From NCBI RefSeq assembly GCF_004348545.1, contig NZ_SMKL01000002.1, positions 1-64,000 of the forward strand: DNA of 64,000 bases. The letters run 5' to 3'. Made by a program: the position numbers and the translations under genes. The notes under the pieces are model-generated. The model made no database searches, was not told where the DNA came from, and was given only the letters and a program-made list of their open reading frames with translations. Each line of letters opens with the position of its first letter. Positions within the stretch are counted from its first letter, which is position 1. Below, piece by piece: positions 1-64,000 of this stretch. The stretch comes from Jiangella ureilytica (GTDB lineage Bacteria; Actinomycetota; Actinomycetes; Jiangellales; Jiangellaceae).

Positions 1-1
1 C

Positions 2-136
2 CTGATCGCCAAACACCTCGACAACAAAGGCAAACGCGGCGCCATGCGCGTGCTCAAACGCCACCTCACCGACGTCATCCACCGCACGCTCCGCCGCGAC
101 ATCCCACCGCTGACCTGCCACCAGCCAACCGCTTGA
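2..136 (+). CDS. C-terminal fragment of an IS110-family transposase (cut by window edge)
   Basis: The first 44 codons in frame 2 end at a TGA and read as the basic C-terminal tail typical of IS110/IS116/IS902 DEDD transposases, with a KGKRGAMRVLKRHL stretch like the conserved end of that family. The start lies outside the window. The sequence just after the stop (CTTGACATAGAAGC) looks like the terminal part of an IS110 element, so the element probably ends near position 150. IS110 elements lack long terminal inverted repeats, so the exact boundary cannot be set from this side. Its presence beside a catabolic operon marks a possible rearrangement point. Confidence 0.7.
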   Translation: MIAKHLDNKGKRGAMRVLKRHLTDVIHRTLRRDIPPLTCHQPTA

Positions 137-162
137 CATAGAAGCGTCATTCCCAGGCGGGG

Positions 163-1257
163 TCAGGCGATGCGGTGCTCCTCGAGCGCGTCCTCGTCGG
201 GGTCGAGGCCGGCGCCGGGGACCTCGGGGACGGTGACGGTGCCGTCGGGGTTGAGGTCCGGCGTGTGCTTGTACACGCGCCCGGCCATGGCGTTGACCTC
301 TTTCGGGTAGAACTCGAGGAGCGGCGCGTTCGGGATGGCCGCCAGCAGGTGCAGGTGCGCCTGCTGGTCGCCGTGCGGGCAGACGTCCAGGCCGTGCGCC
401 TGCGCCATGGCGGCCACCTTCATGAACTCGGTGACCCCGCCCATGTAGCGGACGTCGGGGTTGAGGATGGCGACGGCCTGGGTGGCGACGAGGTCGCGGA
501 ACCCGTGCTTGGTGTACTCGTTCTCGCCGGTCGCGAGCGGGATCGTCGTGTGCGCGGCGATCTTGCGGAAGCCCTCGTAGTCGTCGGGCTGCACGGCCTC
601 CTCGAACCAGAACGGCTCGTACGGCTCGGCCCGCCGCGCGAGCTGGATGGCCTCGTAGTACCGGTAGGCGCAGTTGGCGTCGAGCAGGAGCTTGACGTCG
701 GGACCGACGGCCTCGCGCGCGGCGGCGATGCGGGTGATGTCGTCGTTGACGGGGACGGCGCCGATCTTCATCTTCACGGCGCGAGCACCCAGCGCGACGT
801 ACGACGACAGTTCGTCCTGCAGCCCGCCGACACCCTTGCCCTCGGTGTAGTAGCCACCGGCGATGTAGATCGGGATGTCCTTGCGGAAGCCGCCGAGCAG
901 CGCGTACAGCGGCAGCCCGGCCACCTTGGCCTTGATGTCCCAGAGCGCGATGTCGATGGACGACAGCGCCCGGGTCTCGTTGCCGCGACGGCCGGAGAGC
1001 TTCGGGCTCCACAGGTCGGCCCAGATGCGCTCGGTCATGAGCGCGTCGCGGCCGACCAGCTGCGGCAGGAACGAGGCGCGCAGCTCGTTCTCGCCGGCCC
1101 GCGGCCGGCCGACGCCGTAGCCGGTGACCCCGGCGTCGGTCTCGATCGTCACCACCGTCATCTCCGACGTGGTGTACGTGTGCAGCCCGTTGGTGATCGG
1201 GACCTCACGCTTCCACTCGTAGTCGGCGGTCGACACCCGGGTGATGGTGACGCTCAT
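163..1257 (-). CDS. Mandelate racemase/muconate-lactonizing (enolase superfamily) enzyme, probable sugar-acid dehydratase
   Basis: This 364-residue protein has the MR/MLE layout: an N-terminal capping domain followed by a TIM barrel. The active-site pattern is visible as the KxK pair K162/K164 (KMKIG), metal ligands D193 (LLLDAN), E219 (FEEA) and E245 (TGENEY), and a catalytic His at H295 (CPHGD). The KxK plus barrel His pattern is that of acid-sugar dehydratases and mandelate racemase. The substrate cannot be named from sequence. It is the last gene of a four-gene minus-strand operon with an aldehyde dehydrogenase, a small ABM protein and an FAH enzyme. That grouping suggests dehydration of an aldonic or uronic acid to a 2-keto-3-deoxy acid, followed by oxidation. 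The spacing to the upstream dehydrogenase gene is 16 nt. Confidence 0.85.
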   Translation of the reverse strand: MSVTITRVSTADYEWKREVPITNGLHTYTTSEMTVVTIETDAGVTGYGVGRPRAGENELRASFLPQLVGRDALMTERIWADLWSPKLSGRRGNETRALSSIDIALWDIKAKVAGLPLYALLGGFRKDIPIYIAGGYYTEGKGVGGLQDELSSYVALGARAVKMKIGAVPVNDDITRIAAAREAVGPDVKLLLDANCAYRYYEAIQLARRAEPYEPFWFEEAVQPDDYEGFRKIAAHTTIPLATGENEYTKHGFRDLVATQAVAILNPDVRYMGGVTEFMKVAAMAQAHGLDVCPHGDQQAHLHLLAAIPNAPLLEFYPKEVNAMAGRVYKHTPDLNPDGTVTVPEVPGAGLDPDEDALEEHRIA

Positions 1258-1273
1258 CGGCGCTCCTCGGTGG

Positions 1274-2680
1274 TCAGTCGCCGGCCGTGCCGACGACGAT
1301 GCTGCGCAGGTTGGTGAACTCGCGGGCGCCCGCCACGCCGAGCTCGCGGCCGTAGCCGCTGTGCTTCACGCCGCCGAACGGCAGCCGGCTGTCCGACGCG
1401 ACGACGGCGTTGACGAACAGCGCGCCGGAGGTGATGCCCGCGCCCACGCGCATGGCCCTGTCGGTGTCGCGCGACCACACACTGGCCGCCAGGCCGTACC
1501 GCGTGCTGTTGGCCACCTCGACGGCGGTGTCGTCGTCGGGGACGGCGACGACGGCGGCCACGGGGCCGAAGGTCTCCTCCGTCATCACCGCCATCGACGG
1601 GGTCACGTTCGCCAGGACGGTGGGGGCGTACCAGCAGCCCGGCCCGTCCATGGGCGCGCCGCCCACCAGCACCCGGGCGCCGTCGGCGACGGAGCGCCGG
1701 ACCTGGGCGTCGAGGGCGTCGACGAGGTCGGCACGCGCGAGCGGCCCGATCTGCGTCTGCGGGTCGGCCGGGTCGCCGACCACGAGCTCGGCGGTCGCCG
1801 CCGCCAGTCGCGTCGCGAACTCGCCGGCCAGGCTCTCGTGCACGACGAACCGCTTGGCCGACAGGCAGCTCTGCCCGCCGTTGAGGTAGCGCGACGCGAC
1901 GGCCCGGGGCACGACGGCGTCGAGGTCGGCGTCGTCGAGCACGACGAACGGGTCGGACCCGCCCAGCTCGAGCACGCTCTTCTTGATCGCCGCGCCGGCC
2001 GCCGACGCGACGGCGGACCCGGCCCGCTCGCTGCCGGTGAGCGTGACGGCGGCGACGCGGTCGTCGGCGATCAGGTCGGACACCACCGAAGCGACGTCGG
2101 ACTCGGCCAGCACCAGCGCGCCGAACAGCCCCTGCGACAGCCCCGCGTCGAGGCACAGCCGCTCCAGCGCGAGCGCGCAGCCGGTGACGTTCGGCGAGTG
2201 CTTCAGCAGCACCGCGTTGCCCGCCACCAGCGCCGGCGCCACGCACCGGATGACCTGCCAGTACGGGAAGTTCCACGGCATGACGGCGAGCAGCACGCCC
2301 AGCGGCTCGTACCGCGTCCACGCGCGGGCGCCGGGGCCACCGACGCCGTCGGCGAGCTCGTCGGCCAGCGCCGCCGGGCCGTGCTCGGCGTAGTAGTCGC
2401 ACGCGGTGGCGCACTTGGCCACCTCGGCCATGGCCTCGCCGATCGGCTTGCCCATCTCGGCGACCGCCAGCTCGGCCAGGCTCTTCTGGTCGCGGCGCAG
2501 CGCCTCGCCGATGGCGGCGACCATGCGCGCCCGGTCGTGGCGGTCCGTCCGGGCCCAGTCGGCCTGCGCCCGGACGGCGCGATCCAGCAGGTCGTGCGCC
2601 GTCCGGGGGTCCATGACGGGGTACGAGGAGAGCTCGGTCCCCGTGGAGGGGTCGACGGTCGTGACGAAGCCGTGGCTCAT
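1274..2680 (-). CDS. NAD(P)-dependent aldehyde dehydrogenase (succinate-semialdehyde dehydrogenase type)
   Basis: A 468-residue aldehyde dehydrogenase of normal family length. The cofactor-binding segment includes PWNFPYWQ and the LTGSERAGS turn; the general base sits in [11 protein letters not shown], where the common ELGGK motif has S instead of K. The nucleophile is the Cys in [10 protein letters not shown]. It resembles the GabD/Sad group (C4-C5 semialdehydes). Next to a sugar-acid dehydratase and an FAH enzyme it could oxidise 2-oxoglutarate semialdehyde or a related product in a non-phosphorylative sugar-acid route; that role is inferred from context. The upstream ABM gene ends 9 nt before its start, so the two are almost certainly co-transcribed. 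Confidence 0.85.
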
Positions 2681-2689
2681 GTGGTCCGC

Positions 2690-2983
2690 TCAGACGTCGA
2701 TGGTCTCGTAGGTCTTGACCTCGCGGGCCTCGAGGTACTCGACGATGTGACCGAACACGTGCTTCTGGAAGTGCTCCGACGCCTTGTGCGCCTCGTAGCC
2801 GTCGGCGTCGGCGTACTGCTCGTAGAGGAAGAACGTGGTGGGGTCGTCGGGCGACACCTGCGCCTGGTAATACAGGCACGCGGCCTCGGCGCGAGACAGC
2901 GGGGTCATGGTCTCGATGACCTCGCGGACGCGCCCCTCCTCGCCGGGCTTGGCCTTCCAGACGGCGGCGACGACGAATGCCAT
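2690..2983 (-). CDS. Small antibiotic-biosynthesis-monooxygenase (ABM) fold protein
   Basis: A 97-residue dimeric alpha/beta-barrel type protein. The pattern of an N-terminal strand (VVAAVWKAKPGEE), a helix with repeated charged positions (VREVIETMTPLSRAE) and a central FFLYEQYADADGYEAHK segment is characteristic of ABM/quinol monooxygenases. Family members oxidise quinols or act as small accessory enzymes without cofactors, and the true substrate here is unknown. It sits between the aldehyde dehydrogenase and the FAH gene with gaps of 9 and 1 nt, so it belongs to the same operon. It is a common passenger in sugar and aromatic catabolic operons of actinomycetes. Confidence 0.75.
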   Translation of the reverse strand: MAFVVAAVWKAKPGEEGRVREVIETMTPLSRAEAACLYYQAQVSPDDPTTFFLYEQYADADGYEAHKASEHFQKHVFGHIVEYLEAREVKTYETIDV

Positions 2984-2984
2984 G

Positions 2985-3833
2985 TCAGTCCCTTCGGATG
3001 GGGCGGGGGCCCACGCGGTTGCGCAGCACCCCCACCGGTTCGGCTTCCAGCTCGATCACGTCACCGGGCTTGAGCCGGCGATCGAGTTCCAGGCCGGAGC
3101 CGCCCTTGGCGGTCCCGGACCCCAGCAGCTCCCCCGGGCGCAGCGTCAGCTCCTCGGAGGCGTAGGCGATGAGGTCGGCGAACGTGTACCGCATGTTGGC
3201 GGTGGTGTCGCGACCCCACTCCTCGCCGTTGATGCGCACCGCGAGCCAGGTGTTGCCGGGGTCGATCTCGTCGGACGTGACGATGCACGGCCCGAGCACG
3301 TTGGAGCCGTCCCAGTCCTTCGCCTTGCCAGGACCCATGCCGACGGGCAGCTCGCTGCGCTGGGCGTCGCGCGCGGACATGTCGTTCCAGAGCGTGTAGC
3401 CGAAGACGTGGTCCAGCGCCTCGCCGGCCTTGATGTCCTTGCCCTGGCTGCCGATGATGACGGCCAGCTCCAGCTCGTGGTCCAGTTCGTCGGTGTAGGC
3501 AGGCCAGGGGATCTCCTCCTCCGGCCCGATGACGGTGTCGGGCAGGCCCTTGTAGTAGGCCGGGACCTCGTACCACTCGCCGGGAATCTCGCGGCCCAGC
3601 CGGCCGAACGCGTTGATCAGGTGGCCCTCGAAGGCCAGGAAGTCGCGGATGGTGCGTGGCCGCAGCGGCGCCCTCAGCACGGCGCCCGGAACCCGGCGGG
3701 TGGTCCCGTGCGGCGCTCCGGCCTCGATGAACGCCACCATGTCGCCGTCGAAACCGAGGTCGACGACGTCGTCGCCGTCGAGGTATCCGACCCGGGTGGC
3801 GCCGTCGGCTGCGTACGTCACGTACCGAGTCAT
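2985..3833 (-). CDS. Fumarylacetoacetate hydrolase family protein (2-keto acid hydrolase/hydratase)
   Basis: A 282-residue FAH-fold enzyme and the first gene of the operon. The C-terminal catalytic domain shows the family metal-binding pattern: E in DELDHELELAVIIG, D in GYTLWNDMSARDAQ, then GKAKDWDGSNVLGP and the GSGTAKGGSGLELD turn. The length fits acylpyruvase, 2,4-diketo-3-deoxy-acid hydrolase (L-rhamnonate and L-fuconate pathways) and 2-keto-4-pentenoate hydratase types better than the larger XylX-type dehydratases. With an MR/MLE dehydratase and an aldehyde dehydrogenase downstream, the likely job is cleavage or dehydration of a deoxy-keto sugar acid. The ATG at 3833 lies 19 nt from a perfect 20-bp palindrome that probably controls the operon. 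Confidence 0.85.
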   Translation of the reverse strand: MTRYVTYAADGATRVGYLDGDDVVDLGFDGDMVAFIEAGAPHGTTRRVPGAVLRAPLRPRTIRDFLAFEGHLINAFGRLGREIPGEWYEVPAYYKGLPDTVIGPEEEIPWPAYTDELDHELELAVIIGSQGKDIKAGEALDHVFGYTLWNDMSARDAQRSELPVGMGPGKAKDWDGSNVLGPCIVTSDEIDPGNTWLAVRINGEEWGRDTTANMRYTFADLIAYASEELTLRPGELLGSGTAKGGSGLELDRRLKPGDVIELEAEPVGVLRNRVGPRPIRRD

Positions 3834-3851
3834 CCGCGCGGCCTCCCAACC

Positions 3852-3968
3852 ATTGATTATCGATAATCAATCATTGCGAGCCGACCTTTGTCAAGCATCG
3901 GCCGTGGCGTCGAGCAACCGCTGGACCGGCCGGGATACCGCTTCCCCGGCTACACTGTCGATAATCGA
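3852..3968. promoter_or_regulatory. Divergent control region with a perfect 20-bp palindrome and a second half-related site
   Basis: Positions 3852-3871 read ATTGATTATCGATAATCAAT, a perfect palindrome 19 bp in front of the FAH operon. A second copy of the half-site GATAATC lies at 3960-3966 (context TGTCGATAATCGATAT), upstream of the MBL-GntR pair; the site centres are about 98 bp apart. The strong AT bias of both sites stands out in this GC-rich DNA. The adjacent GntR-FCD gene is the obvious candidate regulator, acting on both arms; this assignment is inferred. Confidence 0.65.
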
Positions 3969-3992
3969 TATCTGCCCGTGGAGGACGATCCC

Positions 3993-4883
3993 GTGGAGAC
4001 GGTGACGCCGAACGTACGGACCGTGACCACGGTTCGCGGCTGCAACCCGAGCGTGGTCACCACCAGCGACGGCGTCGTCGTCATCGACACACCGCAGCTG
4101 CCCACCCACGCCCTCCGGCTCCGCGCCGAGGCCGAGCGCGACGGCCCGGTCCGCTACGTCGTCAACACGGAGCACCACGTCGACCACGTCTTCGGCAACC
4201 ACTGGTTCAAGGGCGCCGGCGAACTGGTCAACCATCGCGAAATCGATCGGCTGTTCATGGTGGGCGGGCCCGAGCTCGAGCCGTTCGGCTACGCCGTCGA
4301 GGCGATCCCCACCGACGACCCCGATGGCGCCGCGCTGCTGCCGTCGCGCGAGCAGTACTTCGCCGAGGCGCACCGCGCCTCCGTCGTGTTCACCGGCGAC
4401 CTCACGCTCACGGTCGGCCGGCACACTTTTCACCTGCTGCACACGCCCGGCCACACCCCCGGCCAGACGGCGGTCTACGTGCCGCAGGAGCGGGTCGTGT
4501 TCACCGGCGACACCGTCTTCTCCGAGTGCCAGACCTGGCTGATGAACTCCGACATCGATCAGTGGCTGACGGCGCTCGAACGCATCGCCGGCCTCGACGT
4601 CGACCACGTGGTGCCCGGCCACGGGCCGGTGACGACACCGTCGTACCTCGACGTCCAGCGCAAGGTGCTGCTCGAGTGGGTCGACGCCGTCGCCGAGGCC
4701 GTCGCCCTGGGCTGGTCGCGCGACGAGACCGTCGAGCGCGTGACGTTCGCCGAGCGCTACCCCGTCGACGTCGGCCAGGGGTACATGATGCAGCACATCC
4801 AGACGCTCAACGCCGGCTCGCTGTGGGACAAGCTCGCGCACCGGCGCCCGCAGGAGCAGGAGGACGACGCGTGGCAGCCCTGA
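3993..4883 (+). CDS. Metallo-beta-lactamase-fold hydrolase with a variant metal motif
   Basis: A 296-residue MBL-fold protein. The family HxHxDH motif appears as E60-H-H62-V-D64-H65 (context NTEHHVDHVFGN), so the first zinc-binding His is replaced by Glu. Later ligands are intact: His in LLHTPGHTPGQT, Asp in FTGDTVF and His in VVPGHGPV. The layout resembles SoxH/hydroxyacylglutathione-hydrolase-like proteins, and no substrate can be assigned. The GTG at 3993 is preferred because GAGGA at 3981-3985 is well spaced from it; an in-frame GTG at 3978 is an alternative. It is divergent from the sugar-acid operon and overlaps the GntR gene by 13 nt, so the two are translationally linked. Confidence 0.8.
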   Translation: METVTPNVRTVTTVRGCNPSVVTTSDGVVVIDTPQLPTHALRLRAEAERDGPVRYVVNTEHHVDHVFGNHWFKGAGELVNHREIDRLFMVGGPELEPFGYAVEAIPTDDPDGAALLPSREQYFAEAHRASVVFTGDLTLTVGRHTFHLLHTPGHTPGQTAVYVPQERVVFTGDTVFSECQTWLMNSDIDQWLTALERIAGLDVDHVVPGHGPVTTPSYLDVQRKVLLEWVDAVAEAVALGWSRDETVERVTFAERYPVDVGQGYMMQHIQTLNAGSLWDKLAHRRPQEQEDDAWQP

Positions 4884-5518
4884 ACCGCACCGTACTGCGC
4901 GAGCAGATCAAGGAACTGATCATCGAGCGCATCCTCGACGGCACCTACCCTCCGGGGACCCGCATCATCGAGCTGCAGCTGGCCCAGGAGTTCGGCGTGA
5001 GCCAGGCCCCCATCCGCGAGGCCGTCCGCGACCTCGAGGCGATGCGCTTCATCGAGAGCGAGCCCTACCGGGGCGCCCGCGTGCGCGCCGTCACCGCGAA
5101 GGAGCTGGCCGAGATCTACCCGGTCCGGGCCGCGCTCGAGGAGGTGGCCGGCCGGGCCGCCGCCCCACTCGTCACCGACGACCTCCTCACCGGCCTCGAG
5201 TCCGAGCTCACCGGCATGCGCGAGGCCGCCGTGCGCAACGACGTCCACCAGCAGCTCGTGCACGACGCCCGGTTCCACGAGCTGATCCTCGAGGCGGCCG
5301 GCAACCAGACGCTGCTCGAGGTGTGGCGGTCGCTGCGCATCGAGGCGCGCACGCTGGTCACCGTCATCACCTCCGAGTTCGACCTCGGCGCCATCGCCGA
5401 GACGCACGTCCCGGTGCTCGAGGCGCTGCGCCGCCGCGACCCCGAGCTCGCGGGCACCGAGATGCGCAGCCACATCGAGCGCTTCGGCGCCGCCCTGCAG
5501 CTCAAGACCCAGAGCTGA
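4871..5518 (+). CDS. GntR-family (FCD) transcriptional regulator
   Basis: A 215-residue regulator starting at GTG 4871, preceded by CAGGAGGA. It has an N-terminal winged helix (residues about 5-70, with the recognition segment QEFGVSQAPIREAVRDLEAM) and a C-terminal FCD effector domain. That domain shows helical D/H positions expected of a metal/carboxylate pocket (VHDARFHELILEAAGN and AETHVPVLEAL). FCD regulators usually sense organic acids, which fits the divergent sugar-acid operon. The likely operators are the palindromic sites at 3852-3871 and 3951-3968. The gene overlaps the end of the MBL gene. Confidence 0.9.
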   Translation: MAALNRTVLREQIKELIIERILDGTYPPGTRIIELQLAQEFGVSQAPIREAVRDLEAMRFIESEPYRGARVRAVTAKELAEIYPVRAALEEVAGRAAAPLVTDDLLTGLESELTGMREAAVRNDVHQQLVHDARFHELILEAAGNQTLLEVWRSLRIEARTLVTVITSEFDLGAIAETHVPVLEALRRRDPELAGTEMRSHIERFGAALQLKTQS

Positions 5519-5529
5519 GTCACACGCGG

Positions 5530-5591
5530 TTGACCGTCGCTTCAGCGCGCCCGTATTCTGTTATTCAGACAATAACTTCCGAATAGCGGAA
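5530..5591 (+). promoter_or_regulatory. aceB promoter with two tandem TTCyG-N5-CrGAm operator palindromes
   Basis: A sigma70-type promoter is visible as TTGACC (5530-5535), 18 nt, TATTCT (5554-5559). Overlapping and following the -10 are two related palindromes with the same spacing: TTCTG-TTATT-CAGAC (5556-5570) and TTCCG-AATAG-CGGAA (5577-5591). Their centres are 21 bp apart, two helical turns, the tandem arrangement often used by IclR-family repressors. The second motif recurs exactly in its arms in front of glcD (13387-13401). The neighbouring IclR protein is the candidate binder. Confidence 0.7.
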
Positions 5592-5607
5592 TTCTAGGAG
5601 CGCGATC

Positions 5608-7203
5608 ATGGCGGGTATCGAGGTCACCGGTCCTCTGCACGAACGGTTCGACGAGGTGCTGACCCCGACGGCGCTGGGCCTCATCGAGCGGCTGCACCGC
5701 GAGCTGAACCCGCGCCGGCTCGAGCTGCTGCAGCGCCGTGCCGAGCGCACGGCCGCCATCGCCGGCGGCGCCCAGCTCGACTTCCTCGCCGAGACCGCGG
5801 ACGTCCGGGCCGACGACTCGTGGCGGGTCGCCCCGCCCGCGCCGGGACTCGAGGACCGCCGGGTCGAGATCACCGGCCCCACCGACCGCAAGATGACCAT
5901 CAACGCGCTCAACTCCGGCGCCAAGGTGTGGCTGGCCGACCAGGAGGACGCCAACACCCCGCTGTGGGAGAACGTCGTCGGCGGGCAGCTCAACCTGCTC
6001 GACGCCGTCGAGGGGACCATCGAGTTCACCAGCCCCGAGGGCAAGCACTATGCCCTGCGCGACGACCAGCCGCTGGCCACCATCGTCGTCCGGCCGCGCG
6101 GCTGGCACCTGCCCGAGAAGCACATCCTGGTCGACGGCGAGGCGACGTCCGGGAGCCTGGTCGACTTCGCGCTCTACCTCGCGACCACCGGGCAGAAGCA
6201 GATCGACCGCGGTCAGGGCCCGTACTTCTACCTGCCGAAGATGGAGAGCCACCTCGAGGCGCGGCTGTGGAACGACGCGTTCCTCATCGGCCAGGAGGCG
6301 CTGGGCATCCCGCGCGGCACCATCCGCGCCACCGTCCTCATCGAGACCTACCCGGCGGCGTTCGAGATGGAGGAGATCCTCTACGAGCTGCGCGAGCACT
6401 CGGCGGGCCTCAACGCCGGCCGCTGGGACTACATGTTCAGCGTCATCAAGAACTACCGCACGCGCGGCTCGGACTGGGTGCTGCCGGACCGCAACTCTGT
6501 CACCATGACCGTGCCGTTCATGCGCGCCTACACCGAGCTGCTGGTCCGCACGTGCCACAAGCGCGGCGCGCACGCCATCGGCGGCATGGCGGCGTTCATC
6601 CCCAGCCGCGACCCCGAGATCAACGCGGCCGCGTTCGCGAAGGTCCAGGACGACAAGACGCGCGAGGCCGGCGACGGCTTCGACGGCTCCTGGGTGGCGC
6701 ACCCCGGCATGGTCGAGACCTGCCGCGACGCGTTCACCGCCGTCCTCGGCAACCGGCCGAACCAGATCGACCGCACCCGCGACGACGTCGACGTCACGGC
6801 CGCGCAGCTCCTCGACGTCGCCTCGACGCCGGGTGAGGTCACCGAGGCCGGCCTGCGCAGCAACATCTCCGTCGGCGTGCAGTACCTCGCCGCCTGGCTG
6901 GGCGGCCTCGGCGCCGTCGGCATCAACAACCTCATGGAGGACGCCGCCACCGCGGAGATCAGCCGCAGCCAGGTCTGGCAGTGGCGGCACAACGGGGTCA
7001 AGCTCGCCGACGGCCAGCAGGTCACCCGCGAGCTGGTCGAGCGGCTCATCGACGAGGAGTGCGCGGCCATCGAGCAGCGCGTCGGCGCCGAGGCCTTCGG
7101 CGGCGGCCACTGGGCCGAGGCGCGGGCCACCTTCACCGACCTCTCACTCGCCGACGAGTACGTCGACTTCCTCACCCTGCCCGCCTACGACCGGATGCCC
7201 TGA
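5608..7203 (+). CDS. aceB: Malate synthase A
   Basis: A 531-residue malate synthase A, which condenses glyoxylate with acetyl-CoA to give malate. Visible family signatures include the [10 protein letters not shown] segment, [45 protein letters not shown] (catalytic Arg and metal-binding Glu region), [11 protein letters not shown] and [11 protein letters not shown]. The C-terminal part carries [10 protein letters not shown]. Its length matches form A rather than form G. ATG 5608 follows TAGGAG at 5595-5600. No isocitrate lyase is nearby, so the glyoxylate it uses here more likely comes from glycolate through glcDEF or from purine breakdown. Two palindromes overlap its promoter. Confidence 0.97.
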
Positions 7204-7211
7204 CGAACGAC

Positions 7212-7250
7212 GCCGCCCCGAGCCCTCCGGTGCGGAGGACTCGGGGCGGC
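7212..7250. terminator. Bidirectional terminator hairpin between aceB and the malic enzyme gene
   Basis: A GCCGCCCCGAG / CTCGGGGCGGC stem (7212-7222 with 7240-7250) extends inward through one mismatch and six further pairs to a GTG loop. It lies between two convergent stop codons, as expected for a shared terminator. There is no U-tract, which is usual in actinomycetes. Confidence 0.8.
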
Positions 7251-7263
7251 CGGCCGTCCGGGG

Positions 7264-8652
7264 TCAGGCGGTTGCGTGGGCCGCGTGCTTGACGGCGGTG
7301 GCGACGGCCGGGGCGACCTCGGGGTCGAACACCGACGGGACGATGTAGCTGGCGTTGACCTGCTCGGGGCCGACGGCGTCGGCGATGGCCCGGGCCGCGG
7401 CGAGCATGGCGGCGTCGGTGATCTCGTGTGCACCGGCATCGAGCATGCCGCGGAAGAACCCGGGGAACGCCAGCACGTTGTTGATCTGGTTCGGGAAGTC
7501 CGACCGGCCGGTGGCCACGACGGCGGCGTGCTCGCGCGCCGCGATGGGGTCGACCTCGGGGTCGGGGTTGGCCAGCGCGAACACGATGGCGTCGTCGGCC
7601 ATGGTGGCGATGTCCTCGCCGGTGAGCAGGTTCGGGCCGGAGACGCCGATGAAGACGTCGGCGCCGGCCAGCACCTCCTTGAGCGTGCCGGTGGCGCCGC
7701 GCGGGTTGGTGTTCTCGGCGATCCAGCGGCGGAACTCGTCGCGGCCCTCGCCGTTGGGGTGCACGGCGCCGCGGCGGTCGCAGGCGACGATGTCGGTGAC
7801 GCCCTGGGCGTGCAGCAGCCGGATGATCGCATGGCCGGCCGCGCCCACGCCGCTGACGACCACGCGGACGTCGTCGAGCGACTTCCGGACCACGCGAAGC
7901 GCGTTGTAGAGCGCCGCCAGCACGACGATGGCGGTGCCGTGCTGGTCGTCGTGGAAGACGGGGATGTCGAGGGCCTCGCGCAGCCGCGCCTCGATCTCGA
8001 AGCAGCGCGGCGCCGCGATGTCCTCGAGGTTGATGCCGCCGTAGACCGGCGCCAAAGCTCGAACGATCTCGACGATGTTGTCCACGTCCTGGGTGTCGAG
8101 GCAGACCGGCCAGGCGTCGACGCCGGCGAACTGCTTGAACAGCGCCGCCTTGCCCTCCATGACCGGCAGCGCGGCGGCCGGGCCGATGTTGCCCAGGCCC
8201 AGGACGGCCGACCCGTCGGTGACGACGGCGACGGTGTTGCGCTTGATGGTGAGCCGGCGCGCGTCCTCGGGGTTCTCGGCGATGGCGAGGCACACCCGCG
8301 CGACGCCGGGCGTGTAGGCGCGGGAGAGGTCGTCGCGGTGCTTGAGCGGCACCTTCGGGTTCACCTCGAGCTTGCCGCCGAGGTGGATGAGGAACGTCCG
8401 ATCGCTCACCTTCCGGACGGTGACGCCGGCGACCTGCGTCAGCGCCTTGGTGATCGACTCGGCGTGGTCGGAGTCGACGGCGTCACAGGTGACGTCGACG
8501 ACCAGCCGGTCGGCGAACGACTCGACCACGTCGAGAGCGGTCAGCGCGCCCCCGGCCGCGCTGACGGCGGCCGCCAGGCCACTGGTGGCCGTCGACGAGG
8601 ACGGCGCCTCGACGCGGACCGTGATCGCGTATCCCGGGCTGGGCGTTGCCAT
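7264..8652 (-). CDS. NAD(P)-dependent malic enzyme with N-terminal ACT domain
   Basis: A 462-residue enzyme converting malate to pyruvate and CO2. Residues about 5-85 form an ACT-like regulatory domain ([10 protein letters not shown] onward), and the malic-enzyme domain follows. It includes YTPGVARVC, the metal/substrate segments [16 protein letters not shown] and [11 protein letters not shown], and a Rossmann motif [16 protein letters not shown] 8652 is chosen over an upstream TTG because GGAG sits 7 nt before it. It is divergent from the IclR gene and convergent with aceB. With malate synthase and glycolate oxidase it completes a route glycolate, glyoxylate, malate, pyruvate. Confidence 0.93.
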
Positions 8653-8666
8653 GCTCAATCTCCAAA

Positions 8667-8681
8667 GTTCGTAATGCGGAC
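8667..8681. promoter_or_regulatory. Degenerate IclR-type palindrome between malic enzyme and iclR
   Basis: GTTCG-TAATG-CGGAC keeps the five-base arms and five-base spacer of the TTCCG-N5-CGGAA sites near aceB and glcD, but matches the consensus at only about six of ten arm positions. It lies 15 bp upstream of malic-enzyme ATG 8652 and overlaps the promoter region of the IclR gene, whose apparent -10 TAGTAT is at 8684-8689. It could serve autoregulation; this is weaker than the other sites. Confidence 0.4.
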
Positions 8682-8696
8682 GTTAGTATCTGCTGT

Positions 8697-9476
8697 GTGG
8701 AAACCGACTCGTCGTCGCGGCCTCGCTCGGGTGGTGTGCAGTCGGTCGAGCGCGCGTTCGGCCTGCTCGAAACCATGGCCGACCACGGCGGCAGCATGGG
8801 GTTGTCCCAGCTGGCCACGGTCTCGCGACTGCCACTGCCGACCATCCACCGCATCGTCCGGACCCTCGTCGACCTCGGCTACCTGCGTCAGGAGCCGTCG
8901 CGACGCTACGCTCTCGGGCCGCGCCTGATCAGGCTCGGCGAGAGCTCCTCGACCATGCTCAGCACGTGGGCGCGGCCGCAGCTCACTCGCCTGGTCGACG
9001 AGCTGGGCGAGTCGGCGAACCTCGCGATGCTCGACGGTGACCAGATCGTATACGTCGCCCAGGTGCCGTCGCGCCATTCGATGCGGATGTTCACCGAGGT
9101 CGGCCGCCGCGTCTGGCCGCACTGCACCGCGGTCGGCAAGGCCGTGCTGGCCACCCTGCCGGAGCGGACGGTGCACGAGATGCTGCAACGCACCGGCATG
9201 CCGAAGCAGACCGAGCACACCATCACCGACCCGGCCGCGTTCGCCCGCGAGATCGCCCACACCGCCGAGCGCGGCTACGCCATGGACGACGGCGAGCAGG
9301 AGATCGGAGTGCGCTGCGTCGCCGTCGTCGTGCCCGACGTGCCCTCGAAGCTCGGCCTGTCGATCTCGGGTCCGTCGTCGCGGGTCACCGACGAGCTGGT
9401 CGAGCGCGCGGTGCCGCTGCTGACCCGGGCCGCCCGCGAGCTCTCCGACGAGCTGAACGGCCAGACCCGGGCCTGA
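8697..9476 (+). CDS. IclR-family transcriptional regulator (AllR-like)
   Basis: A 259-residue IclR regulator. The N-terminal winged helix-turn-helix begins at VQSVERAFGLLETM and contains SQLATVSRLPLPTIHRIVRTL; the effector domain has PHCTAVGKAVLATLPE and GYAMDDGEQEIGVRCVAVVVPD. The latter is typical of the glyoxylate/allantoin-sensing AllR branch, which in E. coli and streptomycetes represses glyoxylate-using genes. GTG 8697 follows a TAGTAT -10 element by 7 nt, suggesting a leaderless message. It sits between malic enzyme and glcF and is the likely reader of the TTCCG-N5-CGGAA palindromes before aceB and glcD. The effector is probably glyoxylate; that is an inference. Confidence 0.9.
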   Translation: METDSSSRPRSGGVQSVERAFGLLETMADHGGSMGLSQLATVSRLPLPTIHRIVRTLVDLGYLRQEPSRRYALGPRLIRLGESSSTMLSTWARPQLTRLVDELGESANLAMLDGDQIVYVAQVPSRHSMRMFTEVGRRVWPHCTAVGKAVLATLPERTVHEMLQRTGMPKQTEHTITDPAAFAREIAHTAERGYAMDDGEQEIGVRCVAVVVPDVPSKLGLSISGPSSRVTDELVERAVPLLTRAARELSDELNGQTRA

Positions 9477-9490
9477 CGCCGTCGGCGCCG

Positions 9491-10810
9491 TCACCGCCTG
9501 GCCTTCGGCAGCGGCACCCCGCGGATCGACGCGTCCAGGATCTCGATGGGGTGCACCAGCGGGATGTCCTCGCTGAGGAACCGGCGCACCTGGAGCAGGC
9601 AGCCGGCGTTCGCGGTGGCGATGACGTCCGGCGCCGTCGACTCGATGTGCGCGGCCTTGCGCCGGCCCAGCTCCTCGGCGGCGTCGGGCTGGACGAGGTT
9701 GTAGATGCCGGCCGACCCGCAGCAGATGTCCGCCTCGGGGATGTCGGTGACCTCGACGCCGGGGACGGCGCGCAGCAGGTCGCGCGGCTGCTTGCGGATG
9801 CGCTGGGCGTTCGCGAGGTGGCAGGCGTCGTGGTAGGCGACCTTGGCCCGGACGGGGTGCCGGGGCGCCCGCGGCGCCAGCTCGGCGAGCAGCTCGTTGA
9901 CGTCGCGGACCGCCGCGGCGAACCGGGCGGCCCGCTCGGCGTACCGGGGGTCGTCGCGCAGCAGCTGCCCGTACTCCTTCATGGACGAGCCGCAGCCGGC
10001 GACGTTGACGACGACCACATCGGCCTCGGCCCGCTCGAAGGTGTCGATGAGCGTGCGGGCACGCGCGGCGGCGTCGTCCTCGAGGCCGGCGTGCAGGTTC
10101 AGCGCGCCGCAGCACTGCTGGCCCTGCGGCACCACGACCTCGCAGCCCTCGGCCGCCAGCACCCGCATGGTCGCGGCGTTGACGTCGCCGAACAGCACCC
10201 GCTGGGCACAGCCCTCGAGCATGGCGACCCGCAGCCGCTTCTCGCCCGCCGCGGGCGCACCGGCGGGCAGCCGGCGGAACAGCGACCGCACCGGCACCGG
10301 CGGCAGCAGGTCCTCGGCGGCGCGCAGCTGGGCCGGCAGCCGGTTCATGATCCCGAGCGAGTGCGCGAGCCGGCGCAGCCCGAGCCGCCGGTACAGCACG
10401 CCGAGCACCGCCGCGGCCCGCATGCGCGCCGGGTAGGGGAACACCGCGAAGATCCCCCGGCGCACGAGCCGGTCGAGGCGGGTGCGCGGGACGTGCCGCT
10501 CGAGCTGCGGCCGGGTGGCCTCGAGCAGCAGGTCGTACTGGACGCCCGACGGGCACGCCGTGACGCAGGCCAGACAGCCCAGGCAGGAGTCGATGTGCCC
10601 GGCCATCGTGCGGTCGAGCGGGATCTCGCCGCGCTGGGCCAGGTCCATGAGGTAGATGCGCCCGCGCGGGGAGTCCATCTCCTCGCCGTCGATGAGGTAC
10701 GTCGGACACGTCGGCAGGCAGAACCCGCAGTGCACGCAGTCGTCGAGCAGGTCGCGCCGCGGCGGGTGGTGCGCGTCGAACGAGCCGGTGTCGCCGGGGA
10801 TCAGAACCAT
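9491..10810 (-). CDS. glcF: Glycolate oxidase iron-sulfur subunit GlcF
   Basis: A 439-residue electron-transfer subunit. Two 4Fe-4S ferredoxin clusters are evident: C25-C28-C31-C35 (CVHCGFCLPTC) and C76-C79-C82-C86 (CLGCLACVTAC). Two CCG domains follow (CCGALNLHAG and CCGSAGIYNL) of the heterodisulfide-reductase/GlpC type. It passes electrons from the FAD subunits to the respiratory quinone pool while glycolate is oxidised to glyoxylate. ATG 10810 overlaps the end of glcE by 10 nt. It is the last gene of the glcDEF operon and converges on iclR with a gap of 14 nt. Confidence 0.93.
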   Translation of the reverse strand: MVLIPGDTGSFDAHHPPRRDLLDDCVHCGFCLPTCPTYLIDGEEMDSPRGRIYLMDLAQRGEIPLDRTMAGHIDSCLGCLACVTACPSGVQYDLLLEATRPQLERHVPRTRLDRLVRRGIFAVFPYPARMRAAAVLGVLYRRLGLRRLAHSLGIMNRLPAQLRAAEDLLPPVPVRSLFRRLPAGAPAAGEKRLRVAMLEGCAQRVLFGDVNAATMRVLAAEGCEVVVPQGQQCCGALNLHAGLEDDAAARARTLIDTFERAEADVVVVNVAGCGSSMKEYGQLLRDDPRYAERAARFAAAVRDVNELLAELAPRAPRHPVRAKVAYHDACHLANAQRIRKQPRDLLRAVPGVEVTDIPEADICCGSAGIYNLVQPDAAEELGRRKAAHIESTAPDVIATANAGCLLQVRRFLSEDIPLVHPIEILDASIRGVPLPKARR

Positions 10811-11946
10811 GGCGCGAACCTTCCCTTGCCGAGCCGGTCGTCGGGATCGAACGCGCGCTTGACCGCGCGCAGGACGGCGACGGCGGGCGGCGGCTCGCCC
10901 CAGGCGGGCAGCAGGTCACGCAGGCCGCCGGTCCATCGGCACACGGTGACGGCCGGCGCCGCCTCTCGCAGGTTCTCCACGACGGCGGCGTGCGCGGCCG
11001 CCGTCCCGCCGCGCAGCCGGACGGTGTGCGCGCCGGCGAACGGGCTGCTCGACATGGCGGCGTCGACGGCGTTCGCCGCGGCCTCGCGGGCCACCAGCGC
11101 CGCCAGCGACGGCGTGCGGTCCGGCGCCGTGCCGAGGCGGACGACGGTGTCGCCCTCCTCGCCGTGCACGACGCGGCCGACGCCCTGCCAGACATCGGCC
11201 GCCGCGTCGGTGGCGTCGGGTCCGGCGAGCGCCCGCGCCCGGCGCAGGCGGTCGTCGACGCCGCCGGCGGTCCCGTCGAACCGGGCCAGCAGCGTCGCGT
11301 CACACCACTCGACCGCGACGGGTTCGAGTGAGCCGTGCACCAGCCGGCCCCCGAGGTCGAACGCCGCGGCCGCATCGCACGGGACCGCCAGGGTCGCCGT
11401 CGCCGCCGGGCGCGGGCGCAGCCGCAGGATCACCTCGGCCAGCACGCCCAGGGTGCCGAGCGAGCCGTGGAACAGCTTGGCGAGGTCGTAGCCGGCGACG
11501 TTCTTGATGACATGGCCGCCGGAGCGGGCCACCGTCGCGTCGGCCAGCACCACCGTCACACCGATGACGCAGTCGCGCAGGCTGCCGAACGTGTGCCGCA
11601 CCGGGCCGGCGTCGGCCGTGGCCAGCAGCCCGCCGACGGTGGCGCCCTCGGCCGCGCGGGCGGGGTCGAGCGCCACCCACTGGGCGTTCTGTGCCAGCGT
11701 GCCCTGCAGCGTGGCGAACGGCATCCCGGCCTGCACGGCCACCGTCATGTCGGTGGGGTTGTAGCTGATGAGGCCGCTCATCGCGGTGATGTCGAGGACG
11801 GCGTCGTGCTCGGTCCGGCCGCCCCAGCCGGCGGCGGTGCCGGCGCCGGCGACGGCCAGCCGCTGCCCGGAACGGGCGCTGTCGGCCAGGGCGTCGCGCA
11901 GCTCGGCGAGGCTCGCCGGCCGGTGGGTGACGACGGTGCCGGTCAT
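10801..11946 (-). CDS. glcE: Glycolate oxidase FAD-binding subunit GlcE
   Basis: A 381-residue FAD-binding protein starting at ATG 11946, which overlaps the glcD stop as ATGA. The PCMH-type FAD domain contains RLAVAGAGTAAGWGG, ATVGGLLATADAGPVRHTFGSLRD and the GHVIKNVAGYDLAKLFHGSLGTLG segment typical of GlcE. The C-terminal half is shorter than in GlcD, as is normal for this subunit. It works with GlcD and GlcF in a membrane-associated complex that oxidises glycolate, and possibly D-lactate, to the 2-oxo acid. Confidence 0.92.
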   Translation of the reverse strand: MTGTVVTHRPASLAELRDALADSARSGQRLAVAGAGTAAGWGGRTEHDAVLDITAMSGLISYNPTDMTVAVQAGMPFATLQGTLAQNAQWVALDPARAAEGATVGGLLATADAGPVRHTFGSLRDCVIGVTVVLADATVARSGGHVIKNVAGYDLAKLFHGSLGTLGVLAEVILRLRPRPAATATLAVPCDAAAAFDLGGRLVHGSLEPVAVEWCDATLLARFDGTAGGVDDRLRRARALAGPDATDAAADVWQGVGRVVHGEEGDTVVRLGTAPDRTPSLAALVAREAAANAVDAAMSSSPFAGAHTVRLRGGTAAAHAAVVENLREAAPAVTVCRWTGGLRDLLPAWGEPPPAVAVLRAVKRAFDPDDRLGKGRFAPWF

Positions 11947-13385
11947 AGCCGCTCGATCACCCCCGCCTCCTCCAGCGGGTGTGGCCGGTACTTCCCGGGC
12001 CGCTCTCCGCAGAGCCGCGGCGTCGGGAACACCTTGCCGGGATTGCACAGGCCGTCGGGGTCGAACGCCGAGCGCAGCCGCAGCATGGTCGCGAGGTCGT
12101 CCTCGCCGAACATCCGCGGCATCGAGCAGGCCTTGTCGGCGCCGATGCCGTGCTCGCCCGAGAGCGACCCGCCGAGCTCGACGCACAGCTCCGCGATGTG
12201 CGTCGACAGGTGCTCGGCGCGGTCGTGCTGCCCCTCGGCCTCGCTGTAGAGGACGAGCGGGTGCAGGTTGCCGTCGCCGGCGTGGAAGACGTTCGCGACC
12301 CGGATGCCGGCGTCGTCGGCCATGGCGGCGATGCGGCCGAGCACCTCGGCCAGCCGGCCGCGCGGCACGACGCCGTCCTGGACGAAGTAGTTGGGGCTGA
12401 TCCGCCCGACCGCGGCGAACGCGGCCTTGCGGCCCTTCCAGATCAGCGCGCGGTGGTCGGCGTCGGCGGCCAGCATGATCTTCGTGCTGCCGTGCGCCCG
12501 GCAGATCTCCTGGACCTCGTCGAACTGCTCGGCGACGTCGTCGGGCGGGCCGTCCAGCTCGACGACCAGCGCGGCGGCGGTGTCGGCGGTGAAGACGCTC
12601 TCGGTCGACGCGGCGACCGCCTGGATGGCGAGGTTGTCGAGCATCTCGACCGCCGCCGGGACGATGCCGGCGGCGATGATGCCGGTGACCGCGTCGCCCG
12701 CGCCGGCCACCGTCGCGAAGTCGGCGACCATGGTGCGGACGGCGGCGGGCAATGCCTGCAGCCGCACGGTCACCTGCGTGACGATGCCCAGCGTGCCCTC
12801 GGAGCCGATGAACGCGCCGAGCAGGTCGTAGCCGGGCAGCTGCGTCGACTCGCCGCCGAGCGTGGTGACGGTGCCGTCGGCCAGCACGACCTCGGCGGCC
12901 AGCACGTGGTTGACGGTGAAGCCGTACTTCAGGCAGTGCGCGCCGCCGGAGTTCTCCGCGACGTTGCCGCCGATGGTGCAGACCTGCTGACTGGACGGGT
13001 CCGGCGCGTAGTAGAGCCCGTACGGCGCGGCGGCCTTGCTGATGTCGAGGTTCGTGACGCCCGGCTCGACGACGGCGCGCAGGTTGACGGGGTCGACCTC
13101 GACGACGCGGCGCAGCCGCTGCAGCGAGACGACGATGCCGTCGGCCACCGGGAGCGCCCCGCCGGACAGCCCGGTGCCGGCCCCGCGGGCGACGAACGGC
13201 ACGCCGTGCCGGGCACAGACCCGGACGGCCGCGGCCACCTCGGCGGCCGACCGCGGCAGCACGACCATCGCCGGGACCACCCGGTAGCCGGTGAGACCGT
13301 CACACTCGTAGGTGCGCAGCCGGGCCGGGTCGGTGATGACGTTCTCGCGCCCCAGGGCCTCGGTCAGCTCGGCAACCCAGGTCAT
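11943..13385 (-). CDS. glcD: Glycolate oxidase catalytic FAD subunit GlcD
   Basis: A 480-residue FAD-linked oxidase. The N-terminal PCMH domain has VPFVARGAGTGLSGGALPV, DPSSQQVCTIGGNVAENSGG and YDLLGAFIGSEGTLGIVT; the C-terminal domain ends with NVFHAGDGNLHPLVLYS and SGEHGIGADKACSMPRMFG, the usual substrate/metal region. ATG 13385 is called; a TTG at 13394 would add three residues and is slightly better placed for a GAGG at 13409-13412. A TTCCG-N5-CGGAA palindrome lies immediately before the ATG, so a bound IclR-type repressor would block transcription just after the start. First gene of glcDEF, and divergent from a GntR gene. Confidence 0.92.
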   Translation of the reverse strand: MTWVAELTEALGRENVITDPARLRTYECDGLTGYRVVPAMVVLPRSAAEVAAAVRVCARHGVPFVARGAGTGLSGGALPVADGIVVSLQRLRRVVEVDPVNLRAVVEPGVTNLDISKAAAPYGLYYAPDPSSQQVCTIGGNVAENSGGAHCLKYGFTVNHVLAAEVVLADGTVTTLGGESTQLPGYDLLGAFIGSEGTLGIVTQVTVRLQALPAAVRTMVADFATVAGAGDAVTGIIAAGIVPAAVEMLDNLAIQAVAASTESVFTADTAAALVVELDGPPDDVAEQFDEVQEICRAHGSTKIMLAADADHRALIWKGRKAAFAAVGRISPNYFVQDGVVPRGRLAEVLGRIAAMADDAGIRVANVFHAGDGNLHPLVLYSEAEGQHDRAEHLSTHIAELCVELGGSLSGEHGIGADKACSMPRMFGEDDLATMLRLRSAFDPDGLCNPGKVFPTPRLCGERPGKYRPHPLEEAGVIERL

Positions 13386-13386
13386 A

Positions 13387-13452
13387 TTCCGCAATCCGGA
13401 ACACGTCGCCTCGCCATACGGATACCTTAGATCCGGCGCCAGGGGCGGTCAA
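13387..13452 (-). promoter_or_regulatory. glcDEF promoter and IclR-type operator
   Basis: On the minus strand TTGACC (13452-13447), 17 nt, TAAGGT (13429-13424) forms a good promoter. Downstream of the expected start point (about 13417) lies the perfect-arm palindrome TTCCG-CAATC-CGGAA (13387-13401), with the same arms as the aceB site at 5577-5591. A repressor bound here would act as a roadblock. Confidence 0.65.
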
Positions 13453-13653
13453 CGGCCCCGCCAGGGGCGTCGTTCCGGCCGCATCGCGCACGGGAGCGCA
13501 ACCTATAGGATCACGGTCGCATTTCCGTTGTGTTGCCTCGCGGTAAAGCCGCAGGATCCGCTGCTGAGCTGCACCGTTACCGGTTGGCGGACACTCCGCG
13601 CCGAGCAGCCGATCGGATAGGATCTCGCCTGTTCGCGCGGAGGGAGTTGCATC

Positions 13654-14340
13654 GTGTCCACGGGCGCCGTCACCACCGGCATCGCCGGGCTCGCACCGCT
13701 GAACCGCATGCAACGCGCCGGCCGCACCGCGCCACACGTCCGCGACCTCCTCGAAGAGGCCATCCTGCAGGGCGTGCTGCTGCCGGGGGCGCACCTCAAC
13801 GCCGACGGCCTGGCCAAGCAGCTCGGCATCAGCCACATCCCGGTCCGCGAGGCGCTGCGCGCCCTCGGCGTCGACGGCTGGATCGAGTTCCGGCCGCACC
13901 AGGGCGCGTTCGTCCGGGGCCGCAGCGAGCAGGAGCTGGCCGACCTGTTCGAGAGCCGCACGTTCCTCGAGGCGCACGCCGCCACGCTGGCGGCCGAGCG
14001 GCGCACCGGCGAGCAGCTGGCCATCCTCGACGACATCCTCGCCCGGCAGCGGCGCTCCACGGACCCCGTCGAGCTGGCCCGCATCAACGCCGAGTTCCAC
14101 AGCGCCATGGCCGACTGCTCGCAGAACACCCTCATGGCCGGGTTCGTACGCACCCTGAGCATGCGGGCGCGGTTCTACTTCTCCACCGTCCCGCCGCGGC
14201 GCCAGGACACCTCCCGCCGGCAGCACGAGGGGCTGGTCGACGCGATCCGGCGGCGCGACAGCGCGGCGGCCGGCCAGCTGGCCCGCGAGCACGTGGCCGC
14301 CACGAGGCGCGACGTCCGCGCCGACCTGCACGCCCCCTGA
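13654..14340 (+). CDS. GntR-family (FCD) transcriptional regulator
   Basis: A 228-residue GntR-FCD protein starting at GTG 13654 behind CGGAGGG. The winged-helix domain (residues about 25-90) contains LLEEAILQGVLLPGAHL and KQLGISHIPVREALRALG; the FCD domain has EFHSAMADCSQNTLMAGFVRTL and a C-terminal RRQHEGLVDAIRRRD helix. It is divergent from glcDEF across about 260 bp and may be a second, acid-sensing regulator of that operon, in the manner of GlcC or LldR; this is context inference. A possible -10 TAGGAT lies at 13616-13621. The gene ends just before an intergenic palindromic element. Confidence 0.88.
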   Translation: MSTGAVTTGIAGLAPLNRMQRAGRTAPHVRDLLEEAILQGVLLPGAHLNADGLAKQLGISHIPVREALRALGVDGWIEFRPHQGAFVRGRSEQELADLFESRTFLEAHAATLAAERRTGEQLAILDDILARQRRSTDPVELARINAEFHSAMADCSQNTLMAGFVRTLSMRARFYFSTVPPRRQDTSRRQHEGLVDAIRRRDSAAAGQLAREHVAATRRDVRADLHAP

Positions 14341-14358
14341 CCTTCCCGGTCCCCCGCC

Positions 14359-14523
14359 CCGGAATGACCACGTTCACCACCCGATTCCCTGCGCCACGAG
14401 GCCTGCGGACCTCGTGATGCCCGCGATGTCCTCGTGACGGAGCATCACGAGGATCGCGCGCGCGTCACGAGGCCTACAGGCCTGGTCTGGCACCCGATCG
14501 GGTGGTGAACGTGATCACTCCGG
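14359..14523. repeat. Intergenic palindromic element, copy A
   Basis: Between the convergent GntR and helicase genes, the 27 bases at 14359-14385 (beginning CCGGAATGACCACGTTCACC) are repeated in inverted orientation at 14497-14523 with two mismatches. Inside are several short hairpins built on CACGAGG/CCTCGTG (14395-14401 with 14410-14416; 14429-14437 with 14445-14453). A second element with the same ends lies at 53806-54010. It probably ends transcription from both sides and may be a REP/MITE-like unit. A separate stem at 14537-14545/14572-14580 is likely the helicase terminator. Confidence 0.75.
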
Positions 14524-14597
14524 GAGGGGAGACGGCGACGCGCCGCCGCGAACCCTGGACGGGGGTCGCGACGGCGCGTCGTGTGCGTGCTGAGCCG

Positions 14598-16169
14598 TCA
14601 GTCGCGGCGGCGGCCGTAGCCACCCGACGGGCGGCCGCGGCCGGCGCCGGCGCCGGCGCCCTTGTACGGGCGGCCCGAGCCGGACCGGTTCGGCCGGCCG
14701 TTGCCGGACGAGCGCGGCCGCTCGCGCTCCGGCGCCATGGCCGGGGCGTCGGCGAGCGACGTCGGGGTGATGGGACCCTCGACGACGCGGGCGTCGACGT
14801 TCTTGGCGGTGACGCCGGCGCGGCGGAACAGCTCGCCCAGGCCACGCACCTGCCGCGGGGTCGCGACGGTGACGACGGCGCCCGTGGCACCGGCGCGGGC
14901 CGTGCGGCCGGAGCGGTGCAGATAGGACTTGGGCTCGCCGGCCGGGTCGAAGTGCACGACCATGCCGACGCCGTCGACGTGGATGCCGCGGGCCGCGACG
15001 TCGGTGGCGACGACCACCTTGGCACGGCCGGAGCGGAACCGGTCGAGGTTGCGCTCGCGGACCCGCTGCGACAGGTCGCCGTGCAGGTCGACGGCGGCGA
15101 CGCCGGCGTCTTCGAGGTCCTCGGCGAGGCGCGTGGCGCCGTCCTTGGTGCGGGTGAAGACGATGCTGCGCGGGTTCGCCTTCATCAGCTCGGTCATGAC
15201 CTCGAGCTTGTTGTAGGGGCCGACCACGAGCACGTGGTGGTCCATGGTCGTGACGGAGCCGGCGTCGGGGTCGACCTCGTGCTTGGCCGCGTTGTTCAGG
15301 TGCCGGCGGACCAGCCTGTCGACGTCGCCGTCGAGCGTGGCCGACAGCAGCATGCGCTGCCCGCCCTCGGGCGTGGCCGCGAGGAGCTCGTCGACCACCG
15401 GGAAGAAGCCGAGGTCGCACAGGTGGTCGGCTTCGTCGAGCGCGACGACCTCGACGTCGTCGAGCTTGCAGACGCCCTTCTCGATGAGGTCGCTCAGGCG
15501 GCCCGGGGTGGCGACGACGACGTCGGCGCCGCGGTCGAGCCGGCGGATCTGCCGGTCGTACGGCGCGCCGCCGTAGACGGTGACCATGCGCAGCCGCAGC
15601 GCCTCGGCCAGCGGCTCGAGCGCGGTGGTGACCTGGCCGGCCAGCTCGCGGGTCGGGACGACGATGAGCGCCCGCGGCCGGTTCGGCTCGCTGCGCTTGC
15701 CGTCGAGACGGGCGAGGATGGGCAGGCCGAACGCCAGCGTCTTGCCGGAGCCGGTCTTGGCGCGGCCGAGGACGTCGCGGCCGGCGAGGGCGTCGGGCAT
15801 GACGGCAGCCTGGACCGGAGTCGGCTCGACGATGCCGTCGACGCCGAGGATCTTCACGACGCGGTCCGGCACGCCCATGGTGGCGAACGCCGAGCCGGCC
15901 GGGTCGAACGCGTCGATGGCGGCCCGGCGGGCGGGGTCGAAGGAACGGCGCTCGGCGGGGCGGCCGCCCTGGCGGCGGTCGCCGCGGAACGGCCGTCGGC
16001 CGTCGCCGTCACGACGGAAACCGCCCTCGCGGCGGTAGCCACCGCTCTCGCCGCGGTAGCCGCCCTCGCGGCGCGGACCGCCACTGCGGTCGGTTCGCTG
16101 CTGGCGGTAGCCGGAGGAGGAACGGGAATCGGTGCCGGTCGAACCGCCGGCGGGGTCGTACGAAGTCAC
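14598..16169 (-). CDS. DEAD-box ATP-dependent RNA helicase with RGG-rich N-terminus
   Basis: A 523-residue RNA helicase starting at GTG 16169 behind GGAG. The first about 75 residues are a low-complexity Gly/Arg/Tyr region with GGYRGE and GGYRREGG repeats, typical of RNA-binding disordered tails. The core then shows the Q-motif PTPVQAAVMP, motif I AKTGSGKT, Ia PTRELAGQ, Ib TPGRL, II DEAD, III SAT, and the second RecA domain with motif V TDVAARGIHVD and VI HRSGRTARAG. The C-terminus is again Gly/Arg/Pro rich. It likely unwinds structured RNA in ribosome assembly or cold adaptation. It is monocistronic, and about 280 bp without a gene lie upstream of its start. Confidence 0.95.
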   Translation of the reverse strand: MTSYDPAGGSTGTDSRSSSGYRQQRTDRSGGPRREGGYRGESGGYRREGGFRRDGDGRRPFRGDRRQGGRPAERRSFDPARRAAIDAFDPAGSAFATMGVPDRVVKILGVDGIVEPTPVQAAVMPDALAGRDVLGRAKTGSGKTLAFGLPILARLDGKRSEPNRPRALIVVPTRELAGQVTTALEPLAEALRLRMVTVYGGAPYDRQIRRLDRGADVVVATPGRLSDLIEKGVCKLDDVEVVALDEADHLCDLGFFPVVDELLAATPEGGQRMLLSATLDGDVDRLVRRHLNNAAKHEVDPDAGSVTTMDHHVLVVGPYNKLEVMTELMKANPRSIVFTRTKDGATRLAEDLEDAGVAAVDLHGDLSQRVRERNLDRFRSGRAKVVVATDVAARGIHVDGVGMVVHFDPAGEPKSYLHRSGRTARAGATGAVVTVATPRQVRGLGELFRRAGVTAKNVDARVVEGPITPTSLADAPAMAPERERPRSSGNGRPNRSGSGRPYKGAGAGAGRGRPSGGYGRRRD

Positions 16170-16451
16170 TGTGCTCCGAATCGGTAGAGCGCGGGCGCGC
16201 ACCCCAGCACGTCCGCAAGCGGGCGGACGTACGGTAGGCCTTCGAGGGCGCGGGGTACCCGACTTTCCCTCGACGTTCCACCGTCACAGAATTCGGGCAC
16301 AGAATCAGGCCTCGCACGAACACGAGGCCCTGGCTTGTCTCTCAGTCTACCGGTTCGGCGCCCCAGGAGCACCATCGACGACGGAGACGCTCGTCACCAC
16401 CCCGCGCCGTGCCCTGGAATGCGGCGCCTCGGCTGCCGCGTTGATCGCGGC

Positions 16452-16871
16452 ATGAGCGACGACGCCCTCCGCAGACTCCTGGCCGGACAGAACCTCGGCG
16501 TGCTGGCCACCATCAAGCGCGACGGCCGGCCGCAGGTGTCCGTGGTGACCTACCACTACGACCTCGGCACCGACCTGATCCGCGTCTCCGTCCGCGACCC
16601 ACTGGCCAAGACCCGCAACCTGCGCCGCGACCCGCGGGCCACGCTGGAGGTGACGGTGCCGGGCGGCGGCACCTGGGCGGCCGCCGAGGGCGTCGCGACG
16701 CTCAGCCCGGTGGCTCGCGACCCGCACGACGACACCGTCGAGGCGCTGGTCGAGCACTACCGCGACGCCCGCGGCGAGCACCCGGACTGGGACGACTTCC
16801 GCGCCGCGATGGTCCGCGACGAGCGGGTGCTGGTGCGGCTGCCCGTGGACCACGTCTACGGGCGGGCCTGA
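16452..16871 (+). CDS. PPOX-class F420-dependent oxidoreductase
   Basis: A 139-residue split-barrel flavin/deazaflavin-binding protein. The start LLAGQNLGVLATIKRDGRPQ, the VVTYHYDLGTDLIRVSVRDPLAKTRNLRRDPR segment and the final VRLPVDHVYGRA are the standard pattern of the actinobacterial F420-type group (TIGR03618-like). Substrates are not predictable; relatives reduce quinones or coumarin-like compounds. ATG 16452 is chosen because the family consistently starts a few residues before this conserved helix; upstream in-frame codons run into non-conserved sequence. The gene converges on the bPH2 protein gene and overlaps it by 16 nt. Confidence 0.85.
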   Translation: MSDDALRRLLAGQNLGVLATIKRDGRPQVSVVTYHYDLGTDLIRVSVRDPLAKTRNLRRDPRATLEVTVPGGGTWAAAEGVATLSPVARDPHDDTVEALVEHYRDARGEHPDWDDFRAAMVRDERVLVRLPVDHVYGRA

Positions 16872-18466
16872 GCCTGCACCGGATCGGGCGCCTCGGCCGC
16901 GGCCGTCGCCACTGACGTCGTGAGGAACGGGTCGAGCAGACCGGGCGCGGCGGCCGTGGCCAGCTCGACGGCGTCGGCGGACGCGACGTCGAGCGCGGAG
17001 TATCGGCCCATGCCGGCCGCGGTGGTGACCTCGACGGTGGCCAGCCGCAGCCGCCGCTGCAGCAGCGACTGGCGGAACGTGACACCGACGACGGCGCGGC
17101 TCTGCAAGGCCGTGGTGGTGCGCGCCCAGGCGCCGGACCGGACGACGAGGTAGCCGTCGGCGACGGCGTGCCCGAGCGAGCGGTATGCCACGACGGCCAG
17201 CGCCAGGCCCACCGGCAGCAGCCCCAGCCCGGCGAGCCAGACGCCGCCGGGGAGCCCGTCGATCAGTGTGGTGAGCCAGGCCAGCAGCCCGGTGACCACC
17301 CCGGTGGTGGCGAGCGCCCAGCCGGCCCGGCGGCGCAGCGCCCGCCGGGGGTGCGGGCGCAGCGGCCGGTCGACGGGGCTGGGCGTGGTCTCGAGCACCT
17401 CGGCCGCCACCCGGCGGGCGACGGAGATCGGCCCGCGCGGCAGGATCTGCGCCGACGGCGTCATGCTCCAGATGCTCAAGCCGGTCGAGACGACGCTGGT
17501 GTCGGCCATGCCGATCCAGCGCCAGAGCAACGGCTCGGCGATCTGGACGCCGCGCAGGCGGTTGTCGTCGCGGTTGACCTCGCGGGTCTTGAACAGGCCC
17601 TGGGTGGTGCGCAGGACGGTGCCGCGCTCGCCAGGGACGCGTTCGAGCACGAATCGCCAGTTCTCGGTGAAGAAGTCGACCGCCAGCCCCACGACGCCGA
17701 CGGCCCCGACCGCCGCGACCGCGATGACGATGGTCCACGCCGTTCCGATGGCGTCCCAGTCGGCCAGGCCGCGGACGAAGCCCGCCGGGTCGAGGCCGAA
17801 CATCCGCAGCAGCCAGTACGTGCCCCACAGCAGGCCGGCCGCCATGAGGAACGCCCAGATGCTGAACATGTTGTAGAAGACCCAGGACCGGGCCAGCCGG
17901 GCCAGCACCCGACCCTCGGGTCGCGGCTCGGCGGGTTCGGCGGCGTCGACGGCGTCCGCCGCCGGGGCCGGGGTGACGCCGTAGAGCAACTCTTGGCGCA
18001 GCCGTTCCGCGGTCTCGGTACGCACGGCGTCGAGCACCAGCGCCGCCTCGCCGGCCGCGCTGTGCTGGCCGGCGCCGACGGTGACGACGCGCAGCCCGGC
18101 GAGCTTGTGCCGGAACCTCGCCGACGTGTCGACGCTGCGGATGCGGTCGCGGCGGATGGACCGGTGCCGGCGGACCAGCAGCCCGGTGCGCCGCTCGACG
18201 TACTGGTCGGTGATGCGGTAGCGGGTCTTGACCCAGCGCAGCAGGTCGGCGATGCCGCCGAGCACACCGAACGCGGTGGCCCCGAGGATGGGGCCCATGG
18301 TGCCCCAGTCGATCTCGGCGCCGAAGAACGCGATGGCGATGCCGGCGGGGACCATGGAGAGCAGCGTCTTGGCGGCGTCGACCCAGACGACCCGGGTGTC
18401 GAGCCGCTGCCAGGGCTCGTCGGAGGCGGGGTCGGGGGTGTCGGTGACCGCAGGCTCGGCGCTCAT
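16856..18466 (-). CDS. Large bacterial PH (bPH2/DUF304) membrane protein, YdbT-like
   Basis: A 536-residue membrane protein with repeated bPH2 domains separated by transmembrane pairs. Visible modules include TRYRITDQYVERRTGLLVRRHRSIRRDRIRSVD (PH2 repeat one), a second around NWRFVLERVPGERGTVLRTTQGLFKTREVNRDDNRLRGVQI, and a third around GYLVVRSGAWARTTTALQSRAVVGVTFRQS. Hydrophobic pairs precede each. The partner gene upstream encodes a one-domain bPH2 protein and overlaps it as ATGA, the same pairing as YdbS/YdbT of Bacillus, where the proteins help withstand certain bacteriocins. The role here is unknown. Confidence 0.8.
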   Translation of the reverse strand: MSAEPAVTDTPDPASDEPWQRLDTRVVWVDAAKTLLSMVPAGIAIAFFGAEIDWGTMGPILGATAFGVLGGIADLLRWVKTRYRITDQYVERRTGLLVRRHRSIRRDRIRSVDTSARFRHKLAGLRVVTVGAGQHSAAGEAALVLDAVRTETAERLRQELLYGVTPAPAADAVDAAEPAEPRPEGRVLARLARSWVFYNMFSIWAFLMAAGLLWGTYWLLRMFGLDPAGFVRGLADWDAIGTAWTIVIAVAAVGAVGVVGLAVDFFTENWRFVLERVPGERGTVLRTTQGLFKTREVNRDDNRLRGVQIAEPLLWRWIGMADTSVVSTGLSIWSMTPSAQILPRGPISVARRVAAEVLETTPSPVDRPLRPHPRRALRRRAGWALATTGVVTGLLAWLTTLIDGLPGGVWLAGLGLLPVGLALAVVAYRSLGHAVADGYLVVRSGAWARTTTALQSRAVVGVTFRQSLLQRRLRLATVEVTTAAGMGRYSALDVASADAVELATAAAPGLLDPFLTTSVATAAAEAPDPVQAQARP

Positions 18467-18960
18467 GTCGCGTCGCCGGGCGTGCGCTGGGTGATCTGCG
18501 TCAGCTCTTCGGCCACCCGTGCGGCGACCTGCGCGTCGATGCCGGGCACCTTGACGGCGCCGCGCGACGACGCCGTCGTGACCACCAGGGTCGCGAGGCT
18601 CATCGCCTGCTCGAGCGGCCCGCGGATGGTGTCGACGGTCTGGATGCGCGAGAGCGGCACGACCCGCCACTCGCGGACGACCCAGCCGGAGACGGCGTAC
18701 ACGGCGTCCTCGGTGACCTCCCAGCGATGCACGGCGTAGCGCCACAGCGGCATGACGAGGGTGACGACGGCGCCCCAGACCGCCACGACCACGAGGACCG
18801 GGCCGAGCCAGGAGCGCGCGCCGTCGACGATCAGATAGGCGGCCGTCAGCAGGCCGGCCAGCACCCCGAAGCCGATGAGCGACTGCAGCGCCCACAGCCC
18901 GATGGCACGCCGCTCGACCCGGTGCTTCGGGGAGCGCAGGGCGATCGGCTGCTCAGCCAC
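18463..18960 (-). CDS. Small bPH2-domain membrane protein, YdbS-like
   Basis: A 165-residue protein with two transmembrane segments near the N-terminus (about residues 22-45 and 52-70) followed by one bPH2 domain (WEVTEDAVYAVSGWVVREWRVVPLSRIQTVDT). It overlaps the large bPH2 gene by 4 nt and the upstream TetR gene by 8 nt, so all three form one tight operon. YdbS/YdbT-type pairs act at the membrane. That a TetR gene leads the operon suggests induction by a small molecule. Confidence 0.8.
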   Translation of the reverse strand: MAEQPIALRSPKHRVERRAIGLWALQSLIGFGVLAGLLTAAYLIVDGARSWLGPVLVVVAVWGAVVTLVMPLWRYAVHRWEVTEDAVYAVSGWVVREWRVVPLSRIQTVDTIRGPLEQAMSLATLVVTTASSRGAVKVPGIDAQVAARVAEELTQITQRTPGDAT

Positions 18961-19597
18961 GGGTGATCCGGCGCAGGCGCGATCGGCGGACGGCGAGGTC
19001 GTACGTCATGGACAACTCCTTCGCGTAGGCGGCGACGTCGGTGCCGGGACGGGCGAACAGCTCGCCCGGGATCGCCTCGAGGCTGCCGAGCAGCGTGACC
19101 GCCATGAACCGGGGCGAGAAGTCGCGGAACTCGCCGTGCTCCTGTCCCTCGCGCAGCATCTGCTCGATCTGGCCGACGGACTGCTCGCGCTGCGAGCGCA
19201 CGAGCTCGCCGTTCTCCTGCCCGCCGACGCCGGCCAGCAGCTGACCCAGCGCGAGCACGTGCGCGCGGTGGGAGTCGCAGAACAGCACGAAGCCCTCGAT
19301 GAGCCGCCGCAGCGCCTCGCGGTAGGTGTCGGCGTCGCCGATGTGCTCGGTGAGCCAGCCGTCCATGAGTGCGTTGATGTCCGCGACGACCTGCTGGAAC
19401 AGGTCGGACTTGTTGTCGAAGTGGTACGAGATGAGGCCGGCGCTGATACCGGCGTGCTCGGCGATGCGAGCGAACGACGTCTTGGCATAGCCCAGTTCGG
19501 ACAGGATCTCGACGGCGGCCTGGACGATCTGGTCGCGGCGTGCGGCCTCGATGAACGAGCGAGCCTTCTGGTCGATCGCCCCATTTCTTGGTCGCAT
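18953..19597 (-). CDS. TetR-family transcriptional regulator
   Basis: A 214-residue TetR regulator with the usual N-terminal helix-turn-helix (IVQAAVEILSELGYAKTSFARIAEHAGISAGLISYHFDNKSDLF) and a helical ligand domain whose DSHRAHVLALGQLLAG segment resembles BetI/TetR_C_6 types. ATG 19597 is called. Upstream on the coding strand AGAATCTTG occurs twice, about 20 bp apart (19602-19632 region), which could be its operator, and TAGAAT could be a -10. It leads the bPH2 operon and is likely its autoregulated repressor. Confidence 0.85.
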   Translation of the reverse strand: MRPRNGAIDQKARSFIEAARRDQIVQAAVEILSELGYAKTSFARIAEHAGISAGLISYHFDNKSDLFQQVVADINALMDGWLTEHIGDADTYREALRRLIEGFVLFCDSHRAHVLALGQLLAGVGGQENGELVRSQREQSVGQIEQMLREGQEHGEFRDFSPRFMAVTLLGSLEAIPGELFARPGTDVAAYAKELSMTYDLAVRRSRLRRITRG

Positions 19598-19653
19598 GAC
19601 CAAGATTCTAGCGATGCCGGCAAGATTCTCGTAGGATTGTTCGTCAGTGCAGG

Positions 19654-21492
19654 TCAGCCGCCGGAAAGCACGAGTTCGACGCGACTGGTGCCGCCGTCGA
19701 CCACGCGGATCGGGATGCCCCAGTCCTGCTGATGGATGTGGCAGGCGGCGTTCTCGCCGCCGTCGTCGCACGACGCGGCCATGGCGGCGACGTGCAGGAC
19801 ACCGGCGCCGTCGGCACCCGGCTCGATGCGCAGCCGGCGGGCGAGCGCGGTGTCGCGGCCCGCGCCGTCGGTCAGCATCGTCCCGGGCGTCGACGACACC
19901 GTCAGCCGGGTGGCCGGGCCGTACCGCTCGTCCAGCTTCTGCCCCGGCGGCGGATCGAACACGACGACCAGCTCGACCTCGCCCGGCGCGACGTCGAGCA
20001 CGGGCCGCTGGGTCCGGTGGGCCGAGCCGGACGCCGTCGCCGCCGATCCGAGCGGCACCCGGGTGAGCCGGTGCGCCGCGGACTCGACCACGACGAGGTG
20101 CTCGCCGTCGACGACGGCGCCGCTCGGCTCGCGCAGGCCGGTGGCGAGCGTGCTCACCTCACCGGTGGCGGGGTCGTAGCGGCGGACGGCGTTGTTGTAG
20201 GTGTCGCAGACGGCGACGGAGCCGTCCGGGAGCGCCGTCACGCCGAGCGGGTGCTGCAGCATCGCCTGCTCGGCCGGGCCGTCGCGGAAGCCGAAGTCGA
20301 ACAGGCCGGAGCCGACGGCGGTCTCGACGACGCCGTCGCGCACGTACCGCAGTGACGACGTCTCGGAGTCGGCCACCCACACGGTGCCGTCGCCGTCGGT
20401 CGTCAGCCCGGAGGTCTGGGCGAACCAGGCCTCGCGGAGCTTGCCGTCGACCAGCCCCTCGTTCGTGGTGCCCGCCAGCACGGCGATGGTGCCGGCGACG
20501 GGGTCGTGGGCCCAGAGCTGGTGGATGCCGGCCATCGCGACGACGACCGTGCGGTCCGGCGGCGACCAGGCGAGGTCCCACGGCGACGACATCGAGACGG
20601 CGCGCGGGTCGCCGCCGACGTCGTCGCCGTTGGGGTCGCCCTGCATCCACGGCGTGCCGGTGCCGGCGACGGTGCCGACGTGGCCGTCGGCCAGCCGCAG
20701 GCCGCGGAGCACGTGGTTCACGGTGTCGGCGACCAGGACGTCGTAGCCGGCCCGCTCGCGCAGCTCCGGCGCCAACAGCAGGAGGCCCTGCGGTTCGCTG
20801 AATCGCGCCTCGCCCGGGCCGCCGTCGACGAGGCCGCGCTCGCCGGTGCCGAAGCGCCGGACCACCGTCTCGAGATCGTCGGCCAGCTCGACCAGGCTGT
20901 GGTTGCCGCTGTCGCTGACCAGGAACGTGCCGCCGGGCAGCGCGACGACCTTGCCGGGGAAGCGCAGCGTGGTGGGCTCGGGCTCCGGCGGGACGTACGG
21001 GCCGTCGCCGCGGCGCAGCGTGCCCTTGGCTTCGTGCACTCCGATGAGCTCGTCGAGAATGGCCGTGACCGCGTGTGCGTGCCCCTCGCCGGAGAACTGC
21101 GCGACGACGTACCCCTCCGGGTCGACCAGCGTCAGCGTGGGCCAGGCCCGGACGGCGTAGTTCTGCCAGGTCGTGAGGTCGGGGTCGTCGATGACCGGGT
21201 GGTGGACGCCGTAGCGCTCCACCGCCGCCGCGACGGCCTCGTGCTCGGCCTCATGCTCGAACTTCGGCGAGTGCACCCCGATGATCGTCAGCTCGTCGGC
21301 GTAGCGCTCCTCGAGCGGACGCAGCTCGTCGATGACGTGCAGGCAGTTGATGCAGCAGAAGGTCCAGAAGTCGAGCAGCACGAAGCGGCCGCGCAGGTCC
21401 GCGAGCGTCGGTGCGGTGTCGCCGGTGTTGAGCCAGCCGCCGCGGCCCACCAGCTCAGGAGCGCGGACCCGAGCCCGCCCAGTCGTTGCCAT
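19654..21492 (-). CDS. Thioredoxin-like plus NHL-repeat protein (NHLRC2 family)
   Basis: A 612-residue cytoplasmic protein. Residues about 1-150 form a thioredoxin-like domain with the active-site motif C47-I-N-C50 (FWTFCCINCLHV). They are followed by an NHL beta-propeller (about 165-490; repeats such as GGTFLVSDSGNHSLVEL and VLVADTVNHVLRGLRLADG) and a C-terminal beta domain. This three-part order and the CCINC motif match animal NHLRC2 and its bacterial relatives, whose biochemical role is poorly known. ATG 21492 is chosen because the thioredoxin domain begins soon after. The gene reads toward the TetR operon with 56 nt between. Confidence 0.88.
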   Translation of the reverse strand: MATTGRARVRAPELVGRGGWLNTGDTAPTLADLRGRFVLLDFWTFCCINCLHVIDELRPLEERYADELTIIGVHSPKFEHEAEHEAVAAAVERYGVHHPVIDDPDLTTWQNYAVRAWPTLTLVDPEGYVVAQFSGEGHAHAVTAILDELIGVHEAKGTLRRGDGPYVPPEPEPTTLRFPGKVVALPGGTFLVSDSGNHSLVELADDLETVVRRFGTGERGLVDGGPGEARFSEPQGLLLLAPELRERAGYDVLVADTVNHVLRGLRLADGHVGTVAGTGTPWMQGDPNGDDVGGDPRAVSMSSPWDLAWSPPDRTVVVAMAGIHQLWAHDPVAGTIAVLAGTTNEGLVDGKLREAWFAQTSGLTTDGDGTVWVADSETSSLRYVRDGVVETAVGSGLFDFGFRDGPAEQAMLQHPLGVTALPDGSVAVCDTYNNAVRRYDPATGEVSTLATGLREPSGAVVDGEHLVVVESAAHRLTRVPLGSAATASGSAHRTQRPVLDVAPGEVELVVVFDPPPGQKLDERYGPATRLTVSSTPGTMLTDGAGRDTALARRLRIEPGADGAGVLHVAAMAASCDDGGENAACHIHQQDWGIPIRVVDGGTSRVELVLSGG

Positions 21493-21613
21493 GGCCCCAT
21501 TCTGCGCGTCCGACTTCACAGGAGCGTCGGGCGGGCGTCACCGAGTGGCCCACTACCGCACACCTCTCCTCCCGACAGTGGATGGTTCACCCCCACCCCC
21601 ACCGGGAGAACCC

Positions 21614-23071
21614 ATGCCCAGCACCCTGAGGACGACGGCGATCACCACGGCCGCCGTCGCGCTGACGGTCGCCGGCTTCGTCCGCGCGGACGACCAGGCG
21701 CCACCACCCGCCCCGCCGGAACCAGCGGCCGTCCAGCCGAGCACTCAGGTGACCGGAATCGAGGCCATCCACGAGATGTACCTCGACCACGGCCTCGACG
21801 CCGGCGTCATGGTCATCGCGCACCGCGGCTACTGGCGCGGCGCGCCGGAGAACTCGATCGCCGCCGTCGAGCAGGCGATCGAGCGGGGCGCGCACGTCGT
21901 CGAGATCGACGTGCAGCGGACGGCCGACGGACACCTGGTCCTCATGCACGACACGACTGTGGACCGGACCACGAACGGCACCGGCGCGGTCTCGTCGCTC
22001 ACGCTGGCGCAGATCAAGGCGCTGCGGCTGCGGGAGCACCTCGGCGGCGCGCAGGCGGCCGTCACCGACCACCAGGTGCCCACCCTCGAGGAGGCGCTGG
22101 CGGTCGTGAAGGACCGGGCCTTGGTCAACCTCGACAAGGGCTGGCCGTTCCGCGACCAGGAGTACGACCTGCTGGTCGAGACCGGCACGCTGCGCAACGC
22201 GATCTTCAAGAGCGGCGCGCCGGTCGCCGAGGTCGAGGCGTTCCTCGCCCGCGACCCGGAGATCCTCTACACGCACGTCGTCGGCGACGGCAACGCCGCC
22301 TCGATCGGCGCCTTCACCGACGCCGCGGGCCGGCCGCAGGCGTACGAGCTGGTCTTCGACCGGCTGACCGACCCCCAGATCCAGCCCCGCACCGTCACCG
22401 GCATCCGCGAGCAGGCCCGGGTCTGGATCAACACCATGTGGTACGGCCTGGCCGCGGGCTACACCGACGAGAGGTCGCTGACCGACCCCGTCGACGGCTG
22501 GGCGAGCGTCGTCGACCGGCACGGCGCGTCGATGATCCAGACCGACGACCAGGACCAGCTGGTCGACTGGCTGGCGGCGCGCGAGGCCGGCCGCGACTGG
22601 CCGGCGCTCCCTCGGGCGGGCACACTGCGCGTGCAGGGCGAGGACTACTCCATCGACGGCGTGGGAGTCGGCTACTCCGACCAGGACGCCGAGAACCGCG
22701 GCGGCGCGGCCCGCGAGTACGAGGGCGTGGACGTCTGCGACAACGGCGGCGCGACCGTCGTCTGCTGGATCCGCGGCGCCGAGTGGATCCGCTACTCCGC
22801 CGACGTCCGGGTGCCCGGCCGGTACGCCGTGACCGCGCGGGTGTCGTCGCCGTACCGCCCGGCCGGCCGGTTCACGCTCGAGGTCGACGGCGGCAGCCTC
22901 GGCCCGGTGGACGTGCGGACCACCACCGGCCACAACACCTTCATGACCCAGCCGGTGGGCGAGGTCGTGCTGGGCCGCGGCATCCACGAGCTCACGTTCC
23001 GCGTCGACGCCGACGCCTACCAGAACTTCAACCTCGACTGGTTCGAGCTCACCCGGATCGGGAGCCGCTGA
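21614..23071 (+). CDS. Secreted glycerophosphodiester phosphodiesterase with C-terminal CBM6/35-like domain
   Basis: A 485-residue exported enzyme. A hydrophobic signal segment (residues 8-24) is followed by a GDPD barrel with H70-R71, E79-N80, E97, D99 and H112, the metal and acid/base residues of the family. Residues about 345-485 form a carbohydrate-binding-module-like beta sandwich (RVQGEDYSIDG start, GAEWIRYSADVRVPGRYAVT middle, FNLDWFELT end). It probably releases glycerol phosphate from phospholipid head groups or teichoic-acid-like polymers at the surface. GGGAG before ATG 21614 supports the start. The downstream 5'-nucleotidase gene overlaps its stop (TGATG), pointing to joint phosphate scavenging. 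Confidence 0.87.
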   Translation: MPSTLRTTAITTAAVALTVAGFVRADDQAPPPAPPEPAAVQPSTQVTGIEAIHEMYLDHGLDAGVMVIAHRGYWRGAPENSIAAVEQAIERGAHVVEIDVQRTADGHLVLMHDTTVDRTTNGTGAVSSLTLAQIKALRLREHLGGAQAAVTDHQVPTLEEALAVVKDRALVNLDKGWPFRDQEYDLLVETGTLRNAIFKSGAPVAEVEAFLARDPEILYTHVVGDGNAASIGAFTDAAGRPQAYELVFDRLTDPQIQPRTVTGIREQARVWINTMWYGLAAGYTDERSLTDPVDGWASVVDRHGASMIQTDDQDQLVDWLAAREAGRDWPALPRAGTLRVQGEDYSIDGVGVGYSDQDAENRGGAAREYEGVDVCDNGGATVVCWIRGAEWIRYSADVRVPGRYAVTARVSSPYRPAGRFTLEVDGGSLGPVDVRTTTGHNTFMTQPVGEVVLGRGIHELTFRVDADAYQNFNLDWFELTRIGSR

Positions 23072-24849
23072 TGCGCCGCACCACCGTCCTCACCACCGCC
23101 GCCGCTGCCCTGGCCCTGACCGCCGTCGCGCCGGCCGCCACCGCCGACCAGGCCTCCGGGCAGGCCGGCACCGTCCCCGTCCAGCTGTTGTCGATCACGG
23201 ACCTGCACGGCTACGTCGGCGACTACACCGCGAGCATCCGCGGCGCGCACGCCGGCGACCCGGCGCAGACCGTCGGCGGCGGTGCGTACCTCGCGACGCA
23301 CCTGAAGCGGCTCGCCGGCGGGCAGCCGAACTCGATCCTGTTCTCCGCCGGCGACGACTTCTCCGGCTGGCCGGACGAGACCGAGTTCTTCTGGAACGAG
23401 CCGACCATCGAGTACCTCGACGCGATCGGGCTGGAGTTCAGCACCGTCGGCAACCACGAGATGGACCGCGGCTTCGCCTTCCTCGACCACATGCGCAACG
23501 GCACCTGCGAGGGCCGCCCGGACGACGACCTCTGATTCACCGACTCGACCGGGCGGGTGTTCGACGGCGCCGAGTACGAGTACTACTCGGCGAACGTCGT
23601 CGACCGCGCGACCGGCGAGCCGGCCCTGGAGCCGTCGCACGTCGAATGGGTCGACGACGGCGCCGGCGGCCGGCTCCCGGTGGGCTTCGTGCACGCGACG
23701 ACCTCGCTGACGTCGAGCGAGCAGATGTCGTACACGCCGGCCGGCTACGACTACACGCCCGAGGTCGCCGCCATCAACGCCGCGACGGCGGACCTGCGCG
23801 ACCGGGGCGTCGAGGCGATCGTCGTCGTGCTGCACGAGGGCTTCTCGCAGCAGGCCGGCACCGGCTACAACGACTGCGTCGCCCCGTTCGGCCCGGCCGT
23901 CGACGTCAACCGCGAGATCGACGCGGAGGTCGACGCGATCGTCACCGGGCACTGGCACGGCATGGTCAACTGCTTCCTGCCCGGCCCCGACGGCGTGCCG
24001 CGGCCCATCGTCCAGGGCGGCAACCACGGCCACCTGATCAGCGAGATCGGCCTCGAACTCGACACGGAGACCGGCGACGTGGTCCGCCAGCGCACCACGT
24101 CCGTCCTGCACCCCAACACCCAGGACGTCGCGCCGGACCCGGAGGCGCTGCGGATCGCCGCCTACTGGCGCGCGGAGCTGGCCGAGCGCAACGCCACCGA
24201 GGTCGCCACCGTCACCGGCGACCTCCGGCGGGCGCCCGGCGACGCGGCGGAGTCGCCCGCGTACAACCTGGCGGCCGACGCGTTCCTGTGGGCGGCGAAC
24301 CGGGACGGCGAGGCGGACCTCGCGGTGGCGATGCCGGGGATCCTGCGGGCCGACCTGACCCATGCGCCGACGGCGTCGCGGCCCGGTGACGCGCCCGGCC
24401 GAGTGCTGTTCCCGGAGATCGCGGTCGGCCTGGTCTACGACTCCGGCATCGGCGTCGGGATCGTCCGCGGCACGGTGACCGGGCGCGACGTGCTGGACCT
24501 GCTGGAGAGCCAGTGGCAGGCGGGCCCGAACGGGACCGTGACGTTCCGGTCCATGGCGGTGTCGGGCAACATGACCTACGCCTACGACACCGACCGGCCG
24601 GTGGGCCGGCGGGTCGTGCCGGGCAGCGTCCGGATCGACGGCCGGCCGCTGCGCCCGGGCTCGGACTACCGAGTGGCGACGCTGGCGAACAACTTCTTCG
24701 CCAAGAACGCCACACCGGGCTTCACAGCCCTGTTCGACGCCCGCGACCAGGACCGCAGCCTCTTCAACGGCGGTGACGCGCTGTGGCGGTACGCCGAGGC
24801 GCACTCGCCGCTCGCCCCGCCCGAGGTGGGCAGGGCGAGCGCGCGCTGA
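23071..24849 (+). pseudogene. Secreted 5'-nucleotidase/2',3'-cyclic phosphodiesterase interrupted by one in-frame TGA
   Basis: Translation from ATG 23071 gives a signal peptide and the first metal-site motifs of a calcineurin-like nucleotidase: D44-x-H46 (ITDLHGYV), D95 (AGDDFSGW), N128-H129 (VGNHEMD). It then meets TGA at 23533-23535 (codon 155). The same frame continues unbroken to 24849 with the rest of the phosphoesterase (GHWHGMVN, VQGGNHGHLI) and the complete C-terminal nucleotidase domain (PAYNLAADAFLWAANRD onward). Without the stop the protein would have 592 residues, normal for the family. The TGA falls where relatives often have a Cys-containing loop, so TGC to TGA is a plausible single change. 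A sequencing error is possible. Confidence 0.85.
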
Positions 24850-24882
24850 CGGACGAGCGCGAGGCCCAGGGGGCGCCGGCGA

Positions 24883-26952
24883 TCAGGTGAGGATCGCCGG
24901 CGTCTCCCAGTCCTTGCCGAGCACCTGGTGGGCCAGGAAGGCGAAGACCGTCTGGTACCAGACCTTCGCGTGCTGCGGGGTGAGGATCCAGTGGTTCTCG
25001 TCGGGGAAGTAGAGGAACTTGTGCGGGATCTCGCCGTCCTCGGCCTCGGCACGTGAGGCGATCTCGAACCAGAGCCGCAGCGCCTCGCCGATGGGCACCC
25101 GGTAGTCGCGGTCGCCGTGGATGACGAGCATGGGGGTGGTGATGGAGTCGACGTGGTGGTGCGGCGAGTTGGCCGCCGCCATCTCGGCCGTCATCTCCTT
25201 GACCCAGTAGAAGGCGGCGTCGGTGGTGGGCCCGAACTGGTCGAGCGCCCACAGACTGGCGTGGGTGACGATGGCGTCGAAGCGGTCGGTGTTGCCGGCC
25301 ACCCAGTTGGCCATGTAGCCGCCGAACGAGCCTCCCATGGCGGCAGTGCGGGTCTCGTCGATGTCGTCGCGGGCCACGGCGGCGTCGGTGGCCGCCATGA
25401 GGTCGGTGAACGGCGCCTTGCCCCACGCGCCCCAGCCGCGGCGGACGTAGTCGAGGCCGTAGCCGGTGGACAGCGCGGGGTCGGGCAGCAGGACGGCGTA
25501 GCCCTGCGCGACCGCCAGCCACGGGTTCCACCGCCACGACCACGCGTTCCACGAGCCGAGCGGGCCGCCGTGAATCCACAGCAGCAGCGGCGCCGGGCTG
25601 GTCGCCGAGGCGCCCTCGGGCAGCGCCAGCCAGGACCGCACGCGGACGCCGTCGGTGGCTGTGGCCTCGACCTCGGTCAGCGTGCCGGGAAGCTCCGGCA
25701 CGGGCGCCGGCGCCGGCAGCGGCGACGACTGCTGGCCGGCCTCCGTCGCGGACAGGCGCACCGGCCGCGGCGGCTCGAGGTACGACGTGCGCAGCGCGTA
25801 GACGGTCCGGCCGTCGGGCGAGACGACGAGGTCGGAGTAGGCGTAGTCGTCGGCGGTGAGCTTCGTGATCTCGCCACTCGCCACGTCGATCCGGAACACC
25901 GGGGCGCGGCCGTCGTCGTCGGCGGAGAAGAGGATCGCGGTGCCGTCGGGCGTCCACACGGGCGCGCCCGGCCAGCGGTCCCAGTCGGCGGTGAGCGAGC
26001 GGATGGCGCCGTCGGCGAGCGTGACGAGGACGAGCTCCTGGTCGACCGGCTCCGTGGGCGTCGACCGCTTGCCCTGGACGGCCGCCACCGTGGCGCCGTC
26101 GGGGCTGAACCTCGGCGCCTCGAACTCGTGGTCGTCGACGTCTGCGAGGACGCGGCGCTCGCCGGTCGCGACGTCGATGACCACCAGCACCTGGCGGAAG
26201 CCGCCGCGCTCGGGCTTGTTCCAGACGGAGACGACGGTGCCGCCGTCGGGGCTGACGTCGTAGCCGGCGGAGTCGAGCGAGCGGCCCGCGTCGGGCGTGA
26301 GGTCGCGAAGCTCGACCGCGGGGTCGTCGAGCGGGGACTCGCCGTCGCGCAGCGTGCCGGCGAACAGCCGCGGCGCGTCGGGTCCGAGGTCGTGGTCCCA
26401 GTACCGCACCGGATAGCGCTCGTGCAGGATCGCGTTGACCTTCTTCTCCTTGCGCTCCTTGCGCCGCTTCTCCTCCGACTCGAGGTCGGTGGACGACGGG
26501 AACGTGCTGGAGGCGACGACGACGGTGCCGGACTCGCGGGCGACGACCACGCCGCCGACACCACCGGGACGCTTCGCGACGACGCGCGCCTCGCCGCCGC
26601 CGGCCGGCAGCAGCCACAACAGAGGAACGGAGTCGTCCGCATCTTCGGAGCCGGCGGGATCTGGGCGGGCCGAGCCGAACAGCAGCGAGCCGTCGGGCAG
26701 GAACGCCGCGCCGCTCTCGCCCTTGGCGCTGCGGGTGAGCCGCCGGGCCGGGCGCTCCCCGGCGGGGTCGACGTCCCAGAGGGCCGTGACGTACTTGGTG
26801 GAGTCGGGGTTGAGCGTGGACACGGCGGTCACCAGCCGGGTGCCGTCGGGTGACAGCGTCAGCCCGCCGGTGCGCGGCAGTGCCACGTAGGCGTCCAGGT
26901 CGTGGAACGGAGTGGGTGGGGTGTCCGGGGTCTCCGGCGTGGTCTCTGTCAC
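24883..26952 (-). CDS. S9-family prolyl-oligopeptidase-like serine peptidase
   Basis: A 689-residue cytosolic peptidase without signal peptide. Residues about 20-430 carry beta-propeller type repeats (LSPDGTRLV, FSPDGATVA, VSPDGRTVY). The C-terminal alpha/beta-hydrolase domain has S542 in GGSFGGYMAN, D616 in HGDRDYRVP and H654 in DENHWI, the complete catalytic triad of acylaminoacyl/dipeptidyl peptidases. GTG 26952 is used. The gene follows the LacI regulator with 39 nt between and may be read through from the sugar operon, but a link in function is not evident. It converges with the broken nucleotidase gene. Confidence 0.9.
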   Translation of the reverse strand: MTETTPETPDTPPTPFHDLDAYVALPRTGGLTLSPDGTRLVTAVSTLNPDSTKYVTALWDVDPAGERPARRLTRSAKGESGAAFLPDGSLLFGSARPDPAGSEDADDSVPLLWLLPAGGGEARVVAKRPGGVGGVVVARESGTVVVASSTFPSSTDLESEEKRRKERKEKKVNAILHERYPVRYWDHDLGPDAPRLFAGTLRDGESPLDDPAVELRDLTPDAGRSLDSAGYDVSPDGGTVVSVWNKPERGGFRQVLVVIDVATGERRVLADVDDHEFEAPRFSPDGATVAAVQGKRSTPTEPVDQELVLVTLADGAIRSLTADWDRWPGAPVWTPDGTAILFSADDDGRAPVFRIDVASGEITKLTADDYAYSDLVVSPDGRTVYALRTSYLEPPRPVRLSATEAGQQSSPLPAPAPVPELPGTLTEVEATATDGVRVRSWLALPEGASATSPAPLLLWIHGGPLGSWNAWSWRWNPWLAVAQGYAVLLPDPALSTGYGLDYVRRGWGAWGKAPFTDLMAATDAAVARDDIDETRTAAMGGSFGGYMANWVAGNTDRFDAIVTHASLWALDQFGPTTDAAFYWVKEMTAEMAAANSPHHHVDSITTPMLVIHGDRDYRVPIGEALRLWFEIASRAEAEDGEIPHKFLYFPDENHWILTPQHAKVWYQTVFAFLAHQVLGKDWETPAILT

Positions 26953-26991
26953 CTTTCTTACCTATCACGCCGTTACGGCCCGCTGACAGGA

Positions 26992-28002
26992 CTACGTACG
27001 CAATGGCGCCGTGCTGGTCCGGGCGATGAGCTTGGTCGGGACGGTCATGACGGACGGCTCGCTGTCGATGCCGGAGCGCAGCCGGTCGACCAGCGCGGCC
27101 GCCGCCAGCCGGCCCTCTTCGCGGACGTCCTGCGCGACGGTGCTCAGCCCGAACAGCCAGGACAGGTCGTGGTCGTCGACGCCGATGACCGAGAGGTCCT
27201 CGGGCACCCGCACGCCGTGCTGCCGGGCGGCGTAGATGATGCCCATGGCGACCTCGTCGGACACCGCGAACACGGCCGTCGGCACCACGTCGAGGGCGGA
27301 CAGCTCCCCGTAGGCGGCGATGCCGGCCTCGACGGTGAACTTGGCCGGCACCGAGAGCCGCGGGTCGGCCTCGACCCCGACGGACCGCAGCACCTCGACG
27401 TAGCCGAGCCGGCGGTCCGGCGATACCGGGAAGCCGAGGTGGTCGTCGGGGTCGCCGCCGGCGAACGCGATGACCCGGTGGCCGAGCTCGACCAGGTGCC
27501 GGGTGGCCTGCCGGCCCACCTCGACGTCGTCGACCCGGACCGAGGAGATGCCCGGCACGATGGGCCCGACCACCATGACCGGCCGGTGCATGGCGTGCAG
27601 CGCGGCGACCTCGTCGGCGTCGAGCGGCAGGCTCATGATCAGCAGGCCGTCGGCGCGCTTGCGCAGCAGCTGGGTGTCGAAGACCTTGCGCCGGTTGGTC
27701 TCGACCTCGGAGAGGTCGTAGCGGAGCACGTCATAGCCGTGTTGCGTCAGCACCTCCTGCGCGCCCTCGAGCACGGCGGTGAAGTACCAGCCGCGGGCGA
27801 CCGGGGACACGACGGCGACGGCGCCCGTGCGGCCGGTGGGCAGGCCGGCCGCACTGGGCGACGCGACGTAGCCCAGCTCGGCCGCGATGTCCTGCACGAG
27901 CCGCCGGGTGGTGGCCGACACCCCTGGCAGCCCGCGCAGCGCCCGGGACACCGTCGCCACCGACACCCCGGCTCGAGCCGCGACGTCGACGATTCCGGTC
28001 AT
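26992..28002 (-). CDS. LacI-family transcriptional regulator
   Basis: A 336-residue LacI/GalR protein. The N-terminal helix-turn-helix IVDVAARAGVSVATVSRALRGLPGVS is followed by the hinge and a periplasmic-binding-protein-like effector domain (DGLLIMSLPLD, ELGHRVIAFAGG, PTAVFAVSDEVAMGIIYAARQHGVRVPEDLSVIGVDD). It is encoded directly downstream of the two ABC permeases. It probably represses the importer operon by binding the AAACGTTT-centred site upstream of the substrate-binding protein gene at 31436-31447. Confidence 0.93.
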   Translation of the reverse strand: MTGIVDVAARAGVSVATVSRALRGLPGVSATTRRLVQDIAAELGYVASPSAAGLPTGRTGAVAVVSPVARGWYFTAVLEGAQEVLTQHGYDVLRYDLSEVETNRRKVFDTQLLRKRADGLLIMSLPLDADEVAALHAMHRPVMVVGPIVPGISSVRVDDVEVGRQATRHLVELGHRVIAFAGGDPDDHLGFPVSPDRRLGYVEVLRSVGVEADPRLSVPAKFTVEAGIAAYGELSALDVVPTAVFAVSDEVAMGIIYAARQHGVRVPEDLSVIGVDDHDLSWLFGLSTVAQDVREEGRLAAAALVDRLRSGIDSEPSVMTVPTKLIARTSTAPLRT

Positions 28003-28036
28003 CGCACAGATCTCTCCGCCGCAGACGGGTCCAGGG

Positions 28037-28951
28037 TCACCCCTTGACGCTGCCTGCGAGCAATCCTCGGACGAAGTAGCGCTGGAGGAACACGAACACG
28101 ATGACCGGGACGACGATGGACACGAAGGCGCCCGCCGACAGCAGGTGCCAGGTGCTGCCCCGGCTGCCGGAGAGCTCGGCCAGTCGCGCGGTCAGCGGCT
28201 GGATCTCTTGGGCGCCGGTCGCCATGGTGATCGCGACCAGCAGGTCGTTCCAGACCCAGAGGAACTGGAAGATCGCGAACGCCGCGATCGCCGGGGTCAC
28301 CAGCGGCAGCATGATCCGCAGGAAGATCGTCACGTGCCCCGCGCCGTCGACCCGGGCCGCCTCCATCAACTCGCCGGGCACCTCGCGGAAGAAGTTGTGC
28401 AGCAGGAAGATCGCCAGGGGTAGCGCGAAGATCGTGTGCGAGATCCACAGCGGCCAGAACGTCCCGTTGAGATCGGCGTCGACGAAGAGGCGCAGCAGCG
28501 GGATCAGCGCCACCTGCAGCGGCACGATCTGCAGCGCGAACACGGCGACGAACAGGGTGTCGCGCATCGGGAACTTCATCCAGGCGAACGCGTACGACGC
28601 CAGGCAGGCGATGGAGACCGGGATGACCACCGACGGGATCGTGATGACGATCGAGTTGACGAAGTACGTCGACAGCGACGTGCCGCCGTAGAGCACCTCG
28701 TCGTAGTTGGCCAGGGTCAGCTGCGGGTCCGAGAACCAGGTCCACCAGCCGGACGTGCGGATGTCCATCTCGGGGCGCAACGAGGTCAGCAGCAGCCCGA
28801 ACGTCGGAATGGTCCACAGCACGGCGATGACCAGCGCGAAGAGCGATGCCCAGCGCGAGGTCAGCCGCTTGCGGGTCCGGCCGGTGATGGTGGCCGGCTC
28901 GACCGTGGCCAACTCCTCCTGGAGCGCGGGCGTGGGGATCGCGGCGGTCAT
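28037..28951 (-). CDS. ABC sugar importer permease (MalG/AglG-like)
   Basis: A 304-residue inner-membrane permease with six predicted transmembrane helices and the EAA loop near EVPGELMEAARVDGAGHVTIFLRIMLPLVTPA, which contacts the ATPase. Start ATG 28951 overlaps the stop of the upstream permease gene by 4 nt. Together with the upstream permease and substrate-binding protein it forms a CUT1 carbohydrate importer resembling AglEFG (alpha-glucosides). No ATPase gene is present, so a shared MsiK-type ATPase elsewhere is expected. Confidence 0.92.
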   Translation of the reverse strand: MTAAIPTPALQEELATVEPATITGRTRKRLTSRWASLFALVIAVLWTIPTFGLLLTSLRPEMDIRTSGWWTWFSDPQLTLANYDEVLYGGTSLSTYFVNSIVITIPSVVIPVSIACLASYAFAWMKFPMRDTLFVAVFALQIVPLQVALIPLLRLFVDADLNGTFWPLWISHTIFALPLAIFLLHNFFREVPGELMEAARVDGAGHVTIFLRIMLPLVTPAIAAFAIFQFLWVWNDLLVAITMATGAQEIQPLTARLAELSGSRGSTWHLLSAGAFVSIVVPVIVFVFLQRYFVRGLLAGSVKG

Positions 28952-29913
28952 CGCAGGTCCGCCTTTCGCAGCTGTCGGACGTTGTAGGCAACGATCGGGA
29001 TCACCAGGATGAACAGCAGGACGGCCAGCGCGGACGCAAGGCCCGTGTCACCCAGCTGGAAGCCCTGCGTGTAGAACTCGTTCGCCACGACGCTGGTGTC
29101 GAACTGCCCACCGGTCATGGTGCGGACGATGTCGAAGACCTTGAGGGTGCCGATCGAGATGGTCGTCAGCACCACGATGAGCGCCGGCCGGATGCTCGGC
29201 ACGGTGATGTAGCGGAACATCCGCACCCCGGTGAGGCCGTCGAGCTGGGCCGCCTCGGTGATGTCGGACGGGATCGCCTTGATGGCCGCCGACAGCACCG
29301 TCATGGCGAACCCGGCCTGCACCCAGATCATGACGACGATGAGGAACAGCGTGTTCCACGGCGAGTCGACGAGGAAGTGCCGCGGCTCCAGCCCCACCCA
29401 CACGAGGAGCTGGTTGAGCAGACCGACCTGGTCGATGTTCTGCTGGTCCGGCCGGTACTCGTAGACGTAGCGCCAGATGATCGACGCGCCGACCAGCGAG
29501 ATGGCCATGGGCAGGAAGATGACGGCCTTGGCGAACGCCTCGACCCGGCTGCGGTCGACCAGCACGGCGTAGACCAGGCCGATGAACGTCGCCACGATCG
29601 GCGTCACGATCACCCAGATCGCCGTGTTGCGCAGGACGATCAGCATGTCCGAGTTGGTGAAGATCTCGGTGAAGTTGTCGAGACCGAGGAACTCGTCAGT
29701 GGTGCGGTCGAAGAGCGACTGGTACATGGTGCGGATCGCCGGGTAGATCAGCCCGACGCCCAGCAGGAGCAGCGCCGGCAGCACGAACGCCAGCGACTGC
29801 CAGATGTCGACGCGCCGCCGGGCCCGGCCCACGAGCAGCAGGATCGCGCCCATGACACCGACGAACAGCACCACCGCCAGCGCCATCTGGCCGAACTTCT
29901 CGAAGTTGTCCAC
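28948..29913 (-). CDS. ABC sugar importer permease (MalF/AglF-like)
   Basis: A 321-residue permease with several hydrophobic helices and the EAA loop in IPSDITEAAQLDGLTGVRMFRYITVPSIRPALIV. The extended N-terminal helix before the FVLPALLLLGVGLIYPAIRT segment matches AglF-type subunits. Encoded between the binding protein (80 nt upstream) and the second permease (4-nt overlap). It forms the translocation pore together with the MalG-like subunit. Confidence 0.92.
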   Translation of the reverse strand: MDNFEKFGQMALAVVLFVGVMGAILLLVGRARRRVDIWQSLAFVLPALLLLGVGLIYPAIRTMYQSLFDRTTDEFLGLDNFTEIFTNSDMLIVLRNTAIWVIVTPIVATFIGLVYAVLVDRSRVEAFAKAVIFLPMAISLVGASIIWRYVYEYRPDQQNIDQVGLLNQLLVWVGLEPRHFLVDSPWNTLFLIVVMIWVQAGFAMTVLSAAIKAIPSDITEAAQLDGLTGVRMFRYITVPSIRPALIVVLTTISIGTLKVFDIVRTMTGGQFDTSVVANEFYTQGFQLGDTGLASALAVLLFILVIPIVAYNVRQLRKADLR

Positions 29914-29993
29914 GTGTCACCACCTCTAGACGCAGGAGGACGGGGCAGCAGAGAGGTGGGGGCGAGCGTCGTGCTCGCCCCCACCTCACCCGC

Positions 29994-31358
29994 TCACGGC
30001 CAGGCGGCCTCGATGGCGTCGACCGTCTCCTGGGTCTCCGCACCGGTGACCCAGTCGACCATGCCCGTCCAGAAGGCGACGGTCCCGACCTCGGCCGGCA
30101 TCAGGTCCGACGCGTCGAACCGGAACACCGCCTCGGGGTCCTGGATGATCTCGGCCGAGAGCTGGTTGACCGGGCTCTCGTAGGCGTCGATCGGCACGGT
30201 CCGGTTCGCCGAGACGAAGTTGCCGTGACTGGCCCGCTCGGCGTGCCAGTGGTCGCTCGACAGGTAGGTCTGGAAGGCCTGGACCTCCGGACGCTCGGCG
30301 AACGCGGCCACGAACTCACCGCCGCCGAGGACCGGGTTGCCGTGCTCCTCCTCGATGCCGGGGAGGTAGAACGCGAACACGTCGCCGTCCTCCGCGACCT
30401 CGACGCCCTCGCCCCAGTTGGCCTGGTAGAACGACGCCTGGTGGTGCATCCAGCAGTTGCCGTCGAGGATGGGCAGGCCGGCGTCCTCGAACCGCGTGGT
30501 GGCGATGCTGGCGACGTCGCCGAGCCCGCCGTTGACGTACTGGTCGTTCTTGAGGATCTCGCCGACCGTGTCGAACGCCTCGACGACCTGCGGGTCGTTG
30601 AACGGGATCTCGTGCTTGTACCACTGGTCGTAGACATCGGCGCCCGCGGTGCGGAGCATGACCTCCTCGACCCAGTCGGTGCCCGGCCAGCCGGTCGCGT
30701 CGCCGGAGCCGAAGCCGGCGCACCAGGGCAGGCCCCCGTCCTCGACGATCTGGTCCGACAGCGTGATCAGGTCGTCCCATGTCTCCGGCACCTCGTAGCC
30801 GGCGCCCTCGAACGCCGACGGCGAGTACCAGACGAAGGACTTCACGTTCGCGCCGAACGGCGTGCCGTAGTAGGTGCCGTCGACGGTGCCGTACTCGATC
30901 CACGACGGGTCGAACGAGGCCTCGACGTTGGCTCGCGCCTCGTCCGGCACCGGGATGACCGCGTCGTAGTCACGGACCAGCGAGGCCAGCAGACCCGGCT
31001 GCGGAATGATCGCGAGGTCGGGCGGCGAACCGCCCTGGATGCGGATCGGCAGCTGTGCCTCGAACTCGTCGGAGCCCTCGTAGACGACCGTCGCGCCGGT
31101 GCACTCCTCGAACGCGTCGAACGACGCCTCCAGAGGCGCGTCCTCCGGCGCCACGATGGTGCTGTAGGCCGTGATCTCGGTGCCCTCGAGGTCACCGTAG
31201 TCGGCCGCGAAATCGCAGTCGGCGCTGTCCCCGCCCGTCTCCCCGCCGCCTGCGGTGTCGTCGCCGCCGTCGTCGCCACCACAAGCGGCAAGGACGAGCG
31301 ACACGCTTGCAGCGAGGCCGACAGTCGCCCAGCCCTTGCGGGCGCTGCTCTTCGCCAT
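29994..31358 (-). CDS. Lipoprotein substrate-binding protein of an alpha-glucoside-like ABC importer
   Basis: A 454-residue exported lipoprotein with lipobox LVLAAC (lipidated C26) and a Gly/Asp-rich linker, then an extracellular solute-binding fold. Segments such as DLAIIPQPGLLASLV and the Trp-rich stretch WPGTDWVEEVMLRTAG resemble AglE-type alpha-glucoside binders. It is the first gene of the importer operon (binding protein, two permeases, LacI). No glycosidase lies nearby, so the sugar is probably hydrolysed by an enzyme encoded elsewhere. Confidence 0.9.
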   Translation of the reverse strand: MAKSSARKGWATVGLAASVSLVLAACGGDDGGDDTAGGGETGGDSADCDFAADYGDLEGTEITAYSTIVAPEDAPLEASFDAFEECTGATVVYEGSDEFEAQLPIRIQGGSPPDLAIIPQPGLLASLVRDYDAVIPVPDEARANVEASFDPSWIEYGTVDGTYYGTPFGANVKSFVWYSPSAFEGAGYEVPETWDDLITLSDQIVEDGGLPWCAGFGSGDATGWPGTDWVEEVMLRTAGADVYDQWYKHEIPFNDPQVVEAFDTVGEILKNDQYVNGGLGDVASIATTRFEDAGLPILDGNCWMHHQASFYQANWGEGVEVAEDGDVFAFYLPGIEEEHGNPVLGGGEFVAAFAERPEVQAFQTYLSSDHWHAERASHGNFVSANRTVPIDAYESPVNQLSAEIIQDPEAVFRFDASDLMPAEVGTVAFWTGMVDWVTGAETQETVDAIEAAWP

Positions 31359-31435
31359 GTGTCTGTCTCCCTCCCAGAAGGGATCGGTCCGAGCACCTGC
31401 CGCTCGAATCCCAATGCGTGTACTAGTGCATGAAC

Positions 31436-31447
31436 GAAAACGTTTAC
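31436..31447. promoter_or_regulatory. LacI-type operator GAAAACGTTTAC
   Basis: A near-palindrome centred on AAACGTTT, with the central CG typical of LacI-family operators, sits about 80 bp upstream of the substrate-binding protein start. The operon's own LacI protein is the natural candidate. A TTGCAA on the minus strand just upstream could be a -35 element, which would place the operator inside the promoter. Confidence 0.65.
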
Positions 31448-31536
31448 GCTCCGAAATTGCAAGAGCCCATCGGCAACTTCGCCGTAACGATTACGTCACG
31501 CCGCCCGCGCGTATGTGAAATGTGACACGGAACAGC

Positions 31537-33216
31537 TCAGGCATGCCTGCGTGCGGTCACCACCCGGAACCGCGAGGCGACGAACGCGGAGTCGGTGATG
31601 CACGAGTTCGCGGCCGGGTTGGCGCCCGTGCCGTGGAAGTCCGAGAACGCCGCCGACTGGTTGACGAAGACGCCGCCGGTGAGGTTCACCGACAGCGGCA
31701 CGCCGGCCTCGAGCGCGGCCTGCTCGGCCGCCTCCAGCACGGCCGGGTCGGTCGAGTAGACCGACGCCGTCATGCCGCCGTGCTCCTGGACCGACGCCGC
31801 GAACCGCTCCAGGGCCTGCGCCGTGGAGTCGGCCGCGATGAGGAACGAGACGGGTCCGAAGCACTCGGCGGAGTAGCGCTCCTCGTCGGCGACGTCGACG
31901 GCGACGACAGCCGGCGTGCGGACGGTGGCGCCGGGCCAGGCCGGGTGGGTGATCGAGCGCGCTGCCAGGACGGTGCCGCCGTCGCCGGCCAGCGCGTCGA
32001 CGCGCTCGCGCACGCCGTCGTTGACCACGGCGCCCAGGATCTCGACCGCGCGGGCGTCGTCACCGAGCAGCTTGTCGATCGCGCCCGCGAGCGCGGCGCC
32101 GAACTCGTCGAAGGTGATCGTGCCCTGGTCGGTGAGGATGCCGTCGCGCGGCACGAACACGTTCTGTGGCGCGGTGCACATCTGGCCGGTGTAGAGGCTG
32201 AGCGAGAACGCGAGGTTGCCGACCAGCCCCCGCAGGTCGTCGGTGGAGTCGACGACGACGGTGTTCAGGCCGGCCTTCTCGGTGAACACGACGGCCTGGC
32301 GCGCGTGCTCCTCGAGCCAGTCGCCGAACGCCGTCGAGCCGGTGAAGTCGACGATGCGGACCTCGGGCCGGACGGCGAGGACGGCGGCCAGCCGGTCGGC
32401 GGGGTCCTCGGCGGCGAGCGTGACGAGGTCGGCGTCGAACCCGTGCTCGCCGAGCACCTCGCGGATCGCCTGCACGGTGATGGCCAGGGGCAGGACGGCG
32501 TTCGGATGCGGTTTGACGACGACGGCGTTGCCGGTGGCCAGCGACGCGAACAGGCCGGGCCACGAGTTCCACGTCGGGAACGTGTTGCAGCCGATCACCA
32601 GCGCGACACCGCGCGGGACCAGGTGGAACGTCTTGGTCATCCGCAGCGGCTCGCCCTTGGCCGGCTTCTCCCACAACGCCTCGGCGGGGACGCGGGACTG
32701 CTCGGCGTGCGCGTAGGCCACGGCCTCCAGCGCGCGGTCCAGCGCGTGCGCGCCGCCGGCCTGGAACGCCATGACGAACGCCTGGCCGGACGTGTGCATG
32801 ACCGCCTGGGCGAGCTCGAAGATGCGCCCGTGCAGCCGGGACAGCGCCTCCAGGCAGACCGCGGCACGGGCGTCGGGGCCGGCGTCGCGCCAGCCGGGGA
32901 CGGCCGCCCGCGCGGCGCTGAGCAGCGTCGTCACGGCCTCGTCGATGGCCGGCACCCGCGGGTAGCGGATGCCGAGCTCGGGGCCGAAGGGGCTGACCTC
33001 GGTGGCGACGGCGCCCTCGGCGCCGGGCGTCTCGAGCGGGAAGTCCGTACCGAGCCGAGCCTCGTGCGCCGCCAGACCGTCGGCGGCCGCGGTCTCGCCG
33101 TACACGCGCGGGCTGGGCGACTCCGGGTAGGCCGAGAAGAAGGCACGGTCCGCGATGGCCGCCTCGGCCTGGCCGAGCAGGTCGCGGTGTCGTTCGATCA
33201 GACTGCCCAGCGACAT
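31537..33216 (-). CDS. paaN: Phenylacetate degradation aldehyde dehydrogenase PaaN
   Basis: A 559-residue aldehyde-dehydrogenase-superfamily protein of the PaaN type. It has the family's long N-terminus (HRDLLGQAEAAIADRAFFSAYPE) before the dehydrogenase core, the cofactor segment NTFPTWNSWPGLFASLATGNAVVVKPHPN, and the cysteine-containing YTGQMCTAPQNVFVP. It is thought to oxidise the ring-opened semialdehyde of phenylacetate catabolism. It is divergent from the paaH-paaI fusion and thiolase genes across 97 bp, so the region is a piece of the paa regulon. The ring-oxygenase genes paaABCDE and the ligase paaK are absent from the window. Confidence 0.9.
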   Translation of the reverse strand: MSLGSLIERHRDLLGQAEAAIADRAFFSAYPESPSPRVYGETAAADGLAAHEARLGTDFPLETPGAEGAVATEVSPFGPELGIRYPRVPAIDEAVTTLLSAARAAVPGWRDAGPDARAAVCLEALSRLHGRIFELAQAVMHTSGQAFVMAFQAGGAHALDRALEAVAYAHAEQSRVPAEALWEKPAKGEPLRMTKTFHLVPRGVALVIGCNTFPTWNSWPGLFASLATGNAVVVKPHPNAVLPLAITVQAIREVLGEHGFDADLVTLAAEDPADRLAAVLAVRPEVRIVDFTGSTAFGDWLEEHARQAVVFTEKAGLNTVVVDSTDDLRGLVGNLAFSLSLYTGQMCTAPQNVFVPRDGILTDQGTITFDEFGAALAGAIDKLLGDDARAVEILGAVVNDGVRERVDALAGDGGTVLAARSITHPAWPGATVRTPAVVAVDVADEERYSAECFGPVSFLIAADSTAQALERFAASVQEHGGMTASVYSTDPAVLEAAEQAALEAGVPLSVNLTGGVFVNQSAAFSDFHGTGANPAANSCITDSAFVASRFRVVTARRHA

Positions 33217-33313
33217 CGCGGGACCTCCAGAGCATGTGACAAACTAGCGCACAGTTGGCTCCACTCTGTCATAGCGACCTGGTGCCCGTCCACGAGGGGA
33301 GAGACTCGGTCCT

Positions 33314-35214
33314 ATGGAGGCGATCGCTCGTTCCGTGCCCGTCGGCGTCGTCGGCGCCGGCACCATGGGCGCCGGCATCGCTCAGGTGGCCGCGGTCGCC
33401 GGGCACGAGGTGCGGGTCTACGACGCGGCCGACGGCGCCGCGGCGGCCGCCGTCGAGACCATCTTCGCCCACCTGGCCCGCGCGGTCGACAAGGGCCGGC
33501 TGCTCCAGGAGGAGGCCGAGGACGCCGCGACGCGGCTGCGCGCCGTCGGCACCCTGGAGGACCTGGCCGGCTGCGGCCTGGTCGTCGAGGCGGTGGTCGA
33601 GGACCTCGAGGTGAAGCGGGCGCTGTTCGCCGGGCTCGAGGCGGTCTGCGGGCCCGACGCCGTCCTCGCCACCAACACGTCGTCGCTGTCCGTCGACGCC
33701 GTCGCCGAGTCGCTGGCGGCTCCCGCCCGGGTCGCGGGACTGCACTTCTTCAACCCCGCACCGCTGCTGCCGCTGGTCGAGGTGGTCAGCGGCGCCCGCA
33801 CCGACGACGGCGTCGCCGACCTGCTGGTGGCGACGGCGGCGGCCTGGGGCAAGACGCCGGTGCGGGCCGCGTCGACGCCCGGCTTCATCGTCAACCGCGT
33901 GGCCCGGCCGTACTACGGCGAGGCGTTCCGGCTGCTCGAGGCGGGCTCGGTCGACGCCGCGACCGTCGACGCGCTGCTGCGCGAGTCCGGTGGCTTCCGC
34001 ATGGGCCCGTTCGAGCTGGCCGACCTCATCGGGCACGACGTCAACCTCGCGGTGAGCCGCTCGGTGTGGGAGGCGTTCGGCCGCGACCCGCGCTTCACAC
34101 CGTCGGTGCTGCAGGAGCGCCTGGTCGCCGACGGCCGGCTGGGCCGCAAGACCGGCGGCGGCATCTACGGCGGCGACGACGCGCCCCGCCCGGCCCCGTC
34201 GACCGCCGAGCCGGTGGCGAGCGGGCCGACGGCCTGGGCGAGCTCCGGCGGATTCGATCCGTCGACGCCGGGGTGGCGCGCCGGCAACGGCGACGTCGAG
34301 CTGCGGCTCACGGACGGGCGCACCGCTGCCCAGCACACCGGTGGCGGCCCGAGCACCGTCGTGCTCGTCGACCTGGCCCTCGATCGGGCGGCGGTACGGC
34401 TGGGCATCGCGGCGCCGGAGCACGCACCCAAGGAGCACGTCGAGGCGGCGATCGGGTTCCTGCAGGGGCTCGGTCACGCCGTCACGGTGCTGCCGGACAC
34501 CCCCGGCCTCGTGGTGGCGCGGACGGTGGCGACGCTCGCCGCCGCGGCCGCCGACGCCGTCGACTCCGGCGTCGCCACGGCCGAGGACGTCGACACCGCG
34601 ATGCGGCTCGGCGTGAACTACCCGCGCGGCCCGTACGAGTGGGGTTCGGCGCTCGGCTGGCAGTGGGTCGCGGGTGTCCTGGACGCGCTCGCGGCGGCCG
34701 AGGACCCCGGCCGCTACCGCGTCTCGCCGCAGCTGCGCCGCCGCGCTCTCGAGGCCGGCGGCCGGCGCGACGACCCCGACGTGGCCGGGTACGACGACCT
34801 GGCCCGCCGCGCGTCCGAGGCGATGTGGGCGGCCGACGCGGCCTCGCAGGCGCTGGGCATGACGGTCGAGCAGGTCTCGCTCGGCACCGCAATGGTGCGC
34901 ATGCGGGTCCGGCCGGACATGGTCAACGGGCACGGCGTCTGCCACGGCGGCCTGATCTTCGCCCTCGCCGACAGCGCGTTCGCCGTCGCCTGCAACACCC
35001 ACAACCGGCGCACCGTCGCGCAGGGCGGCGACATCACGTTCCTGGCACCCGCCCATGAGGGTGACGACCTGCTGGCGGTCGCGAACGAGCGGTACCGGTC
35101 CGGGCGGACCGGCGTCTGCGACGTCACCGTCTACCGCGACGGCGCGACGATCGCGGAGTTCCGCGGCCGGTCGCGCGAGATCCCCGGCACGCTCGTGCCC
35201 GACGAGGAGGAGAC

Positions 35215-35218
<4 letters not shown>
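33314..35218 (+). CDS. Fusion of 3-hydroxyadipyl-CoA dehydrogenase (PaaH) and PaaI thioesterase
   Basis: A 634-residue two-enzyme protein. Residues 1 to about 490 are a 3-hydroxyacyl-CoA dehydrogenase with Rossmann motif [14 protein letters not shown] (10-23), [14 protein letters not shown] and two C-terminal 3HCDH domains ([25 protein letters not shown]). After a short charged joint ([16 protein letters not shown]) residues about 505-634 are a hot-dog thioesterase with [20 protein letters not shown] and [10 protein letters not shown], the PaaI pattern. In most bacteria these are separate genes. The thioesterase is believed to rescue dead-end phenylacetyl-CoA intermediates. No stop or frameshift separates the two parts. 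The thiolase gene overlaps by 4 nt. Confidence 0.88.
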
Positions 35219-36414
<1,196 letters not shown>

Positions 36415-36449
36415 GCCCGGCCTGAGCGGCCGCTCACCGAGTGCCGGTA

Positions 36450-36491
36450 CCATGAGCACCTGTACGCGCCGGTGCGTACAGGTGCTCATGG
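36450..36491. terminator. Perfect 18-bp bidirectional terminator hairpin
   Basis: CCATGAGCACCTGTACGC (36450-36467) is exactly mirrored at 36474-36491 around the six-base loop GCCGGT. It lies between the convergent thiolase and E2 genes, 10 nt from the E2 stop, as expected for a shared terminator without U-tract. Confidence 0.85.
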
Positions 36492-36501
36492 CACAGCGGG
36501 C

Positions 36502-37908
36502 TCAGCTCCAGACCAAAGCGTTGCCCGGGTCCTCGAGCAGCGCCGCGAGGTCGGCCAGGAACCGTGACCCCTGCTCGCCGTCGACCAGGCGGTGGTCGAA
36601 CGAGAGCGCGAGCGTGGTGACCCAGCGCGGCTTCACCTGGTCCTTGTGCACCCACGGCTGCTTGCGCACCGCGCCGAACGCGACGATGGCCGCCTCGCCG
36701 GGCGGCAGGATCGGGGTGCCGGTGTCGACGCCGAAGACGCCGACGTTGGTGATGGAGATGGTGCCGCCGAGCATGTCCTCGGGCGGCGTCCTGCCCTCGC
36801 GGGCCGTGGCGGCCAGCTGGTTGATCGCCACGGCCAGTTCGCGCAGCGGCAGGCGGTCGGCGTCCTTGACGTTCGGCACGACCAGCCCGCGCGGGGTGGC
36901 CGCGGCGATGCCGAGGTTCACGTAGCGCTGCAAGACGATCTCGCCGGCCGTCTCGTCCCAGCGGGCGTTGACGTCGGGCGTGCGGCGGGCCGCGATGCAG
37001 ACCGCCTTGGCCAGCACCGCGAGCGGAGACAGCTTGACGTCGCGGAACTCGCGGGAGTCGCGCAGCCGGTCGACCAGCTTCATGGTGCGGGTGACGTCGA
37101 CGGTGACGAACTCGGTGACGTGCGGCGCGGAGAACGCCGACGTGGTGACCGCTCTCGCGGTCGCCTTGCGGACCGAGCGGATGGCGACCCGCTCCTGCCG
37201 CGGCAGGCCGTTCCAGCCGGTGCCCGACGGCGTCGGGCTCGGCGCCGCCGTGGGAGCGGGTGCGGCGACCGCCGCCTGGACGTCGTCGCGCGAGATGGTG
37301 CCGTGGGGACCGGTCGGGACGACGGCGGCGAGGTCGACGCCGAGGTCCTTGGCCAGCTTGCGCACGGGCGGCTTGGCCAGCACCGACACCCGCTCGGCCG
37401 GTGCGGCGACCGGCTCCGGCTCGGCGACGGGCGCGACCGGCTCCGGCTCGGCGACGGGCGCGACCGGCGCTGCCGCAGCCACCGCCGGCTCGGCCGTCTT
37501 CCGCGCCCGCCGCTTCGCCGCGGTGGTGCGCGGGCCGTAGCCGACGAGGACGGCCTGCCGCTCCCCCTCGGGCCCGGCCTCGGGCGCCGGCGGCGTGGGC
37601 ACCATGTCCTCGGCCGGCCCGCCGACGACCCCGGCGGAACCCGGCGCGGGCGCCGAGCCGCCGCCGTCGCCGGTGCGGACCGCGATGATCGGGGTGCCGA
37701 CGTCGACCGTGGTGCCCTCGTCGACCAGCAGGGTCTGGACCACACCGGCGAACGGGCAGGGCAGCTCGACCAGCGACTTCGCCGTCTCGATCTCGACGAT
37801 GACGTCGTTGACCTCGACGTGGTCGCCGGGCTTGACCTTCCAGGACACGATCTCCGCCTCGGTCAGCCCTTCGCCGACGTCGGGGAGGTTGAACTGCGAC
37901 ACACTCAT
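36502..37908 (-). CDS. 2-oxoacid dehydrogenase E2 (branched-chain dihydrolipoyl acyltransferase)
   Basis: A 468-residue E2 protein starting at ATG 37908 behind AGGAGGG. One lipoyl domain (residues 1-77) carries the modified K44 in EIETAKSLVEL. A Pro/Ala/Glu linker with tandem APVAEPEPV repeats comes next, then the peripheral-subunit-binding domain (VRKLAKDLGVDLAAVVPTGPHGTISRDDV) and the acyltransferase domain with catalytic H439 in SFDHRLVDG. With the E1 alpha and beta genes upstream it forms a branched-chain-type 2-oxoacid dehydrogenase giving acyl-CoA primers for iso/anteiso fatty acids or amino-acid breakdown. The E3 gene is not in the window. Confidence 0.92.
   Translation of the reverse strand: MSVSQFNLPDVGEGLTEAEIVSWKVKPGDHVEVNDVIVEIETAKSLVELPCPFAGVVQTLLVDEGTTVDVGTPIIAVRTGDGGGSAPAPGSAGVVGGPAEDMVPTPPAPEAGPEGERQAVLVGYGPRTTAAKRRARKTAEPAVAAAAPVAPVAEPEPVAPVAEPEPVAAPAERVSVLAKPPVRKLAKDLGVDLAAVVPTGPHGTISRDDVQAAVAAPAPTAAPSPTPSGTGWNGLPRQERVAIRSVRKATARAVTTSAFSAPHVTEFVTVDVTRTMKLVDRLRDSREFRDVKLSPLAVLAKAVCIAARRTPDVNARWDETAGEIVLQRYVNLGIAAATPRGLVVPNVKDADRLPLRELAVAINQLAATAREGRTPPEDMLGGTISITNVGVFGVDTGTPILPPGEAAIVAFGAVRKQPWVHKDQVKPRWVTTLALSFDHRLVDGEQGSRFLADLAALLEDPGNALVWS
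37407..37468. repeat. 27-bp tandem repeat in the E2 linker
   Basis: Two identical 27-bp units (37407-37433 and 37434-37460) plus an 8-bp start of a third encode the APVAEPEPV linker repeat of the E2 protein. The exact identity at the DNA level suggests recent duplication, and copy number may vary among strains. Confidence 0.85.
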
Positions 37909-37919
37909 GCAGACCCTCC

Positions 37920-38918
37920 TCAGTAGGCGAACGTGCGGTCGACGGCGTCGAGCACGCGGTCGAGGTCGGGGAGGTACTCCTCCTCGACCCGCGCCGGCGG
38001 ATACGGGGTGTCGTAGCCGGTGACCCGCTGGACCGGCGCCTCGAGGGAGTAGAAGCACTGCTCGGTGACCCGGGCGGCCACCTCGGCGCCCACGCCGAGG
38101 GTGCGGTGCGCCTCGTGCACCATGACCAGCCGGCCGGTGCGGCGGACGGAGTCGTACACCGCGCGCAGGTCCAGCGGCGACAACGAACGCAGGTCGATGA
38201 CCTCGAGCGACCGGCCGTCGTCGGCGGCGGCCGCCGCGGCGTCGAGGCAGGTCTTCACCATGGGGCCGTACGCCGCGACCGTGGCGTCGGTGCCGGGCAG
38301 CGCCACGCGGGCGGACTCCAGCGGCAGGTCGGGCTCGCCGTCGAGGTCGACCTCGGCCTTCTCGTAGTAGCGACGCTTCGGCTCGAAGAACACCACGGGG
38401 TCGTCGAGCCGGATCGCCTGCTGGATCATCCAGTACGCGTCGAGCGGGTTGGAGCAGGTGACCACCTTGAGGCCCGGGATGTGGGCGAAGGTCGCCTCGG
38501 GGCTCTCGCTGTGGTGCTCGACGGCGCCGATGCTGCCGCCGTAGGGGATGCGGATGACGATGGGAAGGCGCAGCCGCCCGCCGGAGCGGAAGTGCATCTT
38601 CGCGACCTGGCTGACGATCTGGTCGTAGCCGGGGAAGACGAACCCGTCGAACTGGATCTCGCAGACCGGGCGGTAGCCGCGCAGCGCCAGGCCGACCGCG
38701 GTGCCGATGATGCCGGACTCCGCGAGCGGGGTGTCGATGACGCGGTCCTCGCCGAAGTCCTTCTGCAGGCCGTCGGTGACGCGGAAGACGCCGCCGAGCT
38801 TGCCGACGTCCTCGCCCATGACCAGGACCTTGGCGTCGTTCTCCATGGACCGGCGCAAGCCGGCGTTGATGGCCTTGATGATGTTGAGCTTCTGCACACC
38901 CGTGGGCTGGTCGGTCAT
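37920..38918 (-). CDS. 2-oxoacid dehydrogenase E1 beta subunit
   Basis: A 332-residue transketolase-like protein. The N-terminal MGEDVGKLGGVFRVTDGL with GEDV is the conserved pyrimidine-side TPP motif; GLALRGYRPVCEIQFDGFVFPGYDQI and HHSESPEATFAHIPGLKVV are standard E1 beta segments. The C-terminal transketolase domain ends near DTPYPPARVEEEYLPD. ATG 38918 overlaps the E1 alpha stop as ATGA; E2 follows after an 11-nt gap. Part of the branched-chain-type complex. Confidence 0.93.
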   Translation of the reverse strand: MTDQPTGVQKLNIIKAINAGLRRSMENDAKVLVMGEDVGKLGGVFRVTDGLQKDFGEDRVIDTPLAESGIIGTAVGLALRGYRPVCEIQFDGFVFPGYDQIVSQVAKMHFRSGGRLRLPIVIRIPYGGSIGAVEHHSESPEATFAHIPGLKVVTCSNPLDAYWMIQQAIRLDDPVVFFEPKRRYYEKAEVDLDGEPDLPLESARVALPGTDATVAAYGPMVKTCLDAAAAAADDGRSLEVIDLRSLSPLDLRAVYDSVRRTGRLVMVHEAHRTLGVGAEVAARVTEQCFYSLEAPVQRVTGYDTPYPPARVEEEYLPDLDRVLDAVDRTFAY

Positions 38919-40054
38919 CGCGCCGCCTCCTCTTCGAAGCTGTCCAGATGGGCCGTCATGGACTCGCGCTGGGCGACGAGGTCGGGCGTGGGCTCGACGT
39001 AGACGTGGTCGAAGATCGAGGTCGGCGTGGGGTCGGGCAGCGCCCGGCAGGCCGCCCGCAGGTGCACGGCCAGCTCGTCGGCCTCCTCCTCGACGCCGTC
39101 GAAGAACGCCTGGTCGGCGAGGTCGCCGCGGACCATGAACGCCTTCACCCGCTCGATGGGGTCCTTGAGCTTCCAGTGCTCGAGCTCGGCGTTGAGCCGG
39201 TACCGGGTGGGGTCGTCGGTGGTCGTGTGCGCGCCCATGCGGTAGGTGAACGCCTCGACCAGCGTGGGACCCTCGCCGTCGCGGGCCCGCTGCAGCGCCT
39301 CGCGGGTGACGGCGAGGCAGGCCAGCACGTCGTTGCCGTCGACGCGGACGCCGGGGAAGCCGAAGCCCGCGGCCCGGCGGTACAGCGGCACCCGCGTCTG
39401 GCGCTCCAGCGGCTCGGAGATGGCCCATTGGTTGTTCTGGCAGAAGAACACGACCGGCGCGTTGGTGACGCTGGCCCAGATGAACGCCTCGTTGACGTCG
39501 CCCTGGCTGGTGGCGCCGTCGCCGAAGTAGGCGATGACGGCGGCGTCGCGGTCGGGGTCGCCGGTGCCGATGGCGCCGTCGCGCTGGATGCCCATGGCGT
39601 AGCCGGTGGCGTGCAGTGTCTGCGCGCCGATGACGATCGTATAGAGGTGGAAGTGCGTCTCGACGGCGTCCCAGCTGCCCTGGTCGACGCCGCGGAACAG
39701 CGCCAGCAACTTCACCGGGTCGACGCCGCGGCACAGCGCGACCGCGTGCTCGCGGTACGTCGGGAAGACGTGGTCCTGGGGGCGCAGCGCGCGGGCGGAG
39801 CCGACCTGCGCCGCCTCCTGGCCCAGCAGGCTGGCCCACAGGCCCAGCTCGCCCTGGCGCTGCAGGGCGACGGCCTCGCTGTCGACGCGGCGGCCCAGCA
39901 CCAGGTCGCGGTACATGGACCGGACGTCATCGCCGGTGATGTCGGCGATGAGGGGGTCGTAGTGCTCGCTGGGGACGCGCTGGCCCTCGGGGGTGAGCAG
40001 CTGGACGAGCTCGGGTTCGGGCGGGGTGTCCCCGGCCGCCGTCTCGACAGTCAT
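38915..40054 (-). CDS. 2-oxoacid dehydrogenase E1 alpha subunit
   Basis: A 379-residue thiamine-diphosphate-dependent subunit with the TPP motif running from GDG (178-180) to NN (207-208). RMGAHTTTDDPTRYR is the phosphorylation-loop region found in branched-chain types, and YREHAVALCRGV is typical of E1 alpha. The pattern favours branched-chain 2-oxoacid dehydrogenase over pyruvate dehydrogenase, though separate E1 alpha/beta pyruvate enzymes cannot be excluded. First gene of the three-gene operon, with CTCCTTC (GAAGGAG on the coding strand) as a ribosome binding site. Confidence 0.92.
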   Translation of the reverse strand: MTVETAAGDTPPEPELVQLLTPEGQRVPSEHYDPLIADITGDDVRSMYRDLVLGRRVDSEAVALQRQGELGLWASLLGQEAAQVGSARALRPQDHVFPTYREHAVALCRGVDPVKLLALFRGVDQGSWDAVETHFHLYTIVIGAQTLHATGYAMGIQRDGAIGTGDPDRDAAVIAYFGDGATSQGDVNEAFIWASVTNAPVVFFCQNNQWAISEPLERQTRVPLYRRAAGFGFPGVRVDGNDVLACLAVTREALQRARDGEGPTLVEAFTYRMGAHTTTDDPTRYRLNAELEHWKLKDPIERVKAFMVRGDLADQAFFDGVEEEADELAVHLRAACRALPDPTPTSIFDHVYVEPTPDLVAQRESMTAHLDSFEEEAAR

Positions 40055-40400
40055 GTGTCTCCTTCACGTCGTCGGCTCCGCAGGATTGCCGCGGGAGCCT
40101 GCTCCTCGTGACCACCGGCGGCGTGGGTGAGGACTACGGGTGGGTCCTCACGCCTCGCCGCGGTGCATGACCGTGACCGAAGTCACGACCTCGCTACCGC
40201 AACGGTACCCAGATCCGGGGTCGGACGGATGCACCGAGGCGGCAGGTGGGGCTCCATCCTGCAGCACCTCCTGCCAGCCTGCCCGCTGGGGATCGCTCGG
40301 AGGCTCGTCGTTCCGGACAAACTTCCTTGCCCGGACGCTGCACTGACCGCACAAGTCCTCTGTCGTCCTCGTAAGCCGCGCGCCTGACCTGAGACGACAC
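40055..40400. promoter_or_regulatory. Gene-free leader/promoter region upstream of the E1alpha operon
   Basis: About 350 bp without a convincing gene. Two inverted repeats are present: GTGAGGAC/GTCCTCAC (40127-40134 with 40144-40151), a hairpin in the presumed leader of the dehydrogenase operon, and CGTGAC-CGAA-GTCACG (40172-40187), a possible operator. Short open frames in it lack ribosome binding sites and recognisable sequence. Confidence 0.4.
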
Positions 40401-40440
40401 GAGCCGCGCGGCGCGTCCGTCGGGACGCACCGCGCGGCTC
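40401..40440 (-). terminator. Terminator hairpin after the LPDTG protein gene
   Basis: A long stem formed by 40401-40418 (GAGCCGCGCGGCGCGTCC) and 40423-40440, with one mismatch and a GTCG loop, lies 25 nt past the stop codon of the surface-protein gene. Confidence 0.8.
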
Positions 40441-40464
40441 GCGAGGTGTTCTGCCTGACTCGTG

Positions 40465-41730
40465 TTACTCGGAAGCGCCGCTGAACCGGCGGCGCAGCAG
40501 GAACGCGGCCGCGGTGATGAGGCCCAGCCCGAGGGCCAGCAGCGTGGCCGGCGAGCTGCCGGTGTCCGGCAGGTCCTCGTCCGGGCTGTCGCTGGGCGAC
40601 GGCGTCGGGCTCTGGCTGGGCGTCTCGGACGGGCTGTCCGATGGCGTCGGGGTCGGCGTCTCCGAGGGGGTCTCCGACGGCGTCGGGGTCGGCGTCTCGG
40701 ACGGCGTCTCGCTCGGCGTGGGCGTCGGCGTCTCGGTCGGCTTGGCGGTCCAGTCTACCGTTCCCTCGACGGTGAGCTCGGTCTTCTCCGACTGGGCCAG
40801 GATCAGCGACTGCGTGCGGATCTCCTCGGTGGAGCCCACGAACAGCCGTCCGGTGCTCAGGTTCGCCTCGGCGTGCAGCCGCACGGTGCCGTCGCCCGCC
40901 TCGGCGTCCTCGGGCACGTCGACGCCGAACGTGTCGCCGTCGCCCACCTGGCCACCCAGCGGGGCGCCGTCGCCGTCGACCAGCTCGACGCCCTCGGGCA
41001 GGTCCGCGGTGACGTCCACCGTCTCGGCGTTCGTGCTGACGGTGAACGGGCCGAGAACCGAACCGGCCTCGCCCGACAGCGACGTCGGATCCAGCGACAA
41101 CGCAGGCTCCGGCTGCTCGCCGATGCCGACGTTCTCCTCACCGGTGAGGTACTCGTAGACCGCTCGGACGTCGGCGTCGATCTCGTCGTTCTCGGTGGTG
41201 ATGTCCTCGAGGTCGACGGTGATGTTGTCGCTGAACGTCCACACGGCCGCCGAAGTGGCGGTGATCGCCTCGTCGACCGACAGCCCGTCGTTGAACGAGA
41301 CATCGGACAGCGCGGCCTCGATCTCGTCGACCGATACGACGGGATACGAGTGTCGCAGTACCCAGAGGATCTTCGGCGAGTTCTCGGTGAACGGCGCATC
41401 CGGCTCCGGGTAGGCGTCCCAGGGCACCTCGGACATCTCGACCTCGTCGTCGGCGATGGGCACGTTGATCTCGACACAGTAGGCCTGCAGCAGCGCCCCG
41501 TCGTCGGCACGGAGGCCGAACAGGACGCCTTCGACAGTGGCGTCCTCGACGTCGGTCCGGTTCACGTCATAGGCGAAGTCGTGACCGCCGGGGTCGAGGT
41601 TCGCCCGGGGCTCGACGCCGGTCAGCTCGAACTCCGACGCGGCGGCGGGTGTGAGGAACGCGGCTCCGGCCAGCAGGCCGGCTGCCAGCGCGCCGGCGCC
41701 GAGGCGGCGCCGGGCCGGATGAATGGACAT
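40465..41730 (-). CDS. LPXTG-anchored surface protein with degenerate thioester-like domain and Thr/Pro stalk
   Basis: A 421-residue secreted protein: signal peptide (residues 1-32), an N-terminal domain with C85 in LQAYCVEINV and ITATSAAVWTFSDN at 156-169, a beta-rich middle domain, then a Ser/Thr/Pro stalk of repeated ETPTPTPSETPS units. It ends with sortase signal LPDTG (about 387-391), hydrophobic helix and Arg cluster. The N-terminal domain looks like the TQXA/thioester domains of actinobacterial adhesins, where Cys and Gln form an internal thioester. Here the TQAA position reads TSAA, with Ser160 for Gln. It is probably a cell-wall-attached adhesin or stalk protein. No sortase gene is adjacent. 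Confidence 0.8.
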   Translation of the reverse strand: MSIHPARRRLGAGALAAGLLAGAAFLTPAAASEFELTGVEPRANLDPGGHDFAYDVNRTDVEDATVEGVLFGLRADDGALLQAYCVEINVPIADDEVEMSEVPWDAYPEPDAPFTENSPKILWVLRHSYPVVSVDEIEAALSDVSFNDGLSVDEAITATSAAVWTFSDNITVDLEDITTENDEIDADVRAVYEYLTGEENVGIGEQPEPALSLDPTSLSGEAGSVLGPFTVSTNAETVDVTADLPEGVELVDGDGAPLGGQVGDGDTFGVDVPEDAEAGDGTVRLHAEANLSTGRLFVGSTEEIRTQSLILAQSEKTELTVEGTVDWTAKPTETPTPTPSETPSETPTPTPSETPSETPTPTPSDSPSETPSQSPTPSPSDSPDEDLPDTGSSPATLLALGLGLITAAAFLLRRRFSGASE

Positions 41731-41937
41731 GTGTCTCCTTAGAGAACGTCAATGCTCAGGAAAATGAGCGCGCGCACCAGCACGGAACGACACGCAAGGA
41801 ATCACAGACATGACTCAGAAAGCCCCCCTAGCGTGGGCATCCTAGTGGAAACGGCTATGTTTCGGGAAGTCCGGGACATCCCGGACGTCGCCGCACCCCC
41901 TGTCGGTGCCGGGCGGAGTCGCATAGGGTCTTGACCC

Positions 41938-42735
41938 GTGCCTGACTTCGACGAAGCGTCGGCTACGCGCCAGGTCTCCCCGGGCCTGCACAGCGTCGAC
42001 ATCGACGGGACCTGGTCGGTGGGCGAGGTGCCGAACGGCGGCTACCTGCTCGCGCTGATCCTGCGCGCCGTGCTCGGCGAGTCCGCCCACCCGCACCCGG
42101 TGACCACCAATGCGCACTTCGTGACCCCGCCCACGGCCGGGCCGGCGCAGGTGAAGGTCGACGTCGTGCGCACCGGCCGCACCATCGAGACGTTGCGCGC
42201 GACGCTGGTCCAGGACGACGAGCCGCGGGTCGAGGCCACGGTCACCACCAGCACGCTCTCGCGCACCTCGCCGGTCGAGTGGGTCGGCCCGCCGCCGGAG
42301 CCGGTGGCGCCGGTCGACGAGTGCATCCGTGCCGTCGTCGACCTCCCCGACGGCACTCATGTCGGCCTGCTCGAGCACGTCGACCTGCGGCTTGACCCGC
42401 AGACCCTCGGCTGGTTCTCCGGCCGCCCGGCCGGCCAGCTGTCCATGCGCGGCCACGTCCGGCTGGTCGACGGCACCCAGCCCGACCCCGTGGTGCTGGC
42501 GCTGGCGGTCGACTCGCTGCCGCCGACGGTGTTCGGCCTCGGCCGGTTGGGCTGGGCTCCCACCGTGCAGCTGTCGGTGCTGACGCGCAGCCTGCCGGCG
42601 CCGGGCTGGCTGACGGTGCACCTGCGCGGCCGGCTGGTCCGCGACGGCTGGTTCGACGAGGAGGCCGAGGTCTACGACGCCGACGGCGCTTTGGTCGCGC
42701 AGTCGCGCCAGCTGGCCCGCATCCGCGTCACCTGA
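41938..42735 (+). CDS. Double-hot-dog acyl-CoA thioesterase family protein
   Basis: A 265-residue protein resembling TesB-type/thioesterase-like superfamily proteins (two fused hot-dog folds). The first contains WSVGEVPNGGYLLALILRAV and NAHFVTPPTAGPAQVKVDVVRTGRT; the second LSMRGHVRLVDGTQPDPVVLALAVDSLPPTVF and DEEAEVYDADGALVAQSRQLARIR. It likely hydrolyses acyl-CoA; the chain preference is unknown. GTG 41938 lies 8 nt after a TAGGGT element (41924-41929), suggesting a leaderless message. It stands alone, divergent from the surface-protein gene. Confidence 0.82.
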   Translation: MPDFDEASATRQVSPGLHSVDIDGTWSVGEVPNGGYLLALILRAVLGESAHPHPVTTNAHFVTPPTAGPAQVKVDVVRTGRTIETLRATLVQDDEPRVEATVTTSTLSRTSPVEWVGPPPEPVAPVDECIRAVVDLPDGTHVGLLEHVDLRLDPQTLGWFSGRPAGQLSMRGHVRLVDGTQPDPVVLALAVDSLPPTVFGLGRLGWAPTVQLSVLTRSLPAPGWLTVHLRGRLVRDGWFDEEAEVYDADGALVAQSRQLARIRVT

Positions 42736-42842
42736 ACAGGCCTCCGGCCGAGTTCTCGCCAGCGTGTCGAGAACGCCGCGCCGGCTCCGTCCCAGGTTCA
42801 CCAGCGGCCAGGACGGACCGCGCGACGACGTGAGGAACCATC

Positions 42843-43412
42843 ATGCGCAAGCTCATCGCTCAGCAGTGGGTGACCGTGGACAACATCGCCGCGGAGGAGG
42901 ACGGCGGGCTCGGCTTCGTATCGGGGGAGCCGTTCTCCGAGAGGACCAACCCGGCGTTCAAGGACTCCGTCATGGGGTTCATCGACTCGGTCGACACGAT
43001 GATCCTCGGCGCGAACACCTACGCCCAGTCCGTGGGCTACTGGCCGACCGCCGACGACCAGGGCGAGTACGGGCAGAAGCTCAACGCCCTCACGAAGTTC
43101 GTCGCCTCGTCGACGTTGGACGACGCCCCCTGGGGCGAGTTCCCCGCCGCGACCGTGACGCCCGACCCCGTCGCCACCGTCAGGGAGCTCAAGGAGAACA
43201 GCGGCAAGGACATCTGGCTGTGGGGAAGCCTGACCCTCATGCAGTCGCTGCTGGACGCCGGCCTCGTCGACGAGGTCCGCATGCTGGTGTGCCCGGTGTC
43301 GCGCGGCAAGGGAAGGCGCGTCTTCGAGGGTGCGCACGACCTCGAGCTGATCGAGGCCACCGCGTTCGACAACGGCCTGGCGCTGCTGCGCTACGCGGTC
43401 AGGACCAGCTGA
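42843..43412 (+). CDS. Dihydrofolate reductase/RibD C-terminal family protein
   Basis: A 189-residue protein of the DHFR-like RibD_C group: N-terminal strand MRKLIAQQWVTVDNIAAEEDG, MILGANTYAQSVGYWP (nucleotide-site region), KDIWLWGSLTLMQSLLDAGLVDEVRMLVCPV and the final DNGLALLRYAV. Such proteins bind NADPH, but most have no known substrate and are not true folate enzymes. GTGAGGA upstream of ATG 42843 serves as ribosome binding site. It converges on the GntR gene. Confidence 0.85.
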   Translation: MRKLIAQQWVTVDNIAAEEDGGLGFVSGEPFSERTNPAFKDSVMGFIDSVDTMILGANTYAQSVGYWPTADDQGEYGQKLNALTKFVASSTLDDAPWGEFPAATVTPDPVATVRELKENSGKDIWLWGSLTLMQSLLDAGLVDEVRMLVCPVSRGKGRRVFEGAHDLELIEATAFDNGLALLRYAVRTS

Positions 43413-43443
43413 CCCGGCACGTCGTTCCGGCCCGGGCCGGCCG

Positions 43444-44145
43444 TCAGTCGCCGGCCGCGAGCTTCTGCCGCAGCTGCTCGGTCATGCGCGCCTCTCCGGT
43501 GCGCAGGTGGGCGAGCAGCCGCTGCCGGGCCAGCTCGAAGTCGCGCCGCCCGACCGCCTCGGCGATGCCGGTGTGCTCGTCGAGGGTGTCGTCGATGCGC
43601 TGCGGCACCCCCGACGAGAGGTAGTGCCGCCCCCGGACGATGTGGTTCTCGATGACGGCGTAGAACCCCTGCAGCCGCGCGTTCTTGCTGCACGCGACCA
43701 GGAACGTGTGGAACGAGTGGTCGTGGCCGAAGTAGTCGTCGAACGTGTCGGGCAGAATCGGGTGCTCGTAGCCGTCGAAGAAGGTGGCGATGCGCTCGAT
43801 GGCGTCGTCGTCGGGCTCCTCCTCGAGGCGGTCGAGGCCGGCGGGCTCGAGCCGGCGGCGCAGCTCGAACAGTTCGTGCACGTCCTGCTCGGAGAACGGG
43901 GTGACCACCCAGCCGCCGCGGCCGCGCGGGGTGAGCAGGCCGGCCGCCTCGAGCCGGTGCAGCGCCTCGCGCACCGGGGTGCGGCTCAGGCCGAGCAGCT
44001 CGGCGAGCTCGCGGTCCTTGACCGGCGCGCCCGGGGGCAGCTCGGTGCGGACGATGGCCTCGCGGATGGACTCGAAGGCGCGGTCGCCCAGCTGGACGGT
44101 CTCGATGGGCTGCAGGGACGTCACGGTCGGTTCCACCCCATTCAT
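43444..44145 (-). CDS. GntR-family (FCD) regulator of the adjacent catabolic cluster
   Basis: A 233-residue GntR-FCD regulator from ATG 44145. The winged helix contains AFESIREAIVRTELPPGAPV and ELLGLSRTPVREALHRLEAAGLL; the FCD domain has DDYFGHDHSFHTFLVACSKNARLQGFYAVIENHIVRGR with the H/D residues of the metal pocket and DEHTGIAEAVGRRDFELA. It lies just downstream of the RraA gene, 68 nt away, at the end of a long minus-strand catabolic cluster, and is the likely acid-sensing regulator of it. A CAGACG-GCC-CGTCTG palindrome sits 6 bp upstream of its start. Confidence 0.88.
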   Translation of the reverse strand: MNGVEPTVTSLQPIETVQLGDRAFESIREAIVRTELPPGAPVKDRELAELLGLSRTPVREALHRLEAAGLLTPRGRGGWVVTPFSEQDVHELFELRRRLEPAGLDRLEEEPDDDAIERIATFFDGYEHPILPDTFDDYFGHDHSFHTFLVACSKNARLQGFYAVIENHIVRGRHYLSSGVPQRIDDTLDEHTGIAEAVGRRDFELARQRLLAHLRTGEARMTEQLRQKLAAGD

Positions 44146-44150
44146 CTGCG

Positions 44151-44165
44151 CAGACGGCCCGTCTG
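44151..44165. promoter_or_regulatory. Palindrome CAGACG-GCC-CGTCTG before the GntR gene
   Basis: Six-base perfect arms around a three-base centre directly upstream of the regulator start codon, in the gap between RraA and GntR. It could be an autoregulatory operator. No second copy was seen in the divergent region at 52541-52660. Confidence 0.4.
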
Positions 44166-44213
44166 GTCTTCCGAGAACAGTATCGTGTGTTCCGGATGTT
44201 GATCCGTAACGCG

Positions 44214-44888
44214 TCACGGCAGCTCCACCATCCGCAGGGCGGCATCGATCCAGGCGCGGTCCCAGGTCCCGGCCTCGATCGCCCGCCGCTCCGCCTCCTC
44301 GGCCGACCGCTTCTCCTCGGCCAGCGCCACGATCTCCTCGGCCCGCCCGCGCGGGATGACGGCGATGCCGTCCGCGTCGCCGATGACGAGGTCGCCGTCG
44401 GCCACCGCCACGCCGGCCAGCGCGACCGGTCCGCGCAGCTCGCCGGGGCCGTCCTTGTACGGCCCGAGGTGGCTCACGCCCGCGGCGAACACCGGCGGCG
44501 CCAGCGCGGCGAGGTCGGCCCGGTCGCGCACGGCGCCGTCGACGACCAGGGCGGCCAGCCCGCGCGTGCTCGCGTACTGGCCCATGAGCCCGCCGAGCAC
44601 CGCCCGGTCGGTCTGCCCGCCGCCCGCCACCACCAGCACCTCGCCGGGCCGGGCGAGGTCGAGCGCCTTGTGCACGACGAGGTTGTCGCCCGGCCGGGTG
44701 CGCACGGTCAGCGCCGGCCCGGCCACCACCCGGCCGGTGGCGAGCCCGGCGACGGGCAGCAGCCCGGGCGCGCCGGCCCACCGGCCGAACACGTCGGAGA
44801 CCAGCGACGTCGCAAGCTTGCGCAGCCGGTCGACCAGCTCTGACGGTGGCAGCGGCGTAGCCGGGTGGATCGGGCAGTCGACGGGCAT
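44214..44888 (-). CDS. RraA-family aldolase/demethylmenaquinone-methyltransferase-like protein
   Basis: A 224-residue RraA-fold protein. KLATSLVSDVFGRWAGAPGLLPV at the N-terminus, GRVVAGPALTVRTRPGDN, LVVAGGGQTDRAVLGGLM, ALVVDGAVRDRADL (the R-D pair that binds metal in HMG/CHA aldolases) and DGIAVIPRGRAEEI are all visible. Members are either RNase E regulators or 4-hydroxy-4-methyl-2-oxoglutarate-type aldolases and oxaloacetate decarboxylases. In this sugar-acid cluster an aldolase role, splitting a 2-keto acid, is more likely. ATG 44888 follows the Ldh gene stop by 2 nt. Confidence 0.85.
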   Translation of the reverse strand: MPVDCPIHPATPLPPSELVDRLRKLATSLVSDVFGRWAGAPGLLPVAGLATGRVVAGPALTVRTRPGDNLVVHKALDLARPGEVLVVAGGGQTDRAVLGGLMGQYASTRGLAALVVDGAVRDRADLAALAPPVFAAGVSHLGPYKDGPGELRGPVALAGVAVADGDLVIGDADGIAVIPRGRAEEIVALAEEKRSAEEAERRAIEAGTWDRAWIDAALRMVELP

Positions 44889-44890
44889 GG

Positions 44891-45973
44891 TCACTCCATC
44901 TCCGGGGTGGACGGGCGCGTGGGCAGGCGGCGGTGCGGCAGGCCGAACTCGGCGGCGACGGCGTCCAGCTCGGCCCGCGCGGCGGCGGAGAGCCGGACCC
45001 CGTCGCGCTCGGCCGCGGCCAGGGCGGCGTCCTCGACCTCGCCGGGCAACAGGACGCGCTCGACACCGTCGGCCGGCGGCAGGTCGTGCACCTCGCGGGC
45101 GAACCCCTCGACGTGCGCGGCGAACGCCTCGCGGCCCAGCCAGCGGCCGGGGTCGAGGGCGAGGAACAGGTGGCTGACGCGCTGCTGGCGGTCCGGGTGC
45201 AGGTACATGTCGCCCAGTGCGTGCCCCGTCACCCCGGCCACCAGGCCGCCGCACAGCAGCTCGATCATCATCGCCAGGCCCGACCCCTTCGGCCCGGCGA
45301 ACGGCAGCATCGAGCCGGCCAGCGCCGCGGTGGCGTCGGTGGTCGGCCGGCCCTCGGTGTCGACCGCCCAGCCCGGCGGGATCGGCCGGCCCTGCTGCTC
45401 GGCGACGATGACCTTGCCGCGGGCGGTGGCGCTGGTCGCGATGTCGAGCACCAGCGGCGGTCCGCCCGCGCGCGGGACGGCGATGCTCAGCGGGTTGGTG
45501 CCGACGGCGCGGCCGCGGCCGCCGTGGTACGTCATGGTCGGCGGGGCGTTGGAGAGGGCGACGACGGCGAACCCCTCCGTGGCCGCCCGGCGGGTCAGGT
45601 AGGCCAGCGTGCCGCAGTGGTTGGAGTTCGCGACCCCGGCCACGCCCACGCCGTGCGCTCCGGCCAGCGCGACCGCGGCTTCCAGCCCGGTCAGCGCGCC
45701 CAGCTGGCCGACGGCGTTGCGCGCGTCGACCCGGGCCGCGGCGCCGTCGTGCTCGGTCACCGGGACGGCCAGCGGGTCGACCGCACCGGACTTCAGCCGC
45801 GACGCGTAGACCCGCAGCCGGACCACGCCGTGCGAGTCGATGCCGCGCGCCTCGGCGTCGACCAGCGAGCCGGCCACCAGGTCCGCCGTCGCCGCCGGGA
45901 GCCCCGTCGAGCCCAGCACGGCGGCGCAGTGCGCCCGCAGGACCTCGAGCGGGATCGGGTCGGCCGGCGTCAT
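44891..45973 (-). CDS. Ldh-family (malate/L-lactate/ureidoglycolate type) NAD(P)-dependent oxidoreductase
   Basis: A 360-residue enzyme of the YiaK/AllD/MDH2 family: [25 protein letters not shown] with the catalytic His in [33 protein letters not shown]-type segment [11 protein letters not shown], and [21 protein letters not shown]. The family reduces 2-keto acids or oxidises 2-hydroxy acids. ATG 45973 overlaps the upstream dehydratase stop as ATGA. In this cluster it probably handles a keto sugar acid, as YiaK does with 2,3-diketogulonate. Confidence 0.87.
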
Positions 45974-47184
45974 GCGGGGTCGGCCCACCGCTCGTTCGGG
46001 ATCAGGGGGTACCAGTCCGGCCGGGCGGGGTCGCGGTCGTAGGTGTAGTTGCCGACCTTCTGGAACAGCTCCGAGTACTTCGCCATCTTGTCCGGGTCGA
46101 GCACCACGCCGAGCCCGGGCCCGTCGGGGACGGCGATGGTGCCGTTCTCATAGGTCATCTTGCCGCCGACGATGACGTCGTCGGCCAGGTGGTGGTAGTG
46201 GGTGTCGACGGCGAACGGCAGTGCCGGCAGCACCGCGCCGAGGTGCAGCATGGTGGCCAGCCCGATGCCCAGCTCACCTGACGAGTGCATGGCGACGCTG
46301 AGCTGGAACGTCTCGCACACCCCCGCCGCCTTGACGCACGGCCGGATGCCGCCCCAGAACGTGGTGTCGAGCAGGATGACGTCGACCGCGGGCTGCAGCA
46401 CGTTGGCGGCCAGCTGCTCGAAGTTCACGACGACGGTGTTCGTCGCGGTCGGGATGGTGATCGCCTCGCGCACCCGGCGCATGCCGTTGAGACCCCAGGT
46501 CGGGTCCTCGAAGTAGTCGTTGCGCAGGTGCTCGATGCCGCGGGCGAACCGGATCGACTCCTCGACGCTGAGCACCGAGTTCGGGTCGTAGCGCAGCCCG
46601 TCCCCGGGCGCCGCCTCGGCCACCGCCTCGTAGGCGTCGCGCTCGTAGTCGGGGTGGAAGACGCCGCCCTTGAGTTTGTGCGTGCGGAAGCCGAAGCGCT
46701 CCTTGAGGTCCAGCGTGTGCGCCGCGAGCTGCTCGGCGGTGCGGACCTCACCCGAGCCGTCCTCGTTCGGGTAGCGGAAGAACAGGTACGACCCGAACTC
46801 GACCCGGTCGCGCAGCCGTCCCCCGAGCAGCTGCGAGGCGGGCAGGCCGAGCGCCTTGCCCATCAGGTCGATGCAGGCGAATTCCAGCGCCGCGTGCAGG
46901 TGGGTGCGGTTGCCGTACAGCGCGGCGGTCGGGTTGAGCAGCTTGAACCGCATCGCCTCGAGGTCGAACGGGTCGTGGCCCTGCAGGTACGGCAGCAGCC
47001 CCCGGAACGCGTCCTCGGTGGCCCTGCCCGCGCCGCGCATCTCGCCCAGGCCGGTCAGCCCCTCGTCGGTGTCGACCTCGACGATGGTGCGCACGAACCG
47101 GCCCCAGTGCCCGCCGTTGGCGTGCCGCAGCGGCGCCTCGAGCGGTATCGCCACCGTCGTCGCGCGGATGTCCGTGATCTTCAT
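45970..47184 (-). CDS. Enolase-superfamily glucarate-dehydratase-like enzyme
   Basis: A 404-residue member of the GlucD branch. Catalytic and metal residues line up as K170-L-K172 (HKLKGG), D200 and N202 (YDPNS), E226 (YFEDPTW), N249 (ATNTVVV), D273 and H300 ([10 protein letters not shown]), the His-Asn-Lys pattern of glucarate dehydratase. It should remove water from an acid sugar to give a 2-keto-3-deoxy acid; D-glucarate itself is not assured. It is encoded after the aldo/keto reductase (10-nt gap) and before the Ldh gene. Confidence 0.88.
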
Positions 47185-47194
47185 CGGTGTCTCC

Positions 47195-48142
47195 TCACCG
47201 GTTGTAGAGCGGCGCGGCGCCACCCACGTCCGCCCAGACCTCGTCGCACGCCGCCGCCGTGGCGTCGTCCAGCGGTCCACCGTCGATCGCCCGCAGGTTC
47301 GCCTCGAGCTGGCCGAGCCGCGACGCCCCGAGCAGCACGGCGGCGGTCAGCGGCCGGTTCGCCACCCAGCGCAGGGCCAGCTCGACCAGCGTGATGCCGG
47401 CGGCGTCGGCGACACCGGCCAGCCGGTCGACGGCGTCGAACAACGGCCCGTTCCAGTACCGGTCGCGGTACACCTCGCGGCTGAACCGGGTGCCCGGCTC
47501 CGGCGCCCGATCGATGCGGTGCTTGCCCGTGAGCAGGCCGCCGGCCAGCGGGTTGTAGACGATGTTCGACAGCCCGAAGTGCTCGGCACAGGCGGCGTAC
47601 TCGGCCTCGATGCGCCGGCCGACCAGGTTGTACATCGGCTGCGAGATCAGCGGCTCCGGCCAGCCGTTCGTCCGGGCGAGCAGCAGCGCCTCGGTGACCT
47701 GCCAGGCGGCGAAGTTGGACTGGCCGACGTGGCGGATCTTGCCGGCGGCCACGAGGTCGGCCAGCGTGGCCAGCGTCTCCTCGATGGGCGTGCCGTAGTC
47801 GGGCCGGTGCAGGTAGTACACGTCGATGCGGTCGGTGCCGAGCCGGCGCAGGCTGGCCTCGACGGCCTTCGTCAGCGCCGCCCGGCCCAGTCCCGTGAGC
47901 GACTCGTCGGCCTGCTCGACGTGGCTGCCGCCCTTCGTGGCCAGCAGCACCTCGTCGCGGAACGGCCTCACCGCCCGGCCGAGGATCTCCTCCGACGCAC
48001 CGCCCTGGTAGTTGTTGGAGGTGTCGAACATGGTCACGCCGGCCTCGCGGGCGGCCCGCACCATCTCGACCGCGCCGGGCTCGTCGACCTGGGCGCCGAA
48101 CGTCATGGTGCCGAGGACCACGCGGCCGATCGTCAGCGGCAT
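47195..48142 (-). CDS. Aldo/keto reductase
   Basis: A 315-residue AKR barrel with the tetrad D ([17 protein letters not shown] and Y), K (LLATKGG) and H ([12 protein letters not shown]). NADPH-binding features include [12 protein letters not shown] and [15 protein letters not shown]. It resembles sugar-oxidising/reducing members of the AKR11/12 type. ATG 48142 is preceded by GCAGGAGGAG. In the cluster it may oxidise an imported sugar to a lactone or reduce an aldehyde product. It lies 56 nt downstream of the permease gene in the same operon. Confidence 0.88.
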
Positions 48143-48198
48143 GAGCTGCTCCTCCTGCGCCCTGGGGGCTCGATGGGGTGGGATGTGATGGGTGGCGG

Positions 48199-49056
48199 TC
48201 ATTTCAGCCCCGTCGTCGCGACCCCGCGGACGAGGTACTTCTGGGCGGCCAGGAAGAACCCGAAGATCGGGCCGAGCGAGAGGATCGACATCGCGAACAG
48301 CGGCCCCCACGACGACTCGCCCTCGGCGTCCATGAACGCCCGCAGTGCCAGCGGGACGGTGTAGTTCTCCGGCGTCGACAGGTAGATCAGCGGCGACAGG
48401 AAGTCGTTCCACGTCCAGATGAACGTGAAGATCGCCGTGGTGGCCAGCGCAGGCATCGTCAGCGGCAGGATCACCCGCCAGTAGATGCCCCACCAGCCGC
48501 AGCCGTCGATCTTCGCGGCGTCGTCGAGCTCGCGCGGCAGCGTCCGGATGAACTGGACCATGAGGAAGATGAAGAACGCGTCGGTGGCCAGGAACTTCGG
48601 CACGATCAGCGGCAGGAACGTGTCGATCCAGTTCAGCTCCGAGAACAGGACGTACTGCGGGATCAGCACCACGTGCTGCGGCAGCATGATCGTCGCGAGC
48701 ATGATCGCGAACCAGAAGCGACGGAACCGGAAGTTCAGCCGGGCGAACGCGTACGCCGCCAGCGAGCAGGCGATCAGGTTGCCGACGATCGAGCCGATCG
48801 CCACGACGAACGAGTTCACGAAGAACGTCGAGAACGGGATCCGCAGCGCGTTCCAGCCGTCGGTGTAGTTCGACAGCGTGAACCGGCTCGGCCACAGGCC
48901 CGAGTCGCTGAAGATCAGCTCGGTCGGCTTGAACGAGCTCGAGAGCATCCAGATCAGCGGGTAGAGCAGCAAGAGGCCGAACGCCACCAGGGCCACGTGC
49001 TTGACCAGCCGCCGCGCCCGCGACGGCCGTCCCGTCGTCGCCGTCGCCCCGCTCAT
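48199..49056 (-). CDS. ABC sugar importer permease (MalG-like)
   Basis: A 285-residue permease with six predicted helices and EAA loop LPRELDDAAKIDGCGWWGIYWRVILPLTMPAL. ATG 49056 overlaps the upstream permease gene by 4 nt. CUT1-type carbohydrate importer subunit; no ATPase gene is present in the operon. Confidence 0.92.
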   Translation of the reverse strand: MSGATATTGRPSRARRLVKHVALVAFGLLLLYPLIWMLSSSFKPTELIFSDSGLWPSRFTLSNYTDGWNALRIPFSTFFVNSFVVAIGSIVGNLIACSLAAYAFARLNFRFRRFWFAIMLATIMLPQHVVLIPQYVLFSELNWIDTFLPLIVPKFLATDAFFIFLMVQFIRTLPRELDDAAKIDGCGWWGIYWRVILPLTMPALATTAIFTFIWTWNDFLSPLIYLSTPENYTVPLALRAFMDAEGESSWGPLFAMSILSLGPIFGFFLAAQKYLVRGVATTGLK

Positions 49057-50006
49057 CGCTCGTCTCCGTAGAACACCCAGTACTTCGACGCCGCGAAGTT
49101 GAGCGCGGTGAACAGTGCGATGACCACGAACAGCACCCACGCCATCGCCGACGCGTAGCCCATGCGGAAGCTGGCGAAGCCCTCCTGGTACAGGTACAGC
49201 GTGTAGAAGAGCGTGGAGTCGACGGGGCCGCCGGTGCCGTCGCTCACCACGAATGCCGGAGTGAAGGCCTGGAACGCGCCGATCATCTGCAGGATCAGGT
49301 TGAAGAAGATGACCGGCGTGAGCAGCGGCACGGTGATCGAGAAGAACCGCCGCACCCGGCCCGCGCCGTCGACCGACGCCGCCTCGTAGTACATGTCCGG
49401 GATCTGCCGCAGCCCGGCCAGGAAGATCACCATGGGCGCGCCGAAGGTCCACACGCTCAGTGCGACCAGCGTGTACACGGCGGTCGCCGGCTCGGAGATC
49501 CAGCTCCGGCCCTCGATGCCGAACGCACCGAGGAACGAGTTCACCAGGCCGTCGCCGCTGAAGACCCGCCGCCACAGGATCGCGATCGCCACCGACGAGC
49601 CGAGCAGCGACGGCAGGTAGTACACCGACCGGTAGAAGGAGAGCCCGCGCAGCCCCTTGTCCAGCACCATCGCCAGGAGCAGCGCGAACGCCAGCTGCAG
49701 CGGCACCGAGACCACGACGTAGATCAGCGTGACCTTCAGCGACGCGATGTAGCGCGGGTCGTCGGTGAACAGCCGCACGTAGTTGTCCAGGCCGATCCAC
49801 GACGGCGACGTCAGCGGGTTGTACTCGGTGAAGGACAGGTAGAGCGAGGCGATCATCGGGCCGATGACGATGACGAACAGCCCCACCAGCCACGGCGACA
49901 GGAACAGGTACCCCGCCACGTTCTCGCTGATCCGGAACCGGCGCCCGCCGGCGCGGCGGGGCCGCTCCGGCGGGCTCTCGACCCGGTCTCGTGTGGCGAC
50001 GGACAT
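49053..50006 (-). CDS. ABC sugar importer permease (MalF-like)
   Basis: A 317-residue permease with several transmembrane helices (first at NVAGYLFLSPWLVGLFVIVIG) and EAA loop IPDMYYEAASVDGAGRVRRFFSITVPLLTPV. Its ATG shares one base with the binding-protein stop (TGATG at 50008-50004). It pairs with the downstream MalG-like subunit to import a sugar or glycoside. Confidence 0.92.
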   Translation of the reverse strand: MSVATRDRVESPPERPRRAGGRRFRISENVAGYLFLSPWLVGLFVIVIGPMIASLYLSFTEYNPLTSPSWIGLDNYVRLFTDDPRYIASLKVTLIYVVVSVPLQLAFALLLAMVLDKGLRGLSFYRSVYYLPSLLGSSVAIAILWRRVFSGDGLVNSFLGAFGIEGRSWISEPATAVYTLVALSVWTFGAPMVIFLAGLRQIPDMYYEAASVDGAGRVRRFFSITVPLLTPVIFFNLILQMIGAFQAFTPAFVVSDGTGGPVDSTLFYTLYLYQEGFASFRMGYASAMAWVLFVVIALFTALNFAASKYWVFYGDER

Positions 50007-51319
50007 CAGCCGAGCAGTCCCGGCGCTTCGCTCATCAGCTGGCCGACGGCGTCCTCGAGAGTCATCCGGCCGAACGCGTACTCGTAGTACAGCCGCTGGT
50101 AGAGGTCGTTGAAGTCGCCGAACCCGGTCGGCAGCACCGGTGTCACCTGCGCGTCGTGCGCCTGCACGGTCTCGAGGTGCTCGAAGGAGCGCTGCTCGGT
50201 CTCGTCGACGGTGCCCAGGACCTCCTCGCGGATCGTCGGCGACGCCGGCACGCCGCGGGTGGTCTGCAGCAGCGCACCCGCCTCGGAGTCGTTGACCAGG
50301 AAGTCGATGAGCTTGGCCGCCTCGTCGGCGTTGGCGCTGGTGCGGGTGACGCTCCAGGCCATGCCGGCCCGCCAGACCTGGCCGGGCGCGCCGTCGTCGC
50401 CGAACGGGTAGGTGGCCATGCCGACCTCGCCCGGGCTCAGCCCCACGAAGTTCGTGTACTGGCTCGACGTGGTGAAGTCCATGGCCGCGTAGCCCTGCAC
50501 GACGCCGGAGTTCTCCGGGTTGGCGCCCTGCGCGGTCTGCAGGTCGGCGGGCACCGCGGCGCCGTCCTCGCGCAGGTCCCCCCAGAACTGCCACAGCTCC
50601 TCGACGTCCGCGGCCTCGAAGCCGAGCTCGTTGCCGTCGAACAGCTGCTTGCCGCGCTGGTTGAGGAAGGACTGCAGGACCTCGTACTGCGGGCCGCCGT
50701 CCTCGGTGCCGTAGTAGCCCTCGCCGCCGGCCGCCGCGATCTCGCGGGCCAGGTCGGCGAACTCCGACCACGTCCACGTCTCGCTCGGCGGCTCGATGCC
50801 CAGCTCCTGCAACTTCGTGGCGTCGTAGACGAGCGCGTGGCCGTCGAGGCCCGGCGGGATGCCGTACAGCGTGCCGTCGATGGTCTGCGCCTCGAGCGGC
50901 TCCTCCTCCCAGCCCTCGATGTCGATGGTGCCGTCGTCGACGTACGGGCCGAGGTCGAGCAGCACGTCGCTGGTCGCGTACTGCGAGAGCACCTGGCCCG
51001 ACATCTGGATGATGTCCGGGGCGTTGCCGCCGGCCACCTGCGTGGTCAGCCGGTCCCAGAAGTTCGTCGCGGTGGTGTACTCGACGCTGATGTCGACGTT
51101 CGGGTTCTGCTCCATGTACAGGTCGAGCGCGTCCTGGGTGCGGGTGTTGCGCTCGTCCGACCCCGACCAGGCGATCCGCAGCGAGACGTCACCGTCGCCA
51201 CCCTCGGCGCCGGCGGAGTCGCCGTCGGACCCGCAGGCGGCGAGGCCCGCGACGAGCAGGGCGCACATCGTCGCCGTCAGAGCTGTGACTGCCCGCTGAC
51301 GCGTAGTCCGTACCGTCAT
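50006..51319 (-). CDS. Lipoprotein substrate-binding protein of the second ABC importer
   Basis: A 437-residue exported lipoprotein (lipobox VAGLAAC, C29) with the extracellular solute-binding type 1 fold: WSGSDERNTRTQDALDLYMEQNP, NAPDIIQMSGQVLSQYA, GIPPGLDGHALVYDATKLQELG and the Trp-rich WTWSEFADLAREI. It is the first gene of the operon that continues through the permeases, aldo/keto reductase, dehydratase, Ldh and RraA. The ligand is unknown; the downstream enzymes suggest a sugar or sugar acid, and the neighbouring ADP-ribosylglycohydrolases raise the possibility of an N-glycoside. Confidence 0.9.
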   Translation of the reverse strand: MTVRTTRQRAVTALTATMCALLVAGLAACGSDGDSAGAEGGDGDVSLRIAWSGSDERNTRTQDALDLYMEQNPNVDISVEYTTATNFWDRLTTQVAGGNAPDIIQMSGQVLSQYATSDVLLDLGPYVDDGTIDIEGWEEEPLEAQTIDGTLYGIPPGLDGHALVYDATKLQELGIEPPSETWTWSEFADLAREIAAAGGEGYYGTEDGGPQYEVLQSFLNQRGKQLFDGNELGFEAADVEELWQFWGDLREDGAAVPADLQTAQGANPENSGVVQGYAAMDFTTSSQYTNFVGLSPGEVGMATYPFGDDGAPGQVWRAGMAWSVTRTSANADEAAKLIDFLVNDSEAGALLQTTRGVPASPTIREEVLGTVDETEQRSFEHLETVQAHDAQVTPVLPTGFGDFNDLYQRLYYEYAFGRMTLEDAVGQLMSEAPGLLG

Positions 51320-51394
51320 AGCGGTCTCCTCCTTGAGAGCTATCGATCACGGCAGAGTGCGGGAGCGCCGGCTGCGGGTCCGGGTGGCGTCAGA

Positions 51395-52540
51395 TCACGA
51401 CGCCACGCGGCCGAGCTGGCGACTGAGCTGGGCGAGGTTGCCCTGGACGGCCGCGTACAGGCCGTCCGCGGTCTCCTTCGGCGTGCGGGTGGAGACGGTG
51501 TAGGGGTCGGTGGCCACCTGGGCGGTGATGGTGGGCTCCCAGTCGGGGGGCAGTGCCGCCGTGCCGCGGAGCGCGGCACTGAGCGACCCCGCCACGCAGG
51601 CCCGGCCGTCGGTGTCGCGGCCGAGGTTGACGGCGGCGACGACGGCCTCGTACGGGTCGGCCCGGCTGATGTTGACGGCGGCGAGCGCCGTGCCGAGCGT
51701 CTCGACCGGCCACAGGATCGTGCGGCCGGCGTACTCGTCGTCGAGCAGGCCACGCAGGTTGCGCCAGTCGCCACCCGCGGGGACGTGCTCGAGGATGTGC
51801 TCGATCTCCGCGCGCGGCAGCGGCGAGAGCCGGGCCAGCGCGGCGTCGATGACGGTGTCCACGGTGGCGTCGGCGCTCAGGCCCTCGGCGATGCCGGCGG
51901 CGACGGCGGACGCGACCTCGAGGGCGTAGTTGCCGGGGACGCCGCTCTGGTCCTTGAGCCGGCCGACGTCGAGGGCGTCGGCGGCGGCCTGGGCGGGGTT
52001 GCCGGCGTTGACGACGCCGACGGCCGCCATCATCGCGGTGACGCCCCAGGCGCCCGGGAAGTAGGCGAACTTGCCGATCTCCCACGGCGGGACGCCGGCC
52101 TTGGCGGAGTAGTAGATGACCTGGTCCTGGCCGCCGAGCAGGATGCCGAACTTCGCCGGGTCGATGTCGCGGACCCAGATCTTCGCGACGTCCTCGACGG
52201 TGACCCGGCCGCCCTTCTCGATGACGGCGGTGACGGTGAGGCGGTGCCGCTCGTGGCCGTCCTCGCTCATGCCGGGCGGGCGGTCGTGCACCTGGTAGGT
52301 GTTCGGGTAGCCGCGGACCACCGGCAGGTTCGGGAACTTGTCCTTCCACTTGTTCGGCTGCGGCAGCATGGTCGTCACCAGGCCGAACTGCTCCTCGATG
52401 TCCTTCCAGTGCATCACCTCGGTGACGTCGCCCATCGAGTGGCCGACCGTCGCCGCGATCTCGACCGCGAGGATGCGGTCGTAGAGGCGGCCGCCGGTCG
52501 GCGCGTCCTGCTCACCGTCGGTCTGCGCGTGCGGCGCCAT
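51395..52540 (-). CDS. ADP-ribosylglycohydrolase-family protein (paralogue 1)
   Basis: A 381-residue all-helical protein of the DraG/ARH family. The N-terminal GHSMGDVTE and the C-terminal NLGRDTDGR (D309 and D311) are the expected metal-site regions. The usual TDDT motif is replaced by S92-E-D-G95 in MSEDGHERHRL, and the Thr after the C-terminal DTD is Gly. ATG 52540 is chosen over the ATG at 52591 because GGGAGGGAC precedes it. Family enzymes cleave N- or O-glycosidic bonds to ADP-ribose or related sugars. Here it sits 75 nt upstream of a sugar importer operon and is divergent from a close paralogue, so a catabolic glycoside hydrolase role is plausible. Confidence 0.82.
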   Translation of the reverse strand: MAPHAQTDGEQDAPTGGRLYDRILAVEIAATVGHSMGDVTEVMHWKDIEEQFGLVTTMLPQPNKWKDKFPNLPVVRGYPNTYQVHDRPPGMSEDGHERHRLTVTAVIEKGGRVTVEDVAKIWVRDIDPAKFGILLGGQDQVIYYSAKAGVPPWEIGKFAYFPGAWGVTAMMAAVGVVNAGNPAQAAADALDVGRLKDQSGVPGNYALEVASAVAAGIAEGLSADATVDTVIDAALARLSPLPRAEIEHILEHVPAGGDWRNLRGLLDDEYAGRTILWPVETLGTALAAVNISRADPYEAVVAAVNLGRDTDGRACVAGSLSAALRGTAALPPDWEPTITAQVATDPYTVSTRTPKETADGLYAAVQGNLAQLSRQLGRVAS

Positions 52541-52660
52541 GTCCCTCCCGGTCGTCGTCGGCACGGGTTCCCATCCGCTGCGGAGCTCCATGGCGGTGGA
52601 TGGTATTCAAAATTCTGTACTCTGGTCAAGGCATCCCTAACCGATCAAAGGACGCGACCC
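52541..52660. promoter_or_regulatory. Divergent promoter region between the two ADP-ribosylglycohydrolase genes
   Basis: An AT-rich stretch (GTATTCAAAATTCTGTAC, 52603-52620) stands out in the 120 bp between the start codons and shows partial dyad symmetry (GTA...TAC ends). It is a candidate operator or -10 region for one or both genes. The nearby GntR protein encoded at 43444-44145 is a possible binder. Confidence 0.4.
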
Positions 52661-53812
52661 ATGCCGACGTTGTTCGAGAAGATCTACGGAGTCGAAGCCG
52701 CCACCACCATCGCCAACTCCATGGGCGACGTGCTCGAGGGCCTGGCCTGGTTCGAGATCGAGGAGAGATACGGGCTGGTCACGGAGTTGCTGCCGCAGCC
52801 GAACAAGTGGGGCAGCCGGCCGGTCATGGGCATCAGTGCCGACGAGAACGGGCCGGCCCGCATGCCGCAGGAGTGGGGCAACGACTTCGTCTGGTACCCG
52901 CACGACCGGCCGCCGGGGCAGAGCGAGGACGGGCACGAGCGGCACCGGCTCGCCGTCACGGCCATCATCGAGAAGGGCGGCCGGGTCACCGTCGAGGACG
53001 TCGCCCGCATCTGGCTGCGCGACATCGACCCGGCGAGGTTCGGCTACCTGCTCGGCCCGCAGGACCAGGTCATCTACTACGCGCTCAAGGCCGGCGTGTG
53101 GCCGTGGGAGACCGGCCGGTACGCCACCTTCCCCGGCATGATCGGCACCTCCAAGATGATGATCGCCATCGGGACGGTGAACGCCTGCGACCCGCGGCAG
53201 GCCGCCCGCGACGCCCTCGACGTGGGGCGCATCAAGGACATCCGCGGCCCCCGCGACAACTACTCGCTCGAGGTCGCGGCGGCGATCGCGGCCGGCACCG
53301 CCGAGGCGCTGAAGCCCGCGGCCACCGTCGACTCCGTCCTGGCGGTCGCGCTGGAGCAGCTGAGCCGGGTGCCGCGGCGTGAGGTCGAGACAGCACTGGG
53401 CTGGGCTCGCGACACCGCCGACTGGCGCGACCTGCGGCCGAAGTTCCAGGACAAGTACCTCGGCCACTGGATGTCCGACGCCGTCGAGATCCTGTCCGGC
53501 GGTGCGGCGATCTTCCAGATCACCGGCGGCCACGTCGAGGACTCGATCGTCCAGGCGGTCAACCTGGGCCGCGACACCGACTGCCGCGCCTATATCGCCG
53601 GCGGCTGGTCGGCCGCGCTGCGCGGGATCGACGCGGTTCCCGAGCGCTGGGTGAAGACGGTGACCGAGCAGGTCGCGACCGATCCGTACACCGTCTCGAC
53701 CCGCACCCCGCTCGAGAGCGCCACCGGGCTCTACGAGGCCGTGCAGAACGAGCTGCGCCGCTCGAAGGAGCGCGTCGCCGACCTGGAGTCCCTCGGCGCC
53801 GGCTCAGAATGA
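52661..53812 (+). CDS. ADP-ribosylglycohydrolase-family protein (paralogue 2)
   Basis: A 383-residue paralogue of the divergent gene, aligning along its whole length: NSMGDVLEG, the same HDRPPG-x-SEDGHERHRL block (S88-E-D-G91), GGRVTVEDVA-IW-RDIDPA-FG, QDQVIYY, and NLGRDTDCR with D305 and D307. The Thr after DTD is Cys here. Middle regions differ more, suggesting separate substrates or a heteromeric pair. AAAGGA lies 9 nt before ATG 52661. The last codon and stop fall inside the left end of an intergenic palindromic element. Confidence 0.82.
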   Translation: MPTLFEKIYGVEAATTIANSMGDVLEGLAWFEIEERYGLVTELLPQPNKWGSRPVMGISADENGPARMPQEWGNDFVWYPHDRPPGQSEDGHERHRLAVTAIIEKGGRVTVEDVARIWLRDIDPARFGYLLGPQDQVIYYALKAGVWPWETGRYATFPGMIGTSKMMIAIGTVNACDPRQAARDALDVGRIKDIRGPRDNYSLEVAAAIAAGTAEALKPAATVDSVLAVALEQLSRVPRREVETALGWARDTADWRDLRPKFQDKYLGHWMSDAVEILSGGAAIFQITGGHVEDSIVQAVNLGRDTDCRAYIAGGWSAALRGIDAVPERWVKTVTEQVATDPYTVSTRTPLESATGLYEAVQNELRRSKERVADLESLGAGSE

Positions 53813-54010
53813 TCACGTCCACCACGGAATTCCGTGCCACACCAGGGCTGTATGCCTGGTGTGGCACGGAATCCCCGTGTGGTGTGGCCATGCCTGCGTT
53901 GGTAATCGCTTTCCAGATGGCGTTCGCAGACGTCACGAGGATTACCTGAGCTTCACCACGATTGCAGGCCTGGTTCACCAGGGAATCGCGTGGTGAACGT
54001 GGTCATTCCC
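53806..54010. repeat. Intergenic palindromic element, copy B, with 18-bp terminator stem
   Basis: The left end (AGAATGATCACGTCCACCAC, 53806 onward) matches the inverted right end (53983-54010, reading GTGGTGAACGTGGTCATTCC), and both resemble the ends of the element at 14359-14523. Inside, ATTCCGTGCCACACCAGG (53829-53846) is perfectly mirrored at 53855-53872 around an 8-base loop, a strong terminator. A further CAGGCCTGGTTCACC segment lies near the right end. The element fills the gap between the convergent paralogue 2 and mntH genes and supplies the former's stop codon. Confidence 0.75.
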
Positions 54011-54016
54011 AGTGGG

Positions 54017-55279
54017 TCAGCCGGTGATGGTGAGCGTCAGCAGGGCCACGTTGAGGCTGACGACCACGGCGCTGACCAGCACGGCCAGCGCCGTGGTCAG
54101 CCGCGAGTTGGCCCACCGGCCCATGACCGACGACTTCGCGGTGACGGCGACCAGCGGGATGATCGCGAACGGGATGCCGAACGACAGCACGACCTGCGAG
54201 AGCACCAGCAGCCAGGTCGGCTCGGCGCCGGTGAGCAGGATCGCGACCGCCGGCACCAGCGTGACGAGCCGTCGGACCAGCAGCGGGATGCGGCGCAGCA
54301 GCAGACCCTCCATGATCACCGCGCCGGCGTAGCAGCCCACCGACGTCGACGCGAGGCCCGACACCAGCAGCCCGACGGCGAACAGCACGCCGATCGCCGC
54401 CCCCAGCCCGGACTCGACCGCGGCGTGGGCCCCGGCGATGGTGTCGGTGCCGTCGACGCCGCGCAGCGAGGCCGCCGCGACCAGCAGCAGGGCGATGTTG
54501 ACGCTCCCGGCCACCAGCATCGCGACCCCGACGTCGGCGCGCGTCGCCCTGAGCAGCCGGCCGACCAGCCCGGGCTCCGGCGTGGCGCCGAACCGGTCGC
54601 GGGCCAGCGCCGAGTGCAGATACACCACGTGCGGCATGACGGTGGCGCCGAACATGCCCGCCGCCAGCAGAACGGTCTCGGTCCCCTCGAACCGCGGGGT
54701 CAGCCCGGACACGATGCCCGACGGCGACGGCGGCTCGACGAACAGCCCGGCCACGAAGCCGACGGCGATGACCAGCAGCGCCGTCGTGACCACGCCCTCG
54801 AACGCCCGCTGCCCCCGACCGTTCTGCACCGTCAGGAGCGCCATGGACACCACTCCGGTGATGACGCCGCCGAGCCACAGCGGCAGGCCGAACAGCAGGT
54901 TCAGTGCGATGGCCCCGCCGACCACCTCGGCGATGTCGGTGGCCATGGCGACCACCTCGGCCTGCAGCCAGTACGCCAGCCGGCCGCCGCGGGGCAGCCG
55001 GTCGCGCAGCACCTCGGGCAGCGACGACCCGGTGACCACTCCCAGCTTCGCCGACAGGTACTGCACCAGCCCGGCCATCGCCGTGGCCATGACCAGCACC
55101 CACACCAGCAGGTAGCCGTAGCCGGCACCGGCCGAGAGGTTGGTGGCGACGTTGCCGGGGTCGACATAGGCGACCGCCGCCACGAACGCGGGACCGAGCA
55201 GCCCCAGCCCCGCGCCGGGCAGCCGGGTCGGCGTCCCGTCCAGTCGCTCCGGACGGCGACGCCGCACCCGTACGTACAT
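54017..55279 (-). CDS. mntH: NRAMP-family manganese/divalent metal transporter
   Basis: A 420-residue, eleven-helix NRAMP protein. The transport-site residues are present: D40-P-G-N43 in TM1 (YVDPGNVATN) and A212-x-x-M215-P-H in TM6 (ATVMPHVVY), the Met that gives selectivity for Mn and other transition metals over Mg and Ca. ATG 55279 comes 6 nt after the nrdB stop, with GGAGG in the end of nrdB as its ribosome binding site, so it is the third gene of an nrdA-nrdB-mntH operon. Proton-coupled Mn2+ uptake beside a Mn/Fe-type R2 protein is a meaningful pairing. No MntR-like site was seen directly upstream. Confidence 0.9.
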   Translation of the reverse strand: MYVRVRRRRPERLDGTPTRLPGAGLGLLGPAFVAAVAYVDPGNVATNLSAGAGYGYLLVWVLVMATAMAGLVQYLSAKLGVVTGSSLPEVLRDRLPRGGRLAYWLQAEVVAMATDIAEVVGGAIALNLLFGLPLWLGGVITGVVSMALLTVQNGRGQRAFEGVVTTALLVIAVGFVAGLFVEPPSPSGIVSGLTPRFEGTETVLLAAGMFGATVMPHVVYLHSALARDRFGATPEPGLVGRLLRATRADVGVAMLVAGSVNIALLLVAAASLRGVDGTDTIAGAHAAVESGLGAAIGVLFAVGLLVSGLASTSVGCYAGAVIMEGLLLRRIPLLVRRLVTLVPAVAILLTGAEPTWLLVLSQVVLSFGIPFAIIPLVAVTAKSSVMGRWANSRLTTALAVLVSAVVVSLNVALLTLTITG

Positions 55280-55285
55280 GAGTCC

Positions 55286-56272
55286 CTATCCTCCGCTGGC
55301 TCGGGCGTCGACCTCGTAGCTGGTGTTGATGGACTCGAAGAAGTTCACCAGTTGCAGCGTGTCATTGGCAGTCGCCATCCACTTCGCGGGATTGGCGACC
55401 TTGTAGTGCGGCTCGAAGCCGAGCTCCTCGAGCCGCCGGTCGGCCAGGTACTTGACGTAGTGGTTGATGTAGTCGGCGTTCATACCCAGGATCCCGGTGG
55501 GCAGTAGGTCGCGGTTGTACTGTTCCTCCATCGCGACGCCGTCGAGGATCATCTGCTCGATCTCGGCGGCGAACTCCGGCGTCTGGAGCTCGGGGTTCTC
55601 GTCCAGCACGGTGAGGACGAGGTTGATGCCGAACTTCAGGTGCAGGCTCTCGTCGCGGACGATCCAGTCGATCAGCGAGGCGAAGTTGCGCAGCAGGTTC
55701 CGCTGCCGGAAGCTCAGCGCCACCATGAACCCGCTGTAGAACCAGATGCCCTCGAGCACGATGTTGTAGGCGACCAGGTTGCGGACGAAGTCCTGCTTGC
55801 CCTCGACGGTGGTGATGTCGAGCGTCTGCTCGGTCATCCGCCTGATGTAGCGGACCTCGAACTCCTCCTTCGCCACCATGGACGGGACACTGACGTGCGC
55901 GGCGTACGCCCGCTCGCGGTCGATGGGGAACGTCTCGAGGACGTACTCGAAGGCCATGACGTGATTGGCCTCCTCCCACATCTGCTTGGCGAGGTACAGG
56001 TGCGCCTCGGCCGCGCTCAGGTACGGGTAGACGCCGAAGGCCAGCGCCTTGTTCACCAGCAGTTCGTTGGGGTTGAAGTAGCTCATGAGGAAGGTCAGCG
56101 CGTGCCGCTCCTCGTCGGACATTCTCTTGAAGTCGGCCATGTCCTCGCCGAGCTGGACCTCGTGCGGGAACCAGGTGTTCGCGACGGCCTGGTTGTACAG
56201 CTCGTACGCCCAGGGGTAGCGGACCGGCTTGAGCAGCAGGCCCTCCTGGATGCCGGTGCCGAGAATGCTCAT
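55286..56272 (-). CDS. nrdB: Ribonucleotide reductase R2 subunit with class Ic (Mn/Fe) signature
   Basis: A 328-residue ferritin-like R2 protein. Metal ligands are E70 (FNPNELLVNKAL), E101 and H104 (EEANHVMAF), E174 (VLEGIWFYSGF), E208 and H211 (RDESLHL). The spacings E70-E101 (31) and E174-E208 (34) are identical to those of E. coli NrdB. The first ligand is Glu instead of Asp84. The radical Tyr position, four residues after the helix-B His, is F108. This Glu/Phe combination is the hallmark of class Ic enzymes such as that of Chlamydia trachomatis, which use a Mn(IV)/Fe(III) centre in place of a tyrosyl radical. The C-terminal NTSYEVDA keeps the radical-transfer Tyr. It follows nrdA by 13 nt. 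Confidence 0.93.
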   Translation of the reverse strand: MSILGTGIQEGLLLKPVRYPWAYELYNQAVANTWFPHEVQLGEDMADFKRMSDEERHALTFLMSYFNPNELLVNKALAFGVYPYLSAAEAHLYLAKQMWEEANHVMAFEYVLETFPIDRERAYAAHVSVPSMVAKEEFEVRYIRRMTEQTLDITTVEGKQDFVRNLVAYNIVLEGIWFYSGFMVALSFRQRNLLRNFASLIDWIVRDESLHLKFGINLVLTVLDENPELQTPEFAAEIEQMILDGVAMEEQYNRDLLPTGILGMNADYINHYVKYLADRRLEELGFEPHYKVANPAKWMATANDTLQLVNFFESINTSYEVDARASGG

Positions 56273-56285
56273 CGTCGTCTCCCCT

Positions 56286-58874
56286 CTACTGGCACGACTC
56301 GCATTGGAGCCGTTCCTGCGGGTCGACGGGGCAGGCGACCGCCTCCTCGCCGGTGTCGACGACCTCCAGCTCGACGGCGTCCGGCGGGGCCGCCGCCGGA
56401 GCCACGACGGGGGCCGCAGCCGCGGCCTCGACAGAGGCCGCCGCCGGGGCCACGACGGGGGCCGCAGCCGTCGCCGTCGTGCCCCGGGCCGCTCCGAAGC
56501 CGCGATGGGGACCGCTCGGCGCAGCATCACTACCGTTCAGCGCTTCGGCTTTGTTGACTCTGACGGTGCTCTGCTCGGCGGTGTGGCGCGGCTTGACGTG
56601 CAGGTAGTACGTGGTCTTGACGCCCTTGGCCCAGGCGGCCGAGTAGATGTCGACCATGTCGCCGATGTCGCGGGTCTCGAGGTACATGTTCCGGCTGATC
56701 GCCTGGTCGATCCACTTCTGCGCCCGGGCCGCGACCTCGATGAACGCATACGGCGAGAGCTGGAACGACGTCTTGTAGATCGCCTTGAGGTCGGCCGGGA
56801 CGGCGTCGAGCGCGGATACGTCGCCCTGGGCGCGCAGCAGGTCCTCGCGCACCTGCTCCCACAGCCCCCGCGCCTTGAGGTCGGCCACCAGGTTGCGGTT
56901 GACCTCGAGGAACTTGCCCGAGCTGGTGGCCCGGCTGAACAGCTGCGAGAACTGCGGGTCCAGGCCCGGCGTCGTGCCCGCGACCAGGCCGATGGACGCC
57001 GTCGGGGCGATCGCCATCAGCGTGGCGTTGCGCATGCCGCCGCGGACCTTGTCGCGCAGGACGTCCCAGTCGAGCCGGCTGGACCGCGACACGGTGATCG
57101 GCACGCCGCGCTCGCGCTCGGCCCGGTCGACGGTGTCGATGGGTACCAGGCCACGGCTCCAGCCGGAGCCGTCGAAGTTGGCGTAGGCGCCGCGTTCGCG
57201 GGCGAGGTCGGCGCTCTGGTCGATGGCGTGGTAGCTGATGAACTCCATGAGCCGGTCGATGAGGTCGTAGGCCTGCTCGCTCTCGTACGACCAGCCCAGC
57301 CGCTCGACGACGTCGGTGAAGCCCATGACGCCGAGGCCGACGGCGCGGTTGAGCTCGTTGGAGCGCTCGGACTCCGGCACCGACGAGACGGTGATGTCGA
57401 TGAGGTTGTCGAGCTGGCGGACGGCGAGCCGGACGCTGTCACGCAGCCGGTCCCAGTCCACTCCGCCGGCGCCCAGGTGGGCGGACAGGTTGATCGACGC
57501 CAGGTTGCAGACGGCGATGTTGTCGCGGTCCTGCGGCAGTGTGATCTCGGTGCACAGGTTCGACAGGTGGATGGTGCCGGTGTTGTCGTTGAGCGCCCGG
57601 TTGTTGATGGTGTCCTTCCAGGTCAGCCAGGGGTGCGACGTGGTCTGCAGGGCGACGAGGATGGCCCGGAACTGCTCGCGCGCCTTGATCTTGGTGAACG
57701 AGCGCAGCTCACCGGCCTCGGCGGCGGCCGCGTACTCGGCGTAGCGCCGGCTGAAGGCGGCGCCGTAGAGCTCGGGCAGGTCGGGCACCTCGAGCGGGTC
57801 GAACAGGTACCAGTCGTCGTCGGCGGCCACCCGGGTCATGAACTCGTCGGAGATCCAGACCGCGGTGTTGGCGGTGCGGACCCTGCGGTAGGGGTCGCCG
57901 GCGTTCTGCCTGAGATCGAGGAACTGAGGGAAGTCGCGGTGCCAGTTCTCGATGTAGAACGCCAGCGCGCCGAACTTCTTGCCGCCGCGCGACACCGCCC
58001 GCAGCGTCGAGTCGATCGTGTGCATGAACGGGATGGGTCCGGTCGAGACGGTGTTGTTGCTGCGGATCGGCGAGCCCTCGGCGCGCAGCTTCGTCACCGA
58101 CAGGCCGATGCCGCCGGTCCCCTTGGTCAGCCACATGACGTCGCGCACGCTCTTGGCGATGTGCTCGATGTCGTCGTGCATCTCCATGACGAAGCAGTTC
58201 GACAGCTGCGAGTACGCCGTCCCCGCGTTGACCAGCGTCGACCCTGCGGCCAGGTAGTCGAGGCTGGACATCTTGGCGTAGAACACGGCGGCGGCCGCGG
58301 TGGGATCCGCCTCGTTCAGCGACAGCCCCATCGAGACCCGCATCCAGAAGAACTGCGGAACCTCCAGCCGGTGGCCGTCGCGGTCGTTGATCATGTAGCG
58401 GTTGCTCATGGTGACCGCGCCGATGTACGTCAGCAGGTCGTCGCGCGTCGGGTCCAGCACGGCCGCCAGCCGGTCGAGGTCGAAGTGGGTCACGAGCCGT
58501 TCGTCGAGGAGCCCGGCGGCCACGCCGTCCGCCACGTAGCCCGGGAACCTCTCCCGATGCAGCTCGGCCAGCTGGTCCGGGGTCTCGTAGTCGCCCAGGA
58601 CGCGCTTGTAGACCGTCTTCAGCAGCACGCGGGCCGCGACGGTGTCGAAGGCCGGGTCGTCGCGGACGTTCTGCAGCGCGACCTGGACGACGGCCTCGTC
58701 GAGCTGCTGGCTGGTGATGCCGTCGAACAGGGTGATCTCGAGTTCGGACTGCAGCTGCGTGACGCGGGCGACCTGGTTGTCCAGGCCGACGCTGGCGGCC
58801 TCGATGGCCCGGGCGATCTTGTAGCCGTCGTACGGCTCCACCGACCCGTCGCGCTTGACGACGTTGACGCTCAT
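56286..58874 (-). CDS. nrdA: Ribonucleotide reductase class I catalytic subunit
   Basis: An 862-residue R1 protein. A single ATP-cone (residues 1-95) regulates overall activity. The active site is intact: C227 (QLSNCFVM), N439-L-C441-T-E443 (SNLCTEI, the thiyl Cys flanked by Asn and Glu), C456 (IAVCNLAS) and the Tyr-Tyr radical pair in KTTYYLHV. The tail is unusual: after the core comes an Ala/Pro/Val-rich linker of about 60 residues with two copies of APVVAPAAA, ending in the redox pair CESC, so the swinging arm is long. ATG 58874 lies about 200 nt downstream of a cobalamin riboswitch, meaning expression falls when B12 is plentiful. Confidence 0.96.
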   Translation of the reverse strand: MSVNVVKRDGSVEPYDGYKIARAIEAASVGLDNQVARVTQLQSELEITLFDGITSQQLDEAVVQVALQNVRDDPAFDTVAARVLLKTVYKRVLGDYETPDQLAELHRERFPGYVADGVAAGLLDERLVTHFDLDRLAAVLDPTRDDLLTYIGAVTMSNRYMINDRDGHRLEVPQFFWMRVSMGLSLNEADPTAAAAVFYAKMSSLDYLAAGSTLVNAGTAYSQLSNCFVMEMHDDIEHIAKSVRDVMWLTKGTGGIGLSVTKLRAEGSPIRSNNTVSTGPIPFMHTIDSTLRAVSRGGKKFGALAFYIENWHRDFPQFLDLRQNAGDPYRRVRTANTAVWISDEFMTRVAADDDWYLFDPLEVPDLPELYGAAFSRRYAEYAAAAEAGELRSFTKIKAREQFRAILVALQTTSHPWLTWKDTINNRALNDNTGTIHLSNLCTEITLPQDRDNIAVCNLASINLSAHLGAGGVDWDRLRDSVRLAVRQLDNLIDITVSSVPESERSNELNRAVGLGVMGFTDVVERLGWSYESEQAYDLIDRLMEFISYHAIDQSADLARERGAYANFDGSGWSRGLVPIDTVDRAERERGVPITVSRSSRLDWDVLRDKVRGGMRNATLMAIAPTASIGLVAGTTPGLDPQFSQLFSRATSSGKFLEVNRNLVADLKARGLWEQVREDLLRAQGDVSALDAVPADLKAIYKTSFQLSPYAFIEVAARAQKWIDQAISRNMYLETRDIGDMVDIYSAAWAKGVKTTYYLHVKPRHTAEQSTVRVNKAEALNGSDAAPSGPHRGFGAARGTTATAAAPVVAPAAASVEAAAAAPVVAPAAAPPDAVELEVVDTGEEAVACPVDPQERLQCESCQ

Positions 58875-59047
58875 GCTCTCTCCTCGCGAGCTCGGCTGGC
58901 TCGGCCCACGGCGCTGACGGAGAGGGGCGAGGAGAGATGCGTCGCCGGCACCGCGCCGGTGGGGCGTCGGGTCGCTGGTGGCGCCCGGGCGCGGCGGTGA
59001 GTTCGTCGGCGTATCGTCCCCTGGCCCCTCCCTCGGGAGCCGCGGAC

Positions 59048-59072
59048 CACCGCACGCGTGGCGCGTGCGGTG
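59048..59072 (-). terminator. Hairpin just downstream of the cobalamin riboswitch
   Basis: CACCGCACGCG (59048-59058) and CGCGTGCGGTG (59062-59072) form an 11-bp stem with a 3-base loop, placed 2 nt past the riboswitch closing stem on the minus strand. It could be the expression platform (intrinsic terminator without U-tract) that responds to cobalamin binding; translational or Rho-based control is also possible. Confidence 0.55.
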
Positions 59073-59073
59073 C

Positions 59074-59277
59074 GCTGGCAGGTCTTCGGACTCACGGGCG
59101 CAGAGGCCACCTGGCGGGTGGCGTTCCACCTACTGGCCGTCGCTTCCCAGGCCTTCACGTATGTCGGCCCAGTGCTTCGTTGACGGCGGTCGTTCCCGTT
59201 CACCGCTGCGGGGCAGTCCCGGACTCACACCGGGTTCCCTGTTGCCCCCGCCGATCCGGCTGACCGGCGGAACCAGC
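59074..59277 (-). promoter_or_regulatory. Cobalamin riboswitch controlling nrdA-nrdB-mntH
   Basis: On the minus strand the conserved core GGTGTGAGTCCGGGACTG, followed by CCCCGCAGCGGTGA, and the B12-box-like GTGAGTCCGAAGACCTGCC (59095-59077) are present in the right order. The domain is closed by GCTGG/CCAGC (59277-59273 with 59078-59074). Actinobacterial class I nrd operons are known to be switched off by this riboswitch when the B12-dependent class II enzyme can work. It begins a few bases after the predicted transcription start. Confidence 0.93.
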
Positions 59278-59285
59278 TGCGAGAG

Positions 59286-59333
59286 CCACACTATCTGGTA
59301 GTTACAAAGATGCAAGTCACCTACATCTAGTGT
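59286..59333 (-). promoter_or_regulatory. nrdA promoter with tandem NrdR boxes
   Basis: Minus-strand TTGCAT (59315-59310), 16 nt, TAGTGT (59293-59288) forms the promoter. Two 16-bp boxes related to the NrdR consensus CwAtATaTwG lie at 59286-59301 (CACTATCTGG core) and 59318-59333 (CTACATCTAG core), starting 32 bp apart. That three-turn spacing is typical for NrdR pairs. The first overlaps the -10, so NrdR would repress. Confidence 0.7.
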
Positions 59334-59477
59334 CTTGCCAGTCGGCCGCCCACACCGGGACAGATGCGACACCGGCGGTTGTCACGATGTCGCAGCGACA
59401 TGGCCGAAACTCGCTTTCACTCCTGCTTGCCGATCCAGCAGAATGTGGGTCGTCAGTACTGACCTAGGGAGACACTC

Positions 59478-60440
59478 ATGACTCAGGCCCCCGCGCGGCC
59501 TGCGATGATCTGGGCCGCGCTGGTCGTCGTCTACGTCGTGTGGGGCTCGACGTACCTCGCCATCCGCGTGGTGGTCGAGGCCGACATCCCGCCGTTCCTC
59601 GGCATGGGCCTGCGGTTCCTGGTCGCCGGGCTGCTGATGCTGGGCTACCTGTGGCTGCGCCACGGCCGCGAGCGGCTGCGCGTGAGCCCGCGCGAGCTGC
59701 GCGGCGCGGCCGTCATGGGCCTGCTGCTCCTCGTGCTCGGCAACGCCATGGTCGCCGTGGCCGAGCAGACGGTGCCCAGCGGGCTGGCCGCCCTGGTCGT
59801 CGCGGCGATCTCGCTCTGGTTCGTGTTGCTGCAGGTGGCCGGCGGCGAACGGCCGCCGGCGCTCACCTGGGTCGGCATCCTGGTCGGCCTGGCCGGTGTC
59901 GCGGTGATCTGCGTGCCCCGCGGCGGCATCGAGGGCGTCGAGGCCTGGGGCATCGGCATCCTGCTGTTCGGCACCATCTCGTGGGCGTTCGGGTCCTACT
60001 TCTCCCCGCGCCTCGGGCTGCCGCGCAACGCGCTGGTGGCCTCGGCCTACGAGATGCTGGCCGGCGGCGTCATGCTGATGGTCGTGTCGGCCGCGACCGG
60101 CGAGTTCGGCAAGCTGCACGTGTCGGCGGTGGCGACGGAGGGCTGGCTCGCGCTGGCGTACCTGATCGTGCTGGGCTCGCTGCTGGGCTACACGGCGTAC
60201 GGCTACCTGCTGGCGAACGCGCCGCTGTCGCTGGTCGGCACCTACGCCTACGTCAACCCCGTGGTCGCGGTGCTCCTGGGCTGGGCCATCCTCGCCGAGC
60301 CCGTGACGGCCATCGTGCTGGGCGGCGGCGCGCTGGTGGTGGGTGGCGTGGTGCTCGTGGTCAACGGCGAGCGGGCGTCGGCGAGGGCGCGGCAGGCCGA
60401 GAAGTCGCCCGATCTCACGCCCGACGAGGCCATGGTCTGA
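59478..60440 (+). CDS. EamA/DMT-superfamily transporter
   Basis: A 320-residue membrane protein with ten predicted helices in two EamA halves (WAALVVVYVVWGSTYLAIRV near the start and GSLLGYTAYGYLLANAPLSLVGTYAYVNPVVAVLLGW in the second half). These are typical of RhaT/YedA-type metabolite exporters; the substrate is unknown. GGGAG lies 7 nt before ATG 59478. It is a single gene divergent from the nrd operon and ends before a strong hairpin. Confidence 0.88.
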   Translation: MTQAPARPAMIWAALVVVYVVWGSTYLAIRVVVEADIPPFLGMGLRFLVAGLLMLGYLWLRHGRERLRVSPRELRGAAVMGLLLLVLGNAMVAVAEQTVPSGLAALVVAAISLWFVLLQVAGGERPPALTWVGILVGLAGVAVICVPRGGIEGVEAWGIGILLFGTISWAFGSYFSPRLGLPRNALVASAYEMLAGGVMLMVVSAATGEFGKLHVSAVATEGWLALAYLIVLGSLLGYTAYGYLLANAPLSLVGTYAYVNPVVAVLLGWAILAEPVTAIVLGGGALVVGGVVLVVNGERASARARQAEKSPDLTPDEAMV

Positions 60441-60469
60441 CGCCGGCGGAGACCGCCCCCGGACATGGC

Positions 60470-60505
60470 GAAGGCGTGAGCGGCGACATTGCCGCTCACG
60501 CCTTC
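60470..60505. terminator. Bidirectional terminator hairpin
   Basis: GAAGGCGTGAGCGGC (60470-60484) is exactly mirrored at 60491-60505 around GACATT. It sits between the convergent EamA and TPR-regulator genes. Confidence 0.85.
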
Positions 60506-60525
60506 ACGACGGACGAACGAAGGGA

Positions 60526-61920
60526 TCAGGCGATGGTGCCGGCGAACTCGCCCACCGAGGCGGTCTCTTCGTCGACCAGGGTGGCGCCGACGTACGGGCC
60601 GACGCGCACGGAACGCAGGGCCTTGTCGTAGGCGTCCATGGCCTCGTCGATGCGGCCGAGGTCGCGGTAGAGGTCGGCCAGCTCGCGCCAGGCGCCCGCT
60701 GAGAGCCGCGAGGCATGGATGGCCCCGAGCGCGGACGCCGCGAGCTCCGCCTCGCGGATGCTGCCGTCGACGTCGCCCTGCGCCCGCAGGATGCGCGCCA
60801 GGGTGAGCCGGGCGTCCGCGGCCGCGATGGGAGAGTTGCCCTCGAGCTCGCGCAGCGAGGTCTCGACGGAGAGACGGGCCTCGTCGACCCGGCCGAGGCG
60901 TAGCAGCGCCTCGCCGCGCTTGATGTGCAGGTTGCCGACGTCGACCTTGCTGCCGTGCTTGTTGATGCTCTCCTCGACCTTGTCGAGGATCTCGAGCGCC
61001 TGCTCGGCCTGCGGCTCGCGCGACTGCAGCAACAGCCAGGCGTAGGCGACCTTGAGACGGGCGAGGTTGCGCAGGTCGTCGCCCTCGCCGAACATCGCCA
61101 GCGCGCGGTCGACCAGGTTGAGCGCCTGGGCCAGCTCGCCGCGCGACTCGGCGATGATGGAGGCGTTCCAGTAGGCGGCGCCGCGGGTGTGCGGCGTGCC
61201 CAGCGAGTCGGCGGCGCTGACCAGCTCGGCGGCCAGCGCCTGCGACCGGACGATGTCGCCGCGGCCGTGGTAGGCGCCCAGCACGTTGCAGCCGAGCCGG
61301 ATGTACTCGTCGGTCCCCTCGAGACCGAGGCCCGAAGCGGCGCGGCGCGCCTCCTCGCCGATCTGGATGGCCATGTCGAAGTCGCCCGCGAGGTTGTAGC
61401 AGCGGGTGAGCGCGATGGCGACGTCGAGCCAGGGCTGGACGGCCGGCGTCTCGCGCGCCTCCTCGGCCAGTTCGCTCAGCAGCTCGATGGCGGCCTCGAG
61501 GTCGCCCAGGCGCTCCTTCGCCAGCGCCCGGCCCAGCCGGGCCACCCGGCTCTGCTCGTCGTTGAGGCCGGCGTCGCCGACCAGGACGGTGAACTGCTCG
61601 TAGGCGTCTGCGGCACGACCCTCGCGCAGCGCCATCTCGGCGCGGCCAAGGGCGAGGCGGGCCTTCGTGCGGACGGAGGCGTCGACGCCGTCGCGCAGGT
61701 ACTCGACGTCGATGCGCAGGCGCTCGGCGATGTGCGACAGCGCCGATGCCGCCGGCTGCCGGCGGCCGCTCTCGACGAGCGAGACGTAACTGGGAGACAG
61801 CATGCCCTCCGCGATCTCGGCCTGGGACAGGCCGAGCTCCAACCGGCGGGATCGGATACGCTGCCCGACGGGCGTCGGGACCGGCGCCTCGTCCTCTGTT
61901 GCTGGCTGGTCTACTGTCAT
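60526..61920 (-). CDS. XRE helix-turn-helix plus TPR-repeat transcriptional regulator (RRNPP-like architecture)
   Basis: A 464-residue regulator. Residues about 18-75 form an XRE/Cro-type HTH (GQRIRSRRLELGLSQAEIAEGMLSPSYVSLVESGRR). The rest is a superhelix of about eight TPR-like helical pairs (for example LARLKVAYAWLLLQSREPQAEQ, GNLHIKRGEALLRLGRVDEAR, WRELADLYRDLGRIDEAMDAYDKALR). This HTH-plus-TPR build is that of peptide-responsive RRNPP regulators of Firmicutes and of many actinobacterial proteins with unknown ligands. Its ATG lies in the middle of a perfect 16-bp palindrome, and a 40-codon gene for an exported peptide is divergent from it. Peptide sensing is an inference. Confidence 0.85.
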   Translation of the reverse strand: MTVDQPATEDEAPVPTPVGQRIRSRRLELGLSQAEIAEGMLSPSYVSLVESGRRQPAASALSHIAERLRIDVEYLRDGVDASVRTKARLALGRAEMALREGRAADAYEQFTVLVGDAGLNDEQSRVARLGRALAKERLGDLEAAIELLSELAEEARETPAVQPWLDVAIALTRCYNLAGDFDMAIQIGEEARRAASGLGLEGTDEYIRLGCNVLGAYHGRGDIVRSQALAAELVSAADSLGTPHTRGAAYWNASIIAESRGELAQALNLVDRALAMFGEGDDLRNLARLKVAYAWLLLQSREPQAEQALEILDKVEESINKHGSKVDVGNLHIKRGEALLRLGRVDEARLSVETSLRELEGNSPIAAADARLTLARILRAQGDVDGSIREAELAASALGAIHASRLSAGAWRELADLYRDLGRIDEAMDAYDKALRSVRVGPYVGATLVDEETASVGEFAGTIA

Positions 61921-61961
61921 GACAGTATTGGACTACAGCGAGTCATGTTTTTCCAGTCCAA
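61912..61961. promoter_or_regulatory. Divergent control region: perfect palindrome over the regulator start codon plus inverted repeat
   Basis: TACTGTCATGACAGTA (61912-61927) is a perfect palindrome whose centre contains the regulator ATG. A second, looser copy of its core (AGTCATGTTT) follows at 61941-61950, and TTGGACT (61928-61934) is mirrored by AGTCCAA (61955-61961). The layout suggests several operator sites for autoregulation and for control of the peptide gene. Confidence 0.6.
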
Positions 61962-61988
61962 ATTCCGACTTTAGGGAGATCGATCGAG

Positions 61989-62111
61989 GTGAGGGGCGCC
62001 AAGAGAACCCTGGTCGCGATCATGGCTGCACTCGCTCTCACGTTCGTGGCCGCGCCGTTGGCCGGAGCCGCGGAAATGCAGCCCCGCAGTCCTGTCGACA
62101 TGTGCTGCTGA
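61989..62111 (+). CDS. Small exported peptide gene (40 residues), candidate signalling peptide
   Basis: GTG 61989 opens 40 codons ending at TGA 62109-62111. The product begins VRGAKRTLVAIMAALALTF, a basic then strongly hydrophobic signal sequence. AAPLAGAA follows as a plausible signal-peptidase site, then EMQPRSPVDMCC to the end. Mature peptide would be about 12-13 residues with a Cys-Cys terminus. AGGGAG at 61973-61978 is a usable ribosome binding site. It is divergent from the TPR/XRE regulator and followed by a terminator, so it is a discrete transcription unit. No homologue is recognised. Alternatives are a leader peptide or a remnant of a longer secreted protein. Confidence 0.65.
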   Translation: MRGAKRTLVAIMAALALTFVAAPLAGAAEMQPRSPVDMCC

Positions 62112-62128
62112 CGCACCGCCCATAGACC

Positions 62129-62180
62129 GCACAGACGGTGTCCGGCGTCTCGCCCCCCGAACGCAGGACACCGTCTGTGC
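62129..62180. terminator. Terminator hairpin between the peptide gene and hisC
   Basis: GCACAGACGGTGTCC (62129-62143) is perfectly mirrored at 62166-62180 with a 22-base loop. It starts 17 nt past the peptide-gene stop and also serves the convergent aminotransferase gene. Confidence 0.8.
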
Positions 62181-62224
62181 CCCTATTTGCCCTGCATCAG
62201 GGCAGCTTTGCGAGAACGACAGTG

Positions 62225-63295
62225 TCAGCGTGCCCGCCAGTCGGCGGCCAGTCGAATGAGCCTGTCATTGGCCTCCGGCTCGGCCACGGTCACCCGGCAG
62301 CCCTCGCCCGCGAACGGCCGCACGACCAGCCCGGCTTCCTCGCAGTACCGGGCGAAGTCGACGGTCCGATCACCCAGTTCCAGCCACACGAAGTTGGCCT
62401 CGGTGTGAGGAATCTCCCACCCCTGCGCGACCAGCTCGTCGCGCACGCGGGCCCGTTCGGCCACGAGAGCCTCGACCCGCTCCAGTAGCTCGGGCTCGCG
62501 CGCCAGCGACTCGACGGCGGCGCGCTGGGCGATGCCGGAGACGCCGAACGGCACCGCCGTCTTGCGCAGCGCGTCGGCCACCTCGTCGTGCGCCACGGCG
62601 AAACCGACCCGCAGCCCGGCCAGCCCGTACGCCTTCGAGAACGTCCGCAGCACGCACACGTTGCGGTGGGCGCGGTAGAAGTCGAGGCCGTCGGCGGCGT
62701 CGGGGTCGCGCACGAACTCGCGGTAGGCCTCGTCGACGACCACCAGCACGTCCTCGGGGACGCGGCGCACGAACGCGTCGAGCTCGTCGTGGTGGACCAC
62801 GGCGCCGGTCGGATTGTTCGGCGTGCACACCAGGACCAGCCGGGTGCGGTCGCCGATCGCGTCGGCCATGGCCGGCAGGTCGTGCCGGGCCCCGGGCGCC
62901 AGCGGCACCTGCACCGCCGTCGCGCCCGAGATGCCCACGACGATGGGGTAGGCCTCGAACGAGCGCCAGGCATAGACCACCTCGTCGCCCTCGGTGGCGG
63001 TGGCCTGGACGATCTGCTGCAGCACGCCGACGCTGCCCGTGCCGGTGGCCACGTGCTCCGGCGGCACGTCGAACCGGTCGGCCAACGCCGCGACCAGACC
63101 CGTCGCGAACATGTCCGGATAGCGGTTCATCGACTCCGCGGTGGCGGTGACGGCCTCGAGCACGCCCGGCAGCGGCGGGTACGGGTTCTCGTTCGACGAG
63201 ACCTTGAACGCCTGCTCGGCACCGGCCTTCGCGGCGGCCGGCCGGCCCGGCTTGTAGGACGGCAGGCCGTCGAGAGCCTTGCGAATGCGCACCAT
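62225..63295 (-). CDS. hisC: Histidinol-phosphate/aromatic aminotransferase (class I/II fold)
   Basis: A 356-residue PLP enzyme: [17 protein letters not shown] at the N-terminus, [22 protein letters not shown] and the cofactor Lys K221 in [16 protein letters not shown]. The sequence and length match the HisC/Pat group used by actinomycetes as a histidinol-phosphate or phenylalanine aminotransferase; it is outside a his operon here, so the Pat role is equally likely. ATG 63295 fits the family start ([17 protein letters not shown]). It is divergent from the small membrane protein gene, with 55 nt between. Confidence 0.9.
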
Positions 63296-63350
63296 GCCCG
63301 GCACGATAGCCGCTCCCGCGGAGGGCCTCGGATGTGTACGCTCGGCAGCC

Positions 63351-63725
63351 GTGACGTCTTTCATCATCCGCCTGCTGGTCAACGGGTTCGCCCTCTGGGT
63401 GGCGACCCAGATCGTCGACGGCGTGACCATCAGCTCTGACAGCACGTCAAGCGAGATCCTGACCTTGCTTGTCGTGGCCCTCATCTTCGGCCTGGTTAAC
63501 GCCTTCATCAAACCAGTGGTCCAACTCTTGTCATTGCCGCTGCTGGTGCTGACGCTCGGGTTGTTCACCCTGATCGTCAACGCGTTGATGTTCTGGCTGA
63601 CCTCCGGGATCGCCGACGCCCTCGACGTGCCCTTCCACGTCGAAGGATTCTTCTGGGAAGCCGTGCTCGGCGCGCTGGTGGTCTCGTTCGTCAGCTGGGT
63701 CCTGAATCTGTTGCTGCCCGACTGA
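63351..63725 (+). CDS. Small membrane protein of the phage-holin-IV/YvlD family
   Basis: A 124-residue protein with four hydrophobic segments: [67 protein letters not shown] and [20 protein letters not shown]. The NAFIKPV-x6-LPL-x3-TLGLF-x3-VNA pattern is the signature of the YvlD/phage holin superfamily IV proteins common in bacterial chromosomes, which are not phage lysis proteins in this setting. GTG 63351 lies 11-16 nt after TGTACG and is probably leaderless; an earlier start would overlap the hisC region. Confidence 0.82.
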
Positions 63726-64000
63726 CGAACGGAGCAGCATCCCCTCATCCGTCCGGCGCTATGCCATGGGCCTTGACGTCGACGCGATACGACCCTTCTT
63801 CCGCTGGGCCGATGTTTGACGTACCTTTGGCCCAGCATCCTCTGCACGACGGATAGGCGCCCTTTTCCGCGGGTGCCACGGGGGTTCGTTGTGCCCTGAA
63901 CTCAGTGTGGGCATGGTGGACATATGACGATCGGCTACGGCCCCGTCGGTTCGGTTCTGAACGAGCAGCCTCCTTCGGGGCATCAGCGCGCCCGGCACCA
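63726..64000. other. Gene-poor right edge with a hairpin and a possible gene start
   Basis: A CTGGGCC/GGCCCAG inverted repeat (63804-63810 with 63829-63835) may end the membrane-protein transcript. An open frame starts at ATG 63924 (MTIGYGPVGSVLNEQ) and runs off the window; it has no recognisable motif, so it may or may not be a gene. Base composition is less GC-biased here than in neighbouring genes. Confidence 0.3.

Follow-up and report, generated by a model that had tools for sequence, protein, structure and literature searches.

Cobalamin riboswitch, paired NrdR boxes and a two-hairpin RNA platform upstream of class Ic-type nrdA-nrdB and mntH in Jiangella

Why should the gene for a putative manganese importer stand at the end of a row of ribonucleotide reductase (RNR) genes whose leader carries both NrdR-type boxes and a cobalamin riboswitch? 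The question is raised by a stretch of DNA from the soil actinobacterium Jiangella ureilytica, 64,000 nucleotides long and here called the window. A sequence-only reading of this stretch had taken mntH for an odd passenger through which cobalamin would lower manganese import. Our analysis points to another answer, which we consider probable: nrdA, nrdB and mntH would form a cofactor-supply operon of a class Ic (Mn/Fe) RNR, placed under NrdR and a B12 riboswitch. The passenger view gives way here because NrdB is of the class Ic type, so that the importer may bring in the very metal that the enzyme uses, and because the linkage recurs in other genomes. We have trimmed our confidence on account of the way in which leaders were selected and of the weaker L048 and ZIP cases, all described below.

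The nrdA leader

Three elements upstream of nrdA bear on its transcription:

59318..59333, minus strand: NrdR-type box 1, ACACTAGATGTAGGTG, from the box-pair scan
59286..59303, minus strand: NrdR-type box 2, from the box-pair scan, overlapping a -10 element (TAGTGT) assigned by eye
59060..59292, minus strand: cobalamin riboswitch aptamer, RF00174, cmscan 82.4 bits, E 8.8e-19

The complete cobalamin riboswitch that had been read from the letters alone was borne out by the Rfam covariance model, which is covered from position 1 to 189 of 189 at a score far over its cut-off of 31.5 bits. Nothing else in the 64-kb window exceeds an Rfam cut-off, and the leader RNA is a candidate adenosylcobalamin-binding switch. 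Elsewhere in the window, ARAGORN places a tRNA-Ser at 15969-16065 (minus strand), and no Rfam tRNA match lies over cut-off.

In the NrdR regulon, promoters carry two boxes spaced by about three turns of the helix, and the nrdA leader has a pair at that spacing. Scored against the NrdR box consensus, the pair reaches 20 of 32 in either of two registers, with box 2 at 59303-59288 or at 59301-59286 and thus 30 or 32 bp from box 1; the two NrdR-like boxes reported earlier are therefore present, and their reported spacing of 32 bp is one of two equally good values. No other place on either strand of the window scored 19/32 or more in the paired-box scan, and a score of 20 was reached by one of 500 local shuffles of the 600-base nrdA leader. 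Within the clade of related NrdB loci, a box pair (counted if it scored above the best of 40 shuffles of the same locus) precedes nrdA in 82 of the 89 unique loci scanned and is absent from 7, with a spacing of 32 bp in 55, 31 in 12, 30 in 11 and another value in 4. Twelve of 18 distant nrdA loci likewise exceed the best of 40 shuffles, and such pairs precede nrdA both with and without a riboswitch. The genome also carries nrdR, beside nrdJ (TIGR00244, 167.3 bits over a cut-off of 124.65); upstream of nrdR itself there is a weak NrdR box candidate, and 12 of 500 shuffles score as high.

A strict consensus promoter scan of the nrdA leader found none. By eye, a promoter of the form TTGCAT-N16-TAGTGT can be read, its -10 element at 59293-59288 overlapped by box 2, and two leaders from Phytoactinopolyspora (L131 and L133) have TTGCAT-N16-TAATGT in the corresponding position. 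Judging from this by-eye promoter, transcription would start just before the aptamer. Dual control of an actinobacterial nrd operon by NrdR and a riboswitch fits the sequence.

Behind the aptamer lie two hairpins:

59048..59072, minus strand: platform hairpin 1, CACCGCACGCG-CCA-CGCGTGCGGTG, an 11-bp stem read directly
59024..59040, minus strand: platform hairpin 2, GCTCCCGAGGGAGGGGC, with a conserved loop core

The first, which overlaps the 3′ end of the aptamer match and looks terminator-like, is the lone 11-bp hairpin of the sequence-only reading; it is present at 59072-59048 and its stem covaries, and it proves to be one of two that form a conserved platform, the second being common to selected Tyr-type and Phe-type nrdA leaders. 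No Rfam match was found for the hairpin 2 stretch up to an E value of 1. The comparison rests on 34 leaders with nrdA of the Phe and Tyr types, namely 31 of 65 leaders that were picked with the folds in view and 3 more, with repeats and leaders of differing 3′ region (for example L072, L076, L094, L112, L141, L150 and L152) omitted. Because the leaders were selected, the following figures are valid for that group only: two-sided changes occur in 7 of the 7 modelled pairs of hairpin 1 and in 4 of the 6 of hairpin 2 (99% of whose cells are paired), giving 11 of 13 pairs and 96.6% of cells pairing for the whole platform, and the covariation score is 0.639, compared with 0.193 for shuffles and no more than 0.092 on sliding the model. 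The fold energy of the whole leader gave no signal (z -0.01), so covariation was taken as the evidence instead.

A model built from the 34 leaders (R1) hits the Jiangella leader at 59076-59014. It matched 38 of 76 sources, comprising 24 rows of the model, 2 of identical DNA and 12 further ones, with L154, L051 and L090 as weak matches. All but one of the 38 stand no more than about 350 bases ahead of nrdA, the exception, L154, overlapping the estimated nrdA start. Among named clade loci, R1 was found in 23 of the 27 with a riboswitch (L059, L072, L076 and L112 being the exceptions) and in none of the 22 without; nor was it matched in the genome's own nrdRJ and btu stretches (L006, L007). When 22 Jiangellaceae genomes were searched with 150 candidates scored per genome, each of the 16 with nrdAB gave one strong match just 3′ of its nrdA riboswitch, and the 22 together gave three further weak ones. 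In G021, which has no R2 gene, a cobalamin riboswitch is followed by a weak platform match (G021:C12:13055-13312).

A terminator scan found no U-tract terminator in the leader: hairpin 1 is followed by GTCCGCG and so has the stem of an intrinsic terminator without the U tract, which means that intrinsic termination is not assured; it may still act like a terminator. The conserved platform is a possible route by which the riboswitch acts, and as an RNA element of nrdA leaders it would be new, with no match in Rfam.

Gene order and the small subunit

The leader is followed by three genes:

56286..58874, minus strand: nrdA, class I RNR large subunit, 862 aa, with an N-terminal ATP cone
55286..56272, minus strand: nrdB, small subunit of class Ic type, with Phe108 at the position of the radical Tyr
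54017..55279, minus strand: mntH, NRAMP importer, 420 aa, with DPGN and MPH motifs

NrdA matches the profiles NF005101 (1531 bits), PF03477 and PF02867. MntH matches NF001923 at 446.5 bits over a cut-off of 430 and PF01566 at 345.3 bits, and the closest solved chain is an MntH (8e5s, E 1.3e-95); its product is likely to be a manganese importer. The gaps are 13 nt between nrdA and nrdB and 6 nt between nrdB and mntH, with a GGAGG within the 3′ end of nrdB ahead of mntH. The nrdB-mntH pair is kept in all 12 Jiangella genomes compared (which include the assembly of the DNA studied here), with nrdA in front in 11 and a contig break in G008. Given these gaps and this conserved order, mntH very likely belongs to one transcription unit with nrdA and nrdB, as the earlier reading had it. 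Beyond mntH, the divergent genes at 51395-52591 (minus strand) and 52655-53812 (plus strand) match DRAG-type ADP-ribosyl hydrolase models far below cut-off.

It is worth considering that mntH may be joined to the nrd genes physically and yet be regulated separately, from an internal promoter in nrdB (for example under MntR), so that the riboswitch would govern nrdAB only. A B12-independent supply could be useful: the operonic mntH is the best NRAMP match in all 12 Jiangella genomes, 11 of which have no second close NRAMP (G006 has one, at 79%; G011 and G015 carry paralogues at 26–28%), and MntC-type matches do not exceed 34% in the 12, in a search that covered the NRAMP and MntC types. Moreover, Jiangellaceae that lack nrdAB and an R2 gene keep the importer of their relatives, standing alone, as mntH in G001 (79%) and as an MntC-type protein in G016 (with an in-frame stop), G019 and G021 (67–73%). 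The 6-nt gap and the GGAGG inside nrdB argue against separate control. So does the region itself: no consensus promoter was found in 53700-56400 (by a scan to which the nrdA promoter, too, was invisible), and at fourfold sites of nrdB codons 301-325 conservation is 0.82 against a gene mean of 0.86, so that no conserved hidden mntH promoter is visible there. We consider separate control unlikely. Within a shared unit, an internal promoter or a partial shut-off by B12 may exist; since 11 of the 12 genomes have no second close importer of the NRAMP or MntC type, a full shut-off of mntH by B12 would be costly, and either B12 leaves some mntH expression or it lowers manganese import at times when NrdJ is working.

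The metal to be supplied depends on the class of NrdB. Its best solved chains are the class Ic R2 of Chlamydia trachomatis (1syy and 4d8f/4m1i), at 240–242 bits and 37.5% identity, and its Phe108 (Phe109 in a translation with one extra leading residue) aligns with Phe127 of that protein. At positions 89, 120, 123, 193, 227 and 230, which we take to be the metal ligands of Chlamydia R2, both proteins have E, E, H, E, E and H. Apart from its distance in sequence, the Jiangella protein differs in having Trp in place of Chlamydia Tyr222, and we know of no riboswitch or importer operon for the Chlamydia enzyme. The structure 4M1I is described as that of the C. trachomatis class Ic protein in the accessible part of PMC9936198, and Phe at the radical position is tied to a Mn(IV)/Fe(III) cofactor in the sections at hand of PMC9936198 and PMC4009431. 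NrdB is therefore of class Ic type and should probably need a Mn/Fe cofactor, as predicted from these residues. A class Ia assignment of nrdB was also considered and is ruled out by the Phe at the radical position.

The same residue characterises the whole clade. All 103 clade rows, from 96 genomes (7 rows repeat a genome), have Phe at the radical position; the remainder of the 121 loci compared are 3 Phe loci of another type and 15 Tyr loci, the main distant type. These 18 distant loci are a sample (distant matches of this kind occurred in 95 genomes in the class search), and the named NrdB loci are 80 of 561 matching NrdB stretches. The other Phe-type group (L141, L147 and L151) has the motif EEAVHTHTF, like Chlamydia, with no importer behind nrdB and no R1 match. 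Each of the 12 Jiangella genomes has exactly one R2 gene.

A second alternative keeps MntH as the supplier and makes NrdB another kind of manganese enzyme, such as a di-Mn R2. For class Id, a Mn2 centre that does without an organic radical has indeed been proposed, according to the portion of PMC6754362 available to us, but class Id keeps its Tyr, as stated in the part of PMC9936198 seen, whereas the aligned residue here is Phe. The scores point the same way, with the Chlamydia chains ahead of 6y2n at 225 bits and of all further structures at 124 or less. We regard a di-Mn enzyme as improbable, and return to the class Ic reading.

Importers behind nrdB

The flanks of all 121 nrdB loci were searched with NRAMP, MntC, ABC-3 and ZIP proteins, and 26 of the 96 unique clade genomes proved to have an importer downstream of nrdB and in the same orientation: NRAMP in 19 (12 of them Jiangella), MntABC in 3 and ZIP in 4. 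The other 70 have none of the tested families behind nrdB, the contigs of two (L063 and L111) ending within 1 kb. The 15 loci of Tyr type and the 3 other ones of Phe type showed no importer within about 3.5 kb downstream (1.5 kb in L156), and elsewhere in the flanks importer matches were confined to L073, with an NRAMP of 45 bits upstream, and L091, with a ZIP protein at a distance of 5.4 kb.

The NRAMP genes mostly follow nrdB within about 150 bases; in L048 roughly 1 kb intervenes, with one small gene and possibly an ORF in the reverse orientation. The MntC genes follow at 25–310 bases. In Phytoactinopolyspora the partner is an operon of MntABC type, MntC being the closest match of its binding protein (E 8e-105), and the three genomes concerned have no NRAMP match. 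The ZIP genes lie about 430–490 bases from nrdB, and at least two of them are separated from it by a small gene. Since zinc is a frequent substrate of ZIP proteins, these are the weaker cases of linkage; the ZIP protein in L055 falls just below the ZupT cut-off. A gene of 140–144 aa stands behind nrdB in L048, L052, L055, L058, L063, L077, L091, L101 and L137, followed in some by an importer, and a domain scan of the L101 copy found LRV/HEAT repeats.

The linked NRAMPs are not one clade. A tree of 26 NRAMP rows, which include 13 of the 19 linked proteins (five repeat rows having been dropped), has strongly supported branches that require four or more changes of linkage, gains being indistinguishable from losses and L060 sitting on a very long branch. 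The cassette itself is patchy, its NrdB clade occurring in 23 of the 393 genomes of the class sample, and outside Jiangella the clade's NrdB proteins are 82–90% identical across families. In our reading, the class Ic cassette has been favoured upstream of a resident manganese importer. That a moving cassette merely landed by chance beside importers, with no metal link, would suit its patchiness, its high identity and the 70 genomes that lack an importer, but is very improbable in view of three unrelated importer families on the same side and strand, the repeated changes of linkage, the 0 of 15 Tyr-type loci linked and the presence of only two hits elsewhere in the flanks.

Cobalamin, NrdJ and related systems

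Taken together with the leader, the class Ic reading suggests the following course of events. NrdR would act at the promoter, and the transcript would then pass the adenosylcobalamin riboswitch. With cobalamin bound, the aptamer would close P1 and the two-hairpin platform would end the transcript early, so that in the presence of B12 nrdA, nrdB and mntH would fall together and the class II enzyme NrdJ would make deoxynucleotides. When B12 is scarce, the whole unit would be made, and MntH would import the manganese needed by NrdB. We infer the direction of the switch, B12 turning the nrd operon off, by analogy with Streptomyces nrdABS, where it has been reported, and Cutibacterium nrdAB, where it has been proposed; early termination, a single transcript that includes mntH, the Mn/Fe metal and the feeding of NrdB by MntH are likewise predicted.

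Parts of this arrangement are already in print: B12 riboswitches before nrdAB, with nrd-boxes beside one of them, are described in the portions seen of PMC4991794 and PMC3848588. In Streptomyces coelicolor, nrdABS has a B12 riboswitch and is repressed by B12 (Borovok 2006, as cited in the accessible text of PMC4991794). The likeness lies in a cobalamin riboswitch before nrdAB and in NrdJ as the B12-dependent partner; unlike the Jiangella genes, nrdABS is reported to be of class Ia, its third gene is the AraC-like nrdS, and no importer is mentioned in that part of the paper (PMC4991794). In addition, two leaders that we take to be from Streptomyces (L150 and L152), the largest genus of the class sample, are without the R1 platform. 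The nrdAB operon of Cutibacterium (Propionibacterium) acnes also combines a cobalamin riboswitch with an nrd-box, and much of its transcription appears to end before the first gene; it differs in having a single nrd-box, and no importer is mentioned, as far as the available sections of PMC3848588 go. The Fur-controlled class Ib RNR operon of Enterobacteriaceae similarly ties RNR expression to metal economy, but there a protein senses iron, whereas in Jiangella an RNA would sense cobalamin, with the importer in the operon itself (PMC9936198, in the part consulted).

In the open-access literature we found no paper on a cobalamin riboswitch with mntH or another manganese transporter, and none, in the parts of the papers available, on a cobalamin riboswitch or a class Ic nrdAB joined to a manganese importer. 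Such a pairing is absent from the accessible sections of PMC3848588, PMC9936198, PMC6754362, PMC4428469, PMC8463856, PMC4991794, PMC2667541, PMC7689651, PMC4009431 and PMC8123684. We put forward tentatively, as a proposal whose prospects fall a little short of even, that cobalamin signals manganese import, that class Ic cassettes have repeatedly been placed upstream of the host's manganese importer, be it NRAMP, MntABC or perhaps ZIP, and that the platform is new. If this is true, an RNA switch sets the cell's main manganese importer together with the Mn/Fe RNR that MntH feeds, and a cobalt cofactor, B12, controls the import of another metal through RNA. To our knowledge, it is an open question how a class Ic RNR obtains one manganese and one iron in the cell, and an operon that joins a manganese importer to an RNR, in several lineages and with several importer families, makes this question of supply testable.

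It is informative to set the riboswitch beside NrdJ, whose gene adjoins nrdR in the Jiangella genome and which is the other RNR seen there besides that of NrdB. Across 67 of the 96 clade genomes (23 from the class sample and 44 named non-repeats), a riboswitch stands at nrdA in 44 of the 48 with NrdJ versus 1 of the 19 without, in counts that ignore relatedness (many riboswitch-less genomes are named Leifsonia and kin) and come from clade searches with stricter filters that lose weak matches, so that 'no riboswitch' may hide weak ones. By the same kind of count, an importer follows in 26 of the 45 riboswitch genomes versus 0 of the 22 others, or 15 of 34 versus 0 of 22 with Jiangella counted once; 26 of 45 overstates the share, since the genomes examined include every one with an importer and the other 29 have none. 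The association of NrdJ with the riboswitch is strong and yet falls short of a strict rule; its exceptions are four NrdJ genomes without an nrdA riboswitch and one MAG with a riboswitch and no NrdJ (together G410, G415, G419, G428 and G442).

Two further observations concern cobalamin riboswitches. L059, from a bin labelled Chloroflexi, has a riboswitch, class Ic nrdAB and mntH, with no NrdJ match; transfer, mis-binning and an incomplete bin are the options. In the Jiangella genome itself, the only other cobalamin riboswitch over cut-off (G000:C142:10826-10970; L002, L007) precedes genes that, from their open reading frames, read like btuFCD and cobalamin synthesis.
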